From Okeania sp. KiyG1 (lineage in GTDB: Bacteria > Cyanobacteriota > Cyanobacteriia > Cyanobacteriales > Microcoleaceae): a stretch of DNA of 64,000 nucleotides. The notes under the pieces are model-generated. The model was given only the letters and a program-made list of their open reading frames with translations, ran no database searches and was not told the origin of the DNA. Position 1 is the stretch's first letter; every line of letters begins with the position of its first letter. The position numbers and the translations under genes are program-made. Shown piece by piece: positions 1-64,000 of the stretch. The stretch spans positions 1-64,000 of the forward strand of contig NZ_BLZO01000093.1 of the NCBI RefSeq assembly GCF_014132355.1, read 5' to 3'.

Positions 1-208
1 CAAATCCGTTTAATTAGACATCAAAAAATTCTTCAATCGTCATAACTATGCTCATCTTTGTAATTCTTTTCTCCTCCTGACTCGGTCCTCCTGACTTCCT
101 CCTCCTGGGAGGGGCTAGGGGTTGGGTTGGGAGGAGGGGCGAGGGGTGGGTTGACTCCTCCTAACTTAACCATTCTATGGCTGTTTAACCGGATTTGATA
201 TTATGCGT
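1..208. mobile_element. MITE-like repeat, left edge cut by window
   Basis: The window opens inside an element whose ends are inverted copies: CAAATCCGTTTAATT at the left and TTTAACCGGATTTG near 195-208. The same ends and much of the same interior (rows of CTCCTGACT) recur at 25702-26033, where both ends are complete. No coding capacity is seen. From 209 to 454 there is only more repeat-type sequence (runs of CTACTCCCT, and a GGAGATGTCTATTG motif found elsewhere in the window). Confidence 0.5.
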
Positions 209-454
209 AAGTCTGGAAATAAAATCAATTATCGTACAGAAATTATTAATTCTTTTCGCCTACTCCCTACTCCCTAATTTTCTGGAGATGTCTATTGTAT
301 AACCGGATTTTATATCAGTCCCCAATTATACACAGCAATTATAACTTTTGGCTTATAAATTATGACTTTTGACTCATTATTCCCTGCTCAAAAGCCAAAT
401 CAAGGTAGAATAATAAATAGAACTCACTCAAAGTTGTTTAGGGAAAATTATAAT

Positions 455-1333
455 ATGTTGCGTAAATTAACCGTTTTGTTTATGTGTTTAACATTGTGTT
501 GGACAACAGTGGCCTGTGGCAGTTCAAACACAACATCATATCAAAACTCAAATTCCAATATTTCTTCCAACCTCACTAAGCAAAACCGAAATCAAGTAAC
601 TCAGGGACAATATCCCGTACAACAGGCAACTTATAACGATGCTAACGGTGAGTATACCTTAATGTTACTGAATACTCCGTCAGGTACACCACCGATGTAT
701 AGTACTCAAGATTTGCAAATGGCAAGTTTGACTGAGGAAGAAATTCAGGAAGGCAAAACTAACTATGCCGAAATTAATGGCAACCAAGCTAGTTTACACA
801 TCAAACCAGATTTTAAAATTGAATATGTACACAACGTCACTGAAACCCAAACCGATCCCCAAACAGGTAGACAAGAAACAATAATTGTGCGTCGAGAGTC
901 TAACTTCTGGACACCTTTTGCTGGAGCAATAGCAGGTCAGGTAGTTGGTGGAGCAATTAGTAATATGTTGTTCAGACCTCAATATTATGTACCGCCAGTT
1001 TATCAACCAGGTGGAGTAATGACTGGTTATGGTGGGTATGGCAATAGCTATGACCAAGCTGTTAGTCGATATCAAGAACGTTATCAAGCTCCACCAGCAT
1101 CGGTAAAAAACCGTCAAACATTGCGTTCTACAGGTGTAACTAATTCGACTAGAACTAATAACACTCGCAGACAGCAGCAAAATCTAAATCGTTCCACGGG
1201 AAGTGGTGCTAGTGCTAGTGACTTGCGTCGTTCCGATCAAGCAAAACCTCGCCAACAACGTCGTAGTTTTGGTAGTGGTGGGTTATCTCCCTCTCGTCGC
1301 GGTGGTGGTTTTGGATCTAGACGACGCCGTTAA
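455..1333 (+). CDS. Lipoprotein with Ser/Arg/Gly-rich tail, unknown function
   Basis: The reading frame is open from 362, but the ATG at 455 is preferred because it places a lipoprotein signal directly at the N-terminus: MLRK, a hydrophobic stretch, then a lipobox TTVAC followed by GSS, so Cys20 would be lipidated. The mature protein is low-complexity. It has an Asn/Ser/Gln-rich start, a glycine-zipper-like segment FAGAIAGQVVGGAISNMLF around residues 180-200, a Tyr/Pro/Gly patch, and a strongly basic Ser/Arg/Gly tail ending GSRRRR. Similar low-complexity lipoproteins are common in filamentous cyanobacteria without known function. Nearby DNA is repetitive on both sides, so no operon is indicated. 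The anchoring to a membrane is well supported; any role would be a guess. Confidence 0.7.
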   Translation: MLRKLTVLFMCLTLCWTTVACGSSNTTSYQNSNSNISSNLTKQNRNQVTQGQYPVQQATYNDANGEYTLMLLNTPSGTPPMYSTQDLQMASLTEEEIQEGKTNYAEINGNQASLHIKPDFKIEYVHNVTETQTDPQTGRQETIIVRRESNFWTPFAGAIAGQVVGGAISNMLFRPQYYVPPVYQPGGVMTGYGGYGNSYDQAVSRYQERYQAPPASVKNRQTLRSTGVTNSTRTNNTRRQQQNLNRSTGSGASASDLRRSDQAKPRQQRRSFGSGGLSPSRRGGGFGSRRRR

Positions 1334-2326
1334 TGAAGTCAGAAGTTAGAAGTCAGAAGTTAGAAGTTAGAAATAGGGTGAAATGAAGTTAGAAGTTAGA
1401 AAGGGGGGGCGACGTACAGAAGTTGTTTTTGTCATGGGGATGTGTGAGCAACCCTCCAAAAAAGTTTCCCCAATGCGGGATTTTAGACCCAATTATTTTG
1501 ATAAATGAATCATATTTATTTATCTAAAACTTAAGCATTCAGTCATCAGCTATGAGTTATTAACTCATTATCTTGGAAGAAGAAATTAGTAGTCAAGGAG
1601 TGAAATATGTTTGCACAGCATTCCGCAGGAAATGAAATATTTCTGTCAGCTAACCTTAGTTTTTGCTTGATTCTTTAAAAAGCTGATAGCTGTTTGCGCA
1701 GCATTCCGCAGGAAATGCTAATAGTTGTTTGCGCAGCATTCCGCAGGAAATGCTTACCTAAAAACTGCTGATAGCTAGAACAATTAATTAATTTGAGAAG
1801 GGGCAAACAGTTGTTCGCCCCTAAATTTTATGCTCATAAAAAAATCAATAATTAATAATTAATAATTACCTAAATTAATAATTAATAATTACCTATCTTG
1901 AAAATAATATCAATTTGAAAAAGAATGTTACAAATAGTTTAAAACTTTAGATGTCGAAGAATTTGCTGAAATTACTGAAGCATCAAAGTTTTGATCTATA
2001 AAATCCTAAGCATTCAGCTATCAGCAGTCAGCTCTCAGCAATTAGTAATGAATAATTACTTCTAAGGTTTAGTCCTGAAACATTTGGCAGTAACTTTTTA
2101 TGATTTTTCAATTTCAAAGGTTACTTTTACCTTCCTCAAAAATTAATAGCTGATAGCTAATGGCTGACGGCTGTTTGCGCAGCATTCCGCAGGAAATGCT
2201 TACATAAAATCTTAATGCATGACTTTTTACTTTTGAATTCCGTGAAATGGTATAAGAGGCTTTAAACCTTAATTATTCGGTAAAATAATTATATAGTAAA
2301 TTTTTTATATTAATACTTAACATCAA
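1334..2326. other. Intergenic repeats with GCGCAGCATTCC palindromes
   Basis: No gene is supported here. The stretch begins with runs of GAAGTTAGAAGTCA and carries four copies of a short palindrome (AGCATTCC-GCA-GGAAATGCT preceded by GTTTGCGC) near 1609-1634, 1692-1719, 1727-1754 and 2172-2200. More copies lie at 3530-3556, 9615-9648 (inverted) and 26173-26205. Runs of TTAATAATTAATAATTACC also occur. The palindrome can fold as a hairpin and behaves as a dispersed intergenic repeat. Confidence 0.6.
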
Positions 2327-3142
2327 ATGTTAATTAATTGGCAAGACTTAATAGCAGAAATTAATTTTAAACATAAACAATGTCAAGACGACCCGATGAA
2401 TGCGATGGCATTTGCTTATTCTTTAGGGCAACTATTGTTAGAAACTAAAGCTTTATTCTCTCCTACTGAATGGCAATCTTGGCTCAAAAAGAATTGCAAT
2501 TTTTCAGAAAGTTGTGCTGAAACTTATCTGCAAATAGCTAAAAATTGGCCTAGTTTCCGGACACAATTAGATGCTTATAGAAAAGTAGATTTGTCTGCTA
2601 TGGAGAATATACCCCAGATGCCACTTATTTCCTCTCAGTCAAAAGATAGTTTTGAAGAAAATATGCAAACAGAAGTTAAGCAAATTATTCCTTTATTGAA
2701 CAATACTGAAAATTTTCCGACCTCTTTTCCAGATGCTTCAGAATCTGAAAATGCCAGAATTATTAACTTTTATCTTCCTGGGAAAGTAGTTCCAAAAGCA
2801 CGGCCACGAGTTACTACTAATGGTACTTATTTACCACCTCGATATCGTGCTTGGAGAAATCAGGCAGAAGTAGAAATTTACCGTCAAGTTTCTGAGCTTA
2901 ATTTAGAAGTAGATTTACCAATTAAAAGAGCAGCTATTTCTATTAGTTTTTGTGGCAAACATCGTACTAATTCCGATTTAGATAATTTAGCAGGAGCTTG
3001 TCTTGATGCTTTAACATTAAACGGTGCGGGGGTTCTACAGGACGACCGCTTGAGTTGTATTCCTAAGCTGACTATTGAATATATTCCTAATGTTAAGGAA
3101 ACAGGAGTTCAGATTAAAATTGAAATACTTCCTGTGAGATAA
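2327..3142 (+). CDS. RusA-like Holliday junction resolvase with N-terminal DUF3102-like domain
   Basis: The C-terminal half (about residues 145-271) matches the RusA family of Holliday junction resolvases. It has a start FYLPGKVVPKARPRVT, then the acidic active-site signature NSDLDNLAGACLDAL followed by QDDRL, which supply the conserved aspartates. RusA cuts four-way DNA junctions during recombination or phage replication. In E. coli RusA a catalytic lysine lies four residues after the second Asp; here that position is Gly, so activity may be altered or the lysine relocated. The N-terminal ~110 residues (AMAFAYSLGQLLLETKALF...WLKKNCNFSESCAETYLQIAK) resemble the DUF3102 type found in phage and plasmid proteins. 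The gene stands alone among repeats, with no phage genes nearby. Family assignment is good; the fusion and the missing lysine deserve attention. Confidence 0.75.
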   Translation: MLINWQDLIAEINFKHKQCQDDPMNAMAFAYSLGQLLLETKALFSPTEWQSWLKKNCNFSESCAETYLQIAKNWPSFRTQLDAYRKVDLSAMENIPQMPLISSQSKDSFEENMQTEVKQIIPLLNNTENFPTSFPDASESENARIINFYLPGKVVPKARPRVTTNGTYLPPRYRAWRNQAEVEIYRQVSELNLEVDLPIKRAAISISFCGKHRTNSDLDNLAGACLDALTLNGAGVLQDDRLSCIPKLTIEYIPNVKETGVQIKIEILPVR

Positions 3143-3830
3143 ATCATTGAATAATAGGTTTTCAGTTAATATATGATATATCAATTATCAACATTAAAAT
3201 TTTATATTATTTGAGATTATTTATCGAAAAAAATCTATCCTTTAGCATAAATGTAGAGTTATATTATGTGTGGAAATAAGTTATAATTTAGACTTAGTAT
3301 TCAAGAGTTGGGACTTAGATATAGTAATTGTATAAATTACCGAATAATTAAGATTTAAAGCCTCTCCTTGTAAGCATTCAGCCGTCAGCATTCAGCTATC
3401 AGCTATTTCTTTTGGTAGGTGATAAAAGTTTTATTAATTGAGCTAGAAAAATCTGACTACAAAATTCAGCTCCAAAGTCTATATTCATTTAAACCCCCTT
3501 TTTTGCGTTCGAGCTGACAGCTAATAGCTGTTTGCGCAGCATTCCGCAGGAAATGCTTACCTCTCCTTTAAAGGAGAAACAAGCGGTCGTAGCGCAGCTT
3601 CCCGTAGTGGGATGGCGAGGAGACCTCGCCATATCCAATCGACCAAGAGAGAAAAAATTGTCCTTTGAGTCAATCCTCTTCTTTTCAAGGAGAGGTAATT
3701 ATTAATTATTAATTATTAATTATTAATTTTTGAAAGTAGCTTTTCAGAGAAATTACCAGTTTATAGATAGAGAATGTTGAAGTTATAATGAGTTTATAGA
3801 CATAAAATAAATTCACCCAAAGAATATAAA
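3143..3830. other. Intergenic, nested palindromic repeats
   Basis: No gene is seen. A GCGCAGCATTCC palindrome lies at 3530-3556. An ~80-bp module at about 3584-3650 begins CGGTCGTAGCG and ends ATCGACCAAGAG, holding GCTTCCCGTAG and GATGGCGAGGAGACCTCGCC. It recurs at 23473-23550 and inverted at 23855-23930. Each copy sits between segments related to CTCTCCTTTAAAGGAG and TCCTCTTCTTTTCAAGGAG, so one palindromic repeat is nested in another. Confidence 0.55.
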
Positions 3831-5018
3831 ATGAGAAATTGGAAATATTTTAGATTAATTATCGGTACTGGATTTTTCCTTCTTGTTTGTCCATTTCTAG
3901 TAACAGAAAAAATACATATACATTCAAAGGCAATTGCACAACAGACCACAAAATATAGCGATCGCCTAACCCAAGAAAATTTAGAAATAGAAGCACAACA
4001 ACTTGACGAGAAAGCTACAGAACAATTTCAAAATGGTGAATTAGAAGCAGCTTTAGAAACTTGGCAAAAGGTATTAGAAATTCGTCATCAACAAGGCGAT
4101 CGCGATAGCGGAACGGAGTTCTATCGCTTTCATATTAGTAGCACTCTCCATATAATAGCAACTATTTACAAGCAACAGCAGAAGTATCAGCAAGCTTTAG
4201 AGTATTATCAGCAAGCACTGGAAATTCGTCAACAGTTAGGAGACCAAGACCTAATTGCTGCTACCCTACACAATATTGGTACAGTTTATCATCATCTTAG
4301 TCAATATCCTCAAGCATTAGAATCATTAAACCAAGCATTAGCAATACGTCAACAACTGGGTGATCGTACTGCTATTAGTCGAACTTTAAATGAAATTGCT
4401 GTTGTTTACGATACTCAAGGTAGATATTCCCAGTCTTTGGAGTTTTATCAAGAGGCTTTAAAAATTGCTAAACAGGAAAAAGATAGTGCAAATATTAGTG
4501 CAATTTTAAGTAATATTGGATTAGTCTATTCTCAATTAGGTCAATATGAACAAGCAATCAATTTTTATCAGCAAGTTTTAAAGACTAACCCCCCAACAAA
4601 AGCTACAATTTTAAATAATATTGGCGCTATTTATCATCGCTTAAAAGAGTTTCCAAAAGCCTTAGAATTTTATCAACAAGCTTTGGCAATTCATCGGAAA
4701 AATCAAGACCTTTTTAGTATAGCTACAACTCTTGATAATATAGGTGTAATTTATCGAGAACAGGGAAAAAATTCTCAGGCATTAGAATCTCATCACGAAG
4801 CATTAATTATTCGAGAAGAATTAGGCGACAAGGAAGGTCAAGCAGCTACACTTCATCATATTGGTATAGCACATCGAGAGTCAGACAGACATCCAGATGC
4901 TTTACAATTTCTGACTCATACTTTAATTATTGATAGACAACTTGGAAACCAGGATGGAGAAAGAATTACCCTGGCAAATATAGGTAAATTATTAGAAAGA
5001 AAAATCATCCTCAATTAG
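3831..5018 (+). CDS. TPR protein, N-terminal part of a frameshifted TPR-CHAT protein
   Basis: After an N-terminal hydrophobic segment (FRLIIGTGFFLLVCPFLV, residues 7-24, probably a signal peptide) the protein carries about eight tetratricopeptide repeats of the ~40-residue Kinesin-light-chain/TPR_12 type, for example YQQALEYYQQALEIRQQLGD and YPQALESLNQALAIRQQLGD. TPRs form helical scaffolds for protein binding. The frame ends at ERKIILN, but shifting by one base in the A-run at 5000-5004 lets TPR-like sequence continue (NHPQLAIIFYKQSVN) straight into the CHAT domain coded from about 5005 to 6553. The intact product would be about 906 residues, the usual TPR-CHAT architecture of cyanobacteria. 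One missing A explains the break; sequencing error or a real pseudogene are both possible. Confidence 0.8.
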   Translation: MRNWKYFRLIIGTGFFLLVCPFLVTEKIHIHSKAIAQQTTKYSDRLTQENLEIEAQQLDEKATEQFQNGELEAALETWQKVLEIRHQQGDRDSGTEFYRFHISSTLHIIATIYKQQQKYQQALEYYQQALEIRQQLGDQDLIAATLHNIGTVYHHLSQYPQALESLNQALAIRQQLGDRTAISRTLNEIAVVYDTQGRYSQSLEFYQEALKIAKQEKDSANISAILSNIGLVYSQLGQYEQAINFYQQVLKTNPPTKATILNNIGAIYHRLKEFPKALEFYQQALAIHRKNQDLFSIATTLDNIGVIYREQGKNSQALESHHEALIIREELGDKEGQAATLHHIGIAHRESDRHPDALQFLTHTLIIDRQLGNQDGERITLANIGKLLERKIILN

Positions 5019-5149
5019 CAATAATCTTTTATAAACAATCAGTTAATATTACTGAAACTATTCGCAAAGATTTAAAAGTATTACCAGCAGAACAGCAGAA
5101 ATCTTATATAGAAAGTGTTGCAGAAATATATCGTACTCTGGCTGATTTA

Positions 5150-6553
5150 TTGCTTCAAGAAAAACGCGCCATAGAAGCACATCAAATTCTAGATTTATTG
5201 AAAGAACAAGAGATATTTGAATATATGGGAAACTTAAATGCTGATGAGGATGAATATAGTGAAATTCCACTGTTAGAACTGGAACAAAAATTCTGGAAAA
5301 GGTATACTCAGCTAATGAATGAAGTCGGCAATAACCAGGTTGACTATCCGAATATTTCGTCAGAAAAATTGCTGAGTATTCATAATTTTATTGATAGTGA
5401 AGAAGTGGCAAAAATTGTCTCAGAATTAGATGAAAATGCTCATAATCAAAAACTTACTTCGGATATGTTAGGTTCTTTAAAGTATGAACTTCAAGAACAT
5501 AAACAGCAAAATACAGTAGTCTTATATCCATTACTTTTAGAAGACCGCTTAGAATTAATATTAGTCAGTGCTAATTCCGATCCAATTCATCGCACTGTTT
5601 TAGTAACCAAGGAAGAATTTAGTCAAGCTATCCTTGAATTAAGAGTGAGATTAATGAATAGAAATAAAGCCCAATCATTATCTAGAGGAAATAATAATCA
5701 ATCCGATCAAAGAGCTATGGAAGCTGGAGCAAAACTGTACGATTGGTTGATAAAACCTATAGAACCTCATCTCAAAATCAATAATACTAAAACTATTGTT
5801 TATGCACCTGATGGTCAACTACGTTATCTTCCTTTAGCAGCACTATATGATGGAGAAAAATGGTTAGTAGAGAAATTTAAAATCAATAATATTACCACTG
5901 CAAGTTTAATGGATTTAACTCCAAAAACAGAGATTAATCCTCTAATTTTAGCAGGTGCTTTAACAGAAGGAATTTATAATTTCCAAGTAGGCAAAAAAAA
6001 CTTTGATTTTGAAGGATTACCTTTTGCTGGAGTAGAAGTAGAAAAGTTAGCAACGATGTTTCCTCAAACCAATAAATTATTAGGTAATGCTTTTACTAAA
6101 AAAGCTATGGAATCACAAATGGATAACTATAACATTGTACATTTTGCCACTCATGCTGCCTTTGTAAATGGTCATCCAGAAGAATCTTTTATACTATTTG
6201 GAGACGGCACTCGCGCTAGTCTACGAGATGTGAAAGATTGGGATTTAAAAAGTGTAGAATTAGTCGTTTTGAGCGCTTGTCAAACTGGTGTGGGAAAACA
6301 GTTAGGAAATGGGGTAGAAATTCTCGGTTTTGGTTATCAAATACAAGAAGCTGGTGCATTAGCAACTTTGGCAACTTTATGGCAAGTTGATGACCAGGGT
6401 ACCCATGAATTTATGAATGATTTTTATGCAGCTTTAAAGAATGGTGCAACTAAAAGTGAAGCAGTGCAAAAAGCACAAATTAGTATGATTAATAGTCAGT
6501 TTAATCATCCTTATTATTGGGCACCATTTATTTTAATTGGTAATGGATTTTGA
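5150..6553 (+). CDS. CHAT-domain protease, C-terminal part of a TPR-CHAT protein
   Basis: CHAT proteins are caspase-like cysteine peptidases. The His-Cys dyad is visible: HFATHAAF with the catalytic His, and VVLSACQTGVG with the catalytic Cys, followed by the family-typical GNGVEILGFGYQIQEAGALA and TLWQVDD. Coding potential extends upstream of the listed start to about 5005 in the same frame (residues such as ITETIRKDLKVLPAEQQKSY), which joins it to the TPR part after correcting one base in an A-run. The N-terminal ~190 residues are the linker commonly seen before CHAT domains. CHAT proteases act in cell-death or defence-like pathways in bacteria when paired with a substrate; no partner is visible here. 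Confidence 0.85.
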   Translation: MLQEKRAIEAHQILDLLKEQEIFEYMGNLNADEDEYSEIPLLELEQKFWKRYTQLMNEVGNNQVDYPNISSEKLLSIHNFIDSEEVAKIVSELDENAHNQKLTSDMLGSLKYELQEHKQQNTVVLYPLLLEDRLELILVSANSDPIHRTVLVTKEEFSQAILELRVRLMNRNKAQSLSRGNNNQSDQRAMEAGAKLYDWLIKPIEPHLKINNTKTIVYAPDGQLRYLPLAALYDGEKWLVEKFKINNITTASLMDLTPKTEINPLILAGALTEGIYNFQVGKKNFDFEGLPFAGVEVEKLATMFPQTNKLLGNAFTKKAMESQMDNYNIVHFATHAAFVNGHPEESFILFGDGTRASLRDVKDWDLKSVELVVLSACQTGVGKQLGNGVEILGFGYQIQEAGALATLATLWQVDDQGTHEFMNDFYAALKNGATKSEAVQKAQISMINSQFNHPYYWAPFILIGNGF

Positions 6554-6720
6554 ATAGGCAAGGGAATTACATCAAAGCCAGAAAAATGGCTAGAACCCTT
6601 GTTCAACAATTAATAATTAATAATGGCTTTGTTGCATGAAAGTAGCGTTCTTAAAATCCATTCGGCAGTTATATCACTCTGTTTCGCAATTATTAATGTT
6701 CTATTTAACTATTGGACAAT

Positions 6721-7599
6721 AGTTATGACTCTGGTGATCAGCGTACGCTTTGTTTGGCAATGATTACTATTTATCTATTGGACAATAGTAGACTGACACA
6801 GCTAAAATAGTGCATTAGATTCAATTCAAAAGTCAAAAGTCAAAAGTCAAAAGTAAGAATTTTTAAGTTAAAAGCTAATCCACATTTTTAGATGAAACGA
6901 TCCACTACTAGACTGACACAGCTAAAATAGTGCATTTTTCTAATGCTCTAATTTTTACTGCTCATGTATTTGAATAAAAATCTATTGCACCAAATTAGCT
7001 GTGTCGTTCCAATAGTTATGACTCTGGTGATCAGCGTACGCTTTGTTTGGCAATGATTACTATTTATCTATTGGACAATAGTAGACTGACACAGCTAAAA
7101 TAGTGCATTAGATTCAATTCAAAAGTCAAAAGTCAAAAGTCAAAAGTAAGAATTTTTAAGTTAAAAGCTAATCCACATTTTTAGATGAAACGATCCACTA
7201 CTAGACTGACACAGCTAAAATAGTGCATTTTTCTAATGCTCTAATTTTTACTGCTCATGTATTTGAATAAAAATCTATTGCACCAAATTAGCTGTGTCGT
7301 TCCAATAGTTATGACTCTGGTGATCAGCGTACGCTTTGTTTGGCAATGATTACTATTTATCTATTGGACAATAGTAGACTGACACAGCTAAAATAGTGCA
7401 TTAGATTCAATTCAAAAGTCAAAAGTCAAAAGTCAAAAGTAAGAATTTTTAAGTTAAAAGCTAATCCACATTTTTAGATGAAACGATCCACTACTAGACT
7501 GACACAGCTAAAATAGTGCATTTTTCTAATGCTCTAATTTTTACTGCTCATGTATTTGAATAAAAATCTATTGCACCAAATTAGCTGTGTCGTTCCAAT
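6721..7599. repeat. Three tandem copies of a 293-bp unit containing a MITE-like insert
   Basis: Units start at 6721, 7014 and 7307, an exact 293-bp period, and look almost identical. Each begins with one copy of the 66-bp repeat described next, then contains GACACAGCTAAAATAGTGCA twice and its near-inverse TGCACCAAATTAGCTGTGTC once at the end. This gives a ~110-bp inner element with ~20-bp terminal inverted repeats, plus an AAAAGTCAAAAGTC stretch. Exact conservation suggests recent tandem amplification. A degenerate half-copy precedes the block at about 6670-6720. Confidence 0.85.
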
Positions 7600-8325
7600 A
7601 GTTATGACTCTGGTGATGAGCGATCACTTTGTTTGGCAATAATTACTATTTAACTATTGGACAATAGTTATGACTCTGGTGAACAGCGATCACTTTGTTT
7701 GGCAATAATTACTATTTAACTATTGGACAATAGTTATGACTCTGGTGAACAGCGTACGCTTTGTTTGGCAATGATTATTATTTATCTATTGGACAATAGT
7801 TATTACTCTGGCGTTCGGCGTACGCTTTGTTTGGCAATGATTACTATTTAACTATTGGACAATAGTTATTACTCTGGCGTTCGGCGTACGCTTTGTTTGG
7901 CAATGATTACTATTTAACTATTGGACAATAGTTATTACTCTGGCGTTCGGCGTACGCTTTGTTTGGCAATGATTATTATTTAACTATTGGACAATAGTTA
8001 TTACTCTGGCGATCGGCGTACGCTTTGTTTGGCAATAATTACTATTTAACTATTGGACAATAGTTATTACTCTGGCGATCAGCGTACGCTTTGTTTGGCA
8101 ATAATTACTATTTAACTATTGGACAATAGTTATTACTCTGGCGATCAGCGTACGCTTTGTTTGGCAATAATTACTATTTAACTATTGGACAATAGTTATT
8201 ACTCTGGCGATCGGCGTACGCTTTGTTTGGCAATAATTACTATTTAACTATTGGACAATAGTTATTACTCTGGCGATCGGCGTACGCTTTGTTTGGCAAT
8301 GATTACTATTTATCTATTGGACAGT
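7600..8325. repeat. Eleven tandem 66-bp repeats with 8-bp palindrome
   Basis: Copies begin at 7600, 7666, 7732, 7798, 7864, 7930, 7996, 8062, 8128, 8194 and 8260, an unvarying 66-bp step. Each unit holds AACTATTGGACAATAGTT, an 8-bp perfect inverted repeat with a 2-bp spacer. The variable part reads GCGATCA or GCGTACG followed by CTTTGTTTGGCAAT. There is no spacer variation of the CRISPR kind and no sustained open frame. The strict spacing, unusual for dispersed repeats, would place palindromes at about six helical turns from one another. Confidence 0.9.
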
Positions 8326-8584
8326 GGATTGACTCCTAAGAAATAGCCTAACTATTTGTAGCAAACAGTTATCAAATTGGTATTATTCAGTAATAAAGGA
8401 ATTATAACTTTTTGACATAAAAACCTCTTGCTATCTATCTTTGAGCCTATTTTTTGCTGCTGTTTTGTGTAAGTCCCGCTAACTATTTGTAGCAAAAATT
8501 TATCACATTGGTATAACTTTATCAATATTGCCCAAGTTACATTAACTGTGGCTGAATTTAGCATCTAACTAAGGAGACTGTTGT

Positions 8585-9601
8585 ATGACAGATACATTAC
8601 GATTTGGTATTGTGGGAACGGGATTGATTGCCAGGGTGATTGCCCAAGGATTAGTCGATGCCAAAAATTGTGCTTTAGTCGGAGTGGCTAGTCGTTCCAT
8701 CTCTCGATCACAGGAGTTTGGCCAGCAATTCGGAGATGTTAAAGGGTTTGACAGTTGGCAAGATTTAATCGCTTGGTCTGGGGTGGATGCAATTTATATT
8801 GCGACTCCTACTGCCTTAAAAGAAGAAATTGCTGTGGTAGCTGCGCAACAAAAAAAGCACGTTTTAGTCGATAAACCCTTTGCGACCTTAGAGTCTTTGC
8901 AAAAGATTACCGTAGTCTGTAGGGAAAATAAAGTCTTGTTTATGGACGCAACCCATTTTGTCCATCATCCCAGAATTGCAACCATTAAGCAAACTATGGA
9001 AGAAAGCATTGGTAAAGTTCAAGCGATACGAAGTGCCTTCTATTTTCCCGTTAGCGATCGCAGTAATATTCGTTTCAATCCCGAATTAGAGCCAAAAGGA
9101 GCTTTAGGAGACTTAGGTTGGTATAATATGCGGGCAACAGTTGAATTTTTAGCTCCTAACATTAATTTAAGCCAAATTTCAGCCAAAGTTAAACGAGACA
9201 TCGAAACTGGGGCGATCGTTCGTGTTTGTGGTATGCTCGCTTTTGATGATGACAGTACCTCGACTTGGGATGCAGGATATACTTCAGGTGCGATAACGAT
9301 GGATTTGGCTTTAATTGGTACAAAAGGCATTATTACCCTAGATGATTTTGTGTTAGATTGGGTGAATAGTTTTGCCTTTAAAAATCCTAATCTTAAGGCG
9401 GGTTTTTATCTCAAAAATGGTATGGATACCCGTGGAGATGTCAAATTTATTGAGGTAAAAAGTGAGCAAAGTTCTCAGGTGAAAATGGTCGAAAATTTTG
9501 CTGATGTGGTGTTCAATGGTGTGACTAATTCTACAATAAATTATTATCAAGTGAGTGAAAAAACTCAAGCCTTATTAGATGCAATTTATGGTTGTATTTA
9601 G
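8585..9601 (+). CDS. Gfo/Idh/MocA family NAD(P)-dependent oxidoreductase
   Basis: The N-terminal Rossmann fold shows GIVGTGLIA at residues 8-16 and the ATPT plus VLVDKPFA motifs (the family's EKP loop, here DKP) around residues 76-100. The C-terminal part is the usual alpha/beta dimerisation and substrate domain. At 338 residues the length is typical. Members oxidise or reduce sugars, inositols or related alcohols with NAD(P)(H); substrate cannot be read from the sequence. The ATG is well placed, with AAGGAG about ten bases upstream. It is a single gene, flanked upstream by the 66-bp array and downstream by dispersed palindromes. Confidence 0.9.
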   Translation: MTDTLRFGIVGTGLIARVIAQGLVDAKNCALVGVASRSISRSQEFGQQFGDVKGFDSWQDLIAWSGVDAIYIATPTALKEEIAVVAAQQKKHVLVDKPFATLESLQKITVVCRENKVLFMDATHFVHHPRIATIKQTMEESIGKVQAIRSAFYFPVSDRSNIRFNPELEPKGALGDLGWYNMRATVEFLAPNINLSQISAKVKRDIETGAIVRVCGMLAFDDDSTSTWDAGYTSGAITMDLALIGTKGIITLDDFVLDWVNSFAFKNPNLKAGFYLKNGMDTRGDVKFIEVKSEQSSQVKMVENFADVVFNGVTNSTINYYQVSEKTQALLDAIYGCI

Positions 9602-10118
9602 TTATTAACAGGACGTAAGCATTTCCTGCGGAATGCTGCGCAAACAGCTAGCTCGCATTTCCGTTTGTCATGCTGCGCAAACAGCCATCAGATGGATGAA
9701 CATATTTAAGCAAGAACTGAGGTTAGGTTATAGCCAATTTCATTAATGAATTTTAATTCTTCTTGGTGGATAATTCTCCTCTAGTATGATAATGAGTTAA
9801 TAACAAATAGCTGATAGCTGATAGCTGAGTGCTGAATGCTTACAACAGGACTTACGCAAGATGTGAAACTATACACCAATTGTAGAGGTTGAATGCCATT
9901 CGCCCCTAGAAGATATGGTGGTTATGCTTCAAGAATGCGCGAATTTAGAATGCGCGAATTTAGAATTACCTCTCCTTGAAAAGAAGAGGATTGACTAATT
10001 ATGAAAATTTTTATTTATTATCCCCTTAAAAGGGGAGGCTTTAAACCATAATATTTCGGTAAGTTCTGTTCCTGTTAATGCTAGGATAAAATTAGAGAAT
10101 TTACTAAAAGACAAACCG
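9602..10118. other. Intergenic repeats
   Basis: Only dispersed repeats are seen: the inverted GCGCAGCATTCC palindrome at 9615-9648, GCTGATAGCTGATAGCTGA, the ACAGGACTTACGCAAGA motif at 9845 that recurs through the window, and CTCTCCTTGAAAAGAAGAGG. No gene or clear terminator is supported. Confidence 0.5.
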
Positions 10119-11156
10119 ATGAAATATAACAAACTTGGTGATAGTAACCTAAATGTATCAGAAATTTGTTTAGGGACTATGACTTATGGGCAACAAAATA
10201 CTATTGAAGAAGCTCATCAACAACTTAATTATGCTGTTGCTGAAGGTATTAATTTTATTGATGCAGCAGAAATGTATCCAGTGCCAACTAAGGCTGAAAC
10301 TCAAGGAAAAACTGAAGAATATATTGGTGAATGGTTAGTTAAACAACAGCGGGATCAATTAATTATTGCTACGAAAATTGCTGGACCTAATCCTAAAATG
10401 ACTTGGATTCGTGGGGGAAATAATCAAGTTAACCGCCCCAATATTCAGCAAGCAATAGAAGACAGTTTGCGTCGTCTTCAAACTGACTATATTGACCTCT
10501 ATCAAATTCATTGGCCTGACCGTTATGTACCTATATTTGGGATGCCCGATTATGACCCAAATAACGAACGAGATACTACACCTATTGCCGAACAATTAGA
10601 AGTATTTGGCGAGTTAATTAAAGCTGGAAAAATTCGTTATTTAGGAGTAAGTAATGAGACAAGTTGGGGACTGTGTGAATTTTGTAATTTAGCAGAAAAA
10701 TTAGGTTTACCAAAAATAGTTTCGATTCAAAATGCTTTTAGTTTAGTCAACCGTATTTTTCATATAAATTTAGCCGAAGCTTGTCGATTTAATAATGTGG
10801 GATTAATGGCTTATAGTCCTCTAGCTTTTGGTATTTTAACAGGTAAATATTTAGATGGAATTCCTGAAAATTCTCGTCTATCTTTATTTCCTGGATTTGA
10901 GCAACGTTATCGTAAAACAAATTTAACTGAAGCAATAAAAAGTTATGTAGAAATTGCTCATAAAAATAATATGACTCCCGCACAGTTAGCATTAGCTTAT
11001 GTCAGTTCCCGATGGTTTGTAGCTAGTACAATTATTGGGGCAACAACTATGGAACAATTGAAAGAAAATATTAGTAGTGTGGAGATAAATTTGACTGAGG
11101 AAATTATTGCTGAAATTGATGAGGTTCATGCTAAATATCCTAATCCTACACCTTAG
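10119..11156 (+). CDS. Aldo/keto reductase, Tas-like
   Basis: The protein is a 345-residue TIM-barrel aldo-keto reductase close in layout to E. coli Tas, an NADP(H)-dependent reductase. The catalytic tetrad is visible: Asp and Tyr in FIDAAEMYP (residues 47-55), Lys in IIATKIAG, and His in DLYQIHWPDR. The Tas-type insertion after the His and the C-terminal cofactor-binding segment (STIIGATTMEQLKENI) are both present. These enzymes reduce aldehydes and ketones, often in detoxification; the true substrate is unknown. There is no obvious operon partner, and an IS605-type remnant begins shortly after the stop. Confidence 0.9.
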   Translation: MKYNKLGDSNLNVSEICLGTMTYGQQNTIEEAHQQLNYAVAEGINFIDAAEMYPVPTKAETQGKTEEYIGEWLVKQQRDQLIIATKIAGPNPKMTWIRGGNNQVNRPNIQQAIEDSLRRLQTDYIDLYQIHWPDRYVPIFGMPDYDPNNERDTTPIAEQLEVFGELIKAGKIRYLGVSNETSWGLCEFCNLAEKLGLPKIVSIQNAFSLVNRIFHINLAEACRFNNVGLMAYSPLAFGILTGKYLDGIPENSRLSLFPGFEQRYRKTNLTEAIKSYVEIAHKNNMTPAQLALAYVSSRWFVASTIIGATTMEQLKENISSVEINLTEEIIAEIDEVHAKYPNPTP

Positions 11157-11189
11157 AATAAAAGAGTAAATAGTAAAGTGAAAATTATT

Positions 11190-11441
11190 CAGTTTAACTT
11201 CCCGCCAGGGAAGTCCCGCGCTCTCCCGAAGGGGAGCGTCGTATGGGAAAGCCAGGGCCTTGAGTCGGATATCTCCACAAATAAAACCTTCCTATACCCT
11301 TGACAAGCTAGGAGGTATGTATGTTATTATCAAGAGCAAAACAGGGGGAGGACATCACCTCTGTCAAAGCAGCGGTCATTTATTTTTATGACTGAAGAAT
11401 CCCGCTTTGTCGCGCTATGCGCAACGTCGGGAGTATGTCAA
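11190..11441. mobile_element. IS200/IS605-type remnant without transposase
   Basis: This segment has the same plan as the precisely bounded element at 18173-18428. It has a left hairpin CCCGCGCTCTCCC-GAA-GGGGAGCGTCG near 11215, a right hairpin TCCCGC...AACGTCGGGA near 11400-11432, and a right end GTATGTCAA ending in TCAA at 11441, the cleavage tetranucleotide of IS608-like elements. About 170 bp lie between the hairpins with no open frame. The left boundary is approximate. Confidence 0.5.
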
Positions 11442-12117
11442 GTTTTAGCTAGTAGATATAGGGAGAGATAAATTTTGAGAAAATAATTCCTTGATTTTAA
11501 CTCTCCCAATCTTCCAGTTGCAAGTTATTAACTCTAATACCAATTTCATAAAATATTGCAAAGCGTGAGAACACAGGGAACAGGGAACACCTGAACTGTG
11601 GCTAGTGAAAGAAAAACATAAATATTAAAGAGGAAAAAAGGTGGAAATTTTAGAATTTATGGAATTTATAATTTTTTATTTTAGGAATAAATCACAAATT
11701 AAGATGTAACTGCCTTTGCGTGAATTTGGTATAACAGGACTTACGCAGAGACTCTACTTATATCATGTCCGGATAATTAGTGATGAAAAAACTTATCCTC
11801 TTGCTTAAGCAGTAAATCTTTCTATTTTCCCTACTCCCCTACTCCCCTACTCCCCGCTCCCCCACTCCCCTACTATCTGAATAATAAGTATTCAACCGGA
11901 CATGATATTATGGGGAGGGCGAATACCATTCGCCCCTACAGATGGTGGTTTAACAGTCAATTTGCGTAAGTCCTGATGTTCATACTTCTAATCTATCGAG
12001 TTCTTCTAACGCTGCTATGACATTTTGTTCTTGGTAACGCTTCGCATCGCTACTATCTTTTCCAGAGAGAATTACAGATTTTGCAAGGAGTGGATGAAAC
12101 CAGTAAGAATGGCTACA
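11442..12117. other. Intergenic, low-complexity repeats
   Basis: No gene is seen. The region contains two oppositely oriented copies of the GGACTTACGCA motif (near 11739 and 11965), a run of CTACTCCCCTACTCCCC near 11840-11870, and ATACCATTCGCCCCTACAGA, a phrase repeated elsewhere in the window. Confidence 0.45.
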
Positions 12118-14553
12118 CTATATTATGGTGGCCCCTAATGTTAGGAGAGTTTCTTTTTGGCCTTCAGTTAATCCTGTCGCACCTGTAATATTCATTCCTT
12201 CATAGAGGCGTTTTGCTTTCAGAGTTTTAATGCAGTTACCAGTTTGAATATTCCACAGTTTAATAGTCTCGTCTTCGCTACCACTTGCAACCATCGAACC
12301 ATCACCACTAAAAGCAACAGAACGAATAGTATTTTCATGTCCCGTTAAAGTGTGCCAGAGGTTGCCACTAGAAACATCCCAGAGTTTAATTGTACATTCA
12401 TCCCCACCAGTTGCTATCAGGTTACTATTAGGACTAAATTTGATCGATCTAATTTGCTTGGTATATTCTGCCAAAGTATGCAAACATTCACCTGTACTGA
12501 CATTCCAGAGTTTAACAGTGAGGTCATCACTAGCACTAGCAATAATTTTACCATTAGAACTCCAGGCAACTTGACGCAATTTATCTTGATGTTCTCCTAT
12601 ATCTGTAAGCTCTCCCGTTGCCATATTCCATGTTTGTAATAATCTACCATCACTAGCGATCGCTAAATTCTGACAATCAGGACTTACAGCAACTGACCAC
12701 AACCATTCTGGATAATCTTTGAAAGTTTGTAGACAGGTATTTGTATTCATATCCCATAACTTGATACCGCCGTCACTACCTACACTAATCAATTTTCTTC
12801 CCTCCTCATAAAAAGCTACTAACCAGATCCAGTCTCCATGTCTTTCAGGGAGAATTGAGCATTTCCCAGTAGCAGTATCCCATAGTCTAATCTGACCATC
12901 ATTTCCTGCACTGGCAATTTTTATTCCTTGAGGATGGAAAGCAACTGACTGAATGCGCTTTATATGTCTGTCTAAGATTTTACAGTCACCAGTCTCAATA
13001 TCCCACAGTCTAACCACGCGATCGTCACCACCACTCACCAGAGTTTGACCATCAGGAGAGAAAGCAACCGACCATACTCTTTGAGTATAACCATTGATAG
13101 TCTTCAAAGATTCACCTTTAGAGATATCCCACAATCTAACATTTTGATCGTCGCTCCCACTAATTAGACTTTTACCATCACTACTGAAGGTTATAGATCG
13201 AACTCGTCGATTTTTTTCTGGTAAAGTCAGTAATAATTCACCAGTTTCAATGTTCCATAACTTCACAGTTTGATCCGCACTACCACTAGCTAGAGTTTGA
13301 TTGTCAGGACTAAAAACAACTGACCACACTCGTCCATTATGTCCCGAAAAAGTTTTCAGACATTCACCAGTATGGATATCCACTAACCTGACCAGTTTAT
13401 CGTCGCTACCAGTAACTAGAGTTTCTCCATCAGGACTAAAAGCGATGGCACGAACAACATGATTGAGTTGTTGCCAAGTTGTGAGACATTTACCACTCTG
13501 AACATCCCACAATTTTACAATTTGCTCCATTACACTAGCACTGGCAATTTTTGTTCCTTGAGGATGGAAAGCAACTCCTCGTACCCAGAAACGGTGTTCC
13601 TGTAAAACGTGAAGACATTGATGAGAGTTAATATCCCATAATCTTACAGTACAGTCATCACTGCCACTAGCCAAAATATTACCGTCTGGACTCAAAGCAA
13701 TAGACCAAATGTGACCAGTGTGTCCTTCTAATGTAGCGAGACATTCACCTGTATCAATATTCCATAATTTCACAGTGCAGTCATTACTACTACTAATTAA
13801 AATTGGTTTTTGAGGATGAAAAACAAGGGACCTTACCCAATTAGTATGACCTAAACAATTAATTATAAATTGACCGTCCGCTACTCGCCAAATATAAATA
13901 TTTTTATCCGCATCTCCGCTTGCCCAAAGTTGGCCATCATAACTAAATGCGACGCAAAGAATACTGCCTAAAGGTTCGGAAAAAATTGATTTAGATAAAT
14001 TAGAATTGCTCAAGTTAACCTGATGTAATTTAACTCCTTGAAGATATGCTTGGCAAATAGTTAAATAAGAAAAATCATAGTTAGTTAAATCAGTATTTAG
14101 CTGAGACAATATATTGAGAATATTTCCTCCTAAATACCCAGGAGCTTGAGGAGATTTTTTTTGGCAATTTGAGATAATTTTTTGGAGTTGATTTTCGACA
14201 TTTATTTTGCCTGCTAATTCTTGAAGTAACCTTTCTAGTAGTGGTTGGATAATCAGGCGAACTTGAGTTTCTCGAATATAGTCTTTAGCTGTTGCTTTGC
14301 AGAGACAGTAGTTATTAAAAAGTTGTATTTGAGCAGTCTTAATTTCTTGGCAAATTTCATCTATTAATCGAGCAATAATATATTCTCTAATTACAGGTAG
14401 AATTGTATATTCTAATTGGGTGGTTTTGATGAACGATCGCCGTTTTAAAGACCTTAATGATTGGAGTAATTCTTGTTTGGTTTGCCATGAAATAATATCT
14501 TCTTTTAGTTCTGTATCAGAAGCTGGTTCATAATTAATTGCCAGCCAGTACAT
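12118..14553 (-). CDS. WD40-repeat part of a broken HTH/NB-ARC/WD40 STAND protein
   Basis: After a ~180-residue helical N-terminal part there are fourteen WD40 repeats of about 42 residues (e.g. [38 protein letters not shown]), enough for two seven-bladed propellers. The last blade is followed by the tail [20 protein letters not shown], common at the end of cyanobacterial NB-ARC-WD40 proteins. WD40 propellers act as sensor or scaffold modules. The start shown is only an internal Met: frame-corrected sequence upstream ([19 protein letters not shown]) continues directly from the NB-ARC fragments at 14649-15267 and the HTH piece at 15268-15750. The whole would be one gene of about 3.6 kb transcribed leftward. 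As given it could only be made by translation from an internal start. Confidence 0.8.
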
Positions 14554-14648
14554 AATTTCCTGTTCTGAAGTAGATAGACGATTAAACTGACGTTCATATA
14601 AATCGTTTATCTCCTCGAATTTTAGTTGTCCTAATTTTAAATAATCTT

Positions 14649-15267
14649 CTATAAATTTAGATAAATTTCCCCCAATACTTCTTGAATACTTGCTGCTACA
14701 ACTTCCAAAGCAGAAGGATTACCTGCATAATGTTCAATAATTAATTTCCATTCATGTTCTGAGCCTTCAAATTCCCCATATTCTGTAAATATTTTTTGAC
14801 TGTTTTCTACATTTAAACCTTCTAATTCTAAGATGTTGATAGTTTTAGTTTTTAGCAATTAAATCAATTGCTTGTGGTTTTTCTCGGCTGGTAATTAATA
14901 AGCAGCTTTGATGGGATAATTCAGCTATTCGCTTGAATAAATTACCATAGTCTTGATAACCTTCCCGATATTTACCTGTTTGATTGCCACTTTGAAGAAT
15001 TGATTCTGCATTATCAAGTATTAGTAAACAACGAGAGGATGCAAAATAATTAATTAGTCTGGTTATTTTTTCATCTAAAGTTTCTGGGAGTATAGTTTCT
15101 TGTTGATTTGAAAAGAACTTGATTGAATCTTCCAAAATGTTTTCTATTGTTGGAGATGCTTCAAGACTTCGCCAAATTATATAGTCAAAATTATTCTGAA
15201 TTTCTGTTATTAATCTAACGGATAAACTTGTTTTCCCAATACCCCTCGACCAAGGAGCAAAATTAGG
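14649..15267 (-). pseudogene. NB-ARC NTPase segment, fragmented by small indels
   Basis: Reading leftward with small frame corrections gives a standard NB-ARC module. There is a P-loop GIGKTSLSVRL just after the broken frame at about 15245, a Walker B CLLILDNAES, and the sensor motif CLLITSREKP. Open pieces lie at 14845-15135 and 14649-14858. Frame breaks fall at mononucleotide runs: T-run 15291-15295 and C-run 15242-15245 before the P-loop, T-run 14849-14853, and C-run 14669-14673. NB-ARC is the nucleotide switch of STAND proteins, joining the N-terminal HTH piece to the WD40 sensor. Four slips in 650 bp argue for decay or for poor homopolymer calling in this assembly. Confidence 0.75.
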
Positions 15268-15750
15268 TTACATTTGTCTTGCAAAATTGATTTTTAATGT
15301 ATCTAATTCTTGAGTACGCCCGTAAAAGTAAGGAACATTAGGGGCATTTTTTAAATCTTGGTAAAGGGATGGGTTTTTATCTAATATCTGTGTCGTTCCA
15401 ATCTCAGCTACTCTCTGAAGTGAGGATGAATCACAATGGCCTTCTCGTTCTAATGTTTCTTGAATATCTCCTTCATTTGTAACACTCAAAGAAGAATTTT
15501 TAACTAAATCGGGTTTATATTTGCGGAACAGTTCCTCTAGTTCATGGCGCTTTGGATAACGCTGACCATGCTCATTTTTTAGATTAAACGCGTTACAAAT
15601 TTGTTGAATATGTTTTCTGACCGTTGACTCTTCAATATTGAAACTCTTAGCAATAGTTGGATCATCCTCTCCAGCTAAAAACTTTTTTAGTACATCTTGT
15701 CTTCGTTTTGTCAGGTTATTGAATATTTCATTAAACCTTTGCTCATTCAT
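15268..15750 (-). CDS. HTH N-terminal part of the NB-ARC/WD40 protein
   Basis: The ATG at 15750 has AGGAGG about eleven bases upstream and is a convincing gene start. Residues 1-65 form a LuxR/sigma-like helix-turn-helix (LTKRRQDVLKKFLAG, then TIAKSFNIEESTVRKHIQQI), a common N-terminal effector domain of cyanobacterial STAND proteins. A variable linker leads to VPYFYGRTQELDTLK, the usual lead-in to an NB-ARC domain. The frame then terminates, but a one-base shift in the T-run at 15291-15295 restores the sequence SILQDKCNLILLLGRG toward the P-loop. It is divergent from the DUF5678-like gene, sharing an ~110-bp intergenic region with TTTACACACACAATATTTGT. Confidence 0.7.
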   Translation of the reverse strand: MNEQRFNEIFNNLTKRRQDVLKKFLAGEDDPTIAKSFNIEESTVRKHIQQICNAFNLKNEHGQRYPKRHELEELFRKYKPDLVKNSSLSVTNEGDIQETLEREGHCDSSSLQRVAEIGTTQILDKNPSLYQDLKNAPNVPYFYGRTQELDTLKINFARQM

Positions 15751-15879
15751 GTCTTTCAGAACCTCCTGGACAGATACTTGCTTGTGTACTTGTGAGTCTT
15801 TTTACACACACAATATTTGTGTACTTGTGTACTGCTATTGTAAAAAAATATATAATTTGACTTGAAAGTCAAAGCAAAA

Positions 15880-16110
15880 GTGATTAAAACTCAAGAGCTA
15901 AAAGAACTAGAAATACAAGAAATTAAAGAAAGGTATCCTAAGCAGTGGGTGACAGTGAACATTACCGAAAAAGATGTTTATGGTTTTCCTGCTAAAGGAA
16001 AAGTATTATTGCAAGCGAGTTCGATTGATTTGATGGTGGACAAAATTAAATCTCTTCAAGGCGATTTGTACACATTCTATACTGGTAGTATTGATGATAA
16101 GGTTGAGTGA
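15880..16110 (+). CDS. DUF5678-like small protein
   Basis: The protein is about 76 residues with a charged helical start (ELKELEIQEIKERYPKQW) followed by a compact strand-rich part (VTVNITEKDVYGFPAKGKV...SSIDLMVDKI). The pattern Tyr-Pro-x-Gln-Trp-Val then a loop then VLLQASSIDLM resembles DUF5678. The GTG at 15880 is chosen because it aligns with the ATG of the paralogue at 18024; a TTG at 15862 in the same frame is the alternative. It lies immediately upstream of a retropepsin-like protease gene (36-base gap), a pairing often seen in cyanobacteria. Molecular role is unknown. Confidence 0.65.
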   Translation: MIKTQELKELEIQEIKERYPKQWVTVNITEKDVYGFPAKGKVLLQASSIDLMVDKIKSLQGDLYTFYTGSIDDKVE

Positions 16111-16145
16111 GATAAACTTAAGCTTTCAATACTACATAGATATCT

Positions 16146-16580
16146 ATGAGTGTAATATTAGTAAGGAAAGAGTTTGTCGGAGATGCAACTTTCGACAGAC
16201 TTAAATTATGGGTAATACCTGTTACCACAAAGTTTGAGGAAAGAAGTCATACATTTAACTTTCTTGTAGATACAGGATCTCAACGAACAGTAATAGACAC
16301 TGTAGTGAGTAAAATTATTGATCTAAAAGTAGGTCGGGAATCTGTAGAAGGAGTTGGTGTAACAGGTAAAGAACGATATTTCTCAGCCAAATTAAACCTA
16401 GAAATAGGTCCAATAAGTTTTCTCGATCAAAACGTGTTAGTAGCTATTAGTCTACCAGGTATATATAGCAGGTATCAAATTGATGGTATATTAGGAGCAG
16501 ATGTACTCCAGTCGCTTTACCTAAAGATTGATTACCCAAAAAAGCTTCTGGAAATAGAACGTCTTACTACCTACTATTAA
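16146..16580 (+). CDS. Retropepsin-like aspartic protease
   Basis: The 144-residue protein carries one aspartic protease motif, FLVDTGSQRTVID at about residues 38-50, with hydrophobic-hydrophobic-Asp-Thr-Gly-Ser, and a second conserved element DGILGADVLQSL in which GADVL matches the family's ILGxDxL flap-side motif. Retropepsin-like enzymes work as homodimers, each chain giving one Asp. Length fits the single-domain bacterial family. It sits between the DUF5678-like gene (36 bp upstream) and an acidic small protein (16 bp downstream), so the three are probably co-transcribed. Substrate is unknown; its neighbours are natural candidates. Confidence 0.75.
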   Translation: MSVILVRKEFVGDATFDRLKLWVIPVTTKFEERSHTFNFLVDTGSQRTVIDTVVSKIIDLKVGRESVEGVGVTGKERYFSAKLNLEIGPISFLDQNVLVAISLPGIYSRYQIDGILGADVLQSLYLKIDYPKKLLEIERLTTYY

Positions 16581-16596
16581 GTTATAGGATTACCTA

Positions 16597-16902
16597 ATGT
16601 CTGCAACTTCTGAACCAGAAAAAAAGTTAAAAGTAGTATCCTTACAGCCAAAAGTAATTTTTACTCAAAAAAGTGAACCAGAAAGAGTCACAGAGTCAGT
16701 AGAAGAGGAAGTTATTCTGGCTCCATTTATGATAGACGAAGAACAAGTAATAGAAGATTTGAGCGAACTTGTAGATAAAGTTTATGACGAGTTTTCACAA
16801 GCTTGTAAAAAGCGTAATTTAACATGGGAAGCAGAGTTGGAACTGGGAATGGAATTTGGTGTTAAATTTACAGCTAAATTAAAAATAGCTCCCAAGTCTT
16901 GA
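16597..16902 (+). CDS. Small acidic protein downstream of retropepsin
   Basis: The protein has 101 residues: a polar N-terminal half with many Glu/Lys (SEPERVTESVEEEVI), then a helix (DLSELVDKVYDEFSQACKKR) and a strand-rich ending (WEAELELGMEFGVKFTAKLK). The ELGMEFGVKF ending is reminiscent of the small trypsin-co-occurring (CU044_2847-like) proteins that accompany bacterial proteases, but the similarity is by eye and weak. It is 16 bp after the retropepsin gene on the same strand. No function can be assigned. Confidence 0.55.
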   Translation: MSATSEPEKKLKVVSLQPKVIFTQKSEPERVTESVEEEVILAPFMIDEEQVIEDLSELVDKVYDEFSQACKKRNLTWEAELELGMEFGVKFTAKLKIAPKS

Positions 16903-17168
16903 AATTATTTGAGTAGTTAATTAGGGCGCATCATATAATATCCTGATAATTAATTATAATACTGTAGGTCGGGTTAAGCGATCGCGCAACCCAACAACAA
17001 TATATTGATGTGGAATTTAATTCCTGAGATTGATACTGGGTTTATTCTGTGGATAAGCTGCGCTAACATTCCTCATATTGATGTGAGATTTAATTCCTAA
17101 AATTGATGTTGGGTTTATCCGAAGGATAAGCTGCGCTAACATTCTTCAACCCAACCTACAAAGCTGGT

Positions 17169-17861
17169 ATTAACTCTCAGGTTGAGGAAGAAACATATAA
17201 TCTGTCAGGCAAACCAAAACCTATTAACTTCGACTTTGCCCAGTCTATTATTCAAGCTGTTACTTCAGGAAATGATTTTGAAGGTACGCAATTTACCAAC
17301 AATGTTGTAGAAAGAATTCAAAACATTGACCAAGGAAATAGTTTGGAAGATAAATTTTTAATTGTTGCTCACTCCCAAGGAAACTTCTTTGCTGAAGATA
17401 TTTTTAATCAACTACCTGAAGATATTCAACAAAGAACAAGAATATTAGCTTTCTCTCCCTTTACAAATTTCCAGGGAATTAGTTCCGATAAATATGACTA
17501 TTTATTACGAGAAGATGATTTTCCTAGCCGCCTGAAAAACCTACCAGCAATAGCTGTTCCCGAAGACCAACATAACCTTCCTAGCTGGCCAGGGAACTTT
17601 ATACAATCTTTCTTTCCAGGAGATAGAGACTCACACAAAATCGAAAATTATCTAGATATCAATCAATATCCCCAGGGAAGTCAAGAAGATTTATTAGTAG
17701 AAGAATCATTCGAGCAAGCGAAGGTAAAAATTCAGGAATTAATGAATTTTGACTCTGGTATCAATCAACAAGAACAAACAATTAACCAGGGATTAGAAAA
17801 TTCATCTGACTCATTTTTTGGATTGCCAATTAATAACGATAACGATATTTTTCAGGTATAA
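17169..17861 (+). pseudogene. Truncated alpha/beta-hydrolase-like (lipase) fragment
   Basis: An open frame runs from about 17169 without an initiation codon in good context, and only a TTG at 17343 precedes the recognisable part. The sequence FLIVAHSQGNFFAED holds a GxSxG-like nucleophile elbow (AHSQGN) typical of lipases and alpha/beta hydrolases. Later DSHKIENYLDI supplies a plausible catalytic His. Coding similarity starts abruptly after a repeat segment with AACCCAACCTACAAAGC (17140-17168). The 5' part of a longer, perhaps surface or exported, protein therefore appears to have been lost. The C-terminal ~50 residues are Gln/Asn-rich. Decay is inferred from the missing start. Confidence 0.55.
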
Positions 17862-18023
17862 ATAACTTAATATCTGAAGGAAGAGACTTTATTTTTGGCT
17901 GGTAATACAGTGATTTGTGGGTTTGCTACGACGAGTATAAAGTCTTAGCCAGCCCACTGTTTTTTTTACTAGGTTTTGAGCTATATAATATTATTAGTAA
18001 TCCTTGTAGTAAAAATACTTAAA

Positions 18024-18504
18024 ATGGTTAAAAAATCCCAAGGACTAAAAATACGGGAGATCGAAGAAAAGTATCCTAAGCAATGGGTGGTAGTAGACAT
18101 TACTGAAAGAGATGAGTATAATTTTCCTGCTAGTGGAAAAGTATTATTACAAGGGAGTTCGATTGATTTTATCTCAACGTTGGTTGAAGACCCGCGCTCT
18201 CCCGAAGGGGAGCGTCGGGATGAAAACCAATCAATTTTGCGGTTTCGTTAATAGTGTGTTAGACTTAGAAATATGGCTGCTGGGCTAGCAGTTTCAGTCT
18301 GTGGAGCGACCGTAAGACCGAAAAGAGGCTCGACCTTGGAGGCTGGTGCATTGAAGCAGAAAGACCTAATAGCGCGATGGTTAGGAATCCCGCACTGTCA
18401 CGCAAGTGCAGCGTCGGGAGGATGTCAATTTAGACAAAATTGAATCTTTTCAAGGCGACTTGTACACATTCTATACTGGTAGTATTGATGGCGAGGTTGA
18501 GTGA
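18024..18504 (+). pseudogene. DUF5678-like gene interrupted by a mini IS605-type element
   Basis: The first part (MVKKSQGLKIREIEEKYPKQ...GKVLLQGSSIDF) is a paralogue of the protein coded at 15880-16110. The frame is interrupted after 18172. Deleting 18173-18428 rejoins it in frame as GSSIDF-ILDKIESFQGDLYTF...SIDGEVE, ending at a TGA at 18502-18504. That gives 74 residues, with no gaps against the intact paralogue over the joined region. The gene is thus inactivated by a single clean insertion. Confidence 0.85.
18173..18428. mobile_element. 256-bp non-autonomous IS200/IS605-family element
   Basis: The boundaries are fixed by comparison with the intact paralogue at 15880-16110. The insert follows TTAT (18169-18172) and ends TCAA (18425-18428) without target duplication, as expected of IS608-like single-strand transposition. 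Near the left end is the hairpin CCCGCGCTCTCCC-GAA-GGGGAGCGTCGGG, and near the right end TCCCGCACTGTCACGCAAG paired with a distal GCGTCGGGA. The interior has no transposase frame. The segment AGTCTGTGGAGCGACCG resembles the ends of tnpB elements where guide RNA scaffolds lie; that last point is inference. Confidence 0.85.
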
Positions 18505-18518
18505 GGTAAACTCAGGTT

Positions 18519-20510
18519 AATAATTTCCGGATTAACTATAGGAGTATGGGAAAAAGAAATGGTAGATGCACCCTGATGGATAACCTCCCCCGTAATTGGT
18601 GGAGGTTTTTTTTTGACCCGAAAACAACAGAAAATCAAATTAATAATTCCCGGATTAACTATAGGAGTATGGGAAAAGAAATGGTAGATGCACCCTGATA
18701 GATAGCCTTCACCGTAATTGGTGGAGGTTTTTTTTGACCCGAAAACAATAAAAAATCAAATGAATGAATAATTCCCGGATTAAGTATTGGAATATGGGAA
18801 AAATAAATGGTAGATGCACCCTGATAGATAACCTTCGCCTTCATTGGTGGAGGTTTTTTTTGCACTAAAACAACAGAAAATTAGCTTTATAATTCCCGGA
18901 TTAACTATAGGAGTATGGGAAAAAGAAATGGTAGATGCACCCTGATAGATAACCTCCGCCTTCATTGGTGGAGGTTTTTTTTTGCACTAAAACAACAGAA
19001 AATTAAATTAATAATTCCCGGATTAACTATAGGAGTATGGGAAAAAGAAATGGTAGATGCACCCTGATGGATAACCTCCGCCTTCATTGGTGGAGGTTTT
19101 TTTTTGCACTAAAACAATAAAAAATCAAATGAATGAATAATTCCCGGATTAAGTATTGGAATATGGGAAAAATAAATGGTAGATGCACCCTGATGGATAA
19201 CCTCCGCCTTCATTGGTGGAGGTTTTTTTTTGACCCGAAAACAACAGAAAATTAGCTTTATAATTCCCGGATTAACTATAGGAATATGGGAAAAAGAAAT
19301 GGTAGATGCACCCTGATAGATAACCTCCGCCTTCATTGGTGGAGGTTTTTTTGCACTAAAACAACAGAAAATTAGCTTTATAATTCCCGGATTAACTATA
19401 GGAATATGGGAAAAAGAAATGGTAGATGCACCCTGATAGATAACCTCCGCCTTAATTGGTGGAGGTTTTTTTTTGACCCGAAAACAATAAAAAATCAAAT
19501 GAATGAATAATTCCCGGATTAACTATAGGAATATGGGAAAAAGAAATGGTAGATGCACCCTGATGGATAACCTCCGCCTTCATTGGTGGAGGTTTTTTGC
19601 ACTAAAACAACAGAAAATTAGCTTTATAATTCCCGGATTAACTATAGGAGTATGGGAAAAAGAAATGGTAGATGCACCCTGATGGATAACCTCCGCCTTC
19701 ATTGGTGGAGGTTTTTTTGCACTAAAACAACAGAAAATTAGCTTTATAATTCCCAGATTAACTATAGGAGTATGGGAAAAAGAAATGGTAGATGCACCCT
19801 GATGGATAACCTCCGCCTTCATTGGTGGAGGTTTTTTTGCACTAAAACAACAGAAAATTAAATTGATAATTCCCGGATTAAGTATTGGAGTATGGGAAAA
19901 AGAAATGGTAGATGCACCCTGATAGATAACCTTCGCCGTAATTGGTGGAGGTTTTTTTTGACCCGAAAACAACAGAAAATTAAATTAATAATTCCCGGAT
20001 TAACTATAGGAGTATGGGAAAAAGAAATGGTAGATGCACCCTGATAGATAACCTTCGCCTTCATTGGTGGAGGTTTTTTTTTGACCCGAAAACAACAGAA
20101 AATCAAATGAATGAATAATTCCCGGATTAAGTATTGGAATATGGGAAAAAGAAATGGTAGATGCACCCTGATAGATAACCTTCGCCTTCATTGGTGGAGG
20201 TTTTTTTTTGACCCGAAAACAACAGAAAATCAAATGAATGAATAATTCCCGGATTAAGTATTGGAATATGGGAAAAAGAAATGGTAGATGCACCCTGATA
20301 GATAACCTTCGCCTTCATTGGTGGAGGTTTTTTTTTGACCCGAAAACAACAGAAAATCAAATGAATGAATAATTCCCGGATTAAGTATTGGAGTATGGGA
20401 AAAGAAATGGTAGATGCACCCTGATAGATAACCTTCGCCTTCATTGGTGGAGGTTTTTTTTGCACTAAAACAACAGAAAATTAAATTGATAATTCCCGGA
20501 TTAAGTATAG
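18519..20510 (+). repeat. Sixteen tandem ~122-bp units, each with an intrinsic terminator
   Basis: Each unit opens with TTCCCGGATTAACTATAGG or a close variant, continues GTATGGGAAAAAGAAATGG and TAGATGCACCCTGAT, and closes with a G+C-rich stem ACCTCCGCC-TTCATT-GGTGGAGGT followed by 6-9 T. That is a textbook rho-independent terminator on the plus strand. Units begin near 18519, 18645, 18770, 18891, 19012, 19140, 19261, 19381, 19509, 19627, 19747, 19867, 19989, 20116, 20244 and 20369; a seventeenth is cut off at about 20489-20510 before its stem. Variation is confined mostly to the spacer after the T-run. The minus-strand frames (KKPPPMKAEVIYQGAS and similar) arise from the repeat and shift frame between units. 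A tandem small-RNA array is the favoured reading. Confidence 0.85.
18951..18983 (+). terminator. Representative terminator hairpin of the tandem array (unit 4)
   Basis: The stem ACCTCCGCC / GGTGGAGGT forms nine pairs, one of them G-U, with loop TTCATT, immediately followed by a run of nine T. The same structure occurs once per unit, sixteen times. Compensatory-type variation is visible: units with CTTCGCC or CTCCCCC on the left arm keep most pairing. Confidence 0.8.
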
Positions 20511-21083
<573 letters not shown>

Positions 21084-23030
21084 TCAAATTTTGAGAATAC
21101 CCTCTGGGTTTACTGATAGTAATTTTCGCTTTTGTAAACCCTCTCGATTAAGAATTTCATTTGCTGCTAATAACCCACTACTAACAGCTCTTTCCATTAA
21201 ACCACAGGGAAAAGGCATTTTTACCCAATCTCCAGCAAATATCAAATTATTAACACCACTGTTAGTTTCTGGACGTTCTTGATAACTACCTGGAGGATAA
21301 CCGGAAAAATTTTTCTGATTTACCAATTCCCGATGTAGCATATTAGCATCCTTTAATTCAGGCACAATTTCATACAATTCCTGTTCAAAAGTTGTCAGTA
21401 AATTTTCTTGAGTAGGAAACTCTTTTTCTTTGTAACAATAAGCGTGTAACTCTACTACACTACCGCCTGTTTTTTTATGCCATTTAATGAATTGTTCTTG
21501 AATGCGATGATAGAGAGTAATACTATCAGTTAATTGATAGCCGGATAGAGAAGTAAAATTACTATTTTTCCACTCAAAGTCTTGGTCAAACCAAAAACGG
21601 CAGACAGCAAATGGATCGGCTATATTCAGTTTTTTTACCCGGTCTTTTACTTTTTGATTGACATCTCCCTCCATCACATTAAATAAGTGTTTAACTCCTG
21701 GAACATCCGTAGCAAATACATAATAATCTGCCTGAATTTCTGTAGGAATAATCTCTGAATTATTTTCTGTTATACCAACTAACTCCACCTGATTTTCTCG
21801 ACTTTGAGTAATTTTGTAGCGCGATAAATTTCGTTTTGCTGGACCTGTTAATACCTTTCCTTGACTATCATAAACTGCTCCGTGACAAGGGCAGTAAAAT
21901 TTGCCATCTTCAGCTAAATTAACAGTACAACCTTGATGAGTACAAGTCAGAGAAATAGCCTCATCTGAACCAGCTTTAATAGCAAAAAGGCGATCGCTCG
22001 ATCCAAAATAATTAGCATCCTGTTTATTGATTTCTAAATTACGTTCTACCCAAAAAGGAATTACACTTTTAGCCTCTCCTAATTGATAACTAATAGAATC
22101 AACTTTACCTTGTTTCCAATTAATTTTACTAATACCAATATCGGTAAAAATTTTACCTCCCCGACTTTGAATTTCCTGAGCAATAGGTTGTACTAAACTT
22201 GTACCCATATCTTCCTTCGTACCATGAAAAGCTAAACCTTCTGGATTACCAAAAAAATAGAAGTGAAAAAACTGCATTAACTCTGCAACGCTCAATTTAT
22301 CTGGAGCATTAAGACTTGATTTTGCAAAAGGTAAAAAATATAAATCATACAATCCTTGCGGAAAATCTTTATTTACCCATTTAGCTACAGATAAATTGTC
22401 AAGCTGCTGATAAGTTTTATCTACTTGAAAACCACCTATCGCCCGAAAAACTTCCCAATGTTTAGGTTTTGCCAAATTAATTCCCCATCTCAATCTATTA
22501 GGAGAAGAAATTGCTAAATCCACAATATTCCAAGGAAAAGCAGAATTGCTAGGACGAAATACTTCTGGGTCATATTTCCCTTTTCTAAATACCATGGAAT
22601 AAAACTCTAAAGACTTAAAATTATCGGTAATATTCACTTCTGATACTAAATTTTTGAGGTTGTAATACTGAGGAAAAAAACCATGAAAACCATGTTCCAT
22701 CATGAATTTTTCTTCCCCAAAATTAACAGACCAACTAGCAATTTTTCCTCCTAGTTGTGGCGATTTTTCTAACAAAGTAACACTAAAACCTCGCTGACTA
22801 AGTTCATAAGCACAAGCTAATCCTGCTAATCCACCACCAACTACTACTACGCTTTTAGATTTGTTTAAATATCGTGGTAAGTCCAGATTATCTTGTACAA
22901 AAACTGTTGGTTGTGGTTTGGAAAATCTAGTATAACCAAGTAGACCAGTGGCAGTAGCAACGGTAAATAATTTGAGTATTGTTCGTCGCGAAACTGATTG
23001 TAATGACTTGAGATTATTGAATTGATTCAT
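21084..23030 (-). CDS. Tat-exported FAD-dependent oxidoreductase with an inserted Rieske domain
   Basis: The ATG at 23030 is chosen over a TTG six bases upstream. The N-terminus has a twin-arginine signal, SRRTILKLFTVATATGLLGY. A phytoene-desaturase/amine-oxidase-like FAD fold follows, with VVVVGGGLAGLACAYEL and the LLEKSPQLGGK segment after it. In mid-protein (about residues 355-405) a Rieske [2Fe-2S] ligand set is inserted: CTHQGC then CPCHGAVYD. The FAD fold resumes and ends with NLIFAGDWV and the GLMERAVSSGLLAANEIL signature. Length is ~648 residues. The combination suggests an electron-transferring oxidase or desaturase acting in the periplasm or thylakoid lumen on a lipid-like substrate; this is inference. 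No partner genes adjoin. Confidence 0.85.
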   Translation of the reverse strand: MNQFNNLKSLQSVSRRTILKLFTVATATGLLGYTRFSKPQPTVFVQDNLDLPRYLNKSKSVVVVGGGLAGLACAYELSQRGFSVTLLEKSPQLGGKIASWSVNFGEEKFMMEHGFHGFFPQYYNLKNLVSEVNITDNFKSLEFYSMVFRKGKYDPEVFRPSNSAFPWNIVDLAISSPNRLRWGINLAKPKHWEVFRAIGGFQVDKTYQQLDNLSVAKWVNKDFPQGLYDLYFLPFAKSSLNAPDKLSVAELMQFFHFYFFGNPEGLAFHGTKEDMGTSLVQPIAQEIQSRGGKIFTDIGISKINWKQGKVDSISYQLGEAKSVIPFWVERNLEINKQDANYFGSSDRLFAIKAGSDEAISLTCTHQGCTVNLAEDGKFYCPCHGAVYDSQGKVLTGPAKRNLSRYKITQSRENQVELVGITENNSEIIPTEIQADYYVFATDVPGVKHLFNVMEGDVNQKVKDRVKKLNIADPFAVCRFWFDQDFEWKNSNFTSLSGYQLTDSITLYHRIQEQFIKWHKKTGGSVVELHAYCYKEKEFPTQENLLTTFEQELYEIVPELKDANMLHRELVNQKNFSGYPPGSYQERPETNSGVNNLIFAGDWVKMPFPCGLMERAVSSGLLAANEILNREGLQKRKLLSVNPEGILKI

Positions 23031-23036
23031 CAGCAA

Positions 23037-24717
<1,681 letters not shown>

Positions 24718-24745
24718 TTGACTAAGTTTGAATTAAAGCTATAAT
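24718..24745 (+). promoter_or_regulatory. Sigma70-type promoter
   Basis: TTGACT at 24718-24723 and TATAAT at 24740-24745 are separated by 16 bp, close to consensus for the principal sigma factor. It would give a leader of about 160 bases before the small gene at 24913. No transcription data are available. Confidence 0.55.
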
Positions 24746-24912
24746 ATTTGAGAAATAAGTTTGCTTTATTGCTGATAGATAAGTAGGAAGAAAAATGGTA
24801 TAAAATTATTCTATACTTGATAGTATCTAAAAATTGTTTATCGTTTATCTAAGTATTGAAGCAGATTTGATATATGCTAACTAAGAAAAATTAGTTTTAG
24901 GAGCTGTGCATA

Positions 24913-25137
24913 ATGACAGATGTAATCATAAATCATGCTCAAAAATTTGGATTTTTTTGTAATCATGATTTACTCGGTTCTTGGCAGATAGTATCTCATC
25001 CCAGAACACCTGTATGGAAACTACGTCAGCAGAAAGAAGACTGGTTACTATTAATCTCAGATGAACCTCATCTAATTTTATTACCAGAAGAAGTTATTGC
25101 TTTTTTAAGATGGCGTTGGTCAACCAAGAAAAAATAA
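24913..25137 (+). CDS. Small conserved-looking hypothetical protein
   Basis: The protein has 74 residues starting MTDVIINHAQKFGFF, with a Trp-rich C-terminal half (GSWQIVSHPRTPVWKLRQQK, WLLLISDEPHLI, FLRWRWSTKKK). The start is supported by AGGAG about eight bases upstream and by a near-consensus promoter at 24718-24745. No known domain is recognised. It is soluble, with no signal peptide or membrane segment. Confidence 0.65.
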   Translation: MTDVIINHAQKFGFFCNHDLLGSWQIVSHPRTPVWKLRQQKEDWLLLISDEPHLILLPEEVIAFLRWRWSTKKK

Positions 25138-25701
25138 TGGCGTTGCTGAATTATTGTTATGATATTAATCTTAATTACTTAGGAGTCAGGTAGGGGTCAG
25201 TAGGGAATAAATAATCAGAAGAAAAAGGGATAGAAGGAGAAAGTTTTTTGGTAGCGGAGCGCGGAATAGAGTTCTATTGGAAATTATCCGGACATGATAT
25301 CATACCTCAAATCACCAACACCAAAATAATTAACATCTATAAATTATTCATTAATTTCTGTGCAGTAGATAATATCACTCAACTTGATAGCAACTGCCAG
25401 AGCAGTTAAAGCATAGAGTGATGATGAATTTGAGAAGGGGAAATATTTTTCCCACTTTTACTTGTTGCCTGCTATATGAATAATTTAGAACAGCTTAATG
25501 AATATATCCCACTATTTTTAACCGGCTTATTTGTTGAGGTAAAATGTGTTTTAAAAGCTTGATTTTTCATTTATAACTCTCAAAATATTTAGGGTTTTTA
25601 GCAAAAATATTATTACTGGGATAGATTCATAAATATTTGCTATAAATAGCTATAACTTTTCTAGGAGTCACTTATTCAGAATAAATAGCTTAAATATTAT
25701 T
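25138..25701. other. Intergenic, nothing clear
   Basis: The stretch begins with GGCGTTGCTGAATTATTG at 25140, one end of the family described at 54872-55019, without a recognisable partner end. The rest is AT-rich with no supported frame. Confidence 0.4.
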
Positions 25702-26033
<332 letters not shown>

Positions 26034-26393
26034 CCAATTCCCATGCATTAGTGCTATACTTGGGCAATACTTCAGTTGTCAACCGATAGGTACAAGCAAA
26101 ACTACTTTGCATGCTAATTTTAGCTTGCGTTAATGTTAATTATTCTGTAAGCATTCAGCCGTCAGCTGACGGTTGTTTGCGCAGCATTCCGGAGGAAATG
26201 CTTACAATTTTTGAGAAATGGTATAACCCGATTTGATATTACTTGATAATTTTCCTCTTTTATCTCAAAAATATCTTGCTAAAAATATTTTAATTCCTGC
26301 TATTATTAATCACGTTCTTTTTTCAGAGCTAAAAACTGATAACTGATAACTGATAACTGATAACTGAAATGACCCTTTGTAATTAGATATCCA
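26034..26393. other. Intergenic repeats before the channel gene
   Basis: The region contains one GCGCAGCATTCC palindrome (26173-26205), a TAACCCGATTTGATATTAC end and four copies of the heptamer ACTGATA ending AACTGAAATGACC (26335-26375). The same heptamer array precedes the insertion at 31222 and the start codon at 31620. Confidence 0.5.
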
Positions 26394-27155
26394 ATGTCCT
26401 CACAGACTCCTAATAATCAATCCCACAATACAAATTCAACAACAAATACTTCAGTCCCACCATCAATAGATAGGTTTTTAGTATGTGGTTTAGGTAGTTT
26501 AGGACAACATTGTGTAGCTGCCCTGAAACAGTTTGGTGTAATTGTTAACGCCATAGACATTATACAACCTCAACACTGGGAAATTTCAGACTTATCTTCA
26601 CAGTTGAACCAATTAATTATTGGAGATGCAAGAGAACCTAGTATCTTAAGACAGGGTCAAGTTCAACAGTGTCGAGCAATACTTATTGTTACAAGTAATG
26701 AACGAATAAATTTAGCGATCGCTCTAGCAGCAAGATTAATTAATCCTCAAATTCGTCTTGTAGTCCGTTCTGCAAAAGAAAACCTCAATCAACTATTAGG
26801 TAAACAGCTAGGAAATTATGTAGCATTTGAACCTACGGAATTACCTGCACCAGCTTTTGCCGTTGCTGCTTTAGAATCAGAAATTATTGGTTTTTTTTAC
26901 CTAGAAAAATATCAAATAAAGATAGTAAAACGTCAAATACAACCAGATAGTCCTTGGTACGATCGTCCTGTTTATCAACTCAATAATCGTCATCGAAAAG
27001 TCATTAGTTATGCAACTAATTATACTCAATTATTATCAGATTTTTATGATTGGGATAGTGATGAATTAATTCAAGCAAACGACCGAATAATTTATATTGA
27101 AAAACCAGAATTTTTGACGACCAAGAATCAAAAAAATCTCATAAAAATTACCTAA
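26394..27155 (+). CDS. K+ channel, N-terminal RCK (TrkA-N) part of a frameshifted gene
   Basis: This begins with a Ser/Asn/Thr-rich lead and then an RCK/TrkA-N Rossmann domain, FLVCGLGSLGQHCVAALKQ, with NAIDI as the nucleotide-binding acidic end and GDAREPSILRQGQVQQCRAI and VTSNERINLAIALAARLINP as standard family segments. RCK domains gate or regulate K+ flux on binding NAD(H) or other nucleotides. The frame stops at LIKIT, but adding one base in the A-run at 27130-27136 continues it as HKNYLKFWQIFRS into a pore module and a second RCK domain (to 28444). The repaired protein is about 683 residues: RCK, two-helix pore, RCK. Confidence 0.8.
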   Translation: MSSQTPNNQSHNTNSTTNTSVPPSIDRFLVCGLGSLGQHCVAALKQFGVIVNAIDIIQPQHWEISDLSSQLNQLIIGDAREPSILRQGQVQQCRAILIVTSNERINLAIALAARLINPQIRLVVRSAKENLNQLLGKQLGNYVAFEPTELPAPAFAVAALESEIIGFFYLEKYQIKIVKRQIQPDSPWYDRPVYQLNNRHRKVISYATNYTQLLSDFYDWDSDELIQANDRIIYIEKPEFLTTKNQKNLIKIT

Positions 27156-27490
27156 AATTTTGGCAAATATTTCGCTCAATTATTCAAATTAAACCAAGTG
27201 AAATTAAAAATATAGTCATTAACTACTGGAACTGGATTCATGAAAACCCAATTCGTAACTTAGTTTTTTCTAGTGGCTTAATTTTAGTAATTCTCTTATG
27301 CACTGGTACATTACTATTTTGGTTTTATTATCCAGAGGCAACTTTAAGAGAAGCTTTTTATGGCACAGCAGTTTTATTACTAGGAGGATTTGGAGATATT
27401 TTTGGTGGCATTAAACTAGAGAATAATTTTCCTTGGTGGCTGCAATTTTTTAGTTTAATCACAACATTAGTAGGAATTATTTTTGTAGCT

Positions 27491-28444
27491 TTGCTGAATG
27501 GTTTAATTACAGAAAGATTGTTAAGTACAAGATTCAAATTCGCCAGAAGAAATCCTATCCCTACTCAAGACCATGTTGTGATAATTGGTCTAGGAAGAGT
27601 AGGTCAGCAAGTAGCTACTTTATTACAAGAATTTAAACAGAAATTAGTAGCAATTAGTTCTACAGCAACTGAATCAGATATAAATCCTCAAATTCCTCTA
27701 GTTACAGGTAATATTATTAAATCTCTAGAAAAAGTAAATTTAGCCACTGCCACAGGAATTATTGCTGTCACAAATGATGAAATGTTAAATCTAGAAGTAG
27801 CATTAATGGGTTATTCTGTTAATCCAAATATTCGTTTAGTAATTCGTACTTCTGAACAACGTTTTAGCAATAATTTAGCCAAACTTTTACCATATTCTAC
27901 CTTTATTTGCAATTCTGCTGTTGTAGCAGAAGCTTTTGCCGGAGCAGCATTTGGAGAAAATATATTAAGTTTATTTAGGATAGACCATCAAACAGTATTA
28001 GTAACTGAATATAATATTGAAGCAGGAGATACTTTAAATGGATTAATATTAGCTGAAATAGCTTATGGTTATGGAGTAGTGACAGTATTATATCAAAAGC
28101 CACCAAATGAATCAAAATTAATGCCTTCAGATGATATTAAATTAGCCGTAGGCGATCGCCTAATTGTTTTAGCAACAATTAATGGTTTAAAAAGAATAGA
28201 AAATGGCGAAATAAAACAACCTACTTGGCAAATTATGATTGAATCTGCTCCATCAGAATCTGCAAAATTTCAAGGAGCAAATGAAATTGTTAAGATTTCT
28301 GGATGTAGCATTAATCAAGCTAGAGAATTAATGAATAATTTGCCAGGAATATTACCTAAGCCACTTTATAAACATCAAGCTCAAAGATTAGTTAGAACTT
28401 TGAAAAAAGTTCTTGTGAAAGCGAGATTAATAATTAATAATTAA
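27491..28444 (+). CDS. K+ channel, C-terminal RCK part; pore coded just upstream in frame
   Basis: The same frame is open back to about 27137. It codes a membrane helix LVFSSGLILVILLCTGTLLF, a pore segment LREAFYGTAVLLLGGFGDIF with a GFGD selectivity-filter-like motif, and a second helix WLQFFSLITTLVGIIFVALL. The listed part then contains the second RCK domain, HVVIIGLGRVGQQVATLLQ, its VTNDEMLNLEVALMG segment, and a TrkA-C-like domain (residues ~170-235). The C-terminal ~80 residues (ANEIVKISGCSINQARELM) form a separate helical domain. Only the missing base in the A-run at 27130-27136 separates it from the N-terminal half. Confidence 0.8.
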   Translation: MLNGLITERLLSTRFKFARRNPIPTQDHVVIIGLGRVGQQVATLLQEFKQKLVAISSTATESDINPQIPLVTGNIIKSLEKVNLATATGIIAVTNDEMLNLEVALMGYSVNPNIRLVIRTSEQRFSNNLAKLLPYSTFICNSAVVAEAFAGAAFGENILSLFRIDHQTVLVTEYNIEAGDTLNGLILAEIAYGYGVVTVLYQKPPNESKLMPSDDIKLAVGDRLIVLATINGLKRIENGEIKQPTWQIMIESAPSESAKFQGANEIVKISGCSINQARELMNNLPGILPKPLYKHQAQRLVRTLKKVLVKARLIINN

Positions 28445-28785
28445 TAATTAATAATTACCTCTTTCAAATTAGCTGATGAGTATTTTTATCATTAAAAATA
28501 ATTTATAGCAATCAGGAATCAGTTGTGAGAATTTAGGTGTTCCTTAAAAGTATAGGATATAGCAATTATTATATTCATATAATACGTTTTTTTCTTCTTC
28601 TCTGTTCCCTGTTCCCAGATCCGGTGTTCCCTAAAAGCTTCCAATATCTCACAACTCAAATCATATTGCTATATATGATTTCTTGATAATGAGTGATAAA
28701 GAAGTTTTTGTTTGTAGTAGGGTTTTAGGATTTAAAAATGTCCGCGCCCAATTCTTGTAGTGCTATATTTCCGATCTTGACGAGT
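28445..28785. other. Intergenic between the channel gene and DUF2834 gene
   Basis: Contains TTAATAATTAATAATTACC, CTGTTCCCTGTTCCC-type runs and no supported gene. The channel gene and the DUF2834 gene converge here. Confidence 0.4.
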
Positions 28786-29117
28786 TTAATTTTCTGACTC
28801 TGTTTGAAGAGATTCTTTCTGAATTTCTCTGAGAAATAGAAAAAGAGGTAAACCAAAAGAAACACCAATAGTTAAAGTTCCTAAGATAGGAAAAATCAAA
28901 TATTTAATTTTTTCTGATTACCTTCGTAAACAATAAAGCCCAACAAAACAATAGCAGAAATTAAAACATCTAACCAAGCAAAAGCACTAATACGAGATGA
29001 TATTGCTTCTGAAAGTAGAAGATTAATATTAAGACCGTGTTCTAATATCCAAGGAATAAATTGAGAATATGGCAATACAAAGCCAAATAAACACAACAAC
29101 CCATATAAATATTTCAT
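28786..29117 (-). pseudogene. DUF2834 membrane protein with one-base frameshift
   Basis: From the ATG at 29117 the protein reads MKYLYGLLCLFGFVLPYSQF, with ISAFAWLDVLISAIVLLGFI, typical of the small DUF2834 membrane family (~105 residues, three helices). The frame stops after EGNQKKLNI at 28896. With one extra base in the T-run at 28908-28913 it continues as KYLIFPILGTLTIGVSFGLP and ends near 28786, restoring the missing third helix and family length. Function of DUF2834 is unknown. Confidence 0.7.
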
Positions 29118-29230
29118 TTAGTTTCTCTCACTGAAAAATAGTTTACTCTATATAGCAATTTCCAAGAAATGTATGAATAGGAAATTAAAAATTAATGCTA
29201 TTCAAATCCTTTCTTTCTCCATGACTCCTG

Positions 29231-29582
29231 ATATCAAAAGCCACCAAATGAATCAAAATTAATGCCTTCAGATAATATTAAATTAGCCATAGGCGATCGC
29301 CTAATTGTTTTAGCAACAATTAATGGTTTAAAAAGAATTGAAAATGGTGAAATAAAACAACCTACTTGGCAAATTATGATTGAAACTGCCCCCTCAGAAT
29401 ATGCCATATTTCAAGGAGCAAATGAAATTGCTGGTATTTCTGGATGTAGCATTAATCAAGCTAGAGAATTAATGAATAATTTGCCAGGAATATTACCTAA
29501 ACCACTTTATAAACATCAAACTCAAAGATTAGTTATAACTTTGAAAAAAGCTTTGGTGAAAACTAGATTAATCTCAGTATAA
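29231..29582 (+). pseudogene. Duplicated 3' end of the K+ channel gene
   Basis: This segment nearly repeats 28095-28440: TATCAAAAGCCACCAAATGA begins both. It codes the last part of the second RCK region and the C-terminal helical domain (GCSINQARELMNNLPGILPK in both). Differences are mostly single substitutions (for example ESAPSESAKF versus ETAPSEYAIF), so the copy is old enough to have diverged but keeps its frame. There is no start region or pore. Its ATG at 29262 is internal to the family, so it is best seen as a gene fragment left by a duplication. Confidence 0.75.
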
Positions 29583-29876
29583 ATCCCATTTAGGAACCAT
29601 TAAAAATCAGAAGATAACTCTTATAAACCACATTCCGCCCTTCAATTTGTAACATTAAAATTAGTATAAAATCCGTAGCTTACTTAAGTATTTATACTAT
29701 ATAAATTATCTTCATTTACCTCGATTAGGAGTCAAATTCTTAGTTAAATATTAAGCATAAATACTTGCTGAATCCTTGACTCCTATTGACCACTATAATT
29801 TTCTTTTTACTTCTTACTTCTTATTTCTTATTTCTTACTTTTGACTTTTGACTTTTGACTTTTGACTTGATCTCGA

Positions 29877-30350
29877 TCATTTTGCTAAATGCTCATCTTG
29901 TTGGAAGTTTTCATTGTTGATATGAACACGAAATTGACTTAACAAACTATAGACCAAAGGAGATAAAAGAATTCCCATCGCTATGACAAAAACCAAACCA
30001 CTAAAGAGCGCATAAACAGAAGCAAATACTTTCGCGCTAGTAGTTGAGAGGGGACTAATTGGTCCCATACCGCTAAGAATCATCGAAGCTTCTACTAGAG
30101 AATCTATCCAACTCAAACCCGCTGCCCAATGATAACCGATAACGCCCATCATAAGTCCTAGAGAGATAAAAATTGCAGACAGACCCAGATAACTGATAAA
30201 CTTCCACAGAAAGAGGAAAATTGACCTTGTTCGCTCTGATGAAGTCCAAGTTTTCGGTTCTTGAATCATATTTAAACCAGAGGAACGGATGAGAAATATT
30301 ATAATTACTAAAATTAATAGTCCATATATGAGCATATTTCTAAAATCCAC
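29877..30350 (-). CDS. Membrane protein with K+-channel-like pore helix arrangement
   Basis: The protein has 157 residues with three or four hydrophobic segments: MLIYGLLILVIIIFLI at the N-terminus, ISYLGLSAIFISLGLMMGVI, a short WIDSLVEASMILSGMGPISP loop, and VFASVYALFSGLVFVIAMGI. The order outer helix, re-entrant loop beginning Trp-Ile-Asp-Ser, then inner helix following LSTTSAKVFAS is what two-helix K+ channels show, but the filter position has GMGP instead of GYGD. It may therefore be a non-selective relative or a degenerate homologue. It lies near a real RCK channel, on the opposite strand. Function is unassigned. Confidence 0.65.
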   Translation of the reverse strand: MDFRNMLIYGLLILVIIIFLIRSSGLNMIQEPKTWTSSERTRSIFLFLWKFISYLGLSAIFISLGLMMGVIGYHWAAGLSWIDSLVEASMILSGMGPISPLSTTSAKVFASVYALFSGLVFVIAMGILLSPLVYSLLSQFRVHINNENFQQDEHLAK

Positions 30351-30599
30351 TTCACGATTATCTTAATATATACGGCTAAAACAAGAGAAACTACTGTAAG
30401 CGTGCCCACCAATTTTGTCATCCTTTTATGGTAGGATTTTTAAATCCCTAGTTTCGACCGTGGCATAGTCCAAAACCTTAATTAGCATGAGACTGACTAT
30501 AATTAATATCCAGCGTGAGTTGTTACAAAAGCATTATGAGTAGGATATATTTGTAGATTTTTTAATAACTGTTTTTAAGTTAAGTTACTAATTAAATTT

Positions 30600-31112
30600 A
30601 TGGTTAAAACTATTCAATCTCAAGAAATTAATCTCCGTTATTTGATTGATAATTTCAGTTTGCAATTAGTCAGAGACGAGCAATTTTTTCGAGAATGGCA
30701 AGATGATTTGCCAGAGATTAGTGACTGGGAAAAAGAACTACTTAATCAAGTGCCTCCTGCGGAGGAGCTACGCTTTCAAGAGGGATATTTTAACTTATTA
30801 CAAAATCCACCTTTTTTGGAAGATATTGTCAGAATGGCAATAGTCGATCCGATTTTATTTATTGGGAAATTTTTTCTCTACCCTGATCACATTCGTTCTG
30901 AAAAGTCTATTAATTTAGAACTGGCAGATAAAGAGGTGATTATTAGAGGTCGAATTGATGCTCTTGTTATGAATGAGCAGCTATGGATGATGGTTATTGA
31001 GTCTAAAAGAGCGGAGTTTTCTATAGAAGCTGGTCTGGCTCAATTGTTAACTTATCTAATGGCTAGTCTCTATCCTGAACATCCTAATTATGGTTTAATT
31101 ATGACCGAATAA
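30600..31112 (+). CDS. Type I restriction R-like / PD-(D/E)XK nuclease-like protein, interrupted
   Basis: The recognisable core is VIIRGRIDALVMNEQLWMMV followed by IESKRAEFSIEAGLAQLLTY, giving an Asp, then Glu-x-Lys and a downstream Gln, the pattern of PD-(D/E)XK nucleases. Proteins like this are usually annotated as restriction endonuclease subunit R or relatives in cyanobacteria. The frame ends at NYGLIMTE, but homologous sequence resumes at 31226 (GGSFIFVKLIKTEVPQYATS) beyond a ~120-bp insert. The stop therefore comes from the insertion. Without it the protein would read NYGLIM-T-GGSFIFVKL and run to about 31370. Confidence 0.65.
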   Translation: MVKTIQSQEINLRYLIDNFSLQLVRDEQFFREWQDDLPEISDWEKELLNQVPPAEELRFQEGYFNLLQNPPFLEDIVRMAIVDPILFIGKFFLYPDHIRSEKSINLELADKEVIIRGRIDALVMNEQLWMMVIESKRAEFSIEAGLAQLLTYLMASLYPEHPNYGLIMTE

Positions 31113-31226
31113 ATAAGGTCTCAAGCCTCCCCTTTCAAGGTGATAAAAAAGAAAATTTCCTATTTCAAGCCTCCTTATTGCAGAGGTACTGATAACTGAT
31201 AACTGATAACTGATAACTGAAATGAC
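31107..31226. mobile_element. 120-bp repeat inserted in the nuclease-like gene
   Basis: The insert is flanked by ATGAC at 31102-31106 and 31222-31226, so removing 120 bp (exactly divisible by three) restores a continuous frame. It contains a CAAGCCTCCCCTTTCAAGG palindromic segment and four copies of ACTGATA ending CTGAAATGAC. The same heptamer array occurs at about 26335-26375 and 31589-31620, each time followed by ATGAC. Confidence 0.65.
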
Positions 31227-31380
31227 GGGTGGCAGTTTCATTTTTGTTAAGTTAATCAAGACAGAAGTTCCTCAATATGCTACGTCAAAAGTGTTTGCTA
31301 TTCGTAATCCGGGTAATGAACTTTTTGATGTTCTTCGTATTCTTAAACGTTTGAGTAAAATAGTTATTAATAGACATATC
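31227..31380 (+). pseudogene. C-terminal remainder of the nuclease-like gene
   Basis: The frame gives GGSFIFVKLIKTEVPQYATS and NPGNELFDVLRILKRLSKIV, which continues the interrupted protein coded at 30600-31112. It runs into a CTGGGAACAGGGAACC repeat from 31410, so the native C-terminus may also have been changed. Confidence 0.6.
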
Positions 31381-31409
31381 TATAAAAGAGGGAACAGGGA
31401 ACACCGGAG

Positions 31410-31533
31410 CTGGGAACAGGGAACCCACCCCTAACCCCTCCTGGGAACAGGGAACCCACCCCTAACCCCTCCTGGGAACAGGGAACCCACCCCTAACCCC
31501 TCCTGGGAACAGGGAACCCACCCCTAACCCCTC
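31410..31533. repeat. Four tandem 31-bp repeats
   Basis: The unit CTGGGAACAGGGAACCCACC + CCTAACCCCTC repeats at 31410, 31441, 31472 and 31503 without visible change. It is followed by a partial copy ending in GGGAGGGGAATAATTGATG. Confidence 0.85.
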
Positions 31534-31619
31534 CTGGGAGGGGAATAATTGATGATGTATGGATAATAATTGATTTTATTGAGGCACTGATAACTGATAA
31601 CTGATAACTGATAACTGAA

Positions 31620-32534
31620 ATGACCGATAATCGTAAACAAGTCCGCAAAGTTTTAATCATTACTTTACTACTAAATTTATTAGTGATGTTAATCAAAGCA
31701 GGAATAGCATTTTGGACAGGTTCTCTGAGTCTATTTGCTGATGCTTTGCACAGTGTTACTGACAGTGCTAATAACATTTTAGGGTTAGTCACAAATCATC
31801 TTGCTTCCCCTAAACCAGACCGACAATATCCATACGGACATCAAAAATTTGATGCTATTGGCGCTCTAGGTATTGCTGTTTTCCTTGGTATCGCTTGTTT
31901 TGAAATTCTCAGTGGAGCAATACAACAAATAGTGGGGGGTACTCAAGAGGTAAATATTTCTCCACCTGCATTATGGATATTATTAATTGTGCTTGGGATT
32001 AATATTTTTGTAGCATTTTATGAACGTCGGGTAGGAAAAAAAATCGGTAGTAGTATTTTAATTGCCGACTCTCACCATACAATGAGTGATATCTGGGTTA
32101 CAGTAATTGTTATAGCTGGATTAATTGGTATTTGGCAAGGAAATATTTGGAATTTACCTATTTTCCTTTGGTTAGATGTAGTGTTAGCTTTTCCCGTCGC
32201 TCTTTTAGTGTTTCGGAGTGCTTGGGAAGTTTTGAAAGAAAATTTGCCTTGGTTAGTTGATTATATGGCAGTTGCACCAGAAGCTATTCATGCGATCGCG
32301 ATGGAAGTTCCGGGAGTAGTCAACTGTCATGATATTGCTTCTCGTGGAGTTATCGGTCGTCAGGTATTTATTGAAATGCACCTCATTGTTAATTCTGATG
32401 ATATAGAAACTGCTCATCAAATTACCGAACAGGTAGAAGCACGTCTACAAGAAAGGTTTTATCCTGCCAGAATTATGATTCACGTTGAACCCCCTGCTTA
32501 TAAATCAGAACATATTTCTTATGAAAAGGAGTAG
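31620..32534 (+). CDS. Cation diffusion facilitator (CDF) metal transporter
   Basis: The 304-residue protein has the six-helix CDF layout. Helix 2 carries LFADALHSVTDSANN with the metal-site Asp/His residues, and helix 5 carries ADSHHTMSDIW with the second HxxxD pair. YPYGHQKFDAIGALG is the conserved loop after helix 2, and a C-terminal cytoplasmic domain follows (residues ~215-300, VPGVVNCHDIASRGV...IMIHVEP). CDF proteins export Zn2+, Mn2+, Fe2+ or Co2+ by proton antiport across the cytoplasmic membrane; the metal cannot be decided from this. The ATG coincides with the end of a heptamer array (AACTGAAATGACC), so its leader has been replaced by a repeat. Confidence 0.92.
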   Translation: MTDNRKQVRKVLIITLLLNLLVMLIKAGIAFWTGSLSLFADALHSVTDSANNILGLVTNHLASPKPDRQYPYGHQKFDAIGALGIAVFLGIACFEILSGAIQQIVGGTQEVNISPPALWILLIVLGINIFVAFYERRVGKKIGSSILIADSHHTMSDIWVTVIVIAGLIGIWQGNIWNLPIFLWLDVVLAFPVALLVFRSAWEVLKENLPWLVDYMAVAPEAIHAIAMEVPGVVNCHDIASRGVIGRQVFIEMHLIVNSDDIETAHQITEQVEARLQERFYPARIMIHVEPPAYKSEHISYEKE

Positions 32535-32640
32535 GGGAGTGGGGGAGTAGGGGAGAGGGGGAGCAGCGTAGGTTGGGTTAAGCGATAGCGCAACCCAACA
32601 GATACAACAGATACATATTTATTGTTGTCTATTTTGATCG

Positions 32641-33630
32641 CTAAGATTTTTCAGTAGGATTGTGATTTTTAATTAGTCGAACAATCTCTATATTAGACAT
32701 CTTAGGCAAATCGCCATGCCAAATTCTTACAAAACCTTCTTCATCAGCACTTGCCAATAGTTGTCCATCTGGACTAAAAACAACTGACGTAACTTCTTGC
32801 GAATAATCGCTTTCCTGTGAATGATTATTTAGGGTACAAATTTCTTTACCAGTTTCGACATCCCACAGTTTTGTTCTACTATCCGAACTACCACTTGCAA
32901 GAATTTTACCATTTGGATGAAAAGCAACACAACTAACATTATAATCATAGCTGTTGAGAGTACGAATTTTTTTACCAGTATTGACATCCCAAAATTTAAT
33001 AGTACGATCCCAACTACAACTTGCTAAAATCTGGCCGTTAGCACTAAATGCAATACCGCAAACTTCGTCGGTATGACCTATGAGAGTTGTGATTAATTTA
33101 CCCGTACCAACTTCCCAAAGCTTAATTGTTTTGTCTTCACTGCAACTTGCTAAAATCTGGCCGTTAGGAGAAAATTTTATATCCCAAATTTCACGCCCAT
33201 ATTCATACTTCTTGTGTTCCAAAGTTCTGATTAATATTCCAGTTTCTACTTGCCACAGAATAATTAGCTCACGGTCGCGGCCTGCTAGTATATAACCATT
33301 AGGACTAAAGGCAATGTGAGAAAGACTAAAACTACAATAAGGATTCGTACAATCATGAGCAAATTGATTAACAATTTTTTCTGTATCCACCTTCTGAAAA
33401 ATAATTTGCTTATAGTCAGCACTAGCTAAAATTTTCCCATCACGAGAAAATGCAAAACTGTAAACGTTACTGCTTCCCTTAAAAGTTCTAATTTTTTCCC
33501 CAGTCTTGACATCCCACAGTTGAATTTTGCCATAACTGCCACAAGTAGCCAAAATATCCCCATCTGGATGAAAGGCTAAATTCCTGATATCGTCGTCGTG
33601 AGAAATACAATATTTTTCCTCGATCTTCAT
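32641..33630 (-). CDS. Seven-repeat WD40 protein
   Basis: The protein is 329 residues with seven WD40 repeats covering almost all of it (IRNLAFHPDGDILATCGSYG, IWDIKFSPNGQILASCSEDK, VCGIAFSANGQILASCSWDR and so on). This is one complete seven-bladed propeller, without the usual NB-ARC or kinase partner domain. The ~25-residue tail (SNIEIVRLIKNHNPTEKS) is unstructured-looking. A free propeller of this type is expected to be a protein-interaction scaffold in the cytoplasm. The neighbouring CDF gene converges with it. No regulatory site is clear. Confidence 0.85.
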   Translation of the reverse strand: MKIEEKYCISHDDDIRNLAFHPDGDILATCGSYGKIQLWDVKTGEKIRTFKGSSNVYSFAFSRDGKILASADYKQIIFQKVDTEKIVNQFAHDCTNPYCSFSLSHIAFSPNGYILAGRDRELIILWQVETGILIRTLEHKKYEYGREIWDIKFSPNGQILASCSEDKTIKLWEVGTGKLITTLIGHTDEVCGIAFSANGQILASCSWDRTIKFWDVNTGKKIRTLNSYDYNVSCVAFHPNGKILASGSSDSRTKLWDVETGKEICTLNNHSQESDYSQEVTSVVFSPDGQLLASADEEGFVRIWHGDLPKMSNIEIVRLIKNHNPTEKS

Positions 33631-34062
33631 CGTGAAACTCAGTCCTTAACTCAATGGTCTCCACAATTTATTATTTTAAAGCTTTAGTATTTTTCCTTTT
33701 AAGATTTTCTAGAATAGGTAAAGTTTTCCACAATTATACCATAGTTTTCCACAGAATTTTCCACAAAGATTAAGCTTAAGTTAAAATAAAAAAGAAAACC
33801 TTCTATAGCGATCGCTCTTTCAGAACTTACGCAAATTATTAGAAGCTGTTTGAGAAGTGCTGCATGGAACCGATAAATCCTAAAAACCTAACCCCCATGC
33901 TCCCCTTCACTATCAGGGAATGGGGGTTTCAAAGGCTCTCTACTGGTAGGAGAGAGCCTTTTATGAGTTTACAAACAGTTTATTAGAAAATACGCTATCC
34001 CTAGAGTGCAAATACCATTTGACTCTACTAGGTGCAGTGGTTATGCGTAAGTCCTGTATTTA
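33631..34062. other. Intergenic with hairpin likely to end transcription
   Basis: GGCTCTCT-ACTGGTAGG-AGAGAGCC followed by TTTTA (about 33934-33962) is a hairpin with a short T-run that could terminate transcripts. Around 33892-33930 a second stem, AACCCCCAT... with ATGGGGGTT, is present. Copies of the ACTTACGCA motif lie near 33830 and 34040. Confidence 0.4.
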
Positions 34063-35631
34063 TTACCCTTTGCGTTTGCGTAGACGGGAACCGACACCCA
34101 AAGCACCAAGGGTTAACAGACTCAAAACAGAACCAGGTTCGGGAACTGCTTCCACTTCAAAAGAACCGTAAGCGAAACCACCGTCGCCGTCTGAGACTCG
34201 TAAATTCATCGCATAAAGGCCGGGTTTCGAGAACGACCATTCACCACTGCTACCAGTAAAGTCATCAAATAAACCGTCCCCATCAAAATCCCAATCAAAC
34301 GTGAGAATATCGTTAATACCAGGGTCGATCGCCGTGGCAGCAAAATTGAATGTGGTGTTGGTACGGATAGTGAAATCCTCGGTTAAGCTGGTAATGGTGG
34401 GGTCGAGGTTGTTAACTGTTAAGGTTCTGGCAAAGATGTTGCTGTTACCACCATCGTCATCTCTTGCTTGACCTTGATAGGTGAAAGTTCCATCGTCTGC
34501 AAATACCCCCAGATTTGTCCTGACTAGACGGTTGCCAGAAGTACGGGTATCAGTGCCGATATTTTGGTTGTTCAGGAAAAAGGAGATGGAGTCCGCACCG
34601 GGGTCGGTGGCAAATAGTTCTGCAAATGCCGAGTCGCCCTCGTTAATAACCGCGTTGGATAGGTTAAAACCTTGCAAGGTTGGAGCTACGTTTTGGACGT
34701 TTACAGTTCTGGTAATTGTTTGGCTGTTCTTCCTGTCTTCGTCTCTTACTTGTGCAGTCTGGGTGTAACTGCCGTCGTCGAGAAATCGACCTAATGTTAC
34801 TGTTGTGGATGCGCTACCAGAACTTCCCGATGGAGTCCTGGTACTTACCCTCCTATTGTTAACGTAAAAACTGAGATTGTCTCGGTCAATATCTTTAGCA
34901 GATAATCTTGCTGAGACTGACTGACCTTCTAAAATATTGATGCTTCTATTCTGACCGTTGAGTAAAAAGGATTCAATTGTCGGAGCAGTCTCTAAAAGTG
35001 TGAAACCAAAGTTGTCAAATCCTACTCCAATGTTATCTGTTGCTCTTCCTGTAAAGTCTAACAGAACGGAAGAAATACCTGTACTGTAATTGGAAAATTT
35101 CCAAGGAGTGGCTACTCCATCACCCGTATTTGTATATTTACCGCCAGAGGTGAAGACTTGCGGAACTAGCGAATTCCCAAAACTATCGAGTGCTACAAGC
35201 GTCCATTGTTCTAAACGGTTTGCTTGATCGATATCCAAGATTTGACCGGATGCAGTTGACACAGGTTTATCATATTTAATGAGGAGAGATTTTGGTGGTT
35301 TCTTCCCTCCATCGTCATCGGTTATAAAAAAGCGACCGTTTGTGCTTGTGCCATTACCTGTACCTTTAGGCGTATCCGGAGCCGCTCCATTGCTGCGTGT
35401 AAACGCAGCACGATCTCCACCAACTTTAGCCAATACAGGAGAACCGCCACCTACGAGACTAAAAGTGATTCCATCAAATTGATTGTTAATGAACATACCC
35501 TCAGTGGGTGTACGGCCGGGTATGCTCTCAAAGTTGATAAGAGATGCTGCCTTAGCAGATTCAGGTATGGCAAGTCCTAGAAAAAAAGCTGTTAGTCCGA
35601 GACATATTGGACGAGTATTGAATAATATCAT
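34063..35631 (-). CDS. PEP-CTERM surface/exported protein with PKD-like domains
   Basis: The ATG at 35631, preceded by AAGGT, is preferred to the longer frame because it gives a signal peptide (FNTRPICLGLTAFFLGLAI then SAKAAS). The N-terminal ~200 residues form a jelly-roll-like domain with DGITFSLVGGGSP and SVLLDFTGRATDNIGVGFDNF. Ig/PKD-like repeats follow, each with the DDGSYTQTAQVRDED style, the last one reading FDWDFDGDGLFDDFTG like a PKD domain. The C-terminus is a PEP-CTERM sorting signal: VPEPGSVLSLLTLGALGVGS then RLRKRKG. Such proteins are exported and processed by an exosortase-type system, often to the surface or matrix. Confidence 0.85.
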   Translation of the reverse strand: MILFNTRPICLGLTAFFLGLAIPESAKAASLINFESIPGRTPTEGMFINNQFDGITFSLVGGGSPVLAKVGGDRAAFTRSNGAAPDTPKGTGNGTSTNGRFFITDDDGGKKPPKSLLIKYDKPVSTASGQILDIDQANRLEQWTLVALDSFGNSLVPQVFTSGGKYTNTGDGVATPWKFSNYSTGISSVLLDFTGRATDNIGVGFDNFGFTLLETAPTIESFLLNGQNRSINILEGQSVSARLSAKDIDRDNLSFYVNNRRVSTRTPSGSSGSASTTVTLGRFLDDGSYTQTAQVRDEDRKNSQTITRTVNVQNVAPTLQGFNLSNAVINEGDSAFAELFATDPGADSISFFLNNQNIGTDTRTSGNRLVRTNLGVFADDGTFTYQGQARDDDGGNSNIFARTLTVNNLDPTITSLTEDFTIRTNTTFNFAATAIDPGINDILTFDWDFDGDGLFDDFTGSSGEWSFSKPGLYAMNLRVSDGDGGFAYGSFEVEAVPEPGSVLSLLTLGALGVGSRLRKRKG

Positions 35632-35820
35632 AATTTTACCTTGTTGATTGCAAAATAAACAAAAATGTGGTTGGGAGGCGATCGCTTTATTAGACATCTT
35701 CAGAAAATAGAGAGCAGGGAGAGATAATTGATTTCCTGTTTTTATTATTGGAGATGTCTATTGCTAAAGCGATAAGTGTTGCTCCAAGGGAAGCTACAAC
35801 TCGTTTGGTTTTGTAAGTTA

Positions 35821-36746
35821 TAGAATTGTTTTTTCCTTGATATAGTTTTTTTCACCTTTCTATAAAATCATTTATCTTGAGGTGCAAAATTTATGCACCT
35901 AAACAAGAAATCTGGTGTATAGCCCTAATTATCTGGACTTTTAAAACTACACATAGAATTGTTTTTCCTTGATATAGTTTTTTCACCTTTCTATAAAATC
36001 ATTTATCTTGAGGTGCAAAATTTATGCACCTAAACAAGAAATCTGGTGTATAGCCCTAATTATCTGGACTTTTAAAACTACACATAGAATTGTTTTTTCC
36101 TTGATATAGTTTTTTTCACCTTTCTATAAAATCATTTATCTTGAGGTGCAAAATTTATGCACCTAAACAAGAAATCTGGTGTATGGCCCTAATTATCTGG
36201 ACTTTTAAAACTACACATAGAATTGTTTTTTCCTTTATGTAGTTTTTTCACCTTTCTATAAAATCATTTATCTTGAGGTGCAAAATTTATGCACCTAAAC
36301 AAGAAATCTGGTGTATGGCCCTAATTATCTGGACTTTTAAAACTACACATAGAATTGTTTTTTCCTTTATGTAGTTTTTTTCACCTTTCTATAAAATCAT
36401 TTATCTTGAGAAGCAAAATTTATGCACCTAAACAAGAAATCTGGTGTATGGCCCTAATTATCTGGACTTTTAAAACTACACATAGAATTGTTTTTCCTTT
36501 ATGTAGTTTTTTTCACCTTTCTATAAAATCATTTATCTTGAGAAGCAAAAATTATGCACCTAAACAAGAAATCTGGTGTATGGCCCTAATTATCTGGACT
36601 TTTAAAACTACACATAGAATTGTTTTTTCCTTTATGTAGTTTTTTTCACCTTTCTATAAAATCATTTATCTTGAGAAGCAAAAATTATGCACCTAAACAA
36701 GAAATCTGGTGTATAGCCCTAATTATCTGGACTTTTAAAACTACAC
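35821..36746. repeat. Seven tandem ~132-bp repeats with hairpin
   Basis: Units start at 35821, 35954, 36085, 36218, 36350, 36483 and 36615 with TAGAATTG and a T-run of varying length, which explains the 131-133 bp spacing. Each contains AGGTGCA-AAATTTA-TGCACCT, a perfect 7-bp stem; in the last three units the left arm is changed to AGAAGCA, breaking it. The frame seen over two units (36355-36639) is a by-product of the repeat. Confidence 0.9.
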
Positions 36747-37497
36747 CAGGACGATATTTTCTCGACAAAGTTTTATGAATTAACTTGAGTGCTAAATCTG
36801 GTTTTTTGACAAATTCTTTATCTTCTTTTCCTTCTGGTCAGGACTTACGCAAAGACACTATAATTGGGGCTGTTTAATAGGTTCTAATTGGCGATCGCCT
36901 GAACCACAAAATTATCATCAACTGAAAAATTTGATTGAAATTTATTTAGATTATCTGGTATAATTATAATGAGGAATAATGCTAATTTTTTATCAATATT
37001 TTTCATGGACTTTAATTATATAAAATATTGTCAGTATCTAAGTAAGTAGTCAGAAAAATTACACGATCGCAAACCTTGCTGACCATGTAGGTTTATTTGA
37101 TCGAGGTAGCTTGAAAGTTAAAAATCCTGGTGGTGTTGGGTTGCGCTGCCGCTTAACCCAACCTACGGTACACACAAGTTTCATCAGTTAGATATTATTT
37201 CTGACTTCTGAGTTCCTGTTAGGAGTTTGGTTGTTGAAAGTAGCTTGAAAGCAAAAGTTAACCCTGGTGGTGTTGGGTTGCGCTGTCGCTTAACCCAACC
37301 TACTAGCGCGTCTAGCTTGAAAATGTGGGTAAATTTTAGAAAATATAGACCTCTCCCCCCTTTCCAAGGGGGGTTGGGGGGGATCGTAGCGTTGGGTTTT
37401 ACCCACAATTTTAGTCTAGAGGCGCTACTACGGTAAACACAAGTTTCATCAGTTAGATATTACTTCTGACTTCTGACTTCTAACTTCTGACTTCTTA
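36747..37497. other. Intergenic repeats
   Basis: Two copies of CCTGGTGGTGTTGGGTTGCG with CGCTTAACCCAACCTAC (near 37127 and 37262) and a CCCCCCTTTCCAAGGGGGG-type palindrome near 37354-37374 are seen. The latter is related to the module that has entered the NACHT gene at 49412-49868. No gene is supported. Confidence 0.5.
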
Positions 37498-39105
37498 TCA
37501 CTCCCACTCAATAGTACCAGGAGGTTTAGAAGTAATGTCATACACCACTCGGTTAACACCTTTAACCTCATTCACAATGCGGTTAGAAATAGTCTCCAGC
37601 AAATCATAAGGTGCGCGAGACCAGTCAGCAGTCATCCCATCCTCACTAGAAACAAACCGCAAAACAATAGGGTAAGCATAAGTACGTTTGTCTCCCATCA
37701 CACCAACACTGCGAATAGGTAACAACACAGCAAAAGCTTGCCAAAAATCGTGATACATTCCTTGCTGTTCAATTTCATCCCGCACAACAAAGTCAGCATC
37801 CCGCAAAATTTTCAACCGTTCATCCGTAACTTCCCCTAATATCCGAATTGCTAACCCTGGACCGGGAAAAGGATGTCGTCGCACGATTTTTTCTGGTAAA
37901 CCGATGGAGCGACCTACTTTTCTGACTTCATCTTTAAATAGCTTGCGCAACGGTTCTACTAACTTAAATCTCAAATCTTTCGGCAGACCCCCAACATTGT
38001 GATGACTCTTAATTTTAACAGCCACCCGCTCCCCTGTCTTAGGGTCAACATTAGTATCAGCAGATTCAATCACGTCTGGATAAAGAGTACCTTGAGCAAG
38101 ATAATCAAAAGGTCCTAAACGTTTTGACTCTTCTTCAAATACCTGGATAAATTCATGGCCAATTAACTTGCGTTTTTGTTCTGGGTCTGTAACTCCTTTG
38201 AGTTTAGCCAAGAAGCGATCGCGAGCATTTACATATTCAACTGATATATGAAAAGATTCTTGAAATATTTTCACCAAGTTTTCTGGTTCATACTTCCGCA
38301 TAAACCCTTGGTCAATAAACATACAAGTTAATTTATCCCCGATCGCTTGATGCAGCAAAAATGCTAAAGTTGAAGAGTCAACACCCCCAGACAGAGCTAA
38401 TAATACTCGTTTGTCCCCTACCTTGGCTCTAATTTCTCGAATCGCTTCTTCTACAAAAGCTTCTGTTGTCCAAGTTGGCTCACATTGACAAATATGGTAC
38501 ACAAAATTCCTAATCAATGCTTGACCACCAAGAGAGTGAACTACCTCTGGGTGAAACTGGGTCCCATAGAGCTTTTTCTCATGGTGAGCGATCGCTGCAC
38601 AGGGAGTATTATCCGTATGAGCTAATACTTCAAAACCAGAAGGCATTTTCGTCACAGAATCTCCATGGCTCATCCACATGGTTGTGCCTTCTTCCACATT
38701 AGTCAGCAAATCTGTGGGGTCATCTATAGATAAAGATGCTTTACCATATTCAGCTAATTGAGCGCGTTTAACTTCACCCCCTAATTGCTGTACCATCAAC
38801 TGCATTCCGTAGCAAACGCCCAAAATTGGTATTCCCAACTGCCAAATTTCGGGGTCACAATGAGGTGCCACTCCGTCGTAAACTGAGTTAGGGCCTCCAG
38901 AAAGAATAATTCCCTTGGGATTGAGAGTTGCCAGTTTTTCAGCAGTTGTCCGATAAGAAATTACTTCTGAGTATACTTGAGTTTCGCGAATCCGGCGGGC
39001 AATTAGTTCTGAATATTGAGAACCGAAGTCCAGAATCACGATCATCTGACGATTAAACTGAGTGGAGGAATTAGAAATTTTTTCTGTCTGTCTTGTTAGA
39101 GTCAC
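37498..39105 (-). CDS. guaA: GMP synthase (glutamine-hydrolysing)
   Basis: GuaA converts XMP to GMP with ATP and glutamine, the last step of GMP synthesis in the cytoplasm. The class I glutaminase is visible in [19 protein letters not shown], the nucleophile GVCYGMQLM and FHPEVVHS. The ATP pyrophosphatase P-loop is [14 protein letters not shown], and the dimerisation part ends [20 protein letters not shown] as in all GuaA. The GTG at 39105 ([11 protein letters not shown]) is preferred over a TTG at 39159 because residues before it are not family-like; this gives 535 residues. The neighbour cbiD lies upstream on the same strand, an arrangement common in cyanobacteria. Confidence 0.93.
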
Positions 39106-39668
39106 GGTTAATGTGCTATAATATTTTACTTGTGAGGTTAATTTTGCTGAGTTTGACAATCAGCCCAAGCTTATAAGCTACAAATATATGTTTTTTTTGT
39201 GAGGAAAATTTGTTTCTCCACACTTTTTGTCTCAAACTAAATTTTTCCTACTGCCACAAAAGCTTTGATACTTGAATTGCTAATAAGCTAGCAACTGACA
39301 GGTTAAGTTGATAAATGAGAAATAGGGATCGCTCTTAAATTGCGAATTATTCATCAAGGGGAGTTCTTTGAAGAAGACATCCCCCCTACCCTTTGAAAGG
39401 GGGGAGAAGAAGGGAAATTTGCATGAGGAGAATTTAAACTCCAAACAATTTTAATTACCCCCCGTTGACTGTGGGGTATTAAACCCGCAAAAGAAAAGAT
39501 AAAAATGTTTTGGTATTGTGACTAAAAGATGATAACCTGGTTTATGAACCAGTTACTCATTCTAAGCTTGTTATAAAATTTACCAATTTATTTTAATTTT
39601 CTCCTGCGCCTCATCCACTCTTTTTAATTTCTCCTAAAATGCCCTAACTCTAAATGAGGGTATTCTAA
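39106..39668. other. Intergenic between guaA and an IS605-type remnant
   Basis: AT-rich sequence with a CCCCCCTACCCTTTGAAAGG palindromic module near 39387-39409. No gene is supported. Confidence 0.4.
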
Positions 39669-39850
39669 TTGACATCCTCTCCTGTTAAATCAAAGATTAT
39701 AACGGGAGATTCCCAAACCTCACGATTTAGGTTTACTGCTTGAATGGCACTTATCTAGGCTGAAAACAACCCCCGACAGTACCCCTACACAGTCAATTTG
39801 CTCCACGATCTGCAAAGGCCGCAGTGACACCTCAGTGTGAATAAATGCAT
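39669..39850 (-). mobile_element. Decayed right end of an IS605/tnpB element
   Basis: Read on the minus strand this ends GAGGATGTCAA, with TCAA at 39672-39669, and just before it is a hairpin-like CTCCCGTTATAATC...AACAGGAGAG. The upstream part (ACTGCGGCCTTTGCAGATCG and TACTGTCGGGGG) resembles the structured 3' regions of tnpB elements, where the guide RNA scaffold lies. No tnpB frame remains. Boundaries are approximate on the distal side. Confidence 0.4.
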
Positions 39851-39984
39851 ATTATAACATAATTCTATCTGAGTGTGATATTAAGTTAGACTCTTGCTAG
39901 TCTTGGTCAGTATCTCTTTTTATTTTGGTCGCGATTCCGAACCCGGTAAATCGGAGATTATGCCAGGAGATGAATCGCTCCATT

Positions 39985-41118
39985 TTAGATAGAATAACAA
40001 ATTTGTGCAAAAAGTGTATCAGCAACTTCAGTTTTTAAGAAAATTTGACGATCGCGGTCAAATAACATCGAACCTACTTGGACTTGTTTTTGACTGTGAT
40101 TAAAAATATAAGCTTGACTACGTTCCTCTATACGGGAGGCGATCGCCCCATAGACTAGACCCACCCAATTCTTTTCATTATCTTTATCTAAACTCCGCAG
40201 CACTTTCAAAGCAGCTTCGGCAGTAGTACAAGCAAAAATTTTTTGTAGCACAGAAGTGGGCAGACCTATATTTGCACAGTGAGCTGTTAAAATTTCTAAT
40301 CTTCCGTCAGCTAAATGGTGATGAGTATGAAAAATCCCACCAGCCAATTTAATTAATTTGCCATGATAGCCTAATAATAAAATAGACTCTACTCCAGCAA
40401 CAGCAGCAGCTACTAACATTGGGCCTAACCAGTTAGCTGTTTTAATGGTCTGTTGTAGTGGTATTCCCATTTTCCTCGCTAGGTCTAAACCATTTTCTCC
40501 CACACAAAACACCAAACAACTAAACTGTGCTGCCTTTTGTTGTAACTCCTCCCGATAAGCATCAAGTTGTCCAGGTACACTCAAAGGTTGAGAAACTCCC
40601 GTAGTGCCTAATAAAGAAAGTCCTTCAACAATACCAAAAGCTGAATTAGAAGTCCGAGTCGCCAGTTGACGTCCCTCTGGCAAGATAATTGTCACTTTAA
40701 TTTGTTCATTTGGCTGTAGTAAAGGTTTCAAATTTTCTTGTAGCAGTCGTCGTGCATAACTATAGATAGCTGTTTCTCCATTCCTAATATTATGTCCAAC
40801 TCCAGCACCACCCAAAATCACAATTTGTTCTGAAGCGTCACTTATAGAAAATTCCGTTAATTCTACCATTGCCCACACAGGAGTATTGCGAGTTAGATCG
40901 AGATTATTACCGGGGTCGGAACGAGTAATAGCTAAGGCAATATTATTTTTCAGCAAAGCTATTTGCTCAATAGGAATATCTACAATTCTTGCAGATTCAA
41001 TTAAATTAATTGATACAGTAGATAAAGACGAGATATTTTGACGTATCCAATGGAGCGCTGCTACAGCAGCGGCACAAGCAAAGACAGGAAGAGTATATCC
41101 AGCGCGAGGTTCAGTCAT
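39985..41118 (-). CDS. cbiD: Cobalt-precorrin-5B (C1)-methyltransferase
   Basis: CbiD methylates C-1 of cobalt-precorrin-5B in the oxygen-independent cobalamin pathway used by cyanobacteria. The 377-residue protein starts PRAGYTLPVFACAAAVAALH, the family's substrate-binding N-terminus (usually SGYTLPVFAxAAA). It continues with ITRSDPGNNLDLTRNTPVWA, ILGGAGVGHNIRNGETAIY, FGIVEGLSLLGTTGVSQPLS and GYHGKLIKLAGGIFHTHHHL, all diagnostic blocks. It is followed on the same strand by guaA after ~880 bp of repeats and an IS605-type remnant. The partner adjacency is a familiar cyanobacterial pair, here pushed apart. Confidence 0.93.
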   Translation of the reverse strand: MTEPRAGYTLPVFACAAAVAALHWIRQNISSLSTVSINLIESARIVDIPIEQIALLKNNIALAITRSDPGNNLDLTRNTPVWAMVELTEFSISDASEQIVILGGAGVGHNIRNGETAIYSYARRLLQENLKPLLQPNEQIKVTIILPEGRQLATRTSNSAFGIVEGLSLLGTTGVSQPLSVPGQLDAYREELQQKAAQFSCLVFCVGENGLDLARKMGIPLQQTIKTANWLGPMLVAAAVAGVESILLLGYHGKLIKLAGGIFHTHHHLADGRLEILTAHCANIGLPTSVLQKIFACTTAEAALKVLRSLDKDNEKNWVGLVYGAIASRIEERSQAYIFNHSQKQVQVGSMLFDRDRQIFLKTEVADTLFAQICYSI

Positions 41119-41790
41119 CAGTTTTAACGAAGTCAGAAGTCAGAAGCGCCGAGACCCCGCGACGACGCCAGTCGCAAGGGAACGCTCGGCAAGACAGTCA
41201 GTAGGAGCGAATGGCCATTTGCCCCTACATAAGTTATTTTTGTAACGGGGGTTTGAGCAACTCTCCAAAAATATTTCGCCTTAAAAGACGGGGTTGCGCG
41301 ACCTTTTTATTTTGATAAGTCAGAAGTCAGAAGTTAAGAGTTTAGAAGAAATTAGCAAATATCAAAATTCAATTAATTAATTTTTTGGCAGTAGGAGCAT
41401 ATTATCAAAAAAGTGGGTCTAAAGCCTCGCCCGACCCGCCGACCCCAAAAAGGCATTTATCTTTATATGTCAATGCTTTTAGATTTAATCAGCAAGCCCT
41501 ATCTAATTATACCGATGCTACTGGATTTGATATAAATTATTGGATAATGGAAGGCAGTGGGAGTATCTTGCTCCCATATCAAGTGAGGGCAGCATTCGGA
41601 ACTTGGCGGAACGCCAATGCCATTCGCCCCTACATATAGCAAGCATTTTAAAGGTTAATTTGCCTAAGTCCTGTATAATAAAAGTTATACATAAATATAG
41701 TCATATATAGTCAAGTGATGTCAAATATCTTCGTTGATTTATACAAGCATAGCGCCTTTATATTTGACAAAGTTTAATAACTCCAAGGCT
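41119..41790. other. Intergenic repeats
   Basis: Runs of GAAGTCAGAAG, a CGCGACGACGCCAGTCGCAAG segment, and phrases such as ATTCGCCCCTACATA and GGCAGTGGGAGTATCTTGCT (also near 20565) are dispersed repeats. No gene is supported. Confidence 0.45.
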
Positions 41791-41894
41791 AAAGGTTTAA
41801 TAGTATAATGAAACTGGCACGCTTAGTTTCAGACTAAATAATTATAAAAAATCCGAACTGCTCGAATCCTAATATAATTCTAACTCCTTGATTT

Positions 41895-43125
41895 ATGAAA
41901 TTAGTTGAGAGGCATATTATTCAGACAAATCATCGGTTTTATGATGAAATTGACCGACTTTGTTTCTTGTCGAAAAATCTTTATAACTATGCTAATTATT
42001 TAGTTCGTAAATCTTTCATATTTGAAAATAATTATCGTCACTATTATGACCTGCAAAAAACACTCTCTACTCAATCAGACTATCAAGCAATGCCAGCTAA
42101 AGTATCTCAACAAATATTGATGATACTAGATAAAAACTGGAAAAGTTTTTTAGCAGCGAATGAAGTCTATAAACAAAACCCATCGAAGTTTAATGCTCGT
42201 CCTTGCCTTCCGAGATATAAAAATAAAATAACGGGAAGAAATATTGTAGTTTATACAACACAAGCTATCAGCAAGAGGCAGTTAAAACAAGGAATTATTA
42301 ATCCCAGCAAAACAGGGATTTATCTAAAAACATTAGTACCTACTTCACAAATCAAACAAGTTCGTCTCGTCCCTAGACTTAACCATTATGTAATAGAGGT
42401 CATTTATGAGAAATGCGAAAAACAATACGAGCTAGAAAAAAATCGTTGCGCAAGTATTGATATAGGATTAAACAATTTAGCTACATTAACCTTTAATAAG
42501 CGCCGGAATGAAACCCAAGAGTGATAAATGGCAGACCGTTAAAATCTATAAATCAATACTATAATAAAGTTAAAAGCTTCCTACAATCTGAACTCCGGGA
42601 GAATCAATCAAGCAAGAGGCTGAAAAAGCTTTGTAGTAAAAGAGAATTCAAAATCAACGATTATCTTGCGTATTGCGTCCCGTTTGATTATTGATACTCT
42701 AATTAATAAGAAAATAGGAACTTTGATAATTGGGCACAATGAAGAGTGGAAACAGAAGATAAATCTAGGGAAAAGAAATAATCAAAATTTTGTATCTGTT
42801 CCCTATTAACTTGTTAATAGAAATGTTATCTTATAAAGCCAAGATGGTAGGAATAGATGTAATTCTTACAGAAGAATCTTACACCTCCGCATCAAGTTTT
42901 ATAGATAATGATTTGATTCCTGTGTACAAGAAAGGTCAGAAAAATCAAGTCACCTTTTCTGGAAAAAGAATAAAGCGATGCAGCGCCGCCAAAGGGGGTT
43001 TCCCCCATGAGCGACTGCATCAAGACAAAGAGGTTTGTATCGTACCGCCAGTAAAGGGTTAATTAATGCTGATGTTAATGGTTCTCTAAACATAATGAGA
43101 AAAGCAGCTCCCTTTTGTCTTTGAC
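41895..43125 (+). pseudogene. tnpB: TnpB (IS605 OrfB / IS1341-type), copy 1, frameshifted
   Basis: The N-terminal part (MKLVERHIIQTNHRFYDEID, FLSKNLYNYANYLVRKSFIF, YQAMPAKVSQQILMILDKNW) and the first RuvC motif CASIDIGLNNLATL identify the RNA-guided nuclease TnpB. Frame breaks follow at three places. The first is a 2-base gain near 42500. The second is the TATCTTGCGTATTGC site near 42662, shared with copy 2. The third is a palindromic GATGCAGCGC...GCGACTGCATC insert near 42975-43025, also shared. After it GLYRTASKGLINADVNGSLN with the third RuvC Asp resumes, ending at 43125. No tnpA is present. It cannot encode a working nuclease. Confidence 0.8.
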
Positions 43126-43215
43126 TATGGGATAGAGAAGCCAGTGCGTTGGGCGGGTTTCCCGACTTGAAGCAACTGGCGTGGTGTTGTAGTTCACCCA
43201 GTCAGGATAACACCT
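43060..43215 (+). ncRNA. Putative guide (omega) RNA region, tnpB copy 1 right end
   Basis: TnpB guide RNAs overlap the 3' end of tnpB and run to the right end of the element. Here the segment from about 43060 to 43215 (AAGCAACTGGCGTGGTGTTG, CCCAGTCAGGATAACACC) is almost unchanged between the two copies, though both coding frames are broken. Folding potential is visible in GTTGGGCGGGTTTCCCGAC. It is inferred from family knowledge. Confidence 0.35.
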
Positions 43216-43372
43216 GCAAAATAAGGATATGTCATATTTGACTATATTTTTATGAACTATACGCTATAATATGTCTTTTCCTAAGTCCTGTATATTTGTT
43301 TTTAGGTAACTTTCTTAAAATTATCTGACTTTAGTAAATTTAACTATTGTCCAACAGTTAAGGAAAAAAATC

Positions 43373-43846
43373 ATGGGTACTAGAGAAGCATCTTTTTTAT
43401 TAGGTATGTCTCGTCAACGTTTATTAGTTTTATTAGCTCAAGGAAGAGTTAAAGGAGCACAGAAAAAAGGCAGATTCTGGGAAATACCAGTATCAGAAAG
43501 TGGAATGCCTGTAATAATCCCGGCTCGGCGGGGTCCGAAAGGTATGTGGCGCAAGAGAGAAACTACTACACCAAAAATGATTCATGTCAATCAAAACAAA
43601 ATTCAAAGTAATAAAACTAAGCCTCCAACAGAATTGGAAGCTGTAGTGTCAGTTAAGCACGGCGGTCATAACTATTATGGTTATGAGTTATATATTTCAG
43701 GTCCTTGCCAAATAGTCTATCGACCTTACAAACCAGCAAGTTGTGGCGCTCATCTGTGGATTAATACTTTTGATTGTGTGCAATTTATAGATACTAAATC
43801 GAATCCAGCCACTGCAAGGCAATCCAGCAAACAAATTTTCATCTAG
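43373..43846 (+). CDS. Excisionase-like HTH DNA-binding protein
   Basis: The first ~45 residues (GTREASFLLGMSRQRLLVLL and GRVKGAQKKGRFWEIPVS) are a MerR/excisionase-type winged helix-turn-helix with the typical GRxKGAxKxGRxWxIP ending. A basic linker (RRGPKGMWRKR) follows, then a ~60-residue domain LEAVVSVKHGGHNYYGYELY...ASCGAHLWINTFDC of unknown type. The start ATG has AAGGA upstream. It lies between two dead tnpB elements and may be a mobile-element passenger or a local regulator. The C-terminal region after IDTKSN looks like read-through into repeat. Confidence 0.65.
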   Translation: MGTREASFLLGMSRQRLLVLLAQGRVKGAQKKGRFWEIPVSESGMPVIIPARRGPKGMWRKRETTTPKMIHVNQNKIQSNKTKPPTELEAVVSVKHGGHNYYGYELYISGPCQIVYRPYKPASCGAHLWINTFDCVQFIDTKSNPATARQSSKQIFI

Positions 43847-43991
43847 CCTGGTTTCAAAGGCAGTCCGATCATCACCAAAAAATATTTATTCGCTTAGAGT
43901 AGCTCAACTGACAATAACTTCAGCAGGCTTTGTGCTGTTTGTGAGAAATCGTCACAGCATTAAGATTTTGATCTTCCTATTTTTTCACAAA

Positions 43992-44219
43992 TCATTTAGG
44001 ATTGCTGTAGATACGCTTAGGCTCATCAAAATCATCACTAATAAAAACACCATCGCGATCGCTACCAAATAAAGGAGGTCTTTTAGTTTGGATTTTAGCA
44101 GATATTAATTTCACCATTGGTTGGTGATTTTTAGTAATAATAATTTCTTTTCCTTCAGCAGCCATTTCTAACAATTTATTGATTTGTAATACCCCTTGAT
44201 TAATATCTATAGTTTCCAT
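43992..44219 (-). CDS. Phd/YefM-type antitoxin, no toxin gene beside it
   Basis: The 75-residue protein METIDINQGVLQINKLLEMA, EGKEIIITKNHQPMVKLISA has the Phd/YefM fold pattern: a short strand, two helices and the strand with NHQPMVKL. These antitoxins bind their promoter and neutralise a PIN- or RelE-type toxin. The C-terminal part (GSDRDGVFISDDFDEPKRIY) looks like the toxin-binding tail common with VapC partners. Downstream (43860-43990) there is no toxin frame, so the system is orphaned or its toxin is lost. Confidence 0.75.
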   Translation of the reverse strand: METIDINQGVLQINKLLEMAAEGKEIIITKNHQPMVKLISAKIQTKRPPLFGSDRDGVFISDDFDEPKRIYSNPK

Positions 44220-44450
44220 ATTTTCAAATTAAAAGTTAAAAGTCAAAAATCAAAAGGAATTAAATTTTAATACCAAATTCAAAAAAGATAGTTACATCTT
44301 AATTTGTGATTTATTACTAAAATAAAAAAATAAATTCCATAAATTATAAAAATTCAACCTTTTTCTCTATTTTTTATTATGTTTTTCTTTCCCTGTTCCC
44401 TATATTGTGACTATAGCAGTATTTTATGAAATTGGTATAAGTCAAAAGTC

Positions 44451-44546
44451 AAAGGTAATGAACTTGAGCTAGGAAAAACCCTTAGTTTAGCAATTATCAG
44501 AATGGAAGATGAATTAAGCTATTTATTAGTAAGAGCTAGATTTTAA
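44451..44546 (+). pseudogene. C-terminal gene remnant
   Basis: The frame NELELGKTLSLAIIRMEDEL + SYLLVRARF stop is in good codon style but has no start. It emerges directly from AAAAGTCAAAAGTC repeats. It appears to be the tail of a lost gene, placed just ahead of the nuclease-like gene at 44568. Confidence 0.35.
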
Positions 44547-44567
44547 CATAACAAGGAGCCGAAGTCC

Positions 44568-45185
44568 ATGTCCTACAGTGAATTTAAAACCATAGCTGAA
44601 GTGAGCGATCGCTTTGATTTGACAGTAGACGAATCAAAAAATTTATTTGCTGACATTGCTCCTGTAAAAGTAAGCGAATTTCTGCAACAAATTTTAGAAC
44701 GAAATATTCCCCTGGCAAGTGCTATTAATACAGAAAAAGCTCGTTCTGAACTTTTAATTGCCCCTACCCTATTAGAAATCCGAGATATATATAAAAATGA
44801 GGTAGGTTTTTTTTCTGGTTCAGAATTCAATATCGATTCAGAGTTAGGATTAAATGGTTTTTGTGACTTTATTTTAACAGCTTCAAGAGAAATTTATGAA
44901 ATATGCCGTCCAGTTTTGACATTAGTTGAAGCCAAGAATGAAAATATTAAAGGAGGTTTACCCCAGTGCATGGCTGAAATGATTGCTGCTCAAAAATTTA
45001 ACTTGAGAGAAAATATTAATTTACCCATTTATGGAGCTGTAACAACAGGAATAATCTGGCAATTTCTAATCTTAGAAGGTAATCTCCTCTGTATCGATCT
45101 GCGTGAATACTATATCAGAGATACAGACAAACTTTTGGCTATTTTATCTCATCCGTTTCAGGAATATCTAGGCCATCAATTTTGA
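44568..45185 (+). CDS. PD-(D/E)XK-nuclease-like hypothetical protein
   Basis: The 205-residue protein has AAGGAG eleven bases before its ATG. Around residues 95-145 it shows GFCDFILTASREIYEICRPV then LTLVEAKNENIKGGLPQCMA, an Asp, Glu-x-Lys and Gln arrangement like PD-(D/E)XK nucleases. Next is AVTTGIIWQFLIL, resembling the late strand of these folds. Similar proteins are common in cyanobacteria without established function. An upstream remnant at 44451-44546 and a dead tnpB element at 45402 flank it. Confidence 0.6.
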   Translation: MSYSEFKTIAEVSDRFDLTVDESKNLFADIAPVKVSEFLQQILERNIPLASAINTEKARSELLIAPTLLEIRDIYKNEVGFFSGSEFNIDSELGLNGFCDFILTASREIYEICRPVLTLVEAKNENIKGGLPQCMAEMIAAQKFNLRENINLPIYGAVTTGIIWQFLILEGNLLCIDLREYYIRDTDKLLAILSHPFQEYLGHQF

Positions 45186-45401
45186 AGTCAAAAGTCAAAA
45201 GTAAGAAATTAAGTCAAAAGTTAAATGGCTTTTAACTTCCGTGAAACGGTGTAGTGAATTCAAAAGTCAAAAGTAAGAAATTTTAAGTTAAAAGCATTTC
45301 AATTCATATGTTTAATGGTATAATGAAATTAGCTGAGAATTCAAGACTCAAAAAAATGAATAAATGCTCCGAGCCTTTAGTAATTTTAACTCCTTAGATT
45401 T

Positions 45402-46627
45402 ATGATATTAGTTGAGAGACATATTATTCAGAAAAATCATCTGTTTTATGCTGAAATTGACCAGCTGTGTTTCTTGTCTAAAAATCTCTATAACTATGCT
45501 AATTATTTAGTTCGTCAGTCTTTTATATTTGAAAATACAAATCTATCCTATTATGACCTGCAAAAAATACTTTCTACCCAACCAGATTATCAAGCAATGC
45601 CAGCTAAAGTATCTCAACAAATCTTGATGATTTTAGAGAAAAACTGGAAAAGCTTTTTAGCAGCAAACGAAGTTTATAAACATAACACATCAAAGTTTAA
45701 ATCTCGTCCTCGTATTCCTGGATATAAAAATAAAGTAGCGGGAAGAAATATTGTAGTTTATACAACACAAGCCATCAGCAAGAGACAATTAAAACAAGAA
45801 ATTATTCATCTGAGTAAAACTGGGATTTATCTAAAAACTTTAGTATCTGCTTCACAAATTAAACAAGTTCGTCTCGTTCCTAAACTTAATCATTATGTAA
45901 TTGAGGTGATTTATGAAGCTACGGAAAAACAATACGAGTTAGAAAAAAATCGTTGTGCCAGTATTGATATTGGATTAAACAATTTAGCTACATTAACTTT
46001 TAATCAAGCTGGAATCAAACCACTCTTGATAAATGGCAGACCGTTAAAATCTATCAATCAATACTATAATAAATTCAAGAGCTTTCTACAATCTCAACTC
46101 CGGGAAAATCAATCAAGCCTCAGACTAAAAAAGCTTTGTAATAAAAGAGAATTTAAAATCAATGACTATCTTGCGTATTGCATCCCGTTTAATTATTAAT
46201 ACTCTAATTAAAGAGAAAATAGGGACATTGATAATAGGGCATAATGAAGACTGGAAGCAGAAGATAAATCTAGGGAAAAGAAATAATCAAAATTTTGTAT
46301 CTGTTCCCTATAACAAGTTAATAGAAATGTTATCTTATAAAGCCAAGATGGCAGGCATAGATGTAATAATTACAGAAGAATCTTACACCTCAAAAGCGAG
46401 TTTTATAGATAATGATTTTCTTCCTGTGTACAAGAAAGGTCAGAAAAATCATGTCACCTTTTCAGGAAAAAGAGTAAAGCGATGCAGCGCGGTCTTGGGG
46501 GTTTCCCCCATGAGCGACTGCATCAAGACAAAGAGGTTTGTATTGTACCGCCAGCAAAAGATTAATCAATGCTGATGTCAACGGTTCTCTAAACATTATG
46601 AGAAAAGCAGCTCCCTTTTGTCTTTGA
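45402..46627 (+). pseudogene. tnpB: TnpB (IS605 OrfB / IS1341-type), copy 2, frameshifted
   Basis: Copy 2 is close to copy 1 throughout. The coding frame is open to TFNQAGIKPLLINGRPLKSI and beyond (RuvC Asp in CASIDIGLNNLATL). It then breaks at the TATCTTGCGTATTGC site (about 46160) and again where a ~49-bp palindromic insert (GATGCAGCGC...GACTGCATC, about 46483-46530) separates GKRVKR from GLYCTASKRLINADVNGSLN. The frame 46162-46575 is the middle piece, with GHNEDW and ITEESYTS (the second RuvC Glu). The stop is near 46627. Both breaks are shared with copy 1, so the parent was already damaged before duplication. Confidence 0.8.
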
Positions 46628-46718
46628 CTATGGGATAGAGAAGCCAGTGCGTTGGGCGGGTTCCCCGACTTGAAGCAACTGGCGTGGTGTTGTAGTTCAC
46701 CCAGTCAGGGTAACACCT
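46562..46718 (+). ncRNA. Putative guide (omega) RNA region, tnpB copy 2 right end
   Basis: This is the equivalent right-end segment to that of copy 1, with only a few differences by eye (GGGTTCCCC against GGGTTTCCC, CAGGGTAAC against CAGGATAAC). Retention of sequence past the tnpB stop is what a guide RNA scaffold or transposition end would require. Confidence 0.35.
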
Positions 46719-46833
46719 GCAAAATAAGAATATGTCATATTTACCTATATTTTTATCAACTATATGATTTTTCATTTAACTTTTGACTTCACATAGCTTT
46801 TGACTTTTTAGTTTTGACTTTTGACTTAGAAAG

Positions 46834-48498
46834 CTACTGTTTTTTCAATTTCACAAATACATCATACTGAGTAGTACGATTACTACTAACAATAGATGTA
46901 ACTCCAATAGACTCCATACCATCTATCCAAACTTTTTGATTTGGAGGTAGTTGCGGAATAGAAAGATTTTGAGGGTTGAAACTGCCACTAATATCAAGGA
47001 AAAAATTACCGTTAAAAGATTCTGACTCTGGTGGTATACTTTTTTGTAACACTGCACTTTCAGCCATAGAAGTTGTTGGCGCAGGTAAAATTTGATTCTC
47101 CACAGACCCTCCTAATGTAAAGAATGCCACATTCCCATTCAACCAACCACGAATTACGGTAAAACCACCAAATGGCGAAGTCCACTTAACCACAGATTCT
47201 CCACTAGCAACAGCTTCACCTACTTGAAATTCTTGGTTTTTCATTGCCTCATCTAACTTTTTCAGTGACTCTTCCGCAGCACGGCGATCGCTTGCTTTAA
47301 CCATAAAGACAAACCCCGCAGCAAATTTGTTTAACTCATCCTTACTTTTAGGGATAGGCAACAAAGACAAAGAATATTCTCCTGCCATCCATTTGAGAAA
47401 ATCTTCATCTAAATTCATATTAGTTGTATTCTTCACAGCTTTACGCAATGTATCTGGGTTAATAGGAGCTACTGGGTTAGCTGCTGCATTTTTGACATAA
47501 TCAGACCACATTTTCTGTAAATTACTGCCAGATACCATCATCAAAGCATTTCCTGGAATTCGATTTAACATTTCCATAGCTCTGTTTTCCACGGTAAACT
47601 TTTTCTGACTATTAGGTTTTAGCCAAGAAATAGCCTTTAAATTTATACCTTCAGGAACTACATTTATACTAGCTGCGACTCCCTGGTTATCCTCAAGTTG
47701 TTTGAGATTTTCCTCAGAAACAGGAGTAATAGACTTACTAGAAGTATAAGCAGCAGCAACAGGAATATTCACATATACAAAGGCAAAAGGTGAAGCGGTT
47801 TCCAATTTCTCGACCGCTGCTGTATAACCAGGAACTTTTGCCAGAGACTCGTCTCCTTTATAAATATCGATCGCCTGATTTATTGAAGTCTGGGAGTCCG
47901 TAATTACTAAATACTGATTTCCCAATGCTGCAGCAGAAATATCTTGGTTAGGAACTCCTTCCGTTTCTGTAATTTCAATACCTCTATAAGTACGTTTAAC
48001 TAATTTACCTTTTTCCAGAGAGCGTGGTTGGTCTAAAATTTGTTTGGCCTTAACTGGGTTGGCGATGGGTAATACTACCACAGTTGCTTGTTGAGCTGGA
48101 GGTGGAGGAGGAGAGTCGGGAGTACTAGAGTTAGCTGCTTCTAGAGTTTGCTTGCGCAATAAAGCAATCATTATTTCCTCTCCTACCCAAGGTTGAATAT
48201 CTCGTTGATAGTTATAACCATAAGTCGTGAGGAAGCGATCGCGCAATTGCCCCAATAGATTTTTAAATGCAGTTTGAGATTCTGGAGTGCCAAACTGTTG
48301 TAGTTTTTCCCATTGACTAGGGTTACTGGAAACAGAAATAGTCATCATTGCATCTTTGGGCACAACCTCAGCACCCACTGGCAAATTATCTGCTGTGTCT
48401 TTGGAAGCTATTATAATGTAGCCAGCGACACTACCAATAATCATTAATACGGTTGCCCCTAGTAGGGTTAAGGGTAAGGTTTTATCTTGTTTTTTCAT
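46834..48498 (-). CDS. DUF3352 membrane-anchored protein
   Basis: The protein has 554 residues: a single N-terminal membrane helix (LPLTLLGATVLMIIGSVAGYIIIA), then a large extracytoplasmic DUF3352 domain, with VPKDAMMTISVSSNPSQW near the start, DIQPWVGEEIMIALL, LVITDSQTSI, MLNRIPGNALMMVSG and an ending VTSIVSSNRTTQYDVFVKLK. DUF3352 proteins are near-universal in cyanobacteria and of unknown function. A Pro-rich stretch (SPPPPPAQQ) sits at about residue 127. There are no sibling genes: a dead tnpB lies downstream and a MITE upstream. Confidence 0.85.
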   Translation of the reverse strand: MKKQDKTLPLTLLGATVLMIIGSVAGYIIIASKDTADNLPVGAEVVPKDAMMTISVSSNPSQWEKLQQFGTPESQTAFKNLLGQLRDRFLTTYGYNYQRDIQPWVGEEIMIALLRKQTLEAANSSTPDSPPPPPAQQATVVVLPIANPVKAKQILDQPRSLEKGKLVKRTYRGIEITETEGVPNQDISAAALGNQYLVITDSQTSINQAIDIYKGDESLAKVPGYTAAVEKLETASPFAFVYVNIPVAAAYTSSKSITPVSEENLKQLEDNQGVAASINVVPEGINLKAISWLKPNSQKKFTVENRAMEMLNRIPGNALMMVSGSNLQKMWSDYVKNAAANPVAPINPDTLRKAVKNTTNMNLDEDFLKWMAGEYSLSLLPIPKSKDELNKFAAGFVFMVKASDRRAAEESLKKLDEAMKNQEFQVGEAVASGESVVKWTSPFGGFTVIRGWLNGNVAFFTLGGSVENQILPAPTTSMAESAVLQKSIPPESESFNGNFFLDISGSFNPQNLSIPQLPPNQKVWIDGMESIGVTSIVSSNRTTQYDVFVKLKKQ

Positions 48499-48532
48499 TT
48501 TTTAAAATAGGAAATAGGGAATAGGGAATAGG

Positions 48533-48831
48533 GGCGTTGCTGATTCTGGGTATGATTTTGCCCCCCTAGCCCCCCAAAATTGGGGGGAATAAAACTCTAA
48601 AAGTGCCCAAAATTGGTGGATTTAGGGGGCTTGATATGATTTTGCCCCCCTAGCCCCCCAAAATTGGGGGGAATAAAACTCTAAAAGTCCCCCACGCATT
48701 GGGGAATTTAGGGGGCTTTACCAGAACCAAACAGGGGAATAAAACTCTAAAAGTCCCCCACGCATTGGGGGATTTAGGGGGCTTTACCAGAACCAAACAA
48801 TCGCACATTTATACTTCAATTCAGCAACGCC
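48533..48831. mobile_element. MITE of the GGCGTTGCTGA family, 299 bp
   Basis: The ends GGCGTTGCTGATT and AATTCAGCAACGCC are inverted copies. The flanks GGAATAGG and GGAATTGG match at seven of eight bases, consistent with an 8-bp target duplication. The inside consists of duplicated CCCCCCTAGCCCCCCAAAA and TTGGGGGGAATAAAACTC modules. A shorter relative with an exact duplication is at 54872-55019. Confidence 0.7.
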
Positions 48832-49105
48832 GGAATTGGCAATAGGTATATAGATATAATTTCAAATGGTATTATATATAGATATTTAAGGATATAATTT
48901 GCCATAAATTTAGAATTATATCACGACTTATCCATAAACGCTATTGGTAGGGTGTATTAGCGGTAGCGTAACTGAGCAAACCCTATATCTATTGTCAAAG
49001 TTTCTAACTATAACTTCTGACTTTTGACTTAAAATACTTTTGACTTTTGACTTCTAACTTCTAACTTAAAATACTTTTGACTTTTGAATTTTGAATTTTG
49101 ACTTT

Positions 49106-52100
49106 ATGTGGACTCCCTATCTAGAATCAATTTGTCGGGACTATACCAACTGGTGGAAGGTTTATACTCTGACAGATGTGAGGGGAAAAAAGTCTCTTCA
49201 GCAGCAACAAAATATTTCCCCACTGTTGGATTTAGGTTTGATGGTACAAACTGTTGCGGAAGAAAAACAGAGGGAAATACAAGAAGAGAAAATTGAACGG
49301 TTGACGGTTTTGGAGGGTTTGCGCAAATATGCTCCAAATCATGTGTTGTTGGTGGGGCGGCCGGGGTCGGGAAAATCTACTGCTTTGGCCAGATTGTTGT
49401 TGGAGGAGGCAACAAAGTTGATATCCCCCCTTAGTCCCCCCTTGGAAAGGGCGGAAATAAGAGAAACTTCCCTGTTAGAAGAAGCAGAAAAATTGATATC
49501 CCCCCTTAGTCCCCCCTTGGAAAGGGGGGAAACAAGAGAAACTCCTGCCTTTGAGAGTAAGGATGAAGGACAAACAACAGAAACTCCTTTGGAAACAGGG
49601 GAAACAGGAGAAACTCCCCCCTTAGAAAGGGGGGTTGGGGGGGATCGAAAACCGGATACTTCCGCAACAGCAAACACACAAATTGATAGTTCTTCTATTT
49701 CCGAGGCAGAGAAATTGAGATCCCCCCTTAGTCCCCCCTTGAGAAGGGGGGAAACAAGAGAAACTCCTGCCTTTGAGAGTAAGGATGAAGGACAAACAAC
49801 AGAAACTTCTTTGGGAACAGGGGAAACAGGAGAAACTCCCCCCTTAGAAAGGGGGGTTGGGGGGGATAAACCCAAAATTCCCATCCTCATCGAACTCCGC
49901 TACAGTCAATCTTCCATACTTTCCAGAATTCAAGCTTTTATCCACAAACACCACCCCACCATAAATATAGATACAGCAACTCTAGAAACTTTGCTCCGTC
50001 AAGGTGAATTTTTGCTGCTCTTCGATGGGTTTAACGAGATGGCATCGGAAGCGGCACGACAACTCTTAAGAATGTTTCGGCAAGACTACCCCAAAACTGC
50101 TATGGTGTTTACCACGCGATATTTGAGTCTGGGGGGAGATTTGGGGATTGAGAAAAAGTTGGAAATGCAGCCTCTGACTGAATCTCAAATGCAGGAATTT
50201 ATCTGTGCTTATTTGCCGGAGCATGGTGAAAATTTATGGCAGCAGTTGCAGGGGAGGTTGCGGGAGTTGGGGGAAACTCCGATGTTTTTGTTGATGTTGT
50301 GTTCGGTGTTTGGCTATCACAAGGTAATACCTGCTAATCTGGGGTTGGTGTTTCGGAGTTTTACTCAGACTTATAGTGGTCGCCTCAAGCAAGATGTTCC
50401 CGTTGATGAAAGTTCTCGACGTTGGTGGGATAGGTTATTGCAGGAGTTGGCGTGGGTGATGACGAATGGGGTGTCGAAAACTGAGATTATGGTTGCTATT
50501 TCTCGCCCAAAAGCTGAGGCGGTATTGACGGAGTTTTTGCGAGGGGAGGTGGTAGCTCCGACTGACTGTGCGATGCGTTGGTTGGAGGATTTATTGGAGC
50601 ATCATTTGATTCAGGTGGGAGATGATGGTCAGATTTCGTTTCGTCATCAATTGTTGCAGGAGTATTATGCGGCGGAAAGGTTGTTGTGGCAGTTGTCTGG
50701 TTTGAGTGACTATGAGTTGCAGTGGGATTATTTGAATTATTTGAAGTGGACGGAAGTTGTGGGGTTGATGTTGGGGTTGGTGGAGGATGAGGAGTTGGCA
50801 GTGCGGGTGGTAAGGTTGGCGTTGGAGGTTGATTGGTTTTTGGGTGCGAGGTTGGTGGGAGAGGTGCAAGGGAGGTTTCAGGAGCGGGTGTTTGTGGAGG
50901 TTGAGGGGTTGGAGTTGCCTGGGTTGGTAAAGGTTGAGTTGGCAGGGTTAACGAAGTCAGATGTTGCTATTCCAGGGTTGGTTAAATCTCTAGAAGACTC
51001 AGACTTTTATGTGCGTGGGAGAACAGCAGATGCTCTGGGTAAAATAGGTTCGGAAACTGCAATTGAGGGATTAATTCCACTCTTAGAAGACTCAGACTCT
51101 GAGGTGCGTAGGAATGCAGCAGATGCTCTGGATAAAATAGGTTCAAAAACTGCAATTGAGAGATTAATTCTACTCCTAGAAGACTCAGACTCTTCTGTGC
51201 GTTGGAGTGCAGTAGATGCTCTGGGTAAAATAGGTTCAAAAACTGCAATTGAGAGATTAATTCCACTCCTAGAAGACTCAGACTGGGACATGGGTAGGAA
51301 TGCAGCAGAAGCTCTGGGTAAAATAGGTTCGGAAACTGCAATTGAGGAATTAATTCCACTCCTAAAAGACTCAGATAAATATGTGCGTAGGAATGCAGCA
51401 TATGCTCTGGGTATAATAGGTTCGGAAACTGCAATTGAGGAATTAATTCCACTCCTAAAAGACTCAGACTCTAGTTTATGTATGAGTGCAACAGATGTTC
51501 TGGGTAAAATAGGTAAAGAATATGCGCGTAGGAATGCAGCAGAAGATCTAGGTAAAATAGGTTCAGAAACTGCAATTGAGGGATTAATTCCACCCATAGA
51601 AGACATTGTCCGAAAAGAAATTGAGAGATTAATTCCAGTCCTAGAAGACTCAGACTATTTTGTGCATAGTAGTGCAGCAGAAGCTCTGGGTAAAATAGGT
51701 TCGGAAACTGCAATTGAGGAATTAATTCCACTCCTAAAAGACTCAGACTTTTCTGTGCGTAGGAATGCAGCATATGCTCTGGGTATAATAGGTTCGGAAA
51801 AAGCAATTGAGGAATTAATTCCACTCCTAAAAGACTCAGACTTTTCTGTGCGTAGGAATGCAGCATATGCTCTGGGTATAATAGGTTCGGAAACTGCAAT
51901 TGAGGGATTAATTCCACTCCTAAAAGACTCAGACTTTTCTGTGCGTAGGAATGCAGCATATGCTCTGGGTATAATAGGTTCGGAAACTGCAATTGAGGGA
52001 TTAATTCCACTCCTAAAAGACTCAGACTTTTCTGTGCGTAAGAGAGCAGCAAATGCTCTGGGTATAATAGGTTCGGAAAAAGCAATTGAGGGATTAATTC

Positions 52101-53671
52101 CACTCCTAGAAGACTCAGACCCTGATGTGCGTAGGAATGCAGCAGAAGCTCTGGGTAAAATAGGTTCGGAAAAAGCAATTGAGGAATTAATTCCACTCCT
52201 AGAAGACTCAGACCCTGATGTGCGTAGGAATGCAGCAGAAGCTCTGGGTAAAATAGGTTCGGAAAAAGCAATTGAGGAATTAATTTCACTCCTAAAAGAC
52301 TCAAACAAATATGTGGTGGAGAAAGCAGCAGAAGCTCTGGGTAAAATAGGTTCGGAAAAAGCAATTGAGGAATTAATTCCACTCCTAGAAGACTCAGACT
52401 CTTCTGTGCGTAGTAGTGCAGCAAATGCTCTGGGTAAAATAGGTTCGGAAAAAGCAATTGAGGAATTAATTCCACTCCTAGAAGACTCAGACTCTTCTGT
52501 GCGTAGTAGTGCAGCAAATGCTCTGGGTAAAATAGGTTCCAAAAACACAATTGTTGAGTTAACAAAAAAACTACAAAATGATAGTTTTATTAGGCAAAAA
52601 GTTTTTCATAAGCTAATGCTGTCTCAAACCATCGAAACCATTCAAACCATCCAACAACGCTTTCAATACTACAAACAAACCCCCAAAATACCCATGTCTA
52701 AAACACTTTCTCACAACTACGCCCTACTAATAGGAGTCGGCAACTGCAAATACCCCAACTGGTCACTTCCCGTCACAGTCAAAGACGTTCAAGCCATCAA
52801 ATCATTCCTCATAAAACCTGACTTATGTGGTTACATTGACAATGAAAATTATCTCCGCTTCCTCTGCAATGAACAAGCAACAAAACAAAACATTTTAGAC
52901 AATTTAAACTGGCTCCAACAACAAGCAAAAAACGACCCAGAAGCAACAATATTAGTCTATTATTCCGGTCATGGTTGGCTAGATAAATCAACCCAAAACT
53001 ATTATTTAATCCCCCACGACACCAGTCCGGTAAGACTACAAAAAACAGCATTACCAGCAACAGACTTTAACAACGCCCTCCAGCAAATATCCGCCCAAAA
53101 ACTATTAGTAATTATAGATAGTTGTCACGCCCAAGGAATGGCAACTGCTAAAGAAACAGAGGAACTAGAATTACCGGAAAACTTCAGTCAAACCGCCCTC
53201 CCGAAAAACTTAATAGATGAATTAAGAAAAGGAACAGGGCGAGCAGTATTCACCTCATCCACAGGAGAGGAGTCATCATGGATACGCTCCGATGGAAAAA
53301 TGAGTATCTACACAGACCATTTTCTGGAAGCATTACATGGTGGTGGCAATAAACCAGGAGATAAATTTGTCACTGTTTCCAATTTAATGAATTATGTCGG
53401 AAAAACTGTTCCTGAAAGCGCTCGACAATTAGGGGAAAAACAAACTCCTATTTTTGACTTTTCCCAAACAGAAGATTTTCCGGTAGCGTTATTGTGTGGG
53501 GGTAAAGGTTTACCGGATGGTGGGTGGGAAGAGGTTAAGTCAGAAGTTCGGGAGAATATTAGTAATGTGATAACAGTAGAGAGAGGTATCGCTGCTGGCC
53601 GAGATGTTAATAATAAGAATATGAATCAAATCTTTATTGAAAAGCTAGAAGGAGAAGCAAAATTTAGTTAG
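49106..53671 (+). CDS. NACHT NTPase with HEAT repeats and C-terminal metacaspase
   Basis: The ATG at 49106 (MWTPYLESICRDYTNWWKVY) is chosen over a TTG at 49091 because it matches the usual start of this family. Domains in order: N-terminal helix bundle; NACHT with P-loop VGRPGSGKSTALA (about residues 82-94) and Walker B FLLLFDGFNEM (~302-312); a helical part; sixteen PBS-lyase HEAT-like repeats of 31 residues (~622-1147, e.g. SETAIEELIPLLKDSDFSVR); and a caspase/peptidase C14 domain from HNYALLIGVGNCKYPNW. The catalytic His is in YYSGHGW and the catalytic Cys in IIDSCHAQG. A ~150-residue low-complexity insert follows the P-loop helix and derives from intergenic repeats. The likely role, a nucleotide-switched sensor releasing a protease for cell death or defence, is inference. 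Confidence 0.9.
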   Translation: MWTPYLESICRDYTNWWKVYTLTDVRGKKSLQQQQNISPLLDLGLMVQTVAEEKQREIQEEKIERLTVLEGLRKYAPNHVLLVGRPGSGKSTALARLLLEEATKLISPLSPPLERAEIRETSLLEEAEKLISPLSPPLERGETRETPAFESKDEGQTTETPLETGETGETPPLERGVGGDRKPDTSATANTQIDSSSISEAEKLRSPLSPPLRRGETRETPAFESKDEGQTTETSLGTGETGETPPLERGVGGDKPKIPILIELRYSQSSILSRIQAFIHKHHPTINIDTATLETLLRQGEFLLLFDGFNEMASEAARQLLRMFRQDYPKTAMVFTTRYLSLGGDLGIEKKLEMQPLTESQMQEFICAYLPEHGENLWQQLQGRLRELGETPMFLLMLCSVFGYHKVIPANLGLVFRSFTQTYSGRLKQDVPVDESSRRWWDRLLQELAWVMTNGVSKTEIMVAISRPKAEAVLTEFLRGEVVAPTDCAMRWLEDLLEHHLIQVGDDGQISFRHQLLQEYYAAERLLWQLSGLSDYELQWDYLNYLKWTEVVGLMLGLVEDEELAVRVVRLALEVDWFLGARLVGEVQGRFQERVFVEVEGLELPGLVKVELAGLTKSDVAIPGLVKSLEDSDFYVRGRTADALGKIGSETAIEGLIPLLEDSDSEVRRNAADALDKIGSKTAIERLILLLEDSDSSVRWSAVDALGKIGSKTAIERLIPLLEDSDWDMGRNAAEALGKIGSETAIEELIPLLKDSDKYVRRNAAYALGIIGSETAIEELIPLLKDSDSSLCMSATDVLGKIGKEYARRNAAEDLGKIGSETAIEGLIPPIEDIVRKEIERLIPVLEDSDYFVHSSAAEALGKIGSETAIEELIPLLKDSDFSVRRNAAYALGIIGSEKAIEELIPLLKDSDFSVRRNAAYALGIIGSETAIEGLIPLLKDSDFSVRRNAAYALGIIGSETAIEGLIPLLKDSDFSVRKRAANALGIIGSEKAIEGLIPLLEDSDPDVRRNAAEALGKIGSEKAIEELIPLLEDSDPDVRRNAAEALGKIGSEKAIEELISLLKDSNKYVVEKAAEALGKIGSEKAIEELIPLLEDSDSSVRSSAANALGKIGSEKAIEELIPLLEDSDSSVRSSAANALGKIGSKNTIVELTKKLQNDSFIRQKVFHKLMLSQTIETIQTIQQRFQYYKQTPKIPMSKTLSHNYALLIGVGNCKYPNWSLPVTVKDVQAIKSFLIKPDLCGYIDNENYLRFLCNEQATKQNILDNLNWLQQQAKNDPEATILVYYSGHGWLDKSTQNYYLIPHDTSPVRLQKTALPATDFNNALQQISAQKLLVIIDSCHAQGMATAKETEELELPENFSQTALPKNLIDELRKGTGRAVFTSSTGEESSWIRSDGKMSIYTDHFLEALHGGGNKPGDKFVTVSNLMNYVGKTVPESARQLGEKQTPIFDFSQTEDFPVALLCGGKGLPDGGWEEVKSEVRENISNVITVERGIAAGRDVNNKNMNQIFIEKLEGEAKFS
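49412..49868 (+). repeat. Intergenic repeat modules translated within the NACHT gene
   Basis: The module ATCCCCCCTTAGTCCCCCCT then TGGAAAGGGGGGA (protein ISPLSPPLERG), its partner CCCCCCTTAGAAAGGGGGG (protein PPLERGVGGD) and a GGAGAAACTCC spacer recur. A composite of ~160 bp occurs twice (about 49480-49636 and 49706-49866). Related G/C-run palindromes lie in non-coding DNA at 37354 and 39387. All copies keep the frame, and the flanking protein (LLLEEA before, KPKIPILIELRYSQ after) would join smoothly without them. Confidence 0.85.
50970..52545 (+). repeat. 93-bp coding repeats (HEAT)
   Basis: Sixteen HEAT units share long blocks at DNA level (GCTCTGGGTATAATAGGTTC, GAATTAATTCCACTCCTAAA), and several neighbours are almost identical. 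This indicates recent expansion or gene conversion. Two irregular places occur: a shortened unit at about 51510-51560 and a modified one at 51590-51650. Minus-strand frames here are mirror images of the repeats. Confidence 0.9.
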
Positions 53672-53921
53672 TAGTAGGGGCGGGTTCCGCGTTAAGTTAA
53701 CAAGGTTGACCACCAGATCAGATAAACCCGCCCCCAATGATATAATGCGTTCCAAAAGTTTCAGTTATGCTTGGGTTGGGTGATCGCTTCACCTAACCTA
53801 CTGGAGTGACACAGTGAATTTGGTGCGTTATTATTGGGGCGGGGGCGGGTTTACCCAGTTAGGGTGGAACCCGCCCCTACGAGCGGAACCCGCCCCTACG
53901 ACCTGACTCCTTCGTTGTTAT

Positions 53922-54764
53922 TTACACTAGCCAATTTCTTAATTTTGCTGATAATAAATCTATTATTGAAGTTGCCAATATTAAAATAATTAAAATTGCA
54001 CAAACTTTTTGATACAAAAATGAACCAAAACTTTGATAAAGAGATACTCCTATACCTCCTGCACCTACTATTCCTAATACAGAAGCAGAACGAACATTTG
54101 ATTCAAAACGATACAAGACGAAGGAAGTCCATAATGGCATTACTTGAGGAATTACTCCAAAGATAATTTCCTGAATTTTACTAGCACCTGTAGCACGAAT
54201 ACCTTCAACGGGACCAGGTTCAATTGACTCCACTGCTTCTGAAAAAAGTTTTCCTAAAGTACCTGCTGTATGTACAAATAAAGCTAAAACACCAGCAAAG
54301 GGACCTAAACCAACAGCTACTACAAATATTAGAGCAAATACCACTTCATTAATTGCTCGCATGGCGTCTAAAATTCGACGTATAGGTTGTACAATCCAAA
54401 TTGGACACATATTTTCTGATGCCAAAATGGAAAATGGAACGGCGAAAATTGCTGCTAAAATAGTTCCCCAAAGACCCATTGAAATAGTAATTATTGTGTC
54501 TTCTAAATAAATTTTCCAATCGGAAAAATCAGGGGGAAAATATGATTGAATATACTCAACCATATTACCGCTTTTTTGGAATAAATTTAAAAAGTTTATT
54601 TCACTTTGTAGAGCAGAAAAAACTAGAATAATTAAAGCACCCAATACAAACATTATGCGAGTATTAGTAACTCGTTTCTTTTCTTGGGCTAACATTTCTA
54701 TAACTGCTGGAGTAGCGATAATAGTTCGGTCGATAGAGTGAAAATTATTAGTTATTTTGTTCAT
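53922..54764 (-). CDS. phnE: Phosphonate ABC transporter permease
   Basis: PhnE forms the membrane channel of the PhnCDE importer for phosphonates. The 280-residue protein has an N-terminal helix (IMFVLGALIILVFSALQ), the conserved segment LEDTIITISMGLWGTILAAIFAVP and further helices. The EAA loop that docks the ATPase reads EAVESIEPGPVEGIRATGAS, then FGVIPQVMPLWTSF. The ending is IIDLLSAKLRNWLV. It is downstream of phnC on the same strand, but 577 bp of repeats, including a MITE with target duplication, separate them. The substrate-binding gene phnD is not found in the window. Confidence 0.92.
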   Translation of the reverse strand: MNKITNNFHSIDRTIIATPAVIEMLAQEKKRVTNTRIMFVLGALIILVFSALQSEINFLNLFQKSGNMVEYIQSYFPPDFSDWKIYLEDTIITISMGLWGTILAAIFAVPFSILASENMCPIWIVQPIRRILDAMRAINEVVFALIFVVAVGLGPFAGVLALFVHTAGTLGKLFSEAVESIEPGPVEGIRATGASKIQEIIFGVIPQVMPLWTSFVLYRFESNVRSASVLGIVGAGGIGVSLYQSFGSFLYQKVCAILIILILATSIIDLLSAKLRNWLV

Positions 54765-55341
54765 TTTTATTTATATCTTTCTACACATAAAATTCAATTA
54801 TAAATTCTGAATTATTTTTTTATTTAGTCATCTTAAGATGACTTAAACTATTAGCCAAGGATTTCAATCCTGGCGTTGCTGATTATGAGTATAATTTTGC
54901 CCCCCTAGCCCCCCAAAATTGGGGGGAATAAAACTCTAAAAGTCCCCCAAAATTGGGGGATTTAGGGGGCTTTACCAGAACGAAACAATCGCACATTCAT
55001 ACTTCAATTCAGCAACGCCTCAATCCTTGGCGAACTTGGCGAACCATGTCATCTTGGGGAACCATATCATCCGCCAAGAAATTTATTTCTTGGCTCAAAG
55101 CAGAAGTCATCTCAAGATGACTAAAGATAGCTAATTTATTATGGCTAATTAATGAGACCTGATATAATATAATATTCGGATAATTAGTGATAAAAAACTT
55201 TCTCCCTTTTAACTTCTTACTTCTTAATTCTTAATTCTTACTTTTGACTTCAAATGGCTTTTGACTTAAAAATTCTTACTTTTGACTTTTGACTTTTGAC
55301 TTTTGACTTATTTTCACAGCCTTGAATATTTGATAAATTAA
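54765..55341. other. Repeat-filled gap between phnC and phnE
   Basis: Outer inverted segments GTCATCTTAAGATGAC (about 54826) and GTCATCTCAAGATGAC (about 55109) frame the region. Inside lies CCAAGGATTTCAATCCTTGG, into which the MITE at 54872 has landed. After 55140 come AAAGTCAAAAGTC-type runs. No phnD frame or remnant is seen. Confidence 0.6.
54872..55019. mobile_element. 148-bp MITE with 8-bp target duplication
   Basis: The ends GGCGTTGCTGATT and AATTCAGCAACGCC are inverted. TCAATCCT immediately precedes (54864-54871) and follows (55020-55027) the element. Removing the element and one copy restores the palindrome CCAAGGATTTCAATCCTTGG. The inside holds CCCCCCTAGCCCCCCAAAA and its inverse. 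Confidence 0.85.
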
Positions 55342-56136
55342 CTATACTAATTCTCCATGACCTTTCAATATTAGTTCTTCTGCCGCTGCACCATAAAGTT
55401 CGTCAAGTCTACGATCGCTAAGATTAACTGTTGGATTGTCAAATACAACTTCTCCATTTCTCAGAGCAATAGTACGTTCAAAATACCGACGTACCATTTG
55501 AACTTGATGTAGAGAACTAACAACAGTAATATTATTTTCTCGGTTGAGTTCGCACAATAATTCCATTATCTTCCGAGCAGACTCCGGGTCTAGGGAAGCT
55601 ATAGGTTCATCTGCTAGAATAATTTTAGCTCCCTGTACTAAACAACGAGCGATCGCTACCCTTTGTTGTTGTCCTCCAGAAAGTTGGGCTGCTTTTTTAT
55701 AAGCTTGTTCTAAAATTCCTACTCTTTCCAATGCAGCAAGTGCCTGTATTTTTTGCTCTTTTGTAAATAGACGTAGTGCGGAATTGACAAGAGACATTTG
55801 CCCCAAATTTCCCACTAAAACATTGTCTATTACTGTTAGTCGTTTGACCAAATTAAATTGCTGAAAAATGCAACCTATTTGGCAACGTAATTTTCTAATG
55901 TGCGAGTGAAAAACGCCATCTGTTTGTAAAGCTGTACCATATATGTAAACGGTACCTTTATCTCCTTGCTCTAAACCATTTATCAGTCGTAGTAAAGTAG
56001 ATTTTCCCGAACCAGAAGCACCAACTAAACCCACCATTTCTCCTGCTTCAACACAGATATTAACTTGCTGCAAAGCAGGTTTTCCTTTAAAATTTTTATC
56101 AAGATTCTTAACTTCTATAGCGCTGTTTTTAGACAT
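55342..56136 (-). CDS. phnC: Phosphonate ABC transporter ATP-binding protein
   Basis: PhnC powers phosphonate import. The 264-residue ATPase has the P-loop GASGSGKSTLLRLINGLEQG, Q-loop CIFQQFNLVKRLTVIDNVLVG (the phosphonate-type form with NLVKRL), signature AQLSGGQQQRVAIAR, Walker B IILADEPIASLDP and the H-loop SSLHQ. The C-terminus (DRRLDELYGAAAEE) is typical of PhnC. It is the first gene of a leftward phnC-phnE pair. The usual phnD is absent between them and upstream as far as the cyanophycinase gene, which runs the opposite way. Confidence 0.93.
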   Translation of the reverse strand: MSKNSAIEVKNLDKNFKGKPALQQVNICVEAGEMVGLVGASGSGKSTLLRLINGLEQGDKGTVYIYGTALQTDGVFHSHIRKLRCQIGCIFQQFNLVKRLTVIDNVLVGNLGQMSLVNSALRLFTKEQKIQALAALERVGILEQAYKKAAQLSGGQQQRVAIARCLVQGAKIILADEPIASLDPESARKIMELLCELNRENNITVVSSLHQVQMVRRYFERTIALRNGEVVFDNPTVNLSDRRLDELYGAAAEELILKGHGELV

Positions 56137-56635
56137 TTATATTATAAATTATTAGCAAAACTAATATATATTAGAGCTTTTAGGTTAATTTTAGGTTATC
56201 TTTCAGTAAAAAAACCATAAATCAATAGACATCTCACCCAAAAGAGGGAATAGTGAATAGGGAATAGGGAACCCACCCTAGCCCCTCCCTCCCAGGAGGG
56301 GAGTAATTGATAATTTATGTACGATAATTGATTTTATTTTTTATTTTTACCAGATGTCTAATAGACATATCCAAAAAAGAAAAGAATAGACTTTTTGCAA
56401 AAGTAGGCAACAAGGAAGAAAATTGCTGAAAAAAGACACAAAAAAATCTATAGCAACCGCCTGGTTGGTGTTTGACAATTAGTGCGAGCATCTTGCTCGC
56501 GTTATGAATCATCATAATTACCCAATGTCCTAACTATAGTGGCGACTGCTATATAATTGTAATTTCCAATTCTATGTCTAATTTATTCTATTATTTAATT
56601 GACATAAAATACCATTCGGACAATTATCTAAATCT
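56137..56635. other. Intergenic repeats between divergent phnC and cyanophycinase genes
   Basis: Contains the ATAGACATCT / AGATGTCTAATAGACAT repeat found elsewhere (24165, 35745) and GGGAACCCACCCTAGCCCCT. No gene is supported. Confidence 0.45.
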
Positions 56636-57670
56636 ATGAAGTTTATTTCTTTCTCTTATTTGTTTTTGTTGCTAACTTCCCTATCCAGAAAATTACTTAA
56701 AGTCATAGTAATGTTCTGTTTAATAATTACCATTGTATTGATTTTTCCTACCCAGGCAAAAAGCGACAGTTATTTAGAAAATTCTATTAATCTAAGTTTA
56801 ATGTACAGTGGCCCAGCTTATAATTTTGGTGGTGGTGGCCTTGATATAGACTCTGCAATTCAGTGGATGATTAATCAAGTCCGAGGATGCAATTCTTGTA
56901 CTGAGAAAGTAGATGTGATTGTCATTCGTGACTCAGGTAGCGACGCCTATAATCAACCAATTCTAGCTATGGATGGGGTGGACTCAGTGGAAACTCTGAT
57001 AATTTCCGACCGAAAAGATGCTCAAAAACGGAATATAATAAACCAAATTGAGAATGCCGAAGTAATTTTTTTTGCAGGTGGCGACCAGTGTCAATACCTG
57101 CGGAATTATCGAAATACAGCAGTGGATAAAGTTGTTAATTCTGTTATTGCCAAAGATGGGGCAGTAGGCGGTACCAGTGCTGGTGCAATGATTCAAAGTC
57201 ATTTTGTCTTTAATGCTTGTTCTGAGACGGTAACCAGTAAAACTGCACTAAATGACCCTTATGAAGATATTTCTCTTGACGAAGGTTTGTTTTACAGGCA
57301 AAATTTTCAGGGAACTATTATAGATACTCACTTCCATGAGCGCGATCGCATGGGTAGGTTAATGACGTTTGTTGCTCGTTTACTCAGAGATGGAATATCT
57401 GATACTGCTTTAGGTATTGGTATTGATGAGGATACTTCGTTAATTGTTGATAAAAGTGGTTTAGCTGAAGTAGTTGGAAATGGGTTTGTTTATTTTGTCT
57501 TGGGAGACCATTTTCCAGAGGAATGTAACCCTCAAACTCCATTAACTTTTAGTGGGTTCAAAATCTGGAAAAAAGGAAATGGTGAAACTTTTGATTTGAA
57601 TCATAGACCATCAACTGCTGATTATCAAGTTAGTGTCGAGAATGGAGAACTTGATTCTAGTCCTTATTAG
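56636..57670 (+). CDS. Secreted cyanophycinase-like serine peptidase (S51)
   Basis: Cyanophycinase cleaves cyanophycin, the multi-L-arginyl-poly-Asp nitrogen store, to beta-Asp-Arg. The 344-residue protein has an N-terminal hydrophobic signal (LLKVIVMFCLIITIVLIF with cleavage near TQAKS). The GGG-containing N-terminal segment is SGPAYNFGGGGLDIDSAI. The nucleophile elbow is VGGTSAGAMIQS with the catalytic Ser. The segment IIDTHFHERDRMGRL holds the conserved His and Arg residues. Signal-bearing S51 homologues are distinct from cytoplasmic CphB; substrate outside the cytoplasm is uncertain. It stands divergent from phnC and has no neighbour in operon. Confidence 0.85.
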   Translation: MKFISFSYLFLLLTSLSRKLLKVIVMFCLIITIVLIFPTQAKSDSYLENSINLSLMYSGPAYNFGGGGLDIDSAIQWMINQVRGCNSCTEKVDVIVIRDSGSDAYNQPILAMDGVDSVETLIISDRKDAQKRNIINQIENAEVIFFAGGDQCQYLRNYRNTAVDKVVNSVIAKDGAVGGTSAGAMIQSHFVFNACSETVTSKTALNDPYEDISLDEGLFYRQNFQGTIIDTHFHERDRMGRLMTFVARLLRDGISDTALGIGIDEDTSLIVDKSGLAEVVGNGFVYFVLGDHFPEECNPQTPLTFSGFKIWKKGNGETFDLNHRPSTADYQVSVENGELDSSPY

Positions 57671-59647
57671 AAGAGGGAGTAGGGAGTAGGGAGTAGGGAA
57701 AAGGGAGGAACAATTGATCATTTCTGGAAAAGAGATGGGGAGATGGGGAGTATTTTTCAACCTTTTTCTCTGATACCTTCCCTCTACCTCTTGACTCCTG
57801 AGGACTGACAAAAAAACTGAATCGCCGACAAAGATACGATCAGAGGTTCTATATATATTCATATTCAGTGCCGAAATGCTGTTCTTGGGTTGAATAAAAA
57901 GTCATGCGCAGGGGCGAGTAACACCCAATAACAAAATACTACCACGATTTTTTTGGGGATGCAAGGGGAAAGACCTTGCCGTTTTTTTGAGCTTCACAGG
58001 ATGATAATTTGATTGAAAAGTGAATATAGCGATCGCTTCTATTTATTTTTTTAGTGCTTCACAGGATGATGATTTTTCTGATGCTTTGATGGTGTGAGTA
58101 TCCCTTCTATATGTATTCAGTGACGATATGCTGTTTTTGGGTTGAATAAAAAGTCATGCTTAGGGGCGTGTTGCACCCAATAATAAAATACTATCATATT
58201 TTTTTTGCCGATGCCTGGGGAAAATCCTTGCCGTTTTTTTTGGAGCTTCACAGGATGGTAATTGGATTGAAAAGTTGATATCGCGTTGGCGGAGCCTAGC
58301 GGTAGCTACATCGCTTCTACATGAGTAAATATCGATACTTTCGATGGGGTGAGCATCTCTTCTATATGTATTCAGTGACGATATGCTGTTTTTGGGTTGA
58401 ATAAAAAATCATGCGTAGGGGCGAACGACTGCCAATAATAAAATACTATCACGATTTTTTTGCCGATGCCAGGGGAAATACCTTGCCGCTTTTTTGGAGC
58501 TTCACAAGATGCAGATTAATCATCCCTGTATCCGTGACCAAATCCTTGTCTGGCTGATGGGGTGAAAAATTTTCGGTGTCGCCACTTCTTTACTAAAGTG
58601 CTTCACAGGATGATAATTTTTCTGGTGCTTTGATGGTCTGAGTATCCCTTCTATATATATTCAGTGGCGATATGCTGTTTTTTGGTTGAATAAAAAGTCA
58701 TGCGTAGGGGCGTGTTGCACCCAATGATTACATACTATCACGATTTTTTTGGGAATGCAAGGGGGAAATACCTTGCCGTTTTTTGGAGCTTCACAGGATG
58801 ATAATTGGATTGAAAAGTTAATATAGCGATCGCTTCTATTTATTTTTTTAGTGCTTCACAGGATGATGATTTTTCTGATGCTTTGATGGTGTGAGTCTCC
58901 CTTCTATATGTATTCAGTGACGATATGCTGTTTTTTGGTTGAATAAAAAGTCATGCATAGGGGCGTGTTGCACCCAATAATAAAATACTATCACGATTTG
59001 TCTTGAGTGTGTCTTTCATTCCGAGGAGACCTCGGAATTACACACTCGCTTTTTGGGGATGCCAGGGGAAATACCTTGCCGCTTTTTTTGGAGCTTCACA
59101 AGATGCAGATTAATCATCCCTGTATCCGTGACCAAATCCTTGTCTGGCTGATGGGGTGAAAAATTTTCGGTGTCGCCACTTCTTTACTAAAGTGCTTCAC
59201 AGGATGATAACTTTTCTGGTGCTTTGATGGTCTGAGTATCCCTTCTATATATATTCAGTGGCGATATGCTGTTTTTTGGTTGAAGAAAAAGTCATGCGTA
59301 GGGGCGTGTTGCACCCAATAATAAAATACTATCACGATTTTTTGGGGAATGCAAGGGAGAAATACCTTCCCGTTTTTTTTGGAGCTTCACAGGATGATAA
59401 TTGGATTGAAAAGTTAATATAGTGTTGGCAGGGCAAGTGCGGTAGCTACATCGCTTCTACATGAGTAAATAGGGTTTGCTGATTAAATATCAAAGCATTG
59501 ACTGATAAATGCGTAAGTTCTATGCCTCTTTTTTCTAACTTCTGATAGATTTATGAGAAGTCTTAATATTTAGCCCAAAATATTTCTTTTGAGTATCAAA
59601 AGAAGATATAATAATTTAGATTATCAAAACTTTGCTTATAAGTGCCT
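57671..59647. repeat. Composite repeat field (modules of ~90-350 bp)
   Basis: Two module types alternate. Type A (near 57869, 58116, 58370, 58660, 58910, 59254) reads ATTCAGTGACGATATGCTG then GGTTGAATAAAAAGTCATGC and GGGGCGTGTTGCACCC. Type B (ten places, e.g. 57993, 58053, 58245, 58498, 58592, 58787, 58853, 59091, 59193, 59383) reads GCTTCACAGGATGATAATT or GCTTCACAAGATGCAGATTA. A higher-order unit of about 593 bp is repeated (58498-58790 and 59091-59385), containing CCCTGTATCCGTGACCAAAT. One copy carries an extra ~50-bp insert at 59000-59050 with TTCCGAGGAGACCTCGGAA. No frame is sustained. Confidence 0.75.
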
Positions 59648-61615
59648 ATGATCGAGCTACATTTTCAATCCCAACTACAAAAAAGGAAAAATCCATTTGG
59701 AAGTAGTCGAGTCGATCATCCTTTTCAGACACATAGCGATGCAGATAATGTTTTTAGTCAAGAATTTAATAGAATACAATCTACTCTCAAAGATATTAAG
59801 CAAGATATTAATCATCAAAGTAAAGGGGTTGTTGTTGTAGGGGAACCAGGGTTTGGCAAAACTCACCTAATGATGCGACTAGCAAATAGTAGATTAAAAA
59901 CTAACCGACTTTTATTTATCCGTCAGCCTAATAATCCAGATGCTATTATTTATCATATTTATAGTCGTATACTTGAATCACTTATTAGGTGTATTCCAAA
60001 AATTAACTATACTCAATTAGAATATTTGATTGCTAATAGTTGTGCCAAAATTTTTCAAGAAATTATTATAGAAAATCCAGATTTGTACCCAAAAAAAGAA
60101 AGTAAAAAAGACCATACAGTTATAGAGTTAGTCAAAAATGGAAACCTGGAATTACTCTCTTTTTTATCATCAGATACGCAAGGAAAACGAGAGTTTTGGG
60201 AACATATAGAAAATCGAGCTAATCTGTGGTGGAGTACAAATTATTCAACGGCAGGATATGCACCAGAAATATTCAAAGGAATTATCAAGTTTTGCGGGTA
60301 TAGAGCTATAGATTATCGTCGCATCATTCGAGAATGGTTAGCAATGAATGATGTACCTCAAAAATTATTAGATAAAGTTAAAATAGCATCTTGGAATAAA
60401 AGTATCAATCGGGAGGAAGTATCTCTAGAAGCGTTAAAAGTATTGGGTTATTTATCACTTTTAGACGAACCTTTGATTATTGTTTTTGACCAATTAGAAG
60501 GTTTAGGTAGGGAATATAATCAGAATCTTTTGCACAGTTTTGGAGAAGCAATTAAAGAAATTTTTACTCATATTCCTAATAGCTTGATTATCCTAAATTT
60601 ATTCCCCGACCGATGGGAACAGTTTAAACAAGAGTTTGATGATTCTATTGTAGATAGAATTTCTCAATGTCAAGTATTCTTGAATAAGCCATCTGAAGAA
60701 CAGCTAATAACAATTCTTAATGAAAAATCTAAGTCTATTAATCTACCGATTGATCAACTTTTTGAACCACAAGAAATTGAGAAGATATTAAGTAAAAATT
60801 CTATCCGCTCAATTATTAATTCTGCTGCAGATTTCTATAATTATAAAATTCATAATATTCCACTGCCAGATTATCTGAAAGTAGAGACAAATAGTTATAT
60901 TGAACTACAGAATAATTCCAATTTACAAAATTTTGTCTCAGATATTAAGCAGATTAAAGAACTTGTTCTGAAGATAGCTGAAAAACTGAATATTGAATCT
61001 AATCTAGAAACAAAAATTGAGCAAAATAATCAAAAATATATTCATCAGGAGACTCAAGCTGATACAAATAAAATCATCGGAGATTACCTGAATCAAAAAT
61101 ATCAGCAAATAGAAGAAGAATATAGTGAGTCTCAAATTATTACAAGTAGTGATGACCGAGGAAAATTGGAGAAAATTTTTGAATCTTTGAAAATAATTCA
61201 ACCATCTCTCAAGTTAGATTTTCTCGCCTTTGATAGACCGAAAAAAATTCCAGACCACCTGCTTATTCAAACAGAAACTCAAGGCTATGCTATAGGTTTT
61301 TTATATGAAGGAGGTAACGCCTTTTTTTCTCGGATGACTAACTGGAATGAATTAGTAGCAAGAAATTCTCACCTCAAGTTTTATCTATATCGAGATGCTA
61401 GGGGGTATCAAGTTAGTGGTGAAAAAAGTATGGCAGAATTAGATAAGTTTAAAAATACAGATAATGGCGAATATGTTGTTTTGATCAAAGATGAACGTAT
61501 TACTTTTGAACTTCTCTATCAAATAATTGTAGATATTCAAAATCAAGATTTGGAAGCTAAGTTGGATGAAGCGTTATTAATTCTTTTAAAAGATATTCAC
61601 ATCATTCGTTATTAA
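59648..61615 (+). CDS. P-loop ATPase of unknown function
   Basis: The ATG at 59648 is used (a GTG lies six bases before). The protein has 655 residues. Near the N-terminus NPFGSSRVDHPFQTHSDADN precedes VVVVGEPGFGKTHLMMRLAN, a P-loop at about residues 61-80. Walker B is likely PLIIVFDQLEGLG (~278-290), giving a Cdc6/Orc1- or STAND-like AAA core. A sensor-like run LIILNLFPDRWEQF follows. After a helical winged-helix-like part there is a polar coiled segment (residues ~430-500). The C-terminal ~150-residue globular domain ends in LLILLKDIHIIRY and contains HLLIQTETQGYAIGFLYEGG and KFYLYRDARGYQVSG. No family name is certain. It is flanked by long repeat fields and has no operon partner. Confidence 0.65.
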   Translation: MIELHFQSQLQKRKNPFGSSRVDHPFQTHSDADNVFSQEFNRIQSTLKDIKQDINHQSKGVVVVGEPGFGKTHLMMRLANSRLKTNRLLFIRQPNNPDAIIYHIYSRILESLIRCIPKINYTQLEYLIANSCAKIFQEIIIENPDLYPKKESKKDHTVIELVKNGNLELLSFLSSDTQGKREFWEHIENRANLWWSTNYSTAGYAPEIFKGIIKFCGYRAIDYRRIIREWLAMNDVPQKLLDKVKIASWNKSINREEVSLEALKVLGYLSLLDEPLIIVFDQLEGLGREYNQNLLHSFGEAIKEIFTHIPNSLIILNLFPDRWEQFKQEFDDSIVDRISQCQVFLNKPSEEQLITILNEKSKSINLPIDQLFEPQEIEKILSKNSIRSIINSAADFYNYKIHNIPLPDYLKVETNSYIELQNNSNLQNFVSDIKQIKELVLKIAEKLNIESNLETKIEQNNQKYIHQETQADTNKIIGDYLNQKYQQIEEEYSESQIITSSDDRGKLEKIFESLKIIQPSLKLDFLAFDRPKKIPDHLLIQTETQGYAIGFLYEGGNAFFSRMTNWNELVARNSHLKFYLYRDARGYQVSGEKSMAELDKFKNTDNGEYVVLIKDERITFELLYQIIVDIQNQDLEAKLDEALLILLKDIHIIRY

Positions 61616-62738
61616 AAATAGCAATAGAAGCGATCGGAACTTCTGAAGTCTAGTGCCGTTAGGGGGAAGTTAAAAGTAAGTCAAAAGTCAAAAGTCAAAA
61701 GTCAAAAGTAAGAAATTAAGAAGTCAAAAGTCAAAAGTTAAAAGTAAGAAATTAAGAAGTAAGAAGTAAGAAGTAAGAAGTTAAGAAGTAAATTATAGTG
61801 GTCAATAGGAGTCAATAATTCAGCAAGTATTTATGCTTAGTATTTAACTGAAAATTTGACTTTTGAGAAGTAATTTATACAGTATAAACATTTACCAATA
61901 ATAGAAATTTAATACTACTTTTAATGTTACAAATTGACGTGCGGAATGTGGGTTTTAGACTGAAAACCAGGTACTTTTTTAAACCCCAAAAAAGCTAAAA
62001 TCTTTATATGTCACTGCTTTTAGATTTAATCAGCAAGCCCTATTTACCGAAGAATTAATAATTAAATAATTAAATAATTCAGGTTTAAAGCCTCCCTTTC
62101 AAGGAGAAAAAATAAATTTTTTCCTTTTATTCAATCCTATCCGTTTTTAGGGAGAGGTAATTATCAATTATCAATTATCAATTATCCATTATTGAATAGC
62201 TATCAGCATTTCAGCACACTAAAAGCTTGGGTTTAAATTCCCGACTTCTATACAGCGGTTTTCATTTCGCTAAACCACAGTAGTGGCGTTAACGTCGTTG
62301 TTCCCTGGTAAAATATCCTTACGCATTGTATGACTTTTAACTTGATTATATTACTTCGATTTCTCGGGAACAGTAGCCAACAGATTTGATATAACTTTTG
62401 ACTCTTGAATTTTGAATTTTGACTTTTATAGTTGTTTAACTTAAAAATGAGACATTTTTTCGTCTGAAACTTCCTCAGAGCAAGAAAGCTTTGTCTCAAT
62501 CTAAAGTTAAATGACTATAACTTTTTCTTGGCAACAGTAGCCAACAGATTTTGATATAACTTTTGACTCTTGAATTTTGAATTTTGACTTTTAATTTTTG
62601 GCTTTAGCCAACGGATTTGATATAATACTTGACTTTTTATTTTTGACTTTTGACTTGAAAATACTTTTAACTTTTGACTTTTGACTTTTGACTTGAAAAT
62701 ACTTTTGACTTTTGACTTTTGACTTTTGACTTTCTTTT
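61616..62738. other. Long intergenic stretch of short repeats
   Basis: Many tandem AAAGTCAAAAGTC / GACTTTTGACTTTTGACT runs (61675-61800, 62640-62735), TTATCAATTATCAATTATC, and two copies of GGCAACAGTAGCCAACAGAT type sequence (about 62370 and 62530). No gene is supported. Confidence 0.5.
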
Positions 62739-63083
62739 CTAAGGAAATTTGCTAGTAACTCTACCAATTATCTGTTGCGAACTGACAAAACCGAAAGAAC
62801 GACTATCGCTACTTTCTTCCCTATTTTCTCCTACCAAAAAGCAGTCGCCATTTTCATCAACAAAGGCAACCCGCTTAATTATTTTTAAATCTGGGCGATG
62901 GGGATGTTTAGCCACCACCAAATCATCTATTTCAGGTAAACAGCGGCGGTAGGCTTTAGTGTCAACAAGAATATCCTCCCCTGGTTTGAGTAAGGGAAAC
63001 ATAGAAAACCCTGTAACACAAAAGCGTTGACGCAATCTAAACAACCATAACAATAACTCTTTATTGTCGCTTGTTTGTATCAA
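62739..63083 (-). CDS. sodX: NiSOD maturation signal-peptidase-like protease
   Basis: SodX is an S26-type (LexA/signal peptidase-like) serine protease that trims the leader of nickel superoxide dismutase. The nucleophile is in VTGFSMFPLLKPGEDILVD (Ser about residue 27). The general base Lys is in LKIIKRVAF (~residue 70), and the third box FLVGENREESSDSRSFGFV is typical. It is translated from a TTG codon at 63083 with a stop codon three codons upstream, so no longer start exists. It lies 32 bp after sodN on the same strand, the usual sodN-sodX operon order. Length (114) is normal. Confidence 0.9.
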   Translation of the reverse strand: MIQTSDNKELLLWLFRLRQRFCVTGFSMFPLLKPGEDILVDTKAYRRCLPEIDDLVVAKHPHRPDLKIIKRVAFVDENGDCFLVGENREESSDSRSFGFVSSQQIIGRVTSKFP

Positions 63084-63115
63084 TATTTTTGCCTACCACC
63101 TGAAATTAAAAAAAT

Positions 63116-63574
63116 TTAGCTAGCCTTGTACCAGGTTACTTCTCTTTCCTTAGTGGCCCAGAAAATATTGTGGATTTTCTCCACAGCAGCTAGTAACTCA
63201 GTAGCGTGCTCCAAACTAACTTCCACTTTACAAGCAGAACAAAGTTTAGCAGCCTTCCAAAAAGTATCGTGGAGGTCTGGATACTTTTCTAAATGTACAG
63301 GCTTAAAATAATCAGTCCAGAGAATCAGTAAATCTTCCTTAGTCTTCTGAGCTTGCTCTTCCTTAATAGCAATATAGCGAGAAAGAGTATTAGCAGTCTT
63401 ATGGTCTCCTGCTTTTGGGTCAAGATCTAGAATTTTCTTAGTCATAGACAATACTGCTTCAGCATAAATGCGAGCAGAAGCAGGGTCATAAACACCGCAA
63501 GGGCCATCGCAGTGAGCGCTAACTTCTGGTGCTGGGAAGGACTTTCTAATCTGATTAGCAATTCTGTTGAGCAT
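63116..63574 (-). CDS. sodN: Nickel superoxide dismutase
   Basis: SodN dismutes superoxide using a nickel ion bound by the first residues of the mature protein, the Ni-hook HCDGPCGVY. Here it follows a 20-residue leader (MLNRIANQIRKSFPAPEVSA), so the Ni ligands are His21 (N-terminus of the mature chain), Cys22 and Cys26, with Tyr29 in the second shell. The rest is the four-helix bundle: AEAVLSMTKKILDLDPKAGD, ADHKT-type loops and a C-terminal part ending VTWYKAS. Length 152 residues fits the family. sodX follows by 32 bp. Marine cyanobacteria often carry NiSOD in place of FeSOD. Confidence 0.97.
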   Translation of the reverse strand: MLNRIANQIRKSFPAPEVSAHCDGPCGVYDPASARIYAEAVLSMTKKILDLDPKAGDHKTANTLSRYIAIKEEQAQKTKEDLLILWTDYFKPVHLEKYPDLHDTFWKAAKLCSACKVEVSLEHATELLAAVEKIHNIFWATKEREVTWYKAS

Positions 63575-63686
63575 AGTTTTCTAAGATATTCCTATCTGTA
63601 TGAAAAATGTAAAGTAATGTTACGATGAAATAGTGGTTCACAAGGAAGGATTTTCCTAATAATTTCCACCTACCCTAGTTTAAATC

Positions 63687-63759
63687 AAAAGTGTGGGTAT
63701 TTCTAAATTTCCGATAATCCCCACCCACCCCATTTAAAATGAAAAGTGTGGGTATTTCT
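63687..63759 (+). repeat. Two direct 18-bp repeats ahead of ocp
   Basis: AAAAGTGTGGGTATTTCT occurs at 63687-63704 and 63742-63759, exactly 55 bp apart, with related CCACCNACCC sequence in front of each. They lie 38-110 bp upstream of the orange carotenoid protein start. They might be operator sites or a simple duplication. Confidence 0.4.
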
Positions 63760-63796
63760 GATTTTGAATTTTTGATTCCTTTATTAAGATAAACCT

Positions 63797-64000
63797 ATGC
63801 CATTTTCAATTGATACAGCTCGTAATATCTTTCCCAGTACCTTATCTGCTGACGCAGTGCCAGCAACCATTGCTCGCTTCAGTCAGCTAAGTGCAGAAGA
63901 CCAACTAGCTCTCATTTGGTTCGCCTACCTGGAAATGGGTAAAACTATCACAATTGCTGCTCCTGGAGCTGCCAATATGCAGCTGGCAGAAATAACTATG
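63797..64000 (+). CDS. ocp: Orange carotenoid protein, N-terminal part (cut by window end)
   Basis: The first 68 residues are visible: MPFSIDTARNIFPSTLSADA, VPATIARFSQLSAEDQLALI and WFAYLEMGKTITIAAPGAAN, which match the N-terminal helical carotenoid-binding domain of OCP closely. OCP absorbs blue-green light, binds phycobilisomes and dissipates excitation energy; its C-terminal domain regulates this. The rest lies beyond 64000, so the ORF cannot be distinguished from a stand-alone helical carotenoid protein (HCP), although the sequence resembles full OCP. The start is divergent from sodN, with a 55-bp-period direct repeat in the shared spacer. Confidence 0.93.
   Translation, partial: MPFSIDTARNIFPSTLSADAVPATIARFSQLSAEDQLALIWFAYLEMGKTITIAAPGAANMQLAEITM

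Follow-up and report, generated by a model that had tools for sequence, protein, structure and literature searches.

The window, the whole 64-kb stretch of contig NZ_BLZO01000093.1 of Okeania sp. KiyG1 analysed here, carries a tandem array of small RNA units on the forward strand (Table 1). Its host, a marine filamentous cyanobacterium, belongs to a genus that is not known to form heterocysts. Tandem Repeats Finder reported 16.2 copies at 18517–20511 (score 2908) together with a longer period of 369 bp that spans three units (5.4 copies, score 3229), and a direct count of the unit cores gave 16, spaced by 119–127 bp with a mean of 123.2 bp. The sixteen complete units of about 122 bp proposed in the preliminary description were thus confirmed. 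The RNA bodies of these units are of seven different kinds, two of which comprise five units each. The array is preceded by a plus-strand ORF (17976–18251) and is followed by a minus-strand gene (21084–23036) that ends towards it. Two related small ORFs were also noted at 15862–16110 and 17976–18503; the second seems to be interrupted, and what remains of it stops directly ahead of the array.

Table 1. Features of the tandem array and further NsiR1 loci of the same genome. Positions refer to the window unless a contig is given (G000, genome of Okeania sp. KiyG1).
Feature	Position	Strand	Basis
Tandem NsiR1 array, 16 complete units and truncated 17th promoter	18519..20511	+	Tandem Repeats Finder, core count, Rfam
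DIF1 box TCCGGA of unit 1	18526..18531	+	Sequence; sole exact box of 16
NsiR1 unit 1	18560..18613	+	Rfam RF02399, 50.1 bits
NsiR1 unit 2	18682..18735	+	Rfam RF02399, 51.8 bits
NsiR1 unit 3	18808..18861	+	Rfam RF02399, 52.2 bits
NsiR1 unit 4	18929..18982	+	Rfam RF02399, 57.8 bits
NsiR1 unit 5	19051..19104	+	Rfam RF02399, 56.3 bits
NsiR1 unit 6	19177..19230	+	Rfam RF02399, 56.3 bits
NsiR1 unit 7	19300..19353	+	Rfam RF02399, 54.7 bits
NsiR1 unit 8	19420..19473	+	Rfam RF02399, 58.5 bits
NsiR1 unit 9	19547..19600	+	Rfam RF02399, 49.9 bits
NsiR1 unit 10	19666..19719	+	Rfam RF02399, 53.2 bits
NsiR1 unit 11	19786..19839	+	Rfam RF02399, 53.2 bits
NsiR1 unit 12	19906..19959	+	Rfam RF02399, 52.4 bits
NsiR1 unit 13	20028..20081	+	Rfam RF02399, 52.2 bits
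NsiR1 unit 14	20155..20208	+	Rfam RF02399, 52.2 bits
NsiR1 unit 15	20282..20335	+	Rfam RF02399, 52.2 bits
NsiR1 unit 16	20408..20461	+	Rfam RF02399, 52.2 bits
Truncated 17th promoter (CCCGGA at 20495–20500), no RNA after it	~20490..20511	+	Sequence
chlD-linked tandem NsiR1 pair (locus L037)	G000:C26:47076-47310	minus	Rfam
NsiR1 copy between lgt and cobM, divergent from cobM (locus L038)	G000:C109:2895-2946	minus	Rfam

All 16 units matched NsiR1 (RF02399) above the Rfam gathering cut-off of 39, with scores of 49.9–58.5 bits. At the gathering threshold these were the only Rfam matches in the whole window, and between 17800 and 21000 the other Rfam families scored far below their cut-offs. Judged from its sequence, the array consists of sixteen tandem genes of NsiR1, a known small RNA family, rather than of an unnamed RNA; what had been offered as a parallel, with no claim of homology, proved to be the actual family. 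As a check of the method, the same search was run on G301 and recovered 12 copies beside hetF (one copy at 35 bits and one at 33 bits fall below the cut-off), which is the count published for Nodularia spumigena CCY9414 (PMC3610870). The array of N. spumigena is likewise in tandem, but it is linked to hetF and its host is heterocystous. A 13th NsiR1 copy of G301 lies between lgt and cobM.

In Nostoc (Anabaena) sp. PCC 7120, NsiR1 is reported as 12 copies with their own promoters and with hetF and alr3234 as targets (PMC9045159). The window array resembles this system as reported there: an RNA of about 60 nt with a conserved 5′ segment and a terminator hairpin, many tandem copies that are partly identical and partly diverged, and one promoter per copy, with DIF1 at −35 in Nostoc and a DIF1-type box at that place here. 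The 12 Nostoc copies, however, lie upstream of hetF with the first antisense to the hetF leader (PMC9045159), whereas the window has 16 copies, hetF on another contig and boxes that mostly read CCCGGA. Another counterpart is found in Limnospira indica PCC 8005, whose NsiR1-like RNA162 (57 nt) likewise occurs in a hetR-bearing genus without heterocysts (PMC8400943). Unlike the window array, RNA162 is presented as a single RNA gene, and the relevant part of that report describes no array.

The units share a conserved upstream part, a hairpin and a T-run, and the scan, the folding of unit 1 and the T-run count bore this out for all 16, as the preliminary description had stated. A terminator scan of positions 17800–21100 returned 29 terminator-like sites, where shuffled sequences gave 3.6 on average (s.d. 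2.2), and it detected the hairpin of 15 of the 16 units, that of unit 9 only in a 7-pair form. The scan missed the hairpin of unit 1, whose stem contains an internal mismatch, but folding still gives this stem. Runs of 6–9 T follow the hairpin in every unit, and the folding z-scores of four units were −1.4 (unit 1), −3.6, −2.9 and −2.5. The sequence supports the proposed organization as promoter–RNA–terminator cassettes for a small RNA. It does not support the suggested RNA length of 75–80 nt: homology leads us to expect 54–57 nt, varying with the start, which is predicted near AAAUGGUAG. Across families, the 5′ segment of the units is kept nearly unvarying while the stem changes. When 35 diverse members were aligned, positions 2–15 and 17 were invariant and the stem varied; these members had been picked for an exact core, so the conservation of the seed is partly a product of this choice. 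RNAalifold found zero consensus pairs in this gappy 35-member alignment, and formal covariation of the stem is thus unsupported.

The DIF1 motif TCCGGA at −35 is reported to make the nsiR1 promoter of Nostoc work (PMC6133370). As claimed earlier, a conserved box is present in every unit of the window array, but its wording varies (TTTCCGG in unit 1, TTCCCAG in unit 11 and TTCCCGG in the other 14). The corresponding hexamers are TCCGGA in unit 1, CCCGGA in 14 units and CCCAGA in unit 11, i.e., one exact box, 14 with one mismatch and one with two, and the relatives mostly present exact boxes or boxes with one mismatch. We compared 358 distinct units of 67 genomes, drawn from fetched loci and required to have a T-run and no more than one mismatch in the core. 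The exact motif occupied the −35 place in 131 of 177 units of Nostocaceae (f33), in 14/15 units of families f8, f9, f14, f20 and f28 with HetR, in 27/55 units of the host's own family outside the genus, in 5/74 units of the genus and in 8/37 units from genomes without HetR; it was absent from all nine shifted places. With up to one mismatch allowed, the same groups reached 174/177, 15/15, 47/55, 56/74 and 34/37, respectively. The shifted places then gave 0 to 4 matches, except for a single place with 10/55 in the own family; in the genus all nine gave none. At least one exact TCCGGA was found among the fetched units of 48/50 genomes with HetR and of 5/17 without it (2/12 when the latter were at least 93% complete). 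Within the genus, the truncated arrays of G001 and G002 contain exact boxes, as do single units of the window genome and of G005. Sigma-70 promoters were not in excess between 17800 and 21100 (8 sites against 9.1 in shuffled sequences), as would be expected of another promoter type.

All six genomes of the genus, including the window genome (10.98 Mb, 198 contigs, 92.4% complete), possess HetR, nifH above the cut-off and tandem NsiR1 units; the units are therefore not restricted to dispersed, decayed repeats in close relatives, a situation that the preliminary description had named as contrary to its reading. The window array has 16 units, that of G004 has 11, that of G003 has 10 and that of G005, which contains a gap of N, has 15 matches (one below the cut-off), and G001 and G002 present shorter stretches cut by contig ends. 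In G001–G004 the array is flanked by an SDR-type dehydrogenase gene on one side and a weakly matching methyltransferase gene on the other, with murG near the dehydrogenase (murG exceeds its NCBIfam cut-off; the dehydrogenase and methyltransferase labels are matches below cut-off). The dehydrogenase and murG also adjoin NsiR1 in G038, G061, G285 and G289. In the window genome, the dehydrogenase is on contig C132 and no NsiR1 core was found within the surrounding 20 kb. G005 shares the upstream genes of the window (92.9% identity over 2.2 kb) and retains the methyltransferase side. The window array has thus changed neighbours, having left the site used in four genomes of the genus with its units intact. 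Mean unit identity was 0.894 within the window array against 0.62–0.87 to other genomes, and 0.904 within G005, whereas units of G003 and G004 were no more alike within the array than between genomes. Of the four long arrays, two thus show homogenization.

Beyond the array, the window genome has three further NsiR1 matches above the cut-off at two loci, both kept in the genus (Table 1; the names lgt, cobM and chlD rest on matches above NCBIfam cut-offs). In the chlD-linked pair, GGGN5CCC starts 34–35 nt before the core and a −10 element, TATACT, lies 13 nt before it in 12/12 units of the six genus genomes. The HetR site is reported as GGGnnnnnCCC, with GAGGGGTCTAACCCCTC as the hetP version (PMC4192349), and the first chlD-linked copy of the window genome contains the hetP-like candidate operator GAGGGGTTTAACCCCTT. 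The whole window holds 11 GGGN5CCC, so this placement is not due to chance. In ten more stretches of the own family, 6 of 16 NsiR1 units carried GGGN5CCC (G205, G303, G038, G061 and twice G289) and 10 did not; chlD was seen only in the stretch of G289. For the DIF1 promoters of Anabaena, the more direct dependence is reported to be on HetZ, itself under the control of HetR (PMC7377430), and the two types of NsiR1 promoter may correspond to the two branches of the HetR/HetZ pathway.

The lgt–cobM copy is widespread, being found in heterocystous and other genomes and also in family f17, which has no HetR. NsiR1 pointed away from cobM in 83/83 unit–gene pairs from 71 fetched loci, some of them overlapping. 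At least 116 stretches presented the DIF1–NsiR1 pattern; among the matches listed, the neighbour within 1.5 kb was cobM or lgt for 48, hetF for 7, the dehydrogenase or murG for 2 and none of the tested genes for 59. We considered NsiR8 and NsiR9 as identities of the cobM-linked copy, but at a reported 171 and 122 nt (PMC4734099) they do not match it in length.

The arrangement known from Nostoc, upstream of hetF with a first copy antisense to its leader, is absent here, which leaves membership in the RNA family unaffected. In the window genome hetF is on contig C110 and the array on C93, and in all six genus genomes hetF (NCBIfam NF045509, above cut-off for the query sequence) is on contigs other than those of any NsiR1 match. 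Elsewhere NsiR1 adjoins hetF divergently in many Nostocaceae loci, in G070, in G126 and in G013, and hetF is far from the NsiR1 arrays of the Nostocaceae genome G325. Antisense pairing to hetF within the genus is not supported by the duplex energies in the six genomes: with the upstream regions of hetF, NsiR1 did not outperform shuffled RNAs in four genomes and was about 1 and 2 s.d. better than them in G004 and G001, respectively. As a separate observation, G013, which has no PF03574 match, carries hetF and its divergent NsiR1 array on contig C200 (locus L113) with DIF1 boxes reading TCCTGA or TCCCGA.

We assign a probability of roughly three in four to the reading that the window holds an NsiR1 array whose units are each transcribed alone via HetR/HetZ and whose RNA acts in trans. 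Under this reading, the HetR/HetZ pathway would drive separate transcription of every unit, probably when nitrogen is short. The exposed 5′ part of the RNA of about 57 nt would pair with the start regions of target mRNAs and lower their translation, much as NsiR1 of Nostoc reportedly pairs with alr3234 at its start region (PMC9045159), and the hairpin and T-run would serve only to end transcription. The size of the array may set the amount of RNA, although this is a guess. An array that is unlinked from hetF and that has moved with its units intact is what would be expected of a trans-acting RNA. Points that weigh against this reading are the 15 inexact boxes, the modest z-score of unit 1, the unsupported duplexes with hetF, the RNAalifold result and the partial dependence of seed conservation on how the units were picked.

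It is possible, if unlikely, that the array is instead decaying: its units would be NsiR1 by descent and mostly silent, TCCGGA having turned into CCCGGA and this variant having spread by unequal crossing-over. The altered boxes of 15 window units and the predominance of CCCGGA in four of the six genus genomes are consistent with such a process, but the seven kinds of RNA bodies and all T-runs have been kept, Anabaena DIF+ promoters have been defined with one mismatch allowed (PMC6133370), and CCCGGA is found alongside TCCGGA in other genera (G038, G205, G289 and G303). The notion of plain repeats, selfish or structural DNA whose hairpins only insulate the neighbouring genes, gains something from a genome rich in tandem repeats (62 Tandem Repeats Finder rows in the window) and from the homogenization of the array. 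We nevertheless regard it as quite improbable given the Rfam membership, the 5′ segment kept across families and the fact that the genome contains just three NsiR1 matches outside the array.

A tiny coding gene is harder still to credit. The conserved stretch of many units reads ATG GTA GAT GCA CCC TGA, an ATG opens it in 54 of the 74 distinct genus units, and 23 of the 47 core mismatches among the 358 units change CCC to CCT, which is silent in that frame. The first triplet, however, is TTA in 12 genus units and TTA, AAG or AAA in 27/55 units from elsewhere in the family, and TGG replaces the stop in 22/358 units. Least probable of all is a cis-acting antisense RNA against a neighbour: NsiR1.1 is reported to act in this manner on hetF in Nostoc (PMC9045159), and the divergent arrangement recurs in G070, G126 and G013, but no gene start faces the array in the window and the neighbours of the array differ among the genus genomes.

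We compared the distribution of NsiR1 and HetR across cyanobacteria. Among 389 genomes of the order, an NsiR1 match (E up to 0.001) was found in 281 and HetR (PF03574) in 237: all 237 genomes with HetR had a match against 44/152 of those lacking it. Genomes counted as lacking HetR are those in which PF03574 had no match; weak matches are lost to the stricter filters of the search, and relatedness is not taken into account in the Fisher tests. Above the Rfam cut-off were 257/389 genomes, 235 with HetR and 22 without, a split assigned from E-values and confirmed separately for 16 of the 22. Of these 22 exceptions to a strict rule, f31 accounts for ten and f17 for six; the remaining six include three genomes that are 81–89% complete. 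A phylum-wide draw of 386 genomes, some of them shared with the order set, contained HetR in 80 and an NsiR1 match in 95 (80/80 with HetR and 15/306 without); 80 genomes exceeded the cut-off, assigned by E-value to 78/80 and 2/306, respectively. The HetR-bearing genomes outside the order all had a match (11/11, E-values of 7.6e-9 or lower). Genomes of family f7 that lack HetR (G266, locus L123; G300, locus L122) also speak against a strict rule: their NsiR1 match is weak, the core is exact and the terminator stem is of another kind. Microcoleus vaginatus HSN003 has a DIF1–NsiR1 unit but no nifH above the cut-off.

NsiR1 follows HetR in the genomes compared and may therefore belong to what HetR did at an earlier stage. 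We lean slightly towards the view that NsiR1 is the conserved RNA arm of HetR and not a heterocyst RNA at root: its origin, in filamentous cyanobacteria, would coincide with or lie near that of HetR, and it would be fed by both branches, through DIF1 promoters (HetZ-dependent in Anabaena) and through direct HetR operators (GGGN5CCC), and would later have been taken over for heterocysts, while the genomes that keep it without HetR mostly lose the exact DIF1. The occurrence of hetR with patX in non-heterocystous species has been reported (PMC7761841, PMC11298460), and their role in species that never form heterocysts has been called a mystery (PMC11298460). If NsiR1 indeed goes wherever HetR goes, it would be a prime candidate for HetR's ancient output and would provide a read-out of HetR activity in non-heterocystous species. 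It would also caution against inferring heterocysts from the presence of NsiR1 in a genome. The link between HetR and NsiR1 is testable because a hetR deletion strain of Leptolyngbya BL0902 with RNA-seq data is reported to exist (PMC11298460).

Several other features were noted. A small patX-like ORF ending in RGSGR precedes hetR by about 0.6 kb in the window genome (G000:C169, locus L314) and also at locus L315. The window itself contains seven tandem copies of a 133-bp unit at 35820–36746 (98% matches), with a short GGTGCA...TGCACC palindrome and no Rfam match, and adjoining arrays of 293-bp units (3.2 copies) and 66-bp units (11 copies) at 6717–8323. Finally, 93-bp repeats are found in tandem at 50990–52553 (16.8 copies) and possibly encode a repeat protein, since 93 is a multiple of three.
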